From NCBI GenBank assembly GCA_030655535.1, contig JAURVK010000003.1, positions 1-35,831 on the forward strand: a stretch of 35,831 bases of DNA, in the 5' to 3' direction. The notes below the pieces were generated by a model that did not search any database, was not told the DNA's origin, and saw nothing but the letters and a program-made list of their open reading frames with translations. Both the position numbers and the translations under genes were made by a program. Of this stretch, positions 1 through 35,831 are shown one piece after another. This DNA comes from Methylobacter sp. (GTDB lineage: Bacteria > Pseudomonadota > Gammaproteobacteria > Methylococcales > Methylomonadaceae). The first letter of the stretch is position 1, and every line of letters starts with the position of its first letter.

Positions 1-46
1 CGAATTTATTCGCGCGGTAGGTCGAAAAGCGCGAATAAATTCGCGC
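1..46. repeat. REP-like inverted repeat at window edge
   Basis: A perfect 15-base arm (1-15) is repeated in inverted form at 29-43, with a 13-base spacer. Each arm pairs an AT-rich core with a GCGC end. It lies just upstream of the first ATP-grasp gene and belongs to the same general class of short palindromes seen through the window. The left side may be truncated by the window edge. Confidence 0.75.
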
Positions 47-79
47 CCACAATATAAACTTAATGGCAGTGACGGGAAC

Positions 80-1240
80 ATGGAAACGATACTGATTGTC
101 GCCCATTCAGGACGTATGCTGGCGCAGGCTGCAAAAAACGCGGGCTTAAGGCCGCTGGTCATTGATCTGTTTGCCGATCTGGACACGCAAAGCTACGCAG
201 AAGATTTCCGTCAGGTAAAGTCATTAGCCGAACAAGACTTGGCACCTGCCGTAGATTATTTTATCGAACGCTATGCAGTCGCCCGTGTCATTTACGGCAG
301 TGGTTTTGAATGTTTTCCCCAAAGCTTGTATTACCTGAACAGCCGCTTGATGTTGCTGGGCAATCATCCGGATGTTTTTGCCGGACAGCTGGATAAGCGG
401 GCGTTTTTTTCGACGCTGGATCGGTTAAACATTCCGTACCCCGAGGTTGTTTTTGGTGCGCCTGCCCATTTTGATCATGGTCGTGCTGGTGACTGGCTGC
501 TTAAGCCTATGCAAGGGCAGGGCGGTGTCGGAATAAAACGTTGTCAGGTCGGTGACGCTGTAATGGCATCGACTTACTGGCAAAAATTTCAAGCCGGCAC
601 GCCGCATTCGGTGTTGTTTTTGGCTGACGGAAAACAGGTGCAAGTCATCGGTTTTAACAGACAGTGGTCTGTGCGTTTAAGCGAGACTCGGGAATTTGTT
701 TTTTCAGGCGTGAGCAACAGCTGCGATCCGGCTGATGCGCATCAAGCAGTGATAACCGATTGGTTGCCGAAATTGGTTCCGGCATTTGCGCTAAAAGGTT
801 TGAATTCCCTGGATTTTATCCATGCGGATGATCGCAGTTATGTGCTGGAAATCAATCCCCGGCCCTCTGCCAGTATGCAGTTATATGATGAGAATTTGCT
901 GGTTCGGCATATCCAATCCTGTGTAGAGGTGGCTGTGGGGGCGACTTCAGTCGCCCTGTTTTTGGCAGCTGGGCGACTAAAGTCACCCCTACAATTGCCC
1001 CTACAATCGTCCCCACAAAGCGAAAGCGGTTATCAAATCGTTTATGCCGAACGTAATTTAACCATTCCAGAGCGATTCGAATGGCCCGAATGGTGTATGG
1101 ATTTGCCCAAATCCGGTTCATTTATTCCCACAGGACAGCCGATTTGCAGTATTATTGCCCACCAAAAAGACTCACGGTCAGCAGCTGTACAGCTGCTGAT
1201 TAAACAACAACTTATCATTAATAAACTAGAAAGGTTTTGA
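80..1240 (+). CDS. ATP-grasp ligase of the H4MPT cluster (OrfY-like)
   Basis: A 386-residue cytoplasmic protein with an ATP-grasp fold. The nucleotide-binding loop is seen at about residues 140-155 ([15 protein letters not shown]) and the metal-binding strand at about 255-265 ([13 protein letters not shown]). ATP-grasp enzymes join a carboxylate to an amine through an acyl-phosphate. The substrate is not visible here. Its position directly before mch matches the ATP-grasp gene called orfY in methylotroph H4MPT clusters, so a role in making or decorating H4MPT or methanofuran is inferred. Residues about 285-313 are encoded by REP-like palindromes at 934-1017 and look like an in-frame insertion between the ATP-grasp core and a C-terminal segment. 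The ATG at 80 follows a close purine-rich stretch (GACGGGA). It ends 5 bases before the preferred mch start. Confidence 0.8.
934..1017. repeat. REP-like palindromes inside the coding region
   Basis: Several degenerate copies of a GGGGCGACT..AGTCGCCCC-type palindrome are packed together. The first half-pair is at 938-956, a second at 971-992 ends in CACCCCTACAA, and two further CCCCTACAA-like ends follow at 997-1017. They resemble the perfect palindrome at 6675-6702 and the pair at 21614-21697. Here they are translated in frame without a stop, adding about 27 residues to the ATP-grasp protein. Confidence 0.8.
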
Positions 1241-1245
1241 CAGTC

Positions 1246-2229
1246 ATGGAATATACAGCCAGCGTTAATAAATTGACCCAGCCCTTGGTGCAACATTTGC
1301 TCGATAATGCAGACAAATTGCGTTTAGGCGTGGAAACCTTAGCCAATGGCTGCACCATTATCGATGCAGGGATTGACGTGCCGGGCGGAATCGAGGCGGG
1401 ACGTATTATCGCTGAAATCTGTCTCGGCGGCATGGGCACCGTCACCATCAATCACAGCACTTATACCGATAACTGGCCGTTGTCGGTGAATGTACACACC
1501 GGCAATCCGGTTCTGGGTTGTTTGGGCAGCCAATATGCTGGCTGGAGTTTGTCTCATGAGAAATATTACGCCTTAGGCTCGGGCCCGGCGCGGGCTATGG
1601 CAACCAAGTTGAAAAACGGCAAACAGGAACCGGTTGAAGACTTGTACAAAGAGCTGGATTATCAGGATAGCCATGATTCTACGGTTTTGGTCATTGAAAA
1701 CGATGCGGTTCCGCCGATCGAGATTGTTGAAAAAGTGGCTGCGGCCTGCAAGGTCGATCCGTCCAAGCTGACTGTCATCGTGACGCCGACCAGCAGTCTG
1801 GCGGGTGGCGTGCAAGTGGTGGCGCGGGTGCTGGAAGTGGCGATGCACAAGGCTCATGCGCTGCATTTCCCGTTAGATCACATCATCGACGGTAGCGGCA
1901 GCGCGCCTATCTGTCCTCCGCACCCTAACTTTGTTAAAGCCATGGGGCGTACCAATGACGCCATCCTGTTTGCCGGACAAGTGCATATTTTTGTCAAAGG
2001 CAGCGATGAAGCGGCTGAAAAACTGGCTAACGAATTGCCCAGCTCAACCTCTAAAGATTACGGCAAGCCGTTTGCGGAAATCTTCAAGCAGTATGAATAC
2101 GACTTCTTTAAAATCGATGCGATGTTGTTTAGTCCTGCCAGCGTCATTGTGACTGCGGTGGAGTCCGGAAAAAGTTTCCGTGCGGGCAGGTTGGACAATG
2201 CGTTGTTGGACCAATCGTTTGGGGCGTAG
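1246..2229 (+). CDS. mch: Methenyl-H4MPT cyclohydrolase
   Basis: A 327-residue protein matching Mch in length and sequence throughout, for example the segments [18 protein letters not shown] and [11 protein letters not shown] and the N-terminus [11 protein letters not shown]. Mch interconverts methenyl-H4MPT and formyl-H4MPT in the cytoplasm, after Fae and methylene-H4MPT dehydrogenase and before the formyltransferase/hydrolase complex. The ATG at 1246 is preferred, with AAAGG at about 1230-1234 as ribosome site. A TTG at 1237 is possible and would overlap the upstream stop codon. The downstream RimK-like gene begins 9 bases after the stop, so the genes are surely co-transcribed. Confidence 0.95.
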
Positions 2230-2238
2230 AGCATCAGC

Positions 2239-3150
2239 GTGGGTCGTATAGCCATTTTTACCGATGATCCCGGCTGGCATGGCAAGCAATTGAGCCTGGC
2301 TTTTGCCAGTCGGGGTTATGCCTGCGATTACGTTTCGTTGACTCAATGCCGCTTTGTCATTGAGCCCGGCCAATTGCCGATCCTTATTCCAGGCTTTGAG
2401 CAGGCGCTGCCCGATGCGGTTTTTGTGCGCGGCGTGCCCGGCGGTTCGCTTGAAGAAGTTGTGTTATATCTGGATATTCTGCATGCGCTAAAGGCGATGG
2501 GCATTCCCGTCTACAATGACGGCCATGCGGTTGAGCGCAGTGTCGATAAAGCGATGACCAGTTTTCTGCTGCATCATGCCGGCTTGCCAACGCCGATGAC
2601 CTGGGTGTTGCGTGACCGGGAACAAGCGTTAAGGATTGCGGAAGCTGAATTAAAGCAGGGTAATCTGCTGATCAGCAAACCCTTGTTCGGCTCGCAGGGC
2701 GAAGGCATACGCCGCATTGAAAAAACGACCGACTTATTCTGGTTAACCGGCAGTCATGGCGTTTATTATCTGCAACGTTTCGTTCAATGCGAAGGCGTCG
2801 GTTTTTCCGATAATCGCGTTTTTGTGATTAACGGCCTGGCGGTTGCCGCAATGCGCAGGCGCGGAAAATTCTGGCTGAATAATGTTGCCAGGGGCGCGAC
2901 CTGCGAGCTGATCGATTTGGATCCCGACATGGTCGACTTGGCCGTTAAAGCGACGACTGCATTGGCGATGGATTATGCCGGCGTCGATATTATTCGCGAT
3001 AGGGAAGGGCGTTGTACGGTCATTGAAGTTAACAGCATACCGGCATGGAAAGGGTTGGAAAGCGTTTGCGATGTCAATATTGCCGAGCTGATGGCCGATG
3101 ATTTAATCGCCCGCAAGATGGGCAAAACAGAGCTGTTTGCAGTCGCATGA
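2239..3150 (+). CDS. RimK-like ATP-grasp ligase (H4MPT biosynthesis)
   Basis: A 303-residue ATP-grasp protein of the RimK/alpha-L-glutamate ligase type. Visible features are the ATP-binding loop at about 148-162 (LISKPLFGSQGEGIRR), the strand VYYLQRFVQCEG, and the metal-binding motif near 258-268 (VIEVNSIPAWKGL). The PAWKGL ending is typical of the subgroup containing archaeal MptN (H4MPT:glutamate ligase) and the orf5 product of methylotroph clusters. Addition of glutamate or another amino acid to a cofactor is therefore likely, but the substrate is inferred from the family. The start is GTG at 2239 with only a weak ribosome site. Its stop overlaps the next gene's ATG by 4 bases, implying translational coupling. 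Confidence 0.85.
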   Translation: MGRIAIFTDDPGWHGKQLSLAFASRGYACDYVSLTQCRFVIEPGQLPILIPGFEQALPDAVFVRGVPGGSLEEVVLYLDILHALKAMGIPVYNDGHAVERSVDKAMTSFLLHHAGLPTPMTWVLRDREQALRIAEAELKQGNLLISKPLFGSQGEGIRRIEKTTDLFWLTGSHGVYYLQRFVQCEGVGFSDNRVFVINGLAVAAMRRRGKFWLNNVARGATCELIDLDPDMVDLAVKATTALAMDYAGVDIIRDREGRCTVIEVNSIPAWKGLESVCDVNIAELMADDLIARKMGKTELFAVA

Positions 3151-3995
3151 CGATTTCGTCCCGGCAGCTCAGTGAACTTTATCGCCAGGCCTGCGAGGTC
3201 GATGTGCAGGCTTTTAAGCCCGGTAATGTCAGTGTTTATGCGGATGGGCATGATATGACCGTGGCCGATTTTAGAATCAGCGCCGAGGTCAGTGCAGGGC
3301 CTCTTTGCAATCTTGATTATTCCTTGGGCGAGAAAATCTATTATGCGGTCAAGGCTACGCGTGAGGCGGTAGGCTGCAATACCAATCTGGGTATTATTTT
3401 GCTGTGTGCGCCGCTGATTCAGGCAAGCAGTTATAAAAAATCGGATTTAACATTAAGACAGGCGGTCGCTAAGGTCATTAGCGAGGCAACGATAGCAGAT
3501 GCCGATTGGGTTTTCAAAGCCATAACGTTAGCGTCGCCGGGTGGCTTGGGTAGCTCTGACCAGCAGGATGTCAATGAACAGGCATCGGTTACATTGTTTG
3601 ATGCGATGAAATTAGCCAGCGCAAAAGACCGCATTGCGCTTCAATACATAACGGATTATAACGATATTTTTAATTTTTCGGTTTTGAGGTATAATGTCGC
3701 TTTTGATCGATGGGATGATCGGAATTGGGCGGCGGCGGCAGTGTATGCTGAGATGCTAGGTCAATTTCCAGACAGTCATATCGAAAGGAAATATGGAGAT
3801 CGGTACACTGAGATGGTCGCTATGAAAATGGCTCAGCTTAGTGAGGAGTTGTCTAAAACTGATAATCCTAAACAAATAAAGCCGTTGCTTTTTTGCCTGG
3901 ATCAGGAGCTTAAGTTTTATGGCATAAATCCGGGTACTACAGCTGATATGATCGTGGCGACAGTATTAACGGCATTTTTAGAGGATCTTAATTAG
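3147..3995 (+). CDS. CitG-like (triphosphoribosyl-dephospho-CoA synthase family) protein
   Basis: A 282-residue protein of the CitG/MdcB family. Conserved pieces are KPGNVS near residue 24, CNTNLGIILLCAPL near 89-102, SPGGLGSSDQQDV near 126-138 and NPGTTADMIVATVL near the C-terminus. Classic CitG moves an adenine from ATP while forming 2'-(5''-triphosphoribosyl)-3'-dephospho-CoA for citrate or malonate lyase. No citrate or malonate lyase genes are present. In methylotrophs a CitG-like gene (orf7) sits in the same place between the RimK-like gene and fae, so a cofactor-assembly reaction using a ribosyl-phosphate chemistry is plausible but not proven. It overlaps the preceding gene by ATGA at 3147-3150. 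Confidence 0.85.
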   Translation: MTISSRQLSELYRQACEVDVQAFKPGNVSVYADGHDMTVADFRISAEVSAGPLCNLDYSLGEKIYYAVKATREAVGCNTNLGIILLCAPLIQASSYKKSDLTLRQAVAKVISEATIADADWVFKAITLASPGGLGSSDQQDVNEQASVTLFDAMKLASAKDRIALQYITDYNDIFNFSVLRYNVAFDRWDDRNWAAAAVYAEMLGQFPDSHIERKYGDRYTEMVAMKMAQLSEELSKTDNPKQIKPLLFCLDQELKFYGINPGTTADMIVATVLTAFLEDLN

Positions 3996-4014
3996 TAACA
4001 ATACTGTTACTAAT
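3991..4014. promoter_or_regulatory. Perfect 10-bp palindrome before fae
   Basis: ATTAGTAACA is followed by a 4-base spacer and then its exact reverse complement. It covers the stop codon of the CitG-like gene and lies about 100 bases before the fae start. It could be an operator for a dimeric regulator or an attenuating hairpin. There is no T-run after it, so a simple terminator is less likely. Confidence 0.5.
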
Positions 4015-4029
4015 AGGGCTTCAAACGAA

Positions 4030-4115
4030 ATTTGTTTAAAACAAATAAGGGGACATTTAAAGTGTCGATAGTAGATTCAATTTTTTCATTTTTTTCTTCA
4101 CAGGGGACATTAAAC
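4030..4115 (+). promoter_or_regulatory. fae leader with duplicated ribosome-binding module
   Basis: A perfect 8-bp inverted repeat (ATTTGTTT / AAACAAAT) spans 4030-4046. It is followed by AAGGGGACATTTAAA (4047-4061) and, 54 bases later, the near copy CAGGGGACATTAAAC (4101-4115) directly before the fae ATG. The first copy precedes a GTG at 4062 that is in frame with fae, with no stop between. The second copy is taken as the real ribosome site because the ATG at 4116 gives the usual Fae N-terminus. Confidence 0.6.
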
Positions 4116-4625
4116 ATGGCTAAAATCAATAAATTATGCGTTGGCGAATCTTTAATCGGCGAAGGCAACGAAGTTGCTCACATCGATTTAATGGTAGGAC
4201 CACGCGGTTCAGCTGCTGAAACAGCATTCGCAAACTGCTTAACAAACAACAAAGACGGCTTTTCTAGCTTATTGGCTGTTGTTGCGCCTAACTTGATGGT
4301 AAAACCTGCCACTGTTATGTTCAACAAAGTAACCATCAAAGGCGCAAAACAAGCTGTTCAAATGTTTGGCCCAGCACAACGCGGTGTTGCTATGGCTGTT
4401 GCTGATTGTGTAGAAGACGGCACAATCCCTGCTGCTGAAGCTGATGATTTATTCGTATCAGTCGGTGTGTTTATTCACTGGGCTGCAGAAGACGATGCTA
4501 AAATCCAACAATACAACTACGAAGCGACTAAAGAAGCTTTGAAACGCGCTATTGCAGGTACTCCTACTGCTGCTGAAGTTGTTGCTGCTAAAGGTACTGC
4601 TGTACATCCATTCGCTGCTAACTAA
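4116..4625 (+). CDS. fae: Formaldehyde-activating enzyme
   Basis: A 169-residue protein that is a full-length Fae. It carries the N-terminal [17 protein letters not shown], the active-site region [20 protein letters not shown] with the conserved His at residue 22, and the [19 protein letters not shown] segment. Fae condenses free formaldehyde with H4MPT to methylene-H4MPT in the cytoplasm, the entry step of the pathway that Mch continues. The gene prefers a narrow set of A/T-ending codons (GCT, AAA, GAA) unlike its neighbours, and has a strong ribosome site and terminator, all signs of very high expression. It is separated from the upstream biosynthetic genes by a 120-base leader and probably has its own promoter, although no convincing -35/-10 pair was identified. 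Confidence 0.97.
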
Positions 4626-4648
4626 GTTTTATTTAAGTTAGAGAATGT

Positions 4649-4681
4649 TAAAAATACCTCGCTTCGGCGGGGTATTTTTTT
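4649..4681. terminator. Rho-independent terminator after fae
   Basis: A 13-base-pair stem (AAAAATACCTCGC with GCGGGGTATTTTT, including one T-G pair) closes on a TTCG tetraloop and runs into a T-tract. The A-tract on the other side makes it usable in both directions, which fits its place between convergent fae and the HisA-like gene. Confidence 0.92.
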
Positions 4682-4749
4682 GCCTGAGATTTCTGCAATA
4701 TCGTAACTATTCAGGCTTTTATTAAATCATAAAGCCGAGTTTGAATTGT

Positions 4750-4766
4750 CCAAAGCTAGCTTTGAA
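4750..4766. repeat. CAAAGC-type short palindrome
   Basis: CAAAGCTAGCTTTG at 4751-4764 is a perfect 14-base palindrome lying 4 bases beyond the stop of the HisA-like gene. Related palindromes with a central CCGG, CCAG or CTGG occur at 5498-5511, 5633-5647, 27591-27608 and 27624-27641. Confidence 0.7.
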
Positions 4767-4768
4767 CC

Positions 4769-5479
4769 TTATCGTTTACAGTTTATCGACTGCTCAAGCT
4801 CAGCAATATCGTCCGTGCCAATAGTGCCGTGATGCAAAGCACTGGCAACCAGTGCCTGATGAATTCCCGCTGCGCTTAACGCCAATAAATCTTGTGTATC
4901 TCTAATGCCGCCTGCGGCAATAAAGTTTTTGTCAGGATGTTGTCTGCAAAACTCAGCTAACTTGTTCAGATCGGGGCCATGGTTGCTACCTACTCGCTCC
5001 AGCGTCATGATGATGATATTCTTCGGCCAAAAACCGGAGTCGGAAAAAAGACTAGGCGCACCCAATGCAGTTGAATTTGAATAATCCAGCGACAGGATGA
5101 AGTTGTCGTTATAGGCTTTAATTTCCGAAATAGTTTCATCCCGATAGGATTCGCTACCCAAAACAGGCAGTGTGTTGCAGGGATGTTGTGGGTTCCGGGC
5201 GTATTTTTGATAACCCCGGTCTATCCAGAAGGTTATTTGCGGAAAACGAGTCAAAACGTCAGTGATCAAATGATGATGATCACCCTGACGGGTAATCGCA
5301 TTCAGGTCTGCAATATAGAAAGTATCAAACTCATAAATACCCAGGAAGGCCTTAATAACCTGAAAAATATCAGGCGACTTGCACAAGGCCGTGTTAATGG
5401 CTTGATAGTGTTCACGATTGCCTTGCCTGGCATGAACGACGACACCGTCTTTTAAATCGATTACCGGTATTATTTTCAT
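4769..5479 (-). CDS. HisA-like TIM-barrel protein of the H4MPT cluster
   Basis: A 236-residue HisA/HisF-related protein. It keeps the HisA-type N-terminal strand IPVIDLKDG with Asp8, YIADLNAI with Asp58, Asp132 in ILSLDYSNS, and two phosphate-binding turns (IAAGGI near 187-192 and LVASALHHG near 210-218). No other histidine genes are present. The family of HisA-related proteins (distinct from true HisA) co-occurs with methanogen and methylotroph C1 genes. A sugar-phosphate or aminofuran-type isomerase/aldolase step in cofactor synthesis is therefore a fair guess, but the reaction is unknown to me. It is convergent with fae and divergent from the MfnD-MfnF-like fusion. Its upstream region is filled with repeats. 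Confidence 0.8.
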   Translation of the reverse strand: MKIIPVIDLKDGVVVHARQGNREHYQAINTALCKSPDIFQVIKAFLGIYEFDTFYIADLNAITRQGDHHHLITDVLTRFPQITFWIDRGYQKYARNPQHPCNTLPVLGSESYRDETISEIKAYNDNFILSLDYSNSTALGAPSLFSDSGFWPKNIIIMTLERVGSNHGPDLNKLAEFCRQHPDKNFIAAGGIRDTQDLLALSAAGIHQALVASALHHGTIGTDDIAELEQSINCKR

Positions 5480-5490
5480 AAAAAACAGGG

Positions 5491-5650
5491 TTCAAGGCCA
5501 AAGCCGGCTTTGCCTACAGGGATGTAGGTAAGGGGCGTTAGCAGGAGCGGAAGCTTTGCCTACAGGGATGTAGGTAAGGGGCGTTAGCAGGAGCGGAAGC
5601 TTTGGACTCCAAAAATTACAAACGCCGGAGTTCAAAGCTGGCTTTGAACC
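5491..5650. repeat. Nested repeat: 46-bp tandem unit inside a palindromic element
   Basis: Two tandem, essentially identical 46-base units occupy 5512-5557 and 5558-5603. Each begins with the hairpin CCTACA-GGGA-TGTAGG and ends AGCTTT. They sit inside a larger palindromic element: CCAAAGCCGGCTTT (5497-5510) on the left, and GGACTCC followed by GGAGTTCAAAGCTGGCTTTGAAC on the right. The left half-palindrome and each unit share the joining bases GCTTTG. A third, diverged copy of the unit lies inside rlmL at 25519-25569. The element fills most of the intergenic space between divergent genes. Confidence 0.85.
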
Positions 5651-5696
5651 GGTGGTACAATATTGTGTTTTATTTTATAGCTATTTGTTGAGTATT

Positions 5697-7739
5697 GTGA
5701 AAATTCTGGTGTTTGAGTATATCACTGGCGGCGGCTTTGATAAGCAGGAGCTGCCGGATTCTCTGATTGGTGAAGGGAGCTTGATGCTTAATGCGCTGCT
5801 CGAACACCTAATTCGATTAAACTATCTTGAAATCACTGTGATGCTGGATTGGCGGTGTAACAAGTTGATCGGAGATAACGGCATAAACACCGTCATCATC
5901 AAGCCTGGACAGGATATTACTGAAGAATTTGCGCGATGTGTGAAGCAAGTCGATTTAGTCTGGCCGATAGCGCCGGAATTTGACGGTATTTTACAAGCCC
6001 TGTGCCAAACGGTGGCCTCATTGGACAAGATATTGCTGACATCGCCTGCATCCGCCGTTGCCATTGCCGGTAACAAGTTCAAGACTTATGAACTGCTCAG
6101 TCAGCACGCTATCAGCGTTGTTCCTAGCCGTATGCTCGACGATGAATATTCCCCCGGTGAATGGATGATTAAACCGGTTGATGGCGTAGGCTGTGCAGAC
6201 AGCTATGTCGTCAGCAATCGGCAAGAGTTCGAACAGATGACTGCCCGGAAAGGCAGGTTCATCATCCAGCCGCATCTTCAAGGAGCGAAAACCAGTCTTT
6301 CATGTTTATTCAAGCAAGGTCGCGGCTGGTTAATATGCGTCAATTGTCAGCGCTTTGAACTGATTAATCGGCAATATCATTTGACCGAAATCGACGTTAA
6401 TCATCATCCCGATCTTGGCTCATACCAGACTGTGATAGCTGAAATAGCCCTCGCTTTGCCTGAATTATGGGGTTATGTCGGCATCGATTTAATAGAAAGC
6501 GCCGAGCAAACATGGGTGCTTGAAATAAATCCCCGTCTAACCACTTCATTTGTCGGTATATACGACGCTTTAGGCGTCAATGTTGCCGAAGCTGTGATGC
6601 AATTATTGCAGGGCGAACCGGTACTCAATCCGACTTGCAATAAGCCCATTACCGTTCAAACACAACAGGCATCCGTAGGGGCGACCGGCCGGTCGCCCCT
6701 ACAACATGTAGGCTGGGATATAGGCGGCGCTCATGTTAAAGCGGCAGTCATCAGCGCCGGTAATATCATCGGCGTTTATCAGCAACCGTGCCCGTTATGG
6801 AAAGGTCTGGATCAACTGACAATCGCTGTCAACGCGATTATGCAGGAACTGGCTGAGGTGAATTATCATCATGCCATCACCATGACCGGCGAACTGGTCG
6901 ATTTGTTTGATAATCGGGATGATGGCGTTAAGCAAATCATTCAAACGATGACCGGCCTGTTGCCGGGGTATGAACTGCTGGTTTTTGCAGGTCAGCAAGG
7001 CTTTCTAAAGCCCTCACAGATTGAAGCCCGGCATTATGCGTCCATCGCCTCTGCCAACTGGCTGGCCAGTGCCTCATTTGCCGCACAAAAAATCAACAAC
7101 GGGCTTTTTGTCGATTGCGGCAGTACCACTACCGATATACTGCTACTCAATGACGGACAAGTGCTGGCGGAAGGTTACACCGATTATCAGCGCTTACTCT
7201 CTGAAGAGTTGATTTATACCGGTATCGTCAGAACCGCAGTGATGGCCGTTACGCAAACAGCGCTGGATAAAGGCAAAAAAATCGGTTTGATGGCCGAATA
7301 TTTTGCGACCATGGCCGATGTCTATCGCGTCACCGGCGAACTCAATGATACACATGATCAAACCGACACCGCAGATGGTGCGGAAAAAACAATCCTCGCC
7401 AGCGCCAGACGCTTATCGCGGATGATAGGTTGTGATTTTTATGCCGATGAACTGCCGCGCTGGCAACAATTTGCTAAAAATATTCGTGGCCAGCAAATAC
7501 AGCAAATACAGCGCGGCTGTGAGCATCGGTTATCCCAATATGAGCTTCCGTCAAACAGCCCCTTGATCGGTGCCGGAGTCGGGCGCTTTCTGGTTAAACA
7601 GATGGCATTAAATTTAGATCGTCCGTATCTGGATTTTTCCGATTTATTTCCGGCAGCCGCAATTCAGTCCGATATGACCGCAGCTGACTGCGCTCCTGCT
7701 GCCGCAATAGCTTATTTAGCGAACAGATCAGGCAGTTAA
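5697..7739 (+). CDS. Fused MfnD-like ATP-grasp ligase and MfnF-like protein
   Basis: A 680-residue two-domain protein. The N-terminal part (about 1-325) is an ATP-grasp ligase starting VKILVFEYITGGG, with the ATP loop WMIKPVDGVGCADS and metal motif WVLEINPRLTTSF. It resembles the COG1821 group that includes archaeal MfnD, tyramine:L-glutamate ligase of methanofuran synthesis. The C-terminal part (about 337-680) starts VGWDIGGAHVKAAVI and has GLFVDCGSTTTDILLL and PLIGAGVGRFL. This is the hydantoinase-like H4MPT-linked C1 transfer pathway family, to which I assign MfnF (joins the furan unit to glutamyl-tyramine). Residues 327-336 are encoded by a perfect 28-base palindrome at 6675-6702, exactly at the joint. 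The GTG at 5697 is chosen from the N-terminal similarity. An upstream GTG at 5652 would add 15 hydrophobic residues. The ribosome site is weak. The domain identities are recognised by eye; the substrate (tyramine or tyrosine) is open. Confidence 0.82.
   Translation: MKILVFEYITGGGFDKQELPDSLIGEGSLMLNALLEHLIRLNYLEITVMLDWRCNKLIGDNGINTVIIKPGQDITEEFARCVKQVDLVWPIAPEFDGILQALCQTVASLDKILLTSPASAVAIAGNKFKTYELLSQHAISVVPSRMLDDEYSPGEWMIKPVDGVGCADSYVVSNRQEFEQMTARKGRFIIQPHLQGAKTSLSCLFKQGRGWLICVNCQRFELINRQYHLTEIDVNHHPDLGSYQTVIAEIALALPELWGYVGIDLIESAEQTWVLEINPRLTTSFVGIYDALGVNVAEAVMQLLQGEPVLNPTCNKPITVQTQQASVGATGRSPLQHVGWDIGGAHVKAAVISAGNIIGVYQQPCPLWKGLDQLTIAVNAIMQELAEVNYHHAITMTGELVDLFDNRDDGVKQIIQTMTGLLPGYELLVFAGQQGFLKPSQIEARHYASIASANWLASASFAAQKINNGLFVDCGSTTTDILLLNDGQVLAEGYTDYQRLLSEELIYTGIVRTAVMAVTQTALDKGKKIGLMAEYFATMADVYRVTGELNDTHDQTDTADGAEKTILASARRLSRMIGCDFYADELPRWQQFAKNIRGQQIQQIQRGCEHRLSQYELPSNSPLIGAGVGRFLVKQMALNLDRPYLDFSDLFPAAAIQSDMTAADCAPAAAIAYLANRSGS
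6675..6702. repeat. Perfect 28-bp palindrome at a protein domain junction
   Basis: GTAGGGGCGACCGG followed immediately by its exact reverse complement. It is translated in frame as VGATGRSPLQ (the last codon runs two bases beyond it) and separates the MfnD-like and MfnF-like halves of one coding region. The same sequence type occurs at 934-1017, 11305-11330 and 21614-21697. Confidence 0.92.
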
Positions 7740-7838
7740 AAAAAACTCTCAAGCAATAATAATATCGATTCAATACCAACTGACATAATGTGATATAATG
7801 TTATTTTTTGTCAGCATTAATAAATGTTTACAGGCTCT

Positions 7839-8393
7839 ATGGAAAAAGTTGATGTATTTGATCTGATCGAGCGGATGTCCGCGCTGATCCGGTCTGAAGA
7901 ACGTAAAAAATGTACGGAATTAGGCTTGCAACCGGTTCATTTGCAGGTAATGGATTATTTGTCCCGCTGCAACCGTTATAGCGACACCCCGGCAGCGCTC
8001 ACTAATTACTTGGGCATGACCCGCGGTACGGTTTCCCAAACCTTGCTGTTGCTGGAAAAAAAAGGCTACATTAAAAAAACAGCCGATGTAAATGACCGGC
8101 GTGTGGTACATCTTTGCCTTTTGGCTGAAGGCGATGCTATCTTGAATAAAGCCCGTCCGACGGATTTATACAGTCAGGCATCGGCAATATTTAATGAAAA
8201 CGATAGCCAGGAAAATATTTTTGTTAATGCGCTGACCGCGCTGCAAAAAGCCAATAAATCCCAATCATTCGGACTTTGTAAAACCTGTAAATATTTCACC
8301 ACAACGGCGGATGGCTTCGTTTGCGGCTTAACCAAAGAACCGCTTAGTCAAATCGATAGCGAGAAAATATGCCAGGAGCATACCGTTATTTGA
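7839..8393 (+). CDS. MarR-family regulator with C-terminal cysteine cluster
   Basis: A 184-residue cytoplasmic DNA-binding protein. Residues about 15-110 form a MarR winged helix-turn-helix: recognition helix region TNYLGMTRGTVSQTLLLLEKKG, then the wing segment ADVNDRRVVHL. After residue 145 there is an added tail with four cysteines at 147, 150, 162 and 178 (CX2C-X11-C-X15-C), suitable for zinc or an iron-sulfur cluster. A redox- or metal-sensing repressor is therefore a reasonable inference; the bound ligand is unknown. The ATG at 7839 is preferred for the N-terminus MEKVDVFDL; an ATG at 7824 adds five residues. It follows the C1-cofactor genes by 99 bases, with TATAAT at 7794-7799 as a possible -10 element, and meets the next gene tail to tail. 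Confidence 0.85.
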   Translation: MEKVDVFDLIERMSALIRSEERKKCTELGLQPVHLQVMDYLSRCNRYSDTPAALTNYLGMTRGTVSQTLLLLEKKGYIKKTADVNDRRVVHLCLLAEGDAILNKARPTDLYSQASAIFNENDSQENIFVNALTALQKANKSQSFGLCKTCKYFTTTADGFVCGLTKEPLSQIDSEKICQEHTVI

Positions 8394-8403
8394 CGGTTGC
8401 CGG

Positions 8404-9456
8404 CTAAACAATAGCGAGTTCGGCGTCATTAGCATCGTCACCTATATCCGGCGAAATATCGTCGTGAAAGTTGCCCACATGTTCGGCAACTTCCCTGGAG
8501 TCTTCAAATCTTGCGATGTGGTAGACTGCTTCACCTTCATACACGAGGGGTATTTCACTGCGACCTATAATAATGCCGCTGAATAGCGATATGACTTCTA
8601 TCTCAAGACTGGAAACCGGGTCGCTAACCATGCCCAACAATTCATTCTTTGCTACCCTGCAACCCAATGACTTCAGTGTACGAAAAATACCGCTGCCCGG
8701 CGATCTGATCCAGGTACTGGAACGAGCGATATAAGGCTCGTTGGAAGGCGTACTGCGTTTTTTTCGGGTTGCAATCATGCCTAAATGACGCATTACATTT
8801 AGAATCCCCCGTACACCGGCACGGATTGATATTTCATCAAATCGTAAGGCTTCTCCAGCCTCATAAAGCAGCATTGGAATGCCTTGCTCTGATGCGGATT
8901 CTCTTAACGAGCCATCGCGCACGTTGGCATTGATCAACACCGGAACATTAAAAGCCTTGGCCAAGGATAAGGTCGCTTCGTTATCCAGATTGGCACGTAT
9001 TTGCGACAAATTGCTGCGATGTATGGCACCCGTATGTAAATCAATGCCATGGGTGCTGTTAGCCACAATTTCCGTCATAAACAAATCGGCTATTCGTGAA
9101 GCCAGAGCGCCTTTTTTTGAGCCGGGAAAGGAACGGTTTAAATCGCGCCTATCGGGTAAATAGCGGGATCGATGAATAATGCCATAGACATTCACGATGG
9201 GTATTGCGATCAAGGTCCCTTTGATCCGTTTTAATGCGGGATCTTTTAATAGACGGCGAATGATTTCGACGCCATTCAGCTCATCGCCATGTATCGCGGC
9301 GCTGATAAACAATCGGGGTCCAGGTCTTTTGCCATGGATAATGTGAACGGGCATGGTCATTGGCGTATGGGTATAGAGTGGCGGCAACGGCAGGTCTATG
9401 ACCAGGTTTGTTCCGGGTTGAATAGTTTGGCCGCTGATAATCAAGTCTTGTCGCAT
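8404..9456 (-). CDS. Succinylglutamate desuccinylase/aspartoacylase family zinc hydrolase
   Basis: A 350-residue protein of the M14-like aspartoacylase family (COG3608 type). Zinc-binding residues are visible in AAIHGDELNGVEIIRR (His and Glu) and GIDLHTGA (second His). PDRRDLNRSFPG is the substrate-binding loop and LLYEAGEALRFDE carries the probable catalytic Glu. Such enzymes cleave an amide bond of an N-acyl amino acid or similar compound; the substrate cannot be read here. In many gammaproteobacteria relatives neighbour rimK, but the RimK-like gene here is 5 kb away and belongs to the H4MPT set. The ATG at 9456 with AAGGATAAATTT before it is chosen. Upstream in-frame codons would add 25 residues unlike the family. 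The C-terminus is acidic. Confidence 0.85.
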   Translation of the reverse strand: MRQDLIISGQTIQPGTNLVIDLPLPPLYTHTPMTMPVHIIHGKRPGPRLFISAAIHGDELNGVEIIRRLLKDPALKRIKGTLIAIPIVNVYGIIHRSRYLPDRRDLNRSFPGSKKGALASRIADLFMTEIVANSTHGIDLHTGAIHRSNLSQIRANLDNEATLSLAKAFNVPVLINANVRDGSLRESASEQGIPMLLYEAGEALRFDEISIRAGVRGILNVMRHLGMIATRKKRSTPSNEPYIARSSTWIRSPGSGIFRTLKSLGCRVAKNELLGMVSDPVSSLEIEVISLFSGIIIGRSEIPLVYEGEAVYHIARFEDSREVAEHVGNFHDDISPDIGDDANDAELAIV

Positions 9457-9612
9457 AAATTTATCCTTATAACTGATGTTGCTGACTGTCCACAAAAGGC
9501 ACGAAAAACAGAGAAAATTTTTATAGTACAAGTTGTTTGATAGATAGCCTGAAGAAAACCACTGCTTCTATCGGCCGGGGTAACATCATTTATATGAAGC
9601 ATTGCCTAGCGG

Positions 9613-11172
9613 TTAAATCCTGCGATAGTCGGCTAAATTGATTTCATACTTTTTCAGCTTGGTGTAAACAGCGCGCGATGTGATTCCCATGTCTTCCGCT
9701 GCTTCTTTGATGTTGCCCTGATGTTGTTTTAGAGCGATGTCAAGAAACGCCCGCTCAGCTTTGGCAATAGCGCGTTCTTTGATGTCTTTCCATTCTGCAT
9801 TGTTTTCTGTTTTGGCCGGAAGCGGCAAATCCAACTCGGTCATTTCTTTGCCGGCGGCAAATAAAATGCTGCGTTCAAGGATGTTTTCCAGTTCACGGAC
9901 ATTGCCCGGCCAAGGATAAGCGCGAATTTTTTGCATGACTTCGCGACTGACCGATTCAACCGCCTTGTTATATTTCTTACTCAAGCGCTGCACAATCAAT
10001 TGCACGAGATACGGCAAGTCTTCCGGGCGTTCGACCAGAGGGGGAATGCTTAATCGAACCACGTTGATGCGGTAATACAGGTCATTGCGGAACAGGCCTT
10101 GTTTGACCAGTTCTTCCAGGTTGTTATTGGTTGCGGAGATTATTCTCAGGTCAACCGACAGGGTTTGTTTGCCGCCGACTCTGTCCAGTTCGCCTTCCTG
10201 TAGCACCCGAAGCAACCGAGTTTGTGCGGCAGGGGACAGGGTATCGACTTCATCCAGAAACAAGGTTCCGCCTTCGGCTCTTTCAAAATAACCTTGATGC
10301 ACTTCGATGGCTCCGGTGAACGCGCCTTTTTCATGTCCGAACAGCGCGCTCTCGATCAGGCTTTCCGGAATTGCGCCGCAGTTGATCGGGATAAAGGGTT
10401 TGTTGCAGCGGTCGCTCATCGCATGTATGGCGCGTGCAATCAATTCCTTGCCGACACCGGTTTGCCCCTGAATCAGCACTGTCGCCAACGTCGGCGCAAT
10501 GACTTCTATGGCTTGCAATATTTTTTGCATGGTCGGCGATTTGGCAATAATCGCCGGAGGCTGGTGTTTTTTTGCAGGCTGCTTGCTTTGTTTGCGCCAA
10601 ATCTGTTGCATGCTCCGTTCAATGCGGGAGTGCAGCTCGTTCATATCCTGCATTTCCTTGACGGGTGTGGTGTCGGTGTATTCCATTCCCGGACGGTCTT
10701 TTGCCGCGTTCGGGTTGGTGTATACGCAAACTTCGCACTGACCGTCGTGGCGGGCAATGCTTTGTTTGATTTCCACTTTGGCGTAACCGAAATTTCTGGC
10801 GGCGATGCCGCCAAAGACGCTGGACGTCATTCTGCACAATTCGGGAAAATTGGTCACCCGGTCGCCGAAAGGACAACGGCTGTTGGTTACGGTAATGCAA
10901 TCGGGGTTGCTGGAAACCAGCGAGAATTTACCGCCGATATTGTTTTTAAGACCGAGGATCAGTTCGGTATAGCCTTCTTTGTCGAGCAATTCGCTTTTGT
11001 GTGTTTCTTCCCGATAGGTTTGTTCAAAAAAGCATCCGGCAGTCTTGGCAATGTGCTCAATCAATTGCTCGCAGTGCTTTTGTCCCTGTTGTTCGCTGGC
11101 ATGCATCAGTTCAAGGATGAAGGTTTGCAGGAAAAAAGCAGGCGTTAAATCGGAAAGAGAGTTATTGTTCAT
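9613..11172 (-). CDS. Sigma-54-dependent activator with cysteine-bearing sensor domain
   Basis: A 519-residue transcription activator. Residues about 1-165 form a sensor domain with NSRCPFGD (Cys100), Cys113, and GQCEVCVY (Cys146, Cys149). This resembles the V4R/4-vinyl-reductase-type ligand domains found on some activators. The AAA+ domain (about 208-440) has Walker A GQTGVGKE at 236-243, the sigma-54 contact loop GAFTGA at 283-288 and Walker B GGTLFLDEV. A Fis-type helix-turn-helix ends the protein (GNIKEAAEDMGITSRAVYTKLKK). It drives RNA polymerase-sigma-54 at target promoters after sensing a signal, perhaps a small hydrophobic ligand, metal or redox state. It precedes the aspartoacylase gene on the same strand by 156 bases. 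I found no convincing -24/-12 promoter in the window. Confidence 0.92.
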   Translation of the reverse strand: MNNNSLSDLTPAFFLQTFILELMHASEQQGQKHCEQLIEHIAKTAGCFFEQTYREETHKSELLDKEGYTELILGLKNNIGGKFSLVSSNPDCITVTNSRCPFGDRVTNFPELCRMTSSVFGGIAARNFGYAKVEIKQSIARHDGQCEVCVYTNPNAAKDRPGMEYTDTTPVKEMQDMNELHSRIERSMQQIWRKQSKQPAKKHQPPAIIAKSPTMQKILQAIEVIAPTLATVLIQGQTGVGKELIARAIHAMSDRCNKPFIPINCGAIPESLIESALFGHEKGAFTGAIEVHQGYFERAEGGTLFLDEVDTLSPAAQTRLLRVLQEGELDRVGGKQTLSVDLRIISATNNNLEELVKQGLFRNDLYYRINVVRLSIPPLVERPEDLPYLVQLIVQRLSKKYNKAVESVSREVMQKIRAYPWPGNVRELENILERSILFAAGKEMTELDLPLPAKTENNAEWKDIKERAIAKAERAFLDIALKQHQGNIKEAAEDMGITSRAVYTKLKKYEINLADYRRI

Positions 11173-11304
11173 GACGTTTTGTGAAGTAAATTTTCTTTAA
11201 TTGAAGCACGGCTTCATTCATCTGGCAATGTTAAAAACCAAGACATTGTAATATAAAGTGATTTTTTTGTGTTTGTTGGCGCAACATTTGCTTGTATTGA
11301 AACT

Positions 11305-11330
11305 AGGGCGACCTGCCGGATCGCCCCTAC
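11305..11330. repeat. REP-like palindrome, degenerate
   Basis: AGGGCGACC-TGCC-GGATCGCCCCT is a near-palindrome with one unpaired base, followed by AC. It is the same family as 6675-6702. It lies between the divergent sigma-54 activator and methyltransferase genes. Confidence 0.65.
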
Positions 11331-11371
11331 GATAAATGAGACCTAACTTAACTAATAACGAGGCGTTAACT

Positions 11372-12028
11372 ATGAACCAAGATAAACCCCCTTTAGATCC
11401 GCATCCCTTAAGCGAGTATGTTGCCTGGGCCGGAAGCCGCAACCGCGAACCGCTTTTGGGCGTTTTAAAAGAAAAGCTGCCTAAAGATCCGGGAAATGTT
11501 TTGGAGCTCGCCAGCGGCAGCGGTATGCATATTAACTATTTTGCACCGCATTTCGAGCATTTGCATTTTCATCCTTCCGATAAGGACAAAGAGGTTTTTA
11601 ATAACATCAATAAACTGTCAATCGATCACAAGAACGATAATATTGCCGATCCAGTTCATCTGGATTTAACCGATCCTGAAACCTGGTTTAATGCAGGCGA
11701 GCCACGTTCATTTGCTGCCATTTTCTGTATCAATATTTTTCAGGTAGCGCCCATTTCAATTGCCGACGGCATGATGAAATGTGCTTCACATCTACTGGAT
11801 GACGATGGTTTTTTGCTGATTTACGGTCCGTTTCAGGTGGAAGGCACATTCACCACTGATTCCAATAAAGAGTTTCATCAGACATTGAGTTCGGCAGGGG
11901 TTTCTGAATGGGGCTTAAAAGATGTCGCAGACCTGAAAAAGGCGGCGGCAAACCATGGTTTGGAATTAAAAGAGCAAATCAATATGCCGGCCAATAATTT
12001 CTCGCTGATATTTCGCAGAAAGGATTAA
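11372..12028 (+). CDS. DUF938-family SAM-dependent methyltransferase
   Basis: A 218-residue protein of the DUF938 class I methyltransferase family. It shows the SAM-binding loop LELASGSGMHINYFAP (about 43-58), an acidic second strand region, and the family signature AIFCINIFQVAPI near 116-128 followed by LLIYGPFQVEG. The methylated substrate of DUF938 proteins is not known to me. The ATG at 11372 has ACGAGG eight bases upstream and gives the usual start MNQDKPPLDPHPLSEYVAW. It is divergent from the sigma-54 activator, with a repeat between. The next gene lies 139 bases downstream across a heptamer repeat. Confidence 0.85.
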   Translation: MNQDKPPLDPHPLSEYVAWAGSRNREPLLGVLKEKLPKDPGNVLELASGSGMHINYFAPHFEHLHFHPSDKDKEVFNNINKLSIDHKNDNIADPVHLDLTDPETWFNAGEPRSFAAIFCINIFQVAPISIADGMMKCASHLLDDDGFLLIYGPFQVEGTFTTDSNKEFHQTLSSAGVSEWGLKDVADLKKAAANHGLELKEQINMPANNFSLIFRRKD

Positions 12029-12032
12029 ATTC

Positions 12033-12136
12033 AGGTAAAAGGCGAAGGGCGAAGGGCGAAAAAAAAGCTTGCAGTGAGGTTTAAGATTTTTTCAATTTTT
12101 AGCCTTTAGCCTTTAGCCTTTAGCCTTTAGCCCTTC
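12033..12136. repeat. Heptameric tandem repeats in inverted halves
   Basis: The left part (about 12036-12060) has three GGGCGAA-like heptamers. The right part (about 12098-12133) has four to five AGCCTTT heptamers. The two halves are roughly complementary, so the transcript could fold into a long imperfect hairpin. Similar GGCTAA/GGCGAA words recur around 27536-27570 and 27848-27880. Confidence 0.7.
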
Positions 12137-12167
12137 TACAATGATACTCAATTTTAGGAAATTAACT

Positions 12168-12902
12168 ATGGAGAGAAAATGTTCAGCCGTTATTATCGGG
12201 GTTGGCCCGGAGCAAGGCTTGGGCGCAACACTCGCCAAATATTTTGCAGCAAAAGGTTTGCACGTTTATATAGCCGGTCGAAGTGAAGGCAAGCTTCAAC
12301 AGGTAGCAGAAAAAATTCGGCAACAGGGCGGCTCAATCAGCATAGTGATTGCCGATGCAACCATTGAACGCGATGTAGCGCATTTATTCAAAATAGCGCA
12401 ACTCGATGGTTATAGTGTTGATATTGCCGCCTACAATGTAGACAGCAATATTCCATCGCCTTTATTGGAAACCGATGCGGAAACCTTTACCGCGCTTTGG
12501 CGACAAAATTGCCTGGGTGCTTTCTTCTTCGGCAAGGAAGCGCTTAAGGCAATGAAAGACCAACAACAAGGAACGCTAATTTTTACCGGCGCGACCGCGT
12601 CACTAAGAGCAAAGCCGCCGTTTACTGCATTTGCTGCTGCGAAAGCCGGTTTAAGGGCGTTGGCGCAAGGCATGGCAAGAGAATTTTCGCCGCAAGGCAT
12701 ACATGTGGTTCACGCTGTAATTGACGGAGTCATTGACGGCGAACGGGCAAGAAACCAGTTTCCCGATTATGTTAAGGCCAAAGGCAAGGATGGCTTGTTG
12801 CAGTTGGACGCCATCGCCGAAACTTATTGGGCTATCCACAAACAACATCCCAGCGCATGGACGCATGAACTGGACTTGAGGCCGTTTAAAGAACCGTTTT
12901 AG
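12168..12902 (+). CDS. Atypical short-chain dehydrogenase/reductase family protein
   Basis: A 244-residue Rossmann-fold SDR protein. The cofactor loop is GVGPEQGLGATLA near residues 10-22 and the next strand reads VYIAGRSEGKL, which suggests NADP(H) because of the Arg. At the usual catalytic site the sequence is GATASLRAKPPFTAFAAAK: the YxxxK tyrosine is replaced by phenylalanine, while the lysine remains. Some related SDR groups share this form. Either another residue provides the acid/base or the protein is not a classical reductase. The ATG at 12168 is chosen, with TAGGAA upstream. It ends 8 bases before the DUF1326 gene, so it is probably co-transcribed with it. Confidence 0.8.
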   Translation: MERKCSAVIIGVGPEQGLGATLAKYFAAKGLHVYIAGRSEGKLQQVAEKIRQQGGSISIVIADATIERDVAHLFKIAQLDGYSVDIAAYNVDSNIPSPLLETDAETFTALWRQNCLGAFFFGKEALKAMKDQQQGTLIFTGATASLRAKPPFTAFAAAKAGLRALAQGMAREFSPQGIHVVHAVIDGVIDGERARNQFPDYVKAKGKDGLLQLDAIAETYWAIHKQHPSAWTHELDLRPFKEPF

Positions 12903-12910
12903 GAGGCAGC

Positions 12911-13519
12911 ATGTCGGCAATCAAAAACTGGATGTTGCAGGGCAGTTATTTTGAAACCTGTAACTGCGAAACCGCCTGTCCTTGCGTATGGCTGCAACCG
13001 CCCACAGAAGGCGATTGCAAGCTGTTGGCGGCATGGCATATTGAACAGGGGCATCTGGATGATCAATCGCTGGATGGCTTGAATGTTGCGATGGCCTGTT
13101 ACTCGCCGGGACAGATGAAAGACGGTAACTGGCAAGCGGCGTTATATGTCGACGAACGGGCCGATGACCATCAATTTGATGCGCTTGTACAAATCTTTAG
13201 CGGCCGACAGGGCGGACACCCGTCGATTTTAATGAGCTTTGTCAGTGAGGTTTTAGGCGTGAAAAAAGTGAAAATCGATTATCAGGAACAGGGCAATAGT
13301 CGGCGTGTGATTATTCCCGGTATCGCCCAGGCCGATATTGAAAGTATTCAGGGCATAACCGGCGGACAAGCAACCATAAACAATCCGCCCTTGTGCGTGG
13401 TAACCAGTCATCCTACGGTGGTCGCCAAATCAAAAAAATATCGGTATCGGGATTACGATAAAAACTGGGAATTTTCCGAGCGTAACGGTTATTTCTCAGC
13501 ATTTATTTACCAATCGTAA
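12911..13519 (+). CDS. DUF1326 domain protein
   Basis: A 202-residue protein of the DUF1326 family, whose function is not established. It contains the cysteine motif ETCNCETACPCVW (Cys17, 19, 23, 25), a likely metal- or redox-active site, and the family segments AWHIEQGH and GGHPSILM. No signal peptide is visible, so it is probably cytoplasmic. It has the best ribosome site in the region (AGGAGG at 12901-12906). Its stop codon overlaps the start of the DUF2182 membrane protein by one base. The two families are commonly neighbours, so they likely act as a pair. Confidence 0.88.
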   Translation: MSAIKNWMLQGSYFETCNCETACPCVWLQPPTEGDCKLLAAWHIEQGHLDDQSLDGLNVAMACYSPGQMKDGNWQAALYVDERADDHQFDALVQIFSGRQGGHPSILMSFVSEVLGVKKVKIDYQEQGNSRRVIIPGIAQADIESIQGITGGQATINNPPLCVVTSHPTVVAKSKKYRYRDYDKNWEFSERNGYFSAFIYQS

Positions 13520-14274
13520 TGGTTTGGTTTAAACCACAAGTTTTTATTTTAGGCAGTGTGTTAGCGGTAACTTTTACTGCATGGGCTTATCTGTTTTATC
13601 AGCATCGTCAAATGGCATCACAAGCAATGGCGAGCCTATGGATGCCTCCTTCAGAGTCGTTGACCTGGCGCTTTATCGATTTCGCTTTAGTTTATTTTAT
13701 GTGGGCGGCAATGATGGCGGCAATGATGCTGCCTTCTGCAATCCCGATGATTCTGGCGTTTGCCCGTGTTTGTCGGCAACAAAACAAAGCGCCTTATTAC
13801 AAGACATATCTATTTACGTCGGCCTATCTGAGTATATGGCTGTTATTCAGTAGCGCGTTAACGCTGTTACAATGGCAAATGCATGGCCTAGCCTGGTTAT
13901 CGCCGATGATGAATAATCAAAACCCGATATTAGCGGCCGGTATTTTATTTTTAGCCGGTTTTTATCAGTTTATGCCGATAAAAAATGCCTGCTTAACACA
14001 TTGCAAAACCCCGATGGGTTTTTTATTAAATGAATGGCAGGATGGCTCTGTAGGCGCATTTAAGATGGGGCTGAAACATGGAGCAAACTGTTTGGGCTGT
14101 TGCTGGGCTCAAATGCTGATCATGTTTGCGGTGGGCGTGATGAACTTGCTGGGAATGGCTTTGATAACCTTGCTGGTCATAGCAGAAAAAACCCTGCCTG
14201 TTGAATCGAAGCTTATTTGCAAAACGGTAGGCGCCGCTTTTCTTGCCTGGGGAGTTGTCCTGCTAATTGTTTAA
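13519..14274 (+). CDS. DUF2182 integral membrane protein
   Basis: A 251-residue inner-membrane protein with about six to seven hydrophobic segments, one right at the N-terminus (VFILGSVLAVTFTAWAYLF). It carries the family signature AAMMAAMMLPSAIPM near 64-78 and a cysteine cluster KHGANCLGCCWAQM near 190-203. It belongs to the DUF2182 (predicted metal-binding membrane protein) family. Translation is coupled to the DUF1326 gene through the TAATG overlap. Metal handling is suggested by the histidines, methionines and cysteines but is not demonstrated. Confidence 0.88.
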   Translation: MVWFKPQVFILGSVLAVTFTAWAYLFYQHRQMASQAMASLWMPPSESLTWRFIDFALVYFMWAAMMAAMMLPSAIPMILAFARVCRQQNKAPYYKTYLFTSAYLSIWLLFSSALTLLQWQMHGLAWLSPMMNNQNPILAAGILFLAGFYQFMPIKNACLTHCKTPMGFLLNEWQDGSVGAFKMGLKHGANCLGCCWAQMLIMFAVGVMNLLGMALITLLVIAEKTLPVESKLICKTVGAAFLAWGVVLLIV

Positions 14275-14324
14275 AGATTGCCCGTTGTTAAATTCCTATT
14301 AATAAACCTGAGAAGATTATCGTA

Positions 14325-15359
14325 ATGAAAGTTCGTTCGCTAGTTGCTATTTCGATTTTATGGTCCGCTATCAGCGGCATCGCTAATGCTACGACCTACA
14401 CCTTGCCGGAAAACAGCAATGACAGTGTCATCACCCAATTCCATGACGACGTGCCTTTAACCCGTGCGGAACAAAACGAGACCTTACCGGATGTGGCCAG
14501 GCGCTTTCTGCTGGGACAAACGGAAATAGTGCGGTTGAACCCCGACGTTGATCGTTGGCAAGTCAAAAAGGATGAGGTTGTTCGTTTAGCCAACAGACGT
14601 ATCTTGCCGGATACGCCTCACGAAGGCATTACCTTAAATATCGCCGAATACCGGATGTATTATTATCCACCGACTCAAAAAGGAACGGTAATGTCCTATG
14701 CACATGGCATAGGCAGGCAAGACTGGAAAACGCCTTTGGGTAAAACCAGCATTGTGCGCAAAGTCAAAGATCCGTCGTGGCATCCGCCGGAATCAATCAG
14801 GCGCGAACATGCGGCAAATGGCGATCCGCTGCCTGCTGTCGTTCCACCGGGTCCGCATAATCCTCTGGGAGCCTACAAGATGCATCTGGCCGTTCCCGGC
14901 GGCTACCTGATACACGGCACCGATATTGACAAGATTTACGGCATAGGGATGCAGATAACACACGGTTGCGTGCGTATGTATCCTGAAGATATTGAAGCCT
15001 TGTACAATTCGGTTCCGGTAGGAACGCCGGTCTATATGGTCAAACAGCCAATCAAGGTTGGATGGTTGGACAATACGCTTTATGTAGAAGCGCATCCCGA
15101 TTTGGAGGGAGAGGAAACAACGTTGGATCAAAAATTCGATGTAGCGTTGACGCTGATTCAAAAAGCCAATATCGCCAGGGATGGCGTGTATGCCGCAAGC
15201 CGGCCGGGAACTGGCGTGCCTGAGTTTGACCGGGAAGCATTAAAGCAAGCGCTTACCGCTCTGGACGGAAATCCGGTGGCGCTTTATCAAAGATTGCTAC
15301 AGAAAGACTTGCCGGTATCGTTGCCGACCGGTCATGGTATTGAGCAAGGGTATTTGTGA
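14325..15359 (+). CDS. L,D-transpeptidase (YkuD family), exported
   Basis: A 344-residue periplasmic enzyme. Residues 1-22 form a signal peptide ending ANA. A LysM-like segment follows at about 50-90 (ETLPDVARRFLLGQTEIVRLN). The YkuD catalytic region has HGTD (His197) and ITHGCVRMYPED with His213 and nucleophile Cys215. Such ErfK/YbiS-type enzymes attach lipoproteins to, or cross-link, peptidoglycan at meso-diaminopimelate. A C-terminal stretch of about 90 residues lies beyond the catalytic domain. It starts 50 bases after the DUF2182 gene and is convergent with the HtpX-like gene. Confidence 0.93.
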   Translation: MKVRSLVAISILWSAISGIANATTYTLPENSNDSVITQFHDDVPLTRAEQNETLPDVARRFLLGQTEIVRLNPDVDRWQVKKDEVVRLANRRILPDTPHEGITLNIAEYRMYYYPPTQKGTVMSYAHGIGRQDWKTPLGKTSIVRKVKDPSWHPPESIRREHAANGDPLPAVVPPGPHNPLGAYKMHLAVPGGYLIHGTDIDKIYGIGMQITHGCVRMYPEDIEALYNSVPVGTPVYMVKQPIKVGWLDNTLYVEAHPDLEGEETTLDQKFDVALTLIQKANIARDGVYAASRPGTGVPEFDREALKQALTALDGNPVALYQRLLQKDLPVSLPTGHGIEQGYL

Positions 15360-15377
15360 TTGTAATAGGATGTGGTT

Positions 15378-16325
15378 CTAGTACCAAAAACCACCTAAAT
15401 GCCACCGCGGTTTTCTGACTGATTTTTGATAGTGAACCGGTACAGCAAACCGATCGTGATTTGAATATTTCAGAGCCTGATTCGGTAGTCCTTTTAAACG
15501 TAACAATCGATCTATTCTTTCTTCGGTGTCCGGATGCGTTCTGAGGATTGATGGAATCGATGCGCTATGACCGCGGCCGAATAGTATGTCTAAAATTGAG
15601 GTCTCATAGGCTTCCAATTTACTTAACGCCATTGCCAGACCTTCGGGATCGCCGGTTAATAATACGGCTTGACGATCGGCATCAAACTCCCTGATGCGAG
15701 ATAATAGAAGTTGCAGAAAACTCATCAGGGTTGGCGCCATAATGAGTACGCCTAATGCAAACCAGGAAATGGTCACCAGCCCCAAAAAATATAGCGGTAA
15801 GTTTATAAAAATCAACAAAAAACCCGCTAAAGACAAGGTGTTGGTGATTCGGCTGATAATGTCGGCATAAGTCATCACGCGTACATCATTATGCTGGATA
15901 TGACTGATTTCATGTGCCAGTACCGCAATAAGTTCGCGCATACTCAGGGTGTTTAACAGTGCATCGCTCAGACCGATGGCCGAATTTTCCGAGGTGCCCA
16001 CAGAGAAAGCATTCATCAATCGACTGGGCAAGTAATAAAGCGCGGGTGGCGAGGGTAAGTCGGCGCGGGCAGCCAGTTCCCGTGTTATCCGATAAAGATC
16101 GGGGGCATTATTTGCCGATAGCAATTTGCCCTTATACATAGAAAAAATCAAATATGGCGGTATGTTCGGACTAACAACCAGTATTAAAACGCCTAAAAAC
16201 GTCGCCCATAAAATGCCTTCAACCCCGGCTAGAATAAAACCGACCAATGAAAAAATGGCGCCCATGCAAAGAAACAGCGCTAAGGTATGAACGAAGTTTT
16301 TTAGCTTGTGACTGAATACTGTCAT
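15378..16325 (-). CDS. HtpX-like M48 membrane zinc metalloprotease
   Basis: A 315-residue inner-membrane protease. Two transmembrane segments come first (about 12-34 and 40-62). The zinc site AHEISH (His138, Glu139, His142) follows, then a second hydrophobic pair (165-205) and the third zinc ligand Glu213 in REFDADRQA. HtpX-type enzymes degrade damaged membrane proteins. The C-terminal tail is longer and more basic than in E. coli HtpX, so it is an HtpX-like paralog and not certainly HtpX itself. Its start overlaps the stop of the MlaC-like gene by one base, placing it at the end of a yadGH-mlaC-like operon. Confidence 0.88.
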   Translation of the reverse strand: MTVFSHKLKNFVHTLALFLCMGAIFSLVGFILAGVEGILWATFLGVLILVVSPNIPPYLIFSMYKGKLLSANNAPDLYRITRELAARADLPSPPALYYLPSRLMNAFSVGTSENSAIGLSDALLNTLSMRELIAVLAHEISHIQHNDVRVMTYADIISRITNTLSLAGFLLIFINLPLYFLGLVTISWFALGVLIMAPTLMSFLQLLLSRIREFDADRQAVLLTGDPEGLAMALSKLEAYETSILDILFGRGHSASIPSILRTHPDTEERIDRLLRLKGLPNQALKYSNHDRFAVPVHYQKSVRKPRWHLGGFWY

Positions 16326-16969
16326 TAGGAACTTTTACCTGAAAGCGCTTCGGCATTACGTTTTGCCAGATTATCAATCACGATGCTTAACGAGCCTTTT
16401 CTTTGAATTTCATCGTTAAAGGTTGAGCGGTAATTGGTCACCAGACTGACACCGTCAATCATAATGTCGTAGACTTTCCATTCGTCTTTACTCAGGAACA
16501 TTCGGTAATTGACCTCAACAGCTTGGCGACCGGGTTGCAGAACGTCTGTTTTGACGATAACTTTTGTGGCTTCATTGGGCATGTCAAGGGGCCGGAAACG
16601 CATTGACCAATCGGTGTATTCCACAAACGCCCTGGAATAGGTTCTTACCAATAGTGTCTGAAATTCGTGTTTAAATCGTGTCTGTTCTGCTGCTGTTGCT
16701 GTTTTCCAATGTTTTCCCAGCACTAACGGTGCGATTTTGTCGAAATCGGTATGCGGGTGAATAACGCCATCAACAAACTGTGTAACTTGCACAAAATTTT
16801 TGGTAAAGGATTTGTCCTTCATTTTTTGTTGTAATTGTGACGAAACATTTTGTATGACTTGCTGAGGGGGATGCAAGTCCTCGGCTCTCGCTTGAGTAGC
16901 AAACATTAAGCTGAGAAATATTGCAAAAAATACAGCTGTTATTACCTGCCGATCAGTTAGATTTCGCAT
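16325..16969 (-). CDS. MlaC/Ttg2D-like periplasmic protein
   Basis: A 214-residue exported protein with a signal peptide ending TQARA at residue 29. The mature part matches the MlaC/toluene-tolerance Ttg2 family: FTKNFVQVTQFVDGVIHPHTDFDKIAPLVLG type N-terminal half, LLVRTYSRAFVEY and VNYRMFLSKDEWKVYDIMIDGVSLV. MlaC carries phospholipids between the outer and inner membrane. Here it is not next to mlaDEF; it follows a YadGH-like exporter. It may serve a different lipid-related transport or be a stand-alone paralog. Confidence 0.85.
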   Translation of the reverse strand: MRNLTDRQVITAVFFAIFLSLMFATQARAEDLHPPQQVIQNVSSQLQQKMKDKSFTKNFVQVTQFVDGVIHPHTDFDKIAPLVLGKHWKTATAAEQTRFKHEFQTLLVRTYSRAFVEYTDWSMRFRPLDMPNEATKVIVKTDVLQPGRQAVEVNYRMFLSKDEWKVYDIMIDGVSLVTNYRSTFNDEIQRKGSLSIVIDNLAKRNAEALSGKSS

Positions 16970-17012
16970 AAATTATCCTGTTCTAAAATAGTAATTGACG
17001 TAACGCACCCTG

Positions 17013-17777
17013 CTAATTCTTAATCCCAATACCTTTATGCAAAAGGTAAAGGCTAAACAAGGTTAAGGTGACAATAAATCCGCCGGTAATGATAAAGCTC
17101 AGTTGAATATCGATATCGGTCACGCCTATCAATCCGTAACGAAAGGCATTGATCATATACAAAATGGGATTTCCCATCGAGATAGTCTGCCAAACACCGG
17201 GCAGCATATCGACCGAATAGAACACGCCGCCCAGATAGCTTAACGGGGTTAATACAAAGTTCGGAATAATCGAAATATCGTCGAAACTCTCGGCGAGTAT
17301 CGCATTGATAAAACCGGCCAAAGAAAATACGGCGGCTGTCAGTACCGCGATAGTCAGGGTAATCGCGATATTATTAATGTTAATATCGGTAAATAGCAGG
17401 GATATTAAGGCTACCACAACGCCTACCAGTAATCCGCGAATAATACCGCCGCTGACATATCCGCTCAGAATCACCCAGTTGGGTATCGGGGCAACCAATA
17501 ACTCTTCAATATTGCGCTGGAATTTGGTCGAGTAAAATGAAGACACGACATTGGCGTAGGAGTGGCTGATGACTGACATTAAAATAATACCGGGGACAAT
17601 ATAGTCCATGTAGCTGGCGCCGCTGATAGTACCGATACGGTCGCCGATCAGCTTGCCGAAAATCAGGAAATACAGTGCGGTGGTGATGGCTGGCGGCAGC
17701 AAGGTTTGCGGCCAGATTCGGATAAACCGGAATATCTCCTTGGTAACAATGGTTCTAAAAGCAATAGAATAATTCAT
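17013..17777 (-). CDS. yadH: ABC-2 type transporter permease (YadH-like)
   Basis: A 254-residue inner-membrane permease with six predicted membrane spans. It shows the ABC-2 family segment YIVPGIILMSVISHSYANVVSSFY and the C-terminal motif MGNPILYMINAFRYGLIG. Length and sequence resemble E. coli YadH. It forms the channel of an exporter with the ATPase encoded upstream, whose stop codon overlaps this start by 4 bases (ATGA). The exported substrate is unknown; nearby MlaC-like and HtpX-like genes point to envelope maintenance. Confidence 0.88.
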   Translation of the reverse strand: MNYSIAFRTIVTKEIFRFIRIWPQTLLPPAITTALYFLIFGKLIGDRIGTISGASYMDYIVPGIILMSVISHSYANVVSSFYSTKFQRNIEELLVAPIPNWVILSGYVSGGIIRGLLVGVVVALISLLFTDININNIAITLTIAVLTAAVFSLAGFINAILAESFDDISIIPNFVLTPLSYLGGVFYSVDMLPGVWQTISMGNPILYMINAFRYGLIGVTDIDIQLSFIITGGFIVTLTLFSLYLLHKGIGIKN

Positions 17778-18703
17778 CGTTTAGCACCTGTCGGATTCGA
17801 GTCGATCAAATCCATAAATAACTGTTCCAGCCGGTTGGTCTTGTTTTTTAAGCTGATGACTTCGATATTCTGTGCGGTCAATTGACTGAATAGCTTGTTA
17901 AGGCCGTGCTCTTTAGGTATGGCAACAGCAAGGGTTTTGTCTGTTACAAGTTCGATTTGACAGCCTTCAATCACCGGTGCCGCAGCAATAGGGCGAGCCA
18001 GATCCAGGACAAAATGTTCGATATGCAGTCTCGCCAGCAAGCTTGCCATATCGGAGTTTTCAATAATCCGTCCGTGATTGATGATGGCGATATTGCGGCA
18101 CAGGCTTTCCGCTTCTTCCAGATAGTGTGTGGTTAAAATGATAGTCGTGCCTTGCTGATTGACTTCTTGCATCATGTTCCACATCGAACGGCGTATTTCT
18201 ATATCAACGCCTGCGGTCGGCTCATCAAGAATCAATAACTTGGGCGCATGCACCAGGGCGCGGGCAATCATCACCCGACGTTTCATGCCGCCGGACAATC
18301 GCCTGGAAACGGTATCGCGCCTGTCCCATAAATCCATTTGTTTAAGGCAGTGTTCGGTGCGTTGCAGCGCAAGTTTGCGCGGCGTACCGTAATAACCGGC
18401 CTGGTTGAGTAAAATACTTTTGACAGTATCGAATTGATTAAAATTGACTTCCTGAGGAACCAAGCCGAGGCAGCTTTTGGCTTTTGCCTGTTCACGAATT
18501 AAATCATGCCCGAAGATACTGACTGAGCCGCTGCTGGCATTGACCAGCGAACTGATAATACCTATAGCCGTTGACTTGCCGGCACCATTAGGTCCCAGCA
18601 AGGCAAAGAAATCACCGGCCTCAACATCAAGATCGATGCCTTTTAAGGCATCAAATCCATTATTATAGGTTTTTTTAAGATTACGCAGGGATAATGCATT
18701 CAT
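17774..18703 (-). CDS. yadG: ABC transporter ATP-binding protein (YadG-like)
   Basis: A 309-residue ATPase: Walker A GPNGAGKST at 37-45, signature LSGGMKRR at 136-143, Walker B LLILDEP at 156-162, followed by AGVD and the switch histidine in TTHYLEEAE. The C-terminal third is a regulatory extension typical of the YadG/CcmA-like exporters. Length equals that of E. coli YadG (308). It is the first gene of a - strand set running yadG, yadH, mlaC-like, htpX-like. The start lacks a clear ribosome site. Confidence 0.9.
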   Translation of the reverse strand: MNALSLRNLKKTYNNGFDALKGIDLDVEAGDFFALLGPNGAGKSTAIGIISSLVNASSGSVSIFGHDLIREQAKAKSCLGLVPQEVNFNQFDTVKSILLNQAGYYGTPRKLALQRTEHCLKQMDLWDRRDTVSRRLSGGMKRRVMIARALVHAPKLLILDEPTAGVDIEIRRSMWNMMQEVNQQGTTIILTTHYLEEAESLCRNIAIINHGRIIENSDMASLLARLHIEHFVLDLARPIAAAPVIEGCQIELVTDKTLAVAIPKEHGLNKLFSQLTAQNIEVISLKNKTNRLEQLFMDLIDSNPTGAKR

Positions 18704-18782
18704 GTTGAAACTAACACTTAACGGAGGCCTTTAAATAAGTTAAATTACGCGCGGCATCCATGTATTTGGATGACTAAACCTG

Positions 18783-18788
18783 TATAAT
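18783..18788 (+). promoter_or_regulatory. Possible -10 element upstream of ppx
   Basis: TATAAT lies 45 bases before the Ppx/GppA start in the 129-base divergent gap. No good -35 hexamer is found at the usual distance, so this is only a candidate. Confidence 0.3.
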
Positions 18789-18832
18789 TTTATCAGATAT
18801 TAACAAGCCTCATAGACAAAACTGGATCACGC

Positions 18833-20332
18833 GTGCCGAACAAACCTCCTGAAATTGTTGCTGCTGTAGACTTGGGTTCTAACAGCTTTCACATGATTGT
18901 TTGCAGTTTAACTGATGGCAATTTACAAATACTCGACCGTCTTAAAGAAATGGTAAGACTTGCGTCCGGCCTGGACAAAAGGAATTATCTCGATACCAGC
19001 ACCCAGGAAAGAGCTTTAGACTGCCTGGAACGGTTTGGACAAAGAATCCGCAACTTTCCGCCGGAAAGCGTCCGCGTTGTCGGAACCAGCACTTTGCGCA
19101 TGGCTAAAAACTCACAACAGTTTTTGGATAAGGCTGAAAAAGCGCTAAATCATCCTATCCATATTATTTCAGGCATCGAAGAAGCCCGCTTAATCTATCA
19201 GGGCGTTGCGCACAGTTTGGGCAGTAACGCCAATTTGCGCATGGTCATGGACATAGGCGGCGGCAGTACCGAATACATCATAGGCTCAGGCGACACACCC
19301 AGAGTAAAAGAAAGTACGCCGATGGGTTGCGTACTGGTCAGTAATGCCTTTTTTAAGGATGGCAACTTATCCACAAATGCATTTACTCAGGCAACCTTGT
19401 TCGCCGAACAGCAGCTTGAATCGATCCAGAAACAATTTCAGCGCAAAAACTGGGATGAAGCGATCGGCGCGTCAGGCAGTTTACGAGCCATTGATAAGAT
19501 TCTTCAAGCTAAAAACTGGAGCAATAACGGCATAACCAGGGAAGGGTTGGAGCATTTGGTCGCTCATATCAGCCAGTGCAATCATGTTGATGAGCTTAAT
19601 CTGCCGGAACTCGATCCTGAACGTCTCCCGGTATTTCCAGGCGGTGTAGCCATCGTTTACGCTACCTTCAAAAGTTTAGGCATTGAGCAAATGACTGTTT
19701 CCGATGGGGCGCTTAGGGAGGGTCTCATTCAGGATTTACTAGGGCGGCTTTATGATCATGATATTCGCTCCGCAACTGTGCAGGCTTTGGCGGATCGTTA
19801 TCATATCGATAAGGAACATGCTTCCCGCATTAAACGGACGATTAGCTATATACTGAACCAATTGGGCAGTCATTTTTGCCAGCCTAACCACGAACACGTT
19901 GTGCAGTTTTTAAACTGGGCGGCAGACCTGCATGAGATTGGGCAGGATATCGCCCACAGTCAGTACCATAAACACAGCGCTTATATTATTGAGAATGGCG
20001 ACTTTGCCGGTTTTTCCAGGCAGGATCAGATTTTATTGTCAACCATTGTAAAATCGCATCGACGTAAATTTTTACGCTCTCGTTTCAATGAATTACCATC
20101 CCCCTGGAATATTGACGCACCCAATCTGACCGTTATTTTGCGACTGTCGGTATTGTTGCACCGCAATCGCCAGGAACATGTATTGCCCGATTTTAAAATA
20201 TCGCTAATAAAATCAAAAATCCGTGTGCAGTTCCCAGACAATTGGCTGGATCAGGCCGCGTTAACCCGCGCCGATTTAATCCAGGAGGCTGATTATTTAA
20301 AGTCTGCCGGTTTCAAACTGGAATTTGCTTAA
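18833..20332 (+). CDS. ppx: Ppx/GppA exopolyphosphatase family protein
   Basis: A 499-residue cytoplasmic enzyme of the ASKHA fold. The N-terminal motif is VAAVDLGSNSFHMIV, the second phosphate motif MVMDIGGGSTEYIIG is near 137-151, and GASGSLRAIDKIL is the adenosine-like motif. An HD-type C-terminal domain follows (ADLHEIGQDIAHSQYHKHSA). It hydrolyses the ends of polyphosphate chains or the gamma phosphate of pppGpp; Ppx and GppA cannot be told apart by eye, though the length suits Ppx. The start is GTG at 18833. A conserved unknown membrane protein follows 10 bases later. Confidence 0.9.
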   Translation: MPNKPPEIVAAVDLGSNSFHMIVCSLTDGNLQILDRLKEMVRLASGLDKRNYLDTSTQERALDCLERFGQRIRNFPPESVRVVGTSTLRMAKNSQQFLDKAEKALNHPIHIISGIEEARLIYQGVAHSLGSNANLRMVMDIGGGSTEYIIGSGDTPRVKESTPMGCVLVSNAFFKDGNLSTNAFTQATLFAEQQLESIQKQFQRKNWDEAIGASGSLRAIDKILQAKNWSNNGITREGLEHLVAHISQCNHVDELNLPELDPERLPVFPGGVAIVYATFKSLGIEQMTVSDGALREGLIQDLLGRLYDHDIRSATVQALADRYHIDKEHASRIKRTISYILNQLGSHFCQPNHEHVVQFLNWAADLHEIGQDIAHSQYHKHSAYIIENGDFAGFSRQDQILLSTIVKSHRRKFLRSRFNELPSPWNIDAPNLTVILRLSVLLHRNRQEHVLPDFKISLIKSKIRVQFPDNWLDQAALTRADLIQEADYLKSAGFKLEFA

Positions 20333-20342
20333 CCGTAAACTA

Positions 20343-21611
20343 ATGAGAATTTTATTTCGCATTTTGTTTTATTGCATTAGTGCATTATTGATTTTATGCG
20401 TGATGCTGGTTCTTTTCGGCGTAGGCAACAAACCCGAGCTTGAAGTAGGGTGGTCGCCCACCCGTGACGATTTGGTCAGGGCAAAAAAGATCCTGTATGA
20501 AGGATCTAAAACTAAGCCTGATGAAATCGGTATCATCGAATTAACCGAAGCCGACCTCAATCTTGCCGGTAATTATTTGTTAAACCGCTACAGTAAAAGT
20601 GCGGTTGATTTGGATTTGAAAAACGATGAGTTGAGATTCGTGGTTACCATGACCTTGCCTAAAAATAGCTTGGGACAATATTTGAATATCAGCTTTAGAT
20701 TAGGCAACGTTAAAGGCAATGATCTTCCGGTCATAACCAAATTTAAAGCGGGAAAACTATTACTGCCGGCAAAATTGGCGGCTTTTGTTATCGACACCAT
20801 TATTCAGCATTCATCGTTGAATGAATATTTTATTCTGGCAACCCGTCCCCTCAAGGCGATAACCATTGATGCGGAAAAGTTCTCCATTACCTACTATCCC
20901 AATAAGAATACATTGATACAGGCGCGAAACTTTTTGACGCATACTGGCGATAATTCTACGCTGAATATTTATCAGCAGAAACTAGCCGACATTGTTGCCA
21001 AGCATGACCCGGAATGGCGCTTATCACTGGCGGAGTTGTTGCGTCCATTGTTTGAATTGGCTTACCAACGCTCTACAATGGAAACCGCCATAGACGAAAA
21101 CAGGGCCGTTATTTCCACGATCAATGACTATGTTAATAAACATGAGGCGAAAAAACTTCTGTCTTCGATTGAAGCCAAGCCCGTGACTGGAAAACAATAT
21201 GCTGCCTTTTTGTATAAACGTATCGATCTGGCGCAACATTTTATAGGATCAGCCGCGCTGACCGCCTTGGTAAACAAGCAAGCCGCCCAAATTGCAGGAG
21301 AAGAAAAAGAATTAAGCGATGCACACAGCGGTAGCGGCTTCAGTTTTATTGACTTGGCCGCCGATAAAGCGGGGATACGCTTTGGTGAAATGGCAACATC
21401 CTCACCGGAAAATGCACGAAAAATGCAAAAAGCCATGTCCGGGATTAAAGATTACAGCGATTTTATGCCTGATCCCAGAGATCTGCCCGAGCATATGGAT
21501 GAGGTTGAATTTAAACAGCGTTTTGAATCGGTAAACAGTCCAATTTATCTGGAAATTTTAAAGCAGATTGATGTGCGTATTTCTGAAATGCCAATTTATA
21601 GTGCGGAATAA
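20343..21611 (+). CDS. Conserved membrane-anchored protein of unknown function
   Basis: A 422-residue protein with one N-terminal transmembrane segment (about 5-28); the rest is probably periplasmic. Its middle has alternating beta strands (about 80-180). The C-terminal third carries a distinctive motif, GSGFSFIDLAADKAGIRFGE, near residues 335-354, which I recall from a family of uncharacterised proteobacterial proteins. I cannot assign a function. The ATG at 20343 gives a normal signal-anchor start; a TTG at 20325 would overlap ppx. It is probably co-transcribed with ppx. The gene ends just before a cluster of REP-like palindromes. Confidence 0.8.
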   Translation: MRILFRILFYCISALLILCVMLVLFGVGNKPELEVGWSPTRDDLVRAKKILYEGSKTKPDEIGIIELTEADLNLAGNYLLNRYSKSAVDLDLKNDELRFVVTMTLPKNSLGQYLNISFRLGNVKGNDLPVITKFKAGKLLLPAKLAAFVIDTIIQHSSLNEYFILATRPLKAITIDAEKFSITYYPNKNTLIQARNFLTHTGDNSTLNIYQQKLADIVAKHDPEWRLSLAELLRPLFELAYQRSTMETAIDENRAVISTINDYVNKHEAKKLLSSIEAKPVTGKQYAAFLYKRIDLAQHFIGSAALTALVNKQAAQIAGEEKELSDAHSGSGFSFIDLAADKAGIRFGEMATSSPENARKMQKAMSGIKDYSDFMPDPRDLPEHMDEVEFKQRFESVNSPIYLEILKQIDVRISEMPIYSAE

Positions 21612-21613
21612 TT

Positions 21614-21697
21614 GTAGGGGCGACTTTAGTCGCCCAGGGCGAATATAAATTTGCCTCCACAGGCAGATTATAGGGGCGACCGAACGATCGCCCCCGA
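21614..21697. repeat. Pair of REP-like palindromes between convergent genes
   Basis: GTAGGGGCGACTTTAGTCGCCC (21614-21635) has a 7-base stem (GGCGACT/AGTCGCC). GGGGCGACCGAACGATCGCCCCC (21673-21695) has a similar stem. An imperfect GGCGAATATAAATTTGCC lies between (21638-21655). They occupy nearly all of the gap between convergent genes and may act as transcription stops. Confidence 0.8.
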
Positions 21698-21706
21698 ATT
21701 AACAGC

Positions 21707-22711
21707 TTAGTTAAAAGTAGAACCCGGTGTGCCTGGTAAAACAGGCATTTGTTGTTTAGGGAACTCGCCGGTCAAACCATTCAAAAAGACCACAATATCG
21801 GCAACTTCTTCTTTGCTTAAATCCTTGCCTAATTGCAGTTTTGCCATCAACGTTACCGCTTTATCCAGCGTTTTAACCGAACCATTGTGGAAATAAGGCG
21901 CAGTCAAAGCGATGTTACGCAAAGTCGGTACTTTCCACAAATGTTCGTCTGCCTGCTTTTTGCTGACTTCCGCTAAGCCTTTATCCTTGCTGAAATGATA
22001 TTGCGCTTCCCAATAGCCGTTGGGGATGACAGGAAATTTCTGGAATGTACCCGGACCGTTAAACGCCGGGCCGCTATGACAAGTGGTACAACCCAATTCC
22101 GCCACTTTTTCCATGCCGCGAACCTGTTGTTCCGATAAGGCTGATTTATCGCCGGAAACATAACGGTCATAAGGGCTATTAGGCGTAATCAAGGTTCTTT
22201 CATAAGCGGCAATCGCTTTAGTTACCGCATCCTTAGTAATGGTATCCGTACCGAAAGCCCGCTCAAAGGGCATCTGATAACCTTCAATCGTTTTTAAACG
22301 GGCAACGACCTCATCCCAGTTTTTCATGCCCATTTCAATCGGGTTGGTCACGGGGCCTGCCGCTTGCTCTTCCAGGCTTGCCGCTCTGCCATCCCAAAAT
22401 TGGACTATATTAAACGCAGCATTCCAGACTGTCGGCGCACTGCGTCCACCTGTCTGACCGTTAACACCCATAGAATTCGGTCTGTTATCTTCGCCGCCCA
22501 GCATGGTGTTATGGCAGGAAGAACAAGAAACCGTACCTGTAGAGGATAAACGTGGATCATGATAGAGCATTTGACCCAACACAACTTTAGCAGGCGTTGT
22601 CGCATTATCAGCCGGTTCAGGGGCTTCTTTGGGCAATACATCCCAAGCCGAAGCCACCGAAACCGAACTTGCCAACGCCAACGCTGTAACCAGCGAACGA
22701 ATTTTAAACAT
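21707..22711 (-). CDS. Di-heme cytochrome c peroxidase
   Basis: A 334-residue periplasmic protein of the bacterial cytochrome c peroxidase/MauG family. A signal peptide ends at SVASA (about residue 22). Two heme-binding motifs are present, CSSCH at 63-67 and CTTCH at 208-212, with FWDGRAASLEEQA and the KVPTLRNIALTAPYFHNG segment expected for the family. It reduces hydrogen peroxide with electrons from c-type cytochromes. The start at 22711 has GGAGG six bases upstream and begins a proper signal peptide; a longer reading frame upstream is not used. It is divergent from msrP, another periplasmic redox-defence gene. Confidence 0.93.
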   Translation of the reverse strand: MFKIRSLVTALALASSVSVASAWDVLPKEAPEPADNATTPAKVVLGQMLYHDPRLSSTGTVSCSSCHNTMLGGEDNRPNSMGVNGQTGGRSAPTVWNAAFNIVQFWDGRAASLEEQAAGPVTNPIEMGMKNWDEVVARLKTIEGYQMPFERAFGTDTITKDAVTKAIAAYERTLITPNSPYDRYVSGDKSALSEQQVRGMEKVAELGCTTCHSGPAFNGPGTFQKFPVIPNGYWEAQYHFSKDKGLAEVSKKQADEHLWKVPTLRNIALTAPYFHNGSVKTLDKAVTLMAKLQLGKDLSKEEVADIVVFLNGLTGEFPKQQMPVLPGTPGSTFN

Positions 22712-23085
22712 ACTATCCTCCAAAATATTAGTTATTATTAATGCGGAAAACCTATATAGCCCAGTAACCTTACTGCACATCCGACAGAATTGTAAGATAT
22801 GAAGCAGATAAGGTACAACCAAATTTCCCCTGCTTGAGTTATAGGTGTGAATTTATGGGTATTCTGATGAATAAATGTAATGATTCAGTCGTTAGACAAT
22901 AGCACTCGGAGTAAATAGCTGTTCAAGGCGTTCGTGACCTTCGTGATAAAAATGCTTATCAGTTACTTTAGCGAAATTGTATTGACTGAGATAGATTTTC
23001 CGGCTGTCAGGGTTAGCGATGTAAAAACGGTTTAATGTATTATTTAAGTTCCACAGCGTAAACGCACATAACAAAGGGGTTGAGC
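22712..23085. other. Divergent intergenic region, ccp-like / msrP
   Basis: This 374-base gap holds the ribosome site of the peroxidase gene (22717-22721, - strand) and that of msrP (AAAGGGG near 23073-23079). A piece near 22920-22950 (TTCGTGACCTTCGTGATAA) resembles one arm of the hairpin repeat at 33521-33590. No convincing gene or clear promoter is visible. Confidence 0.5.
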
Positions 23086-24030
23086 ATGTTAATCAAAACC
23101 AAAGTAAACATCTTAAGCAGCGAAATCACCGACCGGACGGTTTTTGAATCCCGACGGGAGTTCATTAAAGCGGCTGCTGCGTTTTCGGCGGGGCTTATGT
23201 TGCCGAGCCTGGGACAGGCGGAAACGGGGAAATATGCCGATGTTCCGGTTGGACCCTATTCCGCTAAGTTAGCGGTTACCGATCGTGAGGATGTTGCGGG
23301 TTACACCAATTACTATGAGTTCTCCACCAATAAAAAGGATTCGACTGTCTTAGCCCGGACCTTAACAACCCAGCCGTGGAGCGTGGAAGTTGTAGGCGAG
23401 GCGGAAAAACCGGGCGTTTACAATCTGGAAGATATTCTAAAAGACAATCCTGTAGAGGAGCGTATTTACCGATTCCGTTGCGTGGAAGCCTGGTCTATGG
23501 TGGTACCGTGGATAGGGTTTCCGTTGGGCGACATGTTGAAGCGCTTTAAGCCTACTTCGAAAGCCAAGTTTGTCGAATTTACCACGTTTTATAACCCTGA
23601 AATTATGGTTGGTCAGCGTTCCGGCGTTTTGGACTGGCCTTATGTGGAAGGTTTGCGTATCGATGAAGCGATGCATCCGTTAGCGATGATGGCTACCGGC
23701 ATGTATGGCGATGAGTTGCCCAAGCAGAACGGCGCGCCGTTGCGTCTGATTGTGCCGTGGAAATACGGATTCAAGAGCATCAAGGCGATCGTTAAAATAC
23801 GTTTTATGGAAAATATGCCGGAAACCGCGTGGCATAAAAACGCTCCTGCGGAGAATGGTTTTTATGCCAACGTTAACCCTGAAGTACCCCATCCCAGATG
23901 GAGTCAAAGTCGTGAGCGGGTTTTAGGCAGCAGTATTTTTACCCTGAAGCGCGATACGGAAAAGTTTAACGGCTATGGCGCGGAAGTCGTGGGGCTTTAT
24001 TCCGGCATGGATCTAAAGCGGTATTTCTGA
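23086..24030 (+). CDS. msrP: Methionine sulfoxide reductase, molybdenum subunit MsrP
   Basis: A 314-residue molybdopterin enzyme (formerly YedY). A twin-arginine signal ESRREFIKAAAAFSAG (Arg23, Arg24) exports it folded to the periplasm. The molybdenum ligand is Cys132 in YRFRCVEAWSMVVPW. It repairs oxidised methionines in periplasmic proteins with electrons from MsrQ. The ATG at 23086 has AAAGGGG upstream; a TTG two codons earlier is less likely. Its stop overlaps the msrQ start by one base. Confidence 0.95.
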   Translation: MLIKTKVNILSSEITDRTVFESRREFIKAAAAFSAGLMLPSLGQAETGKYADVPVGPYSAKLAVTDREDVAGYTNYYEFSTNKKDSTVLARTLTTQPWSVEVVGEAEKPGVYNLEDILKDNPVEERIYRFRCVEAWSMVVPWIGFPLGDMLKRFKPTSKAKFVEFTTFYNPEIMVGQRSGVLDWPYVEGLRIDEAMHPLAMMATGMYGDELPKQNGAPLRLIVPWKYGFKSIKAIVKIRFMENMPETAWHKNAPAENGFYANVNPEVPHPRWSQSRERVLGSSIFTLKRDTEKFNGYGAEVVGLYSGMDLKRYF

Positions 24031-24815
24031 TGTTAGTGGGCAAAAAAGGCTGGGCGGGCATAAAAGTAACCGTTTTTTTGCTGAGTCTGCTGCCTTTTGG
24101 CTTGCTGGTAAATGATGGCATCAACGATCAACTGGGCGCCAATCCCATAGAAACCCTGCATTTCGGCTTTGGCGATTGGGCCTTGCGATTTTTGTGCATG
24201 GGTTTGGCGCTGACACCGATTAAAATAATAACCGGACAGAGCTGGCCAATGCGTTTTAGACGCATGATAGGCCTGTTCGTTTTCTTTTATGCCAGTCTGC
24301 ATTTGCTGATTTTTATCGCGTTTGATTTGTCGCTATCCTGGGAGGCATTTAAAGACGAGGTGCCGAAAAGCCCTTATATCCTGATGGGCTTGCTGACTTA
24401 TTCGTTGCTTATTCCTCTGGCCGTAACTTCAACCAAAAACATGCAGAAAAGATTGGGGCGAAATTGGATAAAACTGCATCGTTTGGTTTATATCGCAGGG
24501 TTAACGGCTCTGATACATTATTTTTGGTTGGTAAAAGCGGATTATACCGAACCGTTGATTTATGCAGCGGTGATCAGTATTTTATTGGCAATACGGATTG
24601 TTGTTCATTGCCGAAAGACCCGTAAACTTTCGCTGCGAGACAGGAGCCGAGTAGTCATCAGTAGCGATAGGGCGTGTGTTTCCACGGAGCATAGCGTAGT
24701 GAAAATGCAGGTTTTACGACATTGCGTCGAGTCATTGCGTAACTCTGCTGCATACCCCTTGTTGTTGGGTATGCAACGAGTAAAGCAGGACGGCTGGGGT
24801 CGCCGAAAGCATTAG
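24030..24815 (+). CDS. msrQ: MsrQ heme-binding membrane subunit with unusual C-terminal tail
   Basis: A 261-residue inner-membrane b-type cytochrome of the MsrQ (YedZ) family. It has several membrane spans with heme-ligand histidines (for example ASLHLLIF, WIKLHRLVYIAG, LIHYFWLV). It passes electrons from the quinone pool or flavin reductase to MsrP. The family usually ends near residue 205, after the last helix (here ILLAIRIVVHCRKTRK). The following 55 or so residues are polar, lack any recognisable family sequence, and are encoded by DNA that includes an 8-base inverted repeat at 24750-24774. They look like read-through into repeat DNA after loss of the original stop. Confidence 0.9.
   Translation: MLVGKKGWAGIKVTVFLLSLLPFGLLVNDGINDQLGANPIETLHFGFGDWALRFLCMGLALTPIKIITGQSWPMRFRRMIGLFVFFYASLHLLIFIAFDLSLSWEAFKDEVPKSPYILMGLLTYSLLIPLAVTSTKNMQKRLGRNWIKLHRLVYIAGLTALIHYFWLVKADYTEPLIYAAVISILLAIRIVVHCRKTRKLSLRDRSRVVISSDRACVSTEHSVVKMQVLRHCVESLRNSAAYPLLLGMQRVKQDGWGRRKH
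24750..24774. repeat. Inverted repeat inside the msrQ 3' extension
   Basis: GCATACCC and GGGTATGC form a perfect 8-base stem around a 9-base loop (24758-24766). It is within the unusual tail of msrQ. Confidence 0.6.
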
Positions 24816-24905
24816 TAGTCGCGTAGTTTGATGGGCAGAGACGACAAATTCAAATTGCTCCTGCATTTGCCTGCATTCACACCCTCCATGTCAGTATTCG
24901 GTTTT

Positions 24906-25178
24906 TTATGTTACTTCAAAAGACGTTAACAATTCATCATGTTGAAGTTCAGTGATTTCAACATGATCGATTCGGGCGGTTATCGGGCCTTTGTGGCACC
25001 ATTTAATAAACTTTTCAATAGCCAAACTTTCCGCCTCGGCGATGATTTCAACCCGGCCATCAGGGAGATTTTTGGCGCTGCCTTTTATAGCAAAATGTTT
25101 GGCCTTGTTCTGGGTAAAAAGGCGGAAGTAAACTCCTTGAACTCGACCGGAAACCAGAATCTTAACTTTACGTATCAC
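24906..25178 (-). CDS. acyP: Acylphosphatase
   Basis: A 90-residue enzyme with the complete acylphosphatase signature: VSGRVQGVYFR with catalytic Arg19, and GSAKNLPDGRVEII with catalytic Asn37. It hydrolyses carboxyl-phosphate bonds in the cytoplasm. The start is GTG at 25178, overlapping the rlmL stop (GTGA), so the pair is translationally coupled. Confidence 0.95.
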   Translation of the reverse strand: MIRKVKILVSGRVQGVYFRLFTQNKAKHFAIKGSAKNLPDGRVEIIAEAESLAIEKFIKWCHKGPITARIDHVEITELQHDELLTSFEVT

Positions 25179-27529
25179 TCTTTAATTCTCCAGCAATAAT
25201 GGATTTTTGGATTGCGGGCAAAATCTTCCGGTATTGTTGCCGCGCTGATGTCTTCTACGATGAAATCAGACAATGCCTGTTTGTCGATTTTAAAACGTCT
25301 GAAGTTGGTAGAAAAGTATAGGACACCTCCCGGCGACAGCAAGGAAATGGCGTTATTAATCAGTTGTACATGGTCGTTTTGTATGTCGAACACTTCGTCC
25401 ATCCGTTTCGAATTGGAAAAAGTCGGCGGATCAAGAAAAATCAAATCGTAGTGTCTGTTAGCCAGTTGGGCTTCAGTGTTTAGCCATTCCAGACAATCGG
25501 CCTGGATAAATTCATGCGCGCCTACAGGGATGTAGGCTAGGGGCGTGAGCTGGGAGCGGCAAGCTTCGCCTTCGTTAGCATTCAGCGCCAGGTTCTTTTT
25601 TGCCCAGTTGATATAGGTATTGGACATATCGACTGTCGTCGTCGATGCTGCGCCCCCCATTGCCGCATGAACTGTCGCGCTGCCGGTATAAGCAAACAGG
25701 TTTAAAAAGCTTTTACCTTTGGCCTGTTGCTGAATCATCATGCGTATAGGCCGGTGATCGAGGAATAATCCGGTATCCAGATAATCTTCAAAATTCACCA
25801 GTAACTTGCAGCCGCCTTCTTCAATAATGTGAAAACGCCCCTGATCGCCGTGTTTTTCGTATTGATCGGTACTTTTTTGCTTGCGGCGTATTTTCAGGAA
25901 CACCTGATCGCTATTGACGCCAAGTACCCGAGGTATTTCGGCCAATAGCCCCGCTAGTCGCTGATCGGCTTTGTGCTGATCGATGCTTTTTGGCGGTTCG
26001 TATTCCTGCACATTGATCCAGGTTTCAGAGCCTTGATAAATATCGACAGCGACCGCGTATTCCGGCAAATCGGCATCATAGACCCGATAACAAGTGATGT
26101 GATTTTGCTTAACCCATTTGGACAGTTTTTTCAGGTTCTTTTTGAGCCGGTTGGCGAACATCTCCGCCGCGACGGGCTCAGCGACATCTCTGTCGGCGAA
26201 ACTTACCTCTCCCGAAACACTGGCTTCCTTGTCGGTGCCGGTAGTCTCAAGTTGCGGAGTCGGTCGAATCTCGGTTGTTTGCGTAATTCGTTGTTCCTGC
26301 GCTTTGCTGATCTCGGTTGCTTGAGCAATGCGCTCTTTCTGGGTTCTGGCCTTAGGGATAAAGAAATTGCTTGGTTCAATATCCAGTCGTAACAGTTTGC
26401 ATTCGAGCGCGCCGTTAAACAGGGTAATCGGTTTTTGCGAGCGTATGCCTAAGCGAAAGCCCAGTTCCGGGTTGCTGATGATCATCGCGGCTTTCCAACC
26501 GGTAAAATGCGCCTTGAGCGATTCGCCGAATTTTTTGTATAACTCAGCCGTTTCCTGCTCGTCGCCCAAGCGTTCGCCATACGGAGGGTTACAGATCAAC
26601 AGGCCGGGGTTCCAGCTTTCGGCAGGTTCCGCGTCTTCAATATCGCGGCGCTCAACATGAATCTTATTTTGCAGACCGGCATTGGCTATATGTGCCAGAG
26701 CAGTGTTGACGGTATGGCGATTTTGATCGAAGCCTACAATAACCGGTAATTTTTCCAGGCCGATTTTTTTACGTTGTTCGGCTTCTGCGCGTAATTTTTT
26801 CCAGCATTGCGCATCGTGTTTTTTCCAGCCGGTAAAGCCGAAATAATCGCGTAACAAACCGGGTGCATAATCGGCGGCGATCATCGCGCCTTCCAACAGC
26901 AGCGTTCCGGAACCGCACATTGGGTCTATTAATGAACCCTGTTGCTTGGCGATTTGGGGCCAACCGCTACGCAATAACATCGCCGCCGCCAGATTTTCTT
27001 TCATCGGAGCTTTGATATTGACGTCCCGATAACCGCGGCGATGCAGGCTTTCGCCGGAAAGATCCAGGCTGAGCTGAGCGGTTTCGCCATTCAAATAAAC
27101 ATTGATGCGGATATTGGGCTGTTCGGTGTTAATGCTGGGCCGGGTTTGAAACTTCTCCCGCATCTGATCGACGATGGCATCTTTAACTTTTAAGGCGCCA
27201 AAGTGGGTGTTGTTAATCGCCTCCGAGTTTTTCGCGCTGAACGACACCGCAAAGCTGTCTTCAGGATTAATATGTTCAAACCAGTCGATTTTTTGTACGC
27301 CGTTATAAAGATCTTCCTGGGTTTTTACCTCGAATGAGCTGAGCACCAGTAGGATGCGATTTGCGGTTCTTGACCACAGGCAGGCACGATATGCGGTCTC
27401 CAGATCGCCCTGAAAAGCGACCCCGGCCAGAGTGGCCTTGATATGGGTTATGCCGAGTGCGCGGAGTTCATCGCTAAGGATGGTTTCCATCGCTTTGGGG
27501 GTGGTGGCAAATAGTTGGTAAGTGGGCAT
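25175..27529 (-). CDS. rlmL: Bifunctional 23S rRNA methyltransferase RlmKL
   Basis: A 784-residue protein that methylates 23S rRNA at G2445 (N2, RlmL half) and G2069 (N7, RlmK half). An N-terminal THUMP domain (about 45-155) precedes the first methyltransferase (SAM loop IDPMCGSGTLLLEGA, catalytic NPPYGERLG). The second methyltransferase is C-terminal (LNLFAYTGSATVHAAMGG, DPPTFSNSKRM). It is about 80 residues longer than E. coli RlmL. Two inserts explain this: a low-complexity linker of about 60 residues between the halves with a 14-residue tandem repeat (ERIAQATEI.. / QRITQTTEI..), and about 17 residues (654-670) encoded by the repeat at 25519-25569. The start at 27529 lacks a good ribosome site. 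Confidence 0.95.
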   Translation of the reverse strand: MPTYQLFATTPKAMETILSDELRALGITHIKATLAGVAFQGDLETAYRACLWSRTANRILLVLSSFEVKTQEDLYNGVQKIDWFEHINPEDSFAVSFSAKNSEAINNTHFGALKVKDAIVDQMREKFQTRPSINTEQPNIRINVYLNGETAQLSLDLSGESLHRRGYRDVNIKAPMKENLAAAMLLRSGWPQIAKQQGSLIDPMCGSGTLLLEGAMIAADYAPGLLRDYFGFTGWKKHDAQCWKKLRAEAEQRKKIGLEKLPVIVGFDQNRHTVNTALAHIANAGLQNKIHVERRDIEDAEPAESWNPGLLICNPPYGERLGDEQETAELYKKFGESLKAHFTGWKAAMIISNPELGFRLGIRSQKPITLFNGALECKLLRLDIEPSNFFIPKARTQKERIAQATEISKAQEQRITQTTEIRPTPQLETTGTDKEASVSGEVSFADRDVAEPVAAEMFANRLKKNLKKLSKWVKQNHITCYRVYDADLPEYAVAVDIYQGSETWINVQEYEPPKSIDQHKADQRLAGLLAEIPRVLGVNSDQVFLKIRRKQKSTDQYEKHGDQGRFHIIEEGGCKLLVNFEDYLDTGLFLDHRPIRMMIQQQAKGKSFLNLFAYTGSATVHAAMGGAASTTTVDMSNTYINWAKKNLALNANEGEACRSQLTPLAYIPVGAHEFIQADCLEWLNTEAQLANRHYDLIFLDPPTFSNSKRMDEVFDIQNDHVQLINNAISLLSPGGVLYFSTNFRRFKIDKQALSDFIVEDISAATIPEDFARNPKIHYCWRIKE
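25519..25569. repeat. 46-bp type REP unit inserted in rlmL
   Basis: This stretch matches the tandem unit at 5512-5603 at most positions, including the hairpin CCTACA-GGGA-TGTAGG and the motif GAGCGG..AAGCTT. On the coding strand it is read in frame as GEACRSQLTPLAYIPVG inside the RlmK domain, just before the conserved HEFIQADCLEW. Confidence 0.85.
26268..26351. repeat. 42-bp direct repeat in the rlmL linker
   Basis: ATCTCGGTTG at 26268 recurs at 26310, and the following bases are similar for the whole 42-base period. It encodes two imperfect 14-residue repeats in the linker between the two methyltransferase halves. Confidence 0.75.
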
Positions 27530-27884
27530 AAGAGAGTAAGGCGAAAGACAAAAGGCTAAGGGCGCAAGGTAATTACTTTGAATTTATATGTCCAAAGCCA
27601 GCTTTGGACTCCACACATTGGAGTTCAAAGCTGGCTTTGAAAATAGTTAGAACGGATGAGCAGGTATTATTGAGGCTAAATAGCTTAGGAACAGGCACGA
27701 AATAAAGTGAGCACGTTTCCAATAGCCGGAGTGCAGGCATCCCGTGCAAACGCAAGCAAAGCTTGCACTCCCGCTACAAACTTATGGCGCGAGTTGTTCA
27801 CGTTATTTCATGCTCATTCCTTAAAGACCATAAACGCAAAGCAACGGCTTTTTGCCCTTCGCCTTGCGCCTTTAGCCTGCTTTC
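27530..27884. other. Repeat-filled intergenic region, fkbp / rlmL
   Basis: This 355-base gap contains no gene. It holds GGCGAA/GGCTAA words at 27538-27570, a long inverted repeat at 27591-27641, a GGAGTGCA..TGCACTCC inverted repeat at about 27729-27773, and CCTTCGCCTTGCGCCTTTAGCC at about 27855-27876. The last is roughly complementary to the first, so the whole gap could fold back on itself. Confidence 0.6.
27591..27641. repeat. Palindromic element of the CAAAGC family
   Basis: TCCAAAGCCAGCTTTGGACTCC and GGAGTTCAAAGCTGGCTTTGAA are inverted copies separated by seven bases, with only two mismatches over 22. Each arm is itself a palindrome. The same element, interrupted by two 46-base units, is found at 5491-5650. 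Confidence 0.85.
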
Positions 27885-28367
27885 TTACTGAATCTTGATC
27901 AACTCAACATCAAAGATCAATGCGGCATTCGGACCGATTGCCCGGCCTGCGCCTTGCTCGCCATAAGCAAGTTCCGACGGAATATAAAAGCGGTATTTTG
28001 CGCCTTCTTTCATTAGTTGTACGCCTTCAGTCCAGCCTGCGATTACCCGGTTTAGCGGGAATGTGGCCGGTTCGCCTCGGTTGTAAGAGCTGTCAAACTC
28101 TTCACCATCAAGGGTTGTGCCTTTGTAATGTACCGTAACGTTATCGGTAGCTGAGGGCGAAGCAGCGCCTGTTCCAGCTGTTAATATTTCGTATTGCAAG
28201 CCGGTTGATGTCGTTATGATATTGGTTTTTTTAGCATTTTCTGCAAGAAAGGCGGTTCCTGCTGCTTTATTTTCTTCAGGGGTAGTGGCATTGGCCATTG
28301 AAAACATAGTAAATCCTATAAGAATGATGCTGACAATTAAAAGAACTTGAGTTTGAATTTTTCTCAC
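27885..28367 (-). CDS. FKBP-type peptidyl-prolyl isomerase, exported
   Basis: A 160-residue protein with a signal peptide ending SMANA (about residue 27), a short helical linker (TPEENKAAGTAFLAENAKK) and one FKBP domain from about 55 (VTVHYKGTTLDGEEFDSSYNRG, VIAGWTEGVQLMKEG, YIPSELAYGEQGAG). The linker and domain resemble the end of Mip/FkpA proteins. It likely speeds proline isomerisation during folding in the periplasm. The start is GTG at 28367 with AAGGATAA upstream. Confidence 0.92.
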   Translation of the reverse strand: MRKIQTQVLLIVSIILIGFTMFSMANATTPEENKAAGTAFLAENAKKTNIITTSTGLQYEILTAGTGAASPSATDNVTVHYKGTTLDGEEFDSSYNRGEPATFPLNRVIAGWTEGVQLMKEGAKYRFYIPSELAYGEQGAGRAIGPNAALIFDVELIKIQ

Positions 28368-28402
28368 GACTTATCCTTTTTATGAATGTTAAGAGCAATA
28401 GT

Positions 28403-29005
28403 TTACCAAAAAAACCAGCTTTCGCTTTCTAATTCCTTTTTGCAATCGCCTAATTGGCTTTGGAAGAGATTTGCCCGCCTAGCTACTTTGTTGGCAATTT
28501 GTACTAGGCCTGCTTTTTGTAAATAGCTTTTGCGATGATAACCGCCATGTCCTTCATGGTAGGCGAGGTATAAATTTTTGGCATCCAGTTTCGATATGCC
28601 TAATCGACTATGGCTGATGTCGCAATACCAGCCGATAAAATCAGCGGCATCGGCAAAGTCATCACGATCCGCTCCCCAGCTGCTGCCTGCCTTGCTCTGA
28701 TAATTATCCCAGGTTTCATCTTTGGCTTGGGCATAGCCATAGGCGCTGCTTGCTCTGGGCAGCGGAATAAACCCCAGCAACCAGGGGCGTGGCGGTTGTG
28801 CATCTGCGACAAAGCGTGATTCCTGATGCATGATCGCCATTTGAATGTGGATAGGTACCCCCCATCTCTCAAATGATTTTTTAGCGTCATCATACCAATC
28901 CTCTTTTTCTCTGAAAGTAGAGCATATATTGTCACTGTTTTTAGGCGGAAGTGCCGTGCAGGCCGCCAAAGACAATAACAAGAGCAGGAATAATGGCTTT
29001 CTCAT
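28403..29005 (-). CDS. SLT-like lytic transglycosylase lipoprotein
   Basis: A 200-residue lipoprotein: signal sequence with lipobox LAAC (Cys16), then a lysozyme-like domain with the catalytic-type motif AIMHQESRF (Glu62), SSAYGYAQAKDETW and NLYLAYHEGHGGY. Such enzymes cut the glycan strands of peptidoglycan. The domain is compact and diverged from classical Slt/Mlt proteins, so substrate activity is inferred. It follows FKBP in reverse order by 35 bases and may share its transcript. Confidence 0.85.
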   Translation of the reverse strand: MRKPLFLLLLLSLAACTALPPKNSDNICSTFREKEDWYDDAKKSFERWGVPIHIQMAIMHQESRFVADAQPPRPWLLGFIPLPRASSAYGYAQAKDETWDNYQSKAGSSWGADRDDFADAADFIGWYCDISHSRLGISKLDAKNLYLAYHEGHGGYHRKSYLQKAGLVQIANKVARRANLFQSQLGDCKKELESESWFFW

Positions 29006-29111
29006 GATGAAGAAGGTTATGTAAGAGTGAGATGATGCAGACGATCCTGTTCGACAAGCTCAGGACAGGAAAAATAATTGTAATAGAAAAGAAAAAAAAT
29101 AACACAGGCAC

Positions 29112-29117
29112 TATAAT
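29112..29117 (+). promoter_or_regulatory. Possible -10 element of the PilZ gene
   Basis: TATAAT lies 67 bases before the PilZ gene start, in an AT-rich stretch. No strong -35 box is at the right distance. Upstream, 29046-29070 has a short GATCCTGTTCGACAAGCTCAGGACAGG-type repeat whose CCTGT/ACAGG ends pair. Confidence 0.3.
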
Positions 29118-29184
29118 TGCGACTGGTAGCCTTGTGCAGTATTTGAGCAACAGCATAACACGGATAATCAGAGAGGAAAGTTAG

Positions 29185-29802
29185 ATGAGTTTAGATTTAA
29201 ACCGGCCTTATCGGAAAAACTTAATGTCGCATGGTTTGATTTATATGGGGGGAGAAGAGCGGGAAATCACCATTAAAAACCTTTCGTTAACCGGTGTGCT
29301 TGCAGAATTAAAGTCTGATCAGGCAAGCAGCGATGTCAAAGAGATTTTTAATATGCTGTCGGCATCGGCTACGATAGATTTATATCTTCCGGAAATGCGT
29401 TTAGCCGGCGAAGCCGAGGTGGTCAGGGTTGATATGTTCGATGATCATATATTGCTCGCACTGGAATTTAAAAGTGTTGTTTATGATGTCGATAGCCAGC
29501 TGTACAAGAGAAAAGTGTATAGAAAAAACATGACGACTCCGGGCAAAATCCTGTTAGAGGGTAAATATCGCGATTTTAATACCGTCAATGTTTCGGTGGA
29601 CGGGTTAATGATTAGCATTGCCGAATCCATAGCCGTCGAAGCGGGTGAGATAACCGAGTTTGAATTTGAGCAGATGGAATTTGAAGGTGAGATAAAAGTG
29701 ATGTGGGTTGAATGTATCGCCGATGGCAGAACATTGCTCGGGTTGGAATATATGCACATGGAAAAAACAGCTATTAAAGGGATACCTCGTTTTGCCCGCT
29801 AA
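29185..29802 (+). CDS. Tandem PilZ-domain protein
   Basis: A 205-residue soluble protein with two PilZ-like halves. The first starts RPYRKNL and has ITIKNLSLTGVLAEL (about 30-44). The second starts KRKVYRKNM near 109 and has FNTVNVSVDGLMISI near 130-144. PilZ domains bind cyclic di-GMP through an RxxxR and a D/NxSxxG motif. Here the motifs read NLSLTG and NVSVDG with arginine-rich starts, so binding by one or both is plausible. Targets may be motility, exopolysaccharide or pili. A strong ribosome site (AGAGGAAAG) precedes the ATG. The last 29 bases overlap the convergent hydrolase gene. Confidence 0.85.
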   Translation: MSLDLNRPYRKNLMSHGLIYMGGEEREITIKNLSLTGVLAELKSDQASSDVKEIFNMLSASATIDLYLPEMRLAGEAEVVRVDMFDDHILLALEFKSVVYDVDSQLYKRKVYRKNMTTPGKILLEGKYRDFNTVNVSVDGLMISIAESIAVEAGEITEFEFEQMEFEGEIKVMWVECIADGRTLLGLEYMHMEKTAIKGIPRFAR

Positions 29803-30577
29803 CAAACTGCATAACCTCTTGCCACCAGAGAAGCTCCTGATTCAGCGGCAGGGTGTTGTGGTTCGTATCCTTAAATACCCAGATTTTCTTTCGTTCGTGC
29901 AGTGACTCGAACAGCTTTAAGCTATATTTATTGGGGATAATTTCATCCGCTTCCGCGATCAGAATCGCCGTGTACCCCGAGTAATTTTGCAGATTTTCAA
30001 TATTGTCGAATTTATCGCGGATCAGCCATTTGGCCAGGAAAAACCAGTAATGGTGTTGGGCAACATCGGCCATGTTGCTAAACGGCATGCCCAGGACAAT
30101 GCCTTTAACCGAAATTTGCCCGCTCTGCACTATGCCGCCGACCACACCTCCGCCGATTGATTCGCCCCACAGAAAAACGGGTTCGCCAAAATCGTTTAAC
30201 GCCTGTTTTGCGGTTTGAATGCCGTCCGAAATCAACGCCGATTCCGATGGCGCGCCGTTTCTGGCGGCATAGCCCGGATATTCGGCCAGGATCACCCGGT
30301 AACCCTGTTTTTCTAATGCGTCCAGATAATAAGTCCGGTCGATTGCAGAACCCGCATTGCCGTGGAAAACGATAACCGTGCCCTTGCCGGTCGTATCGGG
30401 TGTTTTCGAGATCAATCCCCGGTAATCATCCGTTGACGGCCAGAGTTTCAGGTTGGCTTGGTCGGCCAGTTGCTGCTGATGTTCAATCGAATAGGTATCG
30501 GGGAAATAGATCATTTTTCGCTGGAATAGAAAAACGATCAGCAGGAGCAGTAAGTAGGTCAGCAGGATTGAAAGCAT
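29774..30577 (-). CDS. Membrane-anchored alpha/beta hydrolase
   Basis: A 267-residue protein with one N-terminal membrane segment followed by an alpha/beta hydrolase domain of the BEM46/YfhR type. It has the oxyanion-site motif VFHGNAGS, nucleophile elbow LWGESIGGG (Ser140), the acidic residue in LIAEADEIIP and the histidine in DTNHNTL. The substrate is unknown; ester or acyl-group hydrolysis is likely. The ATG at 30577 is used; a TTG at 30592 would add five residues. It overlaps the PilZ gene tail to tail by 29 bases and lies just after the toxin gene on the same strand. Confidence 0.85.
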   Translation of the reverse strand: MLSILLTYLLLLLIVFLFQRKMIYFPDTYSIEHQQQLADQANLKLWPSTDDYRGLISKTPDTTGKGTVIVFHGNAGSAIDRTYYLDALEKQGYRVILAEYPGYAARNGAPSESALISDGIQTAKQALNDFGEPVFLWGESIGGGVVGGIVQSGQISVKGIVLGMPFSNMADVAQHHYWFFLAKWLIRDKFDNIENLQNYSGYTAILIAEADEIIPNKYSLKLFESLHERKKIWVFKDTNHNTLPLNQELLWWQEVMQFVSGQNEVSL

Positions 30578-30595
30578 CGGTTTGATAGTCAAAGG

Positions 30596-30901
30596 TTAAA
30601 TGCCGTCTACTCTGTTTTTCAGTAGTTCGGAGCTTCTCTTACCGTGAAGCGCCGCAAGGATTATGATTTTTTCTTCTTTAACAGAATAGACGATTTTGTA
30701 TGGGAATCTTTTGATGATGTGTTTTCTGGTTCCTTTGTATTCAATCGGATGGAGTTCGGGATTTTTCTTGATGAAGTTGAGTCCCGCGTCAACTTGCAAG
30801 AGAAAGTCATATCCCAAGCCTATTCTGGTGTCCTCGTACCAAGAAAATATCTCCTTTAAATCATGTTCGGCCTCGGGGCTTACAATGACGGAAAATTTCA
30901 C
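30596..30901 (-). CDS. ParE/RelE-family toxin
   Basis: A 101-residue protein with the RelE/ParE fold pattern: N-terminal VKFSVIVSPEAEHDLKEI, the helix IFSWYEDTRIGLGYDFLLQV, and C-terminal strands RFPYKIVYSVKEEKIIILAALHGKR. It would poison DNA gyrase (ParE) or cut mRNA on ribosomes (RelE); the family cannot be decided by eye. The GTG start at 30901 overlaps the antitoxin stop (GTGA), the usual coupling in toxin-antitoxin operons. Confidence 0.88.
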   Translation of the reverse strand: MKFSVIVSPEAEHDLKEIFSWYEDTRIGLGYDFLLQVDAGLNFIKKNPELHPIEYKGTRKHIIKRFPYKIVYSVKEEKIIILAALHGKRSSELLKNRVDGI

Positions 30902-31119
30902 TGCTTGCTCGCGATTCTTTTGTAGACGTCTTCCCACGGGGAACCTGATTCAGGATTCTGGTGATACTTTTCCAGCCGTACATCAATTATGCTTTTCTCC
31001 TCGGCGGTCAGTTCGATAGAAGAGGCTTTTGCGGTTATCGTATCCCAGATGTCTTCGACCAATTGAATTCTTTCGGGTATTGATAATTCAAGCGTGTCTG
31101 TTGCGGTTATTTTACTCAT
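30898..31119 (-). CDS. Addiction-module antitoxin (Unstab_antitox type)
   Basis: A 73-residue acidic protein with the pattern LSIPERIQLVEDIWDTI, LTAEEKSIIDVRLEKYHQNPE and SPWEDVYKRI. This is the family of short antitoxins that partner ParE/RelE-like toxins. It is expected to bind and neutralise the toxin. A strong ribosome site (AAAGGAGT) precedes the ATG. Confidence 0.9.
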   Translation of the reverse strand: MSKITATDTLELSIPERIQLVEDIWDTITAKASSIELTAEEKSIIDVRLEKYHQNPESGSPWEDVYKRIASKQ

Positions 31120-31180
31120 GTTTTGATACTCCTTTGCCCATACAAAAAAATTTTATATCGCCACGTTTGTAAATTAAGCG

Positions 31181-31278
31181 TAGGGCGGTTTCGCGCTAGC
31201 AAACCGCCAATCAATGTACAACGCCGATGACAGTCTGTCGCAGTTGCGGTGGATTGCCTCGCGGCGAATCCACCCTAC
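31181..31278. repeat. Double hairpin repeat (GGCGGTTT and GGTGGATT stems)
   Basis: GGCGGTTT (31184-31191) pairs with AAACCGCC (31201-31208), and GGTGGATT (31248-31255) pairs with AATCCACC (31267-31274). The ends TAGGG and CCCTA also match, framing a compound element of about 98 bases. It lies between the antitoxin gene and ybiB on a stretch without genes. Confidence 0.8.
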
Positions 31279-31305
31279 AAATAATCCGCCTTACAGCTTT
31301 CAATG

Positions 31306-32331
31306 TTAAACCCCAGCGTATTTTTTCTTATCCCGCCCCAACCAAAAATCAGTCGCCAGCTGCTGAGCCTGTTCCTGCGTATCAGCCTTGCCCAACAACT
31401 TAAGCGCAATAGCAGCCGTGCCGATGATGGAGGCTTTTGCAAAATCATCTTCCACTTTTCCCTGCCAGATTAACGCCAGTTGCTCAGGCTCAAGCAGCTC
31501 GGGTTTGACGTGCCGGAGCCTAAATAAAGCGGGCCAGTTTTCGTCGGATAGTTCGCCGTTGTGTACGCTTTGCACCAGGCATTCCATATCGGGATTACGT
31601 TCGGTTTCGCCGCCTTCGCCTTTTAACACCGCCATATGCGACTGGTTTAAAAGAGCAGCGGCTTGCTGATGCACGGGACGGTAACCGGGATGGAAGATGC
31701 CCTGGATGCTGTGTTGCGCATTAAACGGGTTCAACAAGCGCACCAGCGTGTGTACCGGTGAGCGCAAACCCAGAATCGGGCGCAGTTCGATAATTTCATG
31801 CAACTTGGGGCAAAAATGCTCCAGCGATAAATAACTGAAATGCTGCTGTTCAAGCTGCTGTTTGGCATCCGCAATAGAGCTTGCGCATTTGATACCCAAA
31901 TAGCCCAGCATGTTTTCGGTGTATAGTCTGCCTGCGGTATGGCCGCTGGCGCCGTGCATAAAAACGGTAATGCCGTTTTCAGCCAGCAGCAAAGCCGACA
32001 GCAAAAACCAGGGCAGATGCCGACGTTTTCCGGCATAAGACGACCAGTCCAGATCGACTTTTACGGCATTGTCGGCAATATCGAATGATTCCCGAGCCGC
32101 TTGGGCGAAACCGGCCAATTCCTCAGGGGTTTCTTCCTTGACGCGCATCAGCATCAGGAATGCTCCCAGCTGAACCGGCAGCACCTGATCGGTCAGGATC
32201 ATGTGCATCGCGCGATAGGCTTCATCCTGGGTTAGCGGTCTTGAGCCTTTTTTGCCTTTACCCAGGATGCGGATGATTTCTGCGAACGGATGTTCCGGGT
32301 GCGGCGTTTGTTCGTGATGGGTAAATGTCAT
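31306..32331 (-). CDS. ybiB: YbiB, TrpD2-like DNA-binding glycosyltransferase family protein
   Basis: A 341-residue protein of the anthranilate phosphoribosyltransferase-like family. It has the N-terminal helical domain (LTQDEAYRAMHMILTDQVLPVQLGAFLMLMRVKEE) and the core segments MHGASGHTAGR, ELRPILGLRSPVHTLVRLLNPF and VLKGEGGETERNPD. The catalytic glycine-rich signature of true TrpD (GTGGD) is absent. E. coli YbiB binds nucleic acids and is induced by DNA damage; its exact job is unclear. No other trp genes are near. Its start overlaps the cyoE stop (ATGA). Confidence 0.9.
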   Translation of the reverse strand: MTFTHHEQTPHPEHPFAEIIRILGKGKKGSRPLTQDEAYRAMHMILTDQVLPVQLGAFLMLMRVKEETPEELAGFAQAARESFDIADNAVKVDLDWSSYAGKRRHLPWFLLSALLLAENGITVFMHGASGHTAGRLYTENMLGYLGIKCASSIADAKQQLEQQHFSYLSLEHFCPKLHEIIELRPILGLRSPVHTLVRLLNPFNAQHSIQGIFHPGYRPVHQQAAALLNQSHMAVLKGEGGETERNPDMECLVQSVHNGELSDENWPALFRLRHVKPELLEPEQLALIWQGKVEDDFAKASIIGTAAIALKLLGKADTQEQAQQLATDFWLGRDKKKYAGV

Positions 32332-33266
32332 ATTGCCAGGGATGGTATGTATGCCGCAAGACTGCCGGGAGCAGTCGCGGCGAAGGTAAATTTAAAATAA
32401 TGGTCGACTAACAAAGCAATAAACACGCCGGTCAGGTACATCAGCGAATAAAAGAAGGTTCGCATCGCGGTTTTGTCATCTTTCCGGCGCATCATCAAAA
32501 TGGCGAAATAAATAAAGCCGAGACCCAACGGCACCACCGCAAGCAAATAAATCAGGCCGCTCATGCCGGTCAGATAGGGCAGCAGGGTAACGATAAACAG
32601 CAGCAGGGAATACAGCAGAATATGCAGCCGGGTATATTCCACGCCGTGGGTGACCGGCAACATCGGGATGCCGACTTTGGCGAATTCTTTTCGTTTGGCG
32701 ATAGACAGCGGCCAAAAATGCGGCGGCGTCCAGGCGAAAATAATCAAAAACAACAGCAGCGCGTAAGGATGCACTTCCCCGGTCATCGCGCACCAGCCCA
32801 GCATCGGCGGCGTGGCTCCGAAAGCGCCGGCAATAACGATATTTTGCGGGGTCATTCTCTTTAGATAGACCGTATAGATAATCGCGTAACCCAGCGCCGA
32901 CAAAAAAGTCAGCAATGCGGTTAAGGCATTGACCATGAATATCAGCAATGCCATCGAGATAAGACCCAACGCCAACGCAAAAACGATGACATTGGTAGAG
33001 CTTAATTCGCCTTTGGGTAAAGGACGGTGTTTGTTGCGATCCATCAGCGCATCGGCTTCGCGGTCGATATAATGATTAATCGCGGCGGCGGAGGCGGCGG
33101 CCAGTGCAATTCCTAAGCTGCTGTAGATAAACAGGCCGATAGGCGGTATTCCGGGCACGGCTAGTAACATCCCCGCAATAGCCGTAAAAACGATCAGGGC
33201 AACCACTTTGGGTTTGCATAACTCAAGATAACTTTGCCAGGAAGGCCGGGGGGATTCGCTAGTCAT
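32328..33266 (-). CDS. cyoE: Protoheme IX farnesyltransferase (heme O synthase)
   Basis: A 312-residue inner-membrane prenyltransferase of the UbiA superfamily with about nine membrane spans. The polyprenyl-diphosphate site NHYIDREADALMDR (Asn64, Asp68, Asp72, Asp76) and the second motif region YTVYLKRMTPQNIVIAG are present. It attaches a farnesyl group to heme b, giving heme O for terminal oxidases. Here it is apart from the oxidase genes, and ybiB follows by a 4-base overlap. Confidence 0.96.
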   Translation of the reverse strand: MTSESPRPSWQSYLELCKPKVVALIVFTAIAGMLLAVPGIPPIGLFIYSSLGIALAAASAAAINHYIDREADALMDRNKHRPLPKGELSSTNVIVFALALGLISMALLIFMVNALTALLTFLSALGYAIIYTVYLKRMTPQNIVIAGAFGATPPMLGWCAMTGEVHPYALLLFLIIFAWTPPHFWPLSIAKRKEFAKVGIPMLPVTHGVEYTRLHILLYSLLLFIVTLLPYLTGMSGLIYLLAVVPLGLGFIYFAILMMRRKDDKTAMRTFFYSLMYLTGVFIALLVDHYFKFTFAATAPGSLAAYIPSLAI

Positions 33267-33647
33267 TATTTAATAGATTCCAACTTTTAGTTTAGGGTAC
33301 GGCTCCCATGGAAACCGTGGGAGTGACATTGTAGATGCTCTATTCAGCGCTACCGGAGCGGCGCATAGGAACGATAATCACTCATTGTAATAGAATACAG
33401 CGAACGATGGATTATTGAAATAGTCCAAATCGCCCCTCGTAATTGCAAGGCAAGCTTTGCAGCGCCAAAAATTACCAGTAAGTAGAGAGCCAAAAGTTTT
33501 TAACAAAGTGAAAAAACTGTTTACCGCGAAGGACGCGAAGATCACGAAGAAAAATAATTACCTTCGTGTTTTGCGTGCCTTCGCGGTGAATTCATCAATT
33601 TTCTATGCTGTGCGAGAAGAGCCGTATAGGCGGGTATTCTATAACTA
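33267..33647. other. Intergenic region upstream of cyoE with repeats
   Basis: This 381-base gap has a hairpin at 33303-33323 (CTCCCATGG-AAA-CCGTGGGAG) and a long inverted repeat at 33521-33590. An open frame at 33457-33657 only reads the repeat and was not accepted as a gene. Confidence 0.55.
33521..33590. repeat. CGCGAAGG-type imperfect hairpin repeat
   Basis: TTACCGCGAAGGACGCGAAG with the following TCACGAAG forms an imperfect inverted copy of CCTTCGTGTTTTGCGTGCC with TTCGCGGTGAA. Such elements are widespread in bacterial genomes and are often mistaken for genes. A partial copy may sit near 22920-22950. Confidence 0.75.
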
Positions 33648-33797
33648 TCATCGGTAAATGGTATCAACCAAATGCTTAAACCAACTCGGTCTGAAAATCA
33701 CCACATAAACAGCAATAAGACTGGTTGTCGGGATAGGGCCAATGCCTATTATTGCCAACACAATCAATACCAGAGCTGTCATTATTCTTGTCTTCAT
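33648..33797 (-). CDS. 49-residue small membrane protein, copy 1 (second of pair)
   Basis: A 49-residue reading frame: a basic start MKTRI, a hydrophobic helix of about 13 residues, the motif GPIPTTSL, a second hydrophobic stretch (IAVYVVIF) and a basic end RPSWFKHLVDTIYR. Its ATG overlaps the stop of the upstream paralog (ATGA). The two proteins agree at 31 of 49 positions, with the helix varying but the GPIPT, IFRP.WFK and LVD.IYR parts preserved. That constraint, the identical length and the coupling argue that it is a real gene. I do not recognise its function; a small inner-membrane protein is likely. Confidence 0.75.
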   Translation of the reverse strand: MKTRIMTALVLIVLAIIGIGPIPTTSLIAVYVVIFRPSWFKHLVDTIYR

Positions 33798-33943
33798 CGA
33801 TAAATCTCATCCACAAGACGTTTAAACCATAGTGGTCTGAAAATAACTGTATAAAGGCAAATAAGACTGACAGTCGGAATCGGCCCAAGATCAGTAACCA
33901 TAGCAGAAAGCAACGCCAACAACGTCAAAATTCTTGTCTTCAT
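33794..33943 (-). CDS. 49-residue small membrane protein, copy 2 (first of pair)
   Basis: A 49-residue reading frame starting MKTRILTLLALLSAM, with motif GPIPTVSLICLY and basic end RPLWFKRLVDEIYR. AAAAGG lies at a good distance before the ATG. The overlapping paralog follows directly. It probably has one or two membrane segments with the charged tail in the cytoplasm. Function not recognised. The pair is divergent from recA across a 417-base gap. Confidence 0.75.
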   Translation of the reverse strand: MKTRILTLLALLSAMVTDLGPIPTVSLICLYTVIFRPLWFKRLVDEIYR

Positions 33944-34360
33944 CAAATAAACCTTTTGATTTCTAGCCTTTTCTGATCACAAAACCCAGGCTGTCGGCTA
34001 TTTTCCGTATTCCATGGATATAGTTTAGAGCCAGGATTGCAGCGTCACAAGTTCTTGCAATCATACCTGGCCGTGTTCGATTATAAAAATCAATGCGAGT
34101 AATGGATTGATAAAAAATTTATATGTGGATCGAAACGGGTGATGGAAGGGGGTTGGCAAGCCTGAATTCGCCCTGCTATCGAAATATGAGAATGTCGGGC
34201 ATAAACAGTATGCCCGACAGAGCTTTTCCGCTTTTCGTCTGAACACTTTCCAGCAATCAACACTATCCGAAGCCCTGTCTGTATGTGATAATAATCGACT
34301 TGATTTTGGCGATATTTCTTTCTAACCGACATAGCCGCAGGGCGTAAAGGGCACTACATA
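33944..34360. other. Divergent region between small proteins and recA
   Basis: This 417-base gap holds the ribosome site of the small-protein pair, an inverted repeat at 34193-34219, and AT-rich DNA before recA. I looked for a LexA box (CTGT-N8-ACAG) before recA and found none that fits. No gene is convincing. Confidence 0.5.
34193..34219. terminator. Perfect 10-bp hairpin upstream of recA
   Basis: TGTCGGGCAT and ATGCCCGACA enclose a 7-base loop (AAACAGT). AGCTTTTCCGCTTTT follows on the + strand, a poor T-run. It may be a terminator or a regulatory stem in the recA leader. The role is uncertain. Confidence 0.4.
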
Positions 34361-35401
34361 ATGGATGAGAACAAAAAGAAAGCGCTAGGCGCGGCGCTGA
34401 TGCAGATAGAAAAGCAGTTCGGTAAAGGCTCGGTGATGCGCATGGGCGATGTGGCGGCTTCGCGCGACATCGACGTGGTTTCCACGGGTTCTTTAGGCTT
34501 GGATATTGCGCTGGGCTGCGGCGGTTTGCCTCGCGGTCGTGTTATTGAAATCTACGGCCCTGAATCGTCCGGTAAAACCACGTTGACGCTGCAAGTAATC
34601 GCCGAAATGCAAAAACTCGGCGGCACGGCGGCATTTGTCGATGCTGAACATGCTTTAGACCCCAGTTATGCCGAAAAGATCGGCGTTAATGTCGATGATT
34701 TGCTGGTTTCCCAGCCGGATACCGGCGAACAGGCGCTGGAAATTACCGACATGCTGGTGCGTTCCGGTGCGGTTGATGTGGTCGTGATCGATTCGGTTGC
34801 GGCATTAACGCCTAAAGCCGAGATTGAAGGCGATATGGGCGATTCCCATATGGGTTTGCAGGCGCGTTTAATGTCTCAGGCTTTGCGGAAATTGACCGGT
34901 AACATCAAGCGTTCCAATACGCTGGTTATTTTTATTAATCAGATCAGGATGAAAATCGGCGTGATGTTCGGCAGTCCCGAAACCACCACCGGCGGTAATG
35001 CGCTTAAGTTTTACGCCTCGGTGCGTCTGGATATTCGGCGCATCGGTTCGATTAAAAAGGGCGATGAAGTGATCGGTAATGAAACCCGGGTAAAAGTCGT
35101 CAAGAATAAAGTCGCGCCGCCTTTTAGACAGGCCGAGTTCGAGATTTTATACGGGGAAGGCATTTCCTTTCTGGGCGAGCTGGTCGATCTGGGTGTCAGT
35201 TACGGTTTTATTCAGAAAGCGGGTTCCTGGTACAGTTATGGCGATGAAAAAATCGGTCAGGGCAAGGATAATGTAAAGGCTTTCTTAAGAGAACATCCTG
35301 AAAAAGCCAAAGAAATTGAAGCGAAAATCAGAGCCGAGGCTTTTGCTAAGAAAGCGGTGCCTTTAATCGATAGCGCTGTGACAGTTGATGAGGACGAGTA
35401 A
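34361..35401 (+). CDS. recA: Recombinase A
   Basis: A 346-residue RecA, full length for gammaproteobacteria. The nucleotide loop GPESSGKTT is at 66-74; other conserved parts are [28 protein letters not shown] (loop L2 region) and the acidic C-terminus ending DEDE. RecA forms filaments on single-stranded DNA, pairs homologous DNA and triggers LexA self-cleavage. The ATG at 34361 is the usual start. recX follows 6 bases after the stop. Confidence 0.98.
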
Positions 35402-35407
35402 TCCGTT

Positions 35408-35831
35408 TTGATTGAAGAGTCTCACATTGCCAAGGAAATCAAGGAAGTTTGCCTGCGGCTATTGGCGCGAAGAGAGCACAGTCAGAAGGAATTGCTGGCT
35501 AAATTGGCTTTAAGAGGTTTTGACAGGGATGACGCGCTGCCGGTTATTGACGAACTGGCCGAGCAAGGTTGGCAAGACGATTTACGCTATGCGGAAAGCT
35601 ATGCCAGGTTTCGTATCCTGAAGGGCTACGGGCCGATTCGGGTGAGCTACGAACTTTCGCAAAACGGCATAGCGGCGATTGATCTTGACGCCATCGTGCA
35701 ACAAGAGGCCGGTAGCTGGATGGCGTTGTTGGAGCGGGTTTACCGTAAGAAATACGCCGACGATGCAGTGTCGGATCGCAATGAGTGGGCAAAACGCAGT
35801 CGTTTTTTGTTGCATCGCGGGTTTTCCGGCG
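35408..35831 (+). CDS. recX: Regulatory protein RecX (partial, runs off the window)
   Basis: The reading frame starts at a TTG 6 bases after recA and continues to the window edge with no stop, giving 141 residues. It shows the RecX family pattern of three-helix repeats: CLRLLARREHSQKELLAKL, DDLRYAESYARFRI and GYGPIRVSYEL, ending RSRFLLHRGFSG. RecX binds RecA filaments and limits their growth. The position just after recA is the classic arrangement. The start codon is uncertain, since no strong ribosome site is visible. The C-terminus lies outside the window. Confidence 0.93.
   Translation, partial: MIEESHIAKEIKEVCLRLLARREHSQKELLAKLALRGFDRDDALPVIDELAEQGWQDDLRYAESYARFRILKGYGPIRVSYELSQNGIAAIDLDAIVQQEAGSWMALLERVYRKKYADDAVSDRNEWAKRSRFLLHRGFSG

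Follow-up and report, generated by a model that had tools for sequence, protein, structure and literature searches.

Two lines of earlier work bear on the locus described here. GTAG-type REPs are short palindromes tagged with GTAG that occur in many copies and can lie in frame inside genes, including those for tRNA synthetases and recBCD, as described in PMC3733652. The repeat reported here begins with GTAG and is a short perfect palindrome, which also fits the group-3 REPs as outlined in PMC8266576. In Rickettsia, palindromic elements (RPEs) are translated in frame within proteins in the same manner (PMC10969869). On the enzyme side, archaeal MfnD (model NF040722) and MfnF (NF040623), whose domains are homologous to those described below, catalyse consecutive steps of methanofuran synthesis (PMC8141765). 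The available text of that paper gives Orf9 as the bacterial homologue of MfnF and Orf1 (Mfla_1650) as a paralogue of MfnD; Methylomicrobium album, which makes the tyrosine-type methylofuran, also has an MfnD paralogue. Bacterial Orf9 and the MfnD homologue are proposed there for consecutive steps. Orf9 is placed after the step that makes a Glu-Tyr or Glu-tyramine dipeptide, with the order left partly open, and the enzyme joining tyrosine and glutamate is called unknown. Decarboxylases other than MfnA may exist, according to the same source. When M. capsulatus was grown on methane, guides against the H4MPT route were depleted, as reported in PMC13108547.

We found a Methylobacter locus in which a REP has very probably fused two adjacent methylofuran-synthesis genes into a 75-kDa two-domain protein that would retain both jobs, with the joint present in three REP-rich genomes. 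In the window (the whole stretch of 35,831 nucleotides analysed), a stop-free frame with a GTG start runs from 5697 to 7739 on the forward strand and translates into 680 residues (74.7 kDa). Its N half (5697–6674, forward; PF02655 and PF18301), an ATP-grasp ligase akin to MfnD and bacterial Orf1, has Pfam matches to ATP-grasp_3 (8.3e-26, residues 124–284) and preATP-grasp_3 (1.7e-23, residues 44–121), and PF02655 (ATP-grasp) gives 91.4 bits against a gathering cut-off of 23.2. The C half (6708–7736, forward) matches Hydantoinase_A (3.7e-14, residues 393–640). The initial annotation had read this frame as an ATP-grasp ligase joined to the MfnF-like family and had proposed TIGR03123 (H4MPT-linked C1 transfer protein, Orf9) as a model to run; that reading is borne out, as TIGR03123 matches residues 338–675 with 330.6 bits, above its cut-off of 244.1. 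The archaeal equivalog models score far lower than their own cut-offs, NF040623 (MfnF) with 152.8 bits on the C half (cut-off 520) and NF040722 (MfnD) with 114.8 bits on the N half (cut-off 400). Thus, the MfnD-like and MfnF-like placement of the two halves holds as homology, and family membership suggests that they correspond to Orf1 and Orf9; because both halves score under the equivalog cut-offs, the exact substrates of the fusion can only be proposed. Between the halves lies a perfect 28-nt palindrome, GTAGGGGCGACCGGCCGGTCGCCCCTAC (6675–6702, codons 327–336), translated as VGATGRSPL(Q). The same joint is found in two further genomes, on contigs JANYKK010000010.1 (L031, genome G201) and JAURZV010000002.1 (L032 or L007, genome G083), so it cannot be put down to a single faulty assembly.

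The genes around the fusion fit the 'archaeal-like' cluster described in PMC8141765. They include mch for methenyl-H4MPT cyclohydrolase (1237–2229, forward; TIGR03120, 443.8 bits), fae for the formaldehyde-activating enzyme (4032–4625, forward; TIGR03126, 245.1 bits), a gene for an MptN-like glutamate ligase (2239–3150, forward), which scores 200.2 bits with NF040720 (below the cut-off of 350) and 168.4 bits with TIGR00768 (over 143.4), a HisA/HisF-family gene (4769–5479, reverse; PF00977) and a second ATP-grasp gene (80–1240, forward). From family and gene order, the ligase, the HisA/HisF-family gene and the second ATP-grasp gene are candidates for MyfB/Orf5, Orf17 and MyfA/OrfY, respectively. 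The second ATP-grasp gene itself contains two related REP units in frame, one of another sub-family at 935–955 (GGCGACTTCAGTCGCC) and its inverted partner at 969–996. Comparison of L032, L044, L046, L047, L052 and L053 shows that this pair is present in some Methylobacter and absent from others; in L032, the REP region of this gene holds an in-frame TAG. Other repeats were seen as well. Two exact tandem 46-nt units lie just upstream of the fused gene (5507–5598), with a weaker copy at 25515, and an IARDGVYA-type repeat occurs within ORFs at 15169–15216 and 32330–32377 (two copies, 83% identical). A similar peptide, DGVYAG/DGVNAG, adjoins REPs in three ORFs of G201, including DnaN and ComEC. 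The fused gene of G083 (L032:8001–10199) contains, besides the REP, an in-frame insertion of RAMQGAIA repeat units, about 46 residues long, at about residues 268–315 of the product, within the ATP-grasp domain and just before TWVLEIN. In M. tundripaludum SV96 (L053), too, this gene is longer.

We then compared the joint with its relatives. Across 23 Methylobacter genomes, the two genes are separate in 17, fused in three, represented by a fragment in one and without a match in two. In all 17 separate pairs the arrangement is the same: the genes overlap by 11 nt, counted from the first base of the second gene's ATG to the last base of the first gene's stop codon. Separate genes in relatives lacking the palindrome had been predicted, and this is what the 20 readable joints show: 17 are separate and have no REP core, and three (the window genome G000, G201 and G083) are fused and have the REP. 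Among 95 locus rows holding both halves, which include some genomes twice, only five have no stop between the halves, and these come from the same three genomes (window/L001, L031 and L032/L007). An old joint, that of L043, reads ...CAGGAAGCCAATGCAAGCTAATGTC|GTAGGCTGG, and the fused joint of L031 reads ...CAGACGTCC-GTAGGGGCGACCGGCCGGTCGCCCCTAC-AATAT|GTAGGCTGG; the net gain of 17 nt puts both genes in one frame. The REP takes the place of about 10–11 nt that had contained the stop codon of gene 1 together with the start codon of gene 2. The proposal that a repeat insertion removed a stop and spliced two adjacent genes thus stands as to the fusion at the REP, but a mere interruption of the stop does not describe the joint, in which the start was replaced too.

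Since the REP replaced the overlap, the second domain has no start codon of its own. In the window, no in-frame ATG, GTG or TTG was found around this domain from -102 to +132 nt, and the nearest in-frame starts are at -87 and +57 in L031 and at -111 and +135 in L032. The second domain can therefore hardly be started alone, and the fusion is likely to make only one protein in the cell. The other proposal, that the REP lengthened the linker of an older fusion, finds no counterpart in wider scans. No REP-free fusion occurs among the matches listed for 201 genomes of the family and 301 of the order; these extend down to about 420–430 bits, and weaker fusions could be missed. A scan of 397 genomes of the phylum, 20 of which have a match, also gave no other fusion. 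In five of the 19 other matching genomes the halves lie side by side, all in different frames by the listed coordinates, and in most of the rest only the C half matches, so that in some it may be fused to a ligase that has diverged too far for the search to detect.

The palindrome belongs to a multi-copy family; the initial annotation had stated that the family is present elsewhere in the window. The pattern TAGGGGCGACN6GTCGCCCCTA (up to three mismatches) has 37 sites in the 2.76-Mb draft genome of the window and the reversed pattern has none, so the palindrome at the joint is not due to chance. The GTAG start, the short palindrome and the many copies place the family among the GTAG-group REPs. 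Within the window, related copies lie at 11304–11330 (70% identical) and 21671–21697. With one mismatch allowed, 10, 22 and 37 sites occur in the fused genomes and 1, 4, 0 and 0 in the unfused G138, G180, G110 and G042, respectively; the REP-rich genomes among these seven are the fused ones. In the window genome, 14 of the 37 sites are traversed by an open frame of 120 codons or more and the other 23 are not, a count made with no random control. At two of the 14, in front of pyrF and msbA, the true start probably lies downstream of the REP, so we omitted both from the intragenic list. Four of the five perfect copies in this genome are intragenic, lying in the genes for IleS, PBP1A, an Hsp70-like protein and the fusion. 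In-frame REPs are also present in DnaN, MurE and ComEC of G201 and in RelA/SpoT of G083. We identified IleS proper in 20 of the 23 genomes; the window genome has 78 nt where the 19 others have 63 nt, indicating that the 28-nt REP occupies the place of about 13 nt. For Fmt, three of 11 genomes have the REP and eight sites are REP-free, and for PBP1A the REP is present at five of the eight loci read (11 in all). Most of the 69 sites of the three fused genomes lie outside long frames, above all in G083. The fusion linker is one of numerous places where these genomes tolerate a REP, and the REPs in unrelated genes may mean that tolerance, not selection for fusion, explains the fused gene. We scanned ten other ORFs with in-frame REPs for further fusions, and each is apparently a single gene. 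A RAYT search gave 12 PF01797 matches; at the eight loci read, one half-unit lies about 1 kb off and no unit is adjacent. Some REP arms are changed symmetrically, as if the palindromes had corrected themselves: GTTGAGG...CCTCAAC at L199 (fmt of G174) and GTAAGGG...CCCTTAC at G083:C59 and C67. Many of the G083 REP loci among L241–L265 have a common flank, translated as CGHC...VA, and seem to lie inside a longer repeat.

We next asked how three genomes came to have this joint. Trees were built from 23, 21 and 20 chosen rows. The tree of the joined halves groups L031 with the unfused L047 and L032 with the unfused L053 (98/97 each), leaves the window sequence unplaced and rejects a single clade of fused genes (p-AU 6.8e-72); its backbone is weakly supported. 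The N-half tree supports the same two pairs (100/98 each, the bootstrap being not quite settled). In the C-half tree, L031 is again with L047 (95/98), L032 is unplaced and the window sequence groups with the unfused L044 and L046 (91/93). The IleS tree likewise parts the window genome, grouped with the unfused G138 and G156 (88/85), from G083, grouped with the unfused G144 (90/90); this partner of G083 differs from its partner in the mfn tree.

Our tentative first choice, given a little less than an even chance, is that the REP was inserted once and that a very short joint of about 50 nt then spread between species by homologous recombination. The joints have much in common: the spacing of 15-28-5 nt is identical in all three, the 5' flank ACAGACGTCC is common to L031 and L032, and the codon after the joint is GTA in all three, compared with four of the 17 unfused joints and none of the nearest unfused relatives of the fused genomes. 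Other REP sites are common as well, since four of ten in G000 are found in G201 and/or G083. However, there is no longer tract of raised identity that such a transfer might have left. Identity near the joint tracks the nearest species rather than the fused partner (over the 100 nt that precede the REP on its 5' side, L032 is 93% identical to L053 and 83% to L031), and nothing around the joint points to recombined DNA extending over more than about 100 nt.

This lack of raised mutual identity among the fused genomes is what one would expect if REPs had been inserted independently, at the same boundary nucleotides, in three REP-rich genomes. Such a hot spot is a credible but less probable origin, at roughly one chance in three. 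The pairing of L031 and L032 with different unfused relatives, the rejection of one fused clade, the IleS tree and the REP counts all agree with it. In addition, the joint of G083 carries another version of the REP, with both arms altered alike (GTAAGGG...CCCTTAC), and one further exact copy of this version exists in G083. The identical spacing, the flank of L031 and L032 and the GTA codon nevertheless speak for a single origin of the joint. From these observations we infer how the joint spread among the three genomes, leaning slightly towards the spread of one joint over about 50 nt and placing repeated insertion second. An early fusion in the genus that was later split apart many times is improbable: the poorly supported backbone of the gene tree would leave room for it, but all 17 unfused joints have the 11-nt overlap free of any REP remnant, so an old fusion would need this overlap restored again and again.

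The sequences of both halves show constraint. In six pairs with fused members, dN/dS ranges from 0.095 to 0.275, compared with 0.109–0.194 in four unfused pairs. Two N-half values exceed the unfused range (window–L044, 0.232; L032–L053, 0.275), so selection on the N half of fused genes may be slightly relaxed. The 12 unfused rows share 168 invariant residues, of which the window protein retains 165, that of L031 165 and that of L032 162. Both halves look selected on this evidence. An assembly artefact or a pseudogene in decay is very improbable, for although none of the three fused genomes is beyond the draft stage (the window genome 87.8% complete, L031 and L032 from MAGs) and two pairs have a slightly elevated dN/dS in the N half, the assemblies are separate, dN/dS is well under 1 in both halves and the invariant residues are retained.

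An AlphaFold model of the fusion (mean pLDDT 84.1) has two folded domains. The only inner stretch below 50 is residues 324–334, and the REP codes for residues 327–336; the REP-encoded linker of about ten residues is thus probably flexible. The mutual placement of the domains is not predicted (pTM 0.54). The C half matches the folds of 3cet and 3c0b and the N half that of 3df7 (TMt 0.81). In the mRNA, the REP is predicted to form a 12-bp hairpin. Judged from the conserved domains, the fused protein would retain both predicted activities and is probably bifunctional, combining two consecutive enzymes of methylofuran synthesis. Because the genes were neighbours even before, their fusion lends this function little independent support. 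It might also channel the intermediate between the two steps, as the initial annotation had suggested. As for the substrate of the ligase half, the archaeal tyrosine decarboxylase model TIGR03812 (MfnA) finds no protein over its cut-off in any of the 23 genomes of the genus, with weaker matches in all 23.

In the explanation that we prefer, a GTAG-type REP took over the short stretch at which two neighbouring genes overlapped. Sequence comparison shows that the ATP-grasp ligase gene (Orf1/MfnD-like) thereby lost its stop codon and the MfnF-like gene (Orf9) its start codon, and that both came into one frame, which encodes a 75-kDa polypeptide with two conserved enzyme domains on a REP-encoded linker. 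The protein may ligate glutamate to tyrosine (or tyramine) and then join the product to the furan pyrophosphate F1-PP. The joint is present in three REP-rich genomes that form no clade, either because recombination passed on its short sequence or because REPs land there repeatedly. A more far-reaching version seems doubtful to us: the same fusion would have been made several times at one boundary, REPs replacing a target of about 10–13 nt (about 13 nt were lost in ileS) would be recurrent gene-fusing devices, and the product would act as a bifunctional methylofuran synthase, its ligase half supplying the missing tyrosine:glutamate ligase.

This locus, for which close relatives represent both states, offers a clear before-and-after case of a mobile palindrome that turns two overlapping genes of consecutive pathway steps into one protein. 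Mobile repeats can thus weld enzymes together, and the movement of REPs, their choice of site and the benefit of the fusion become testable. The fusion also ties an MfnD-like protein to Orf9 in a genus without MfnA over the cut-off, where the tyrosine:glutamate ligase, if needed, is the one that PMC8141765 calls unknown; this tie is no more than suggestive, as the two genes already lay next to each other before they fused. One combined literature search on in-frame gene fusion by a REP at a stop codon gave no paper. Intragenic REPs and in-frame Rickettsia elements have precedents; the REP described here differs in that it joins two genes, in place of a stop and a start. The GTAG REPs described in PMC3733652 lie within single genes or supply a TAG stop. 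The RPEs as described in PMC10969869 are about 150 bp long; we liken the window REP to them by mode of action and do not file it as an RPE. Archaeal MfnD and MfnF are separate proteins, from whose equivalog models the bacterial halves are far removed in score. Orf1 and Orf9 of methylotrophs are likewise treated as separate proteins in the available text of PMC8141765, whereas in the window their putative counterparts are fused into one.
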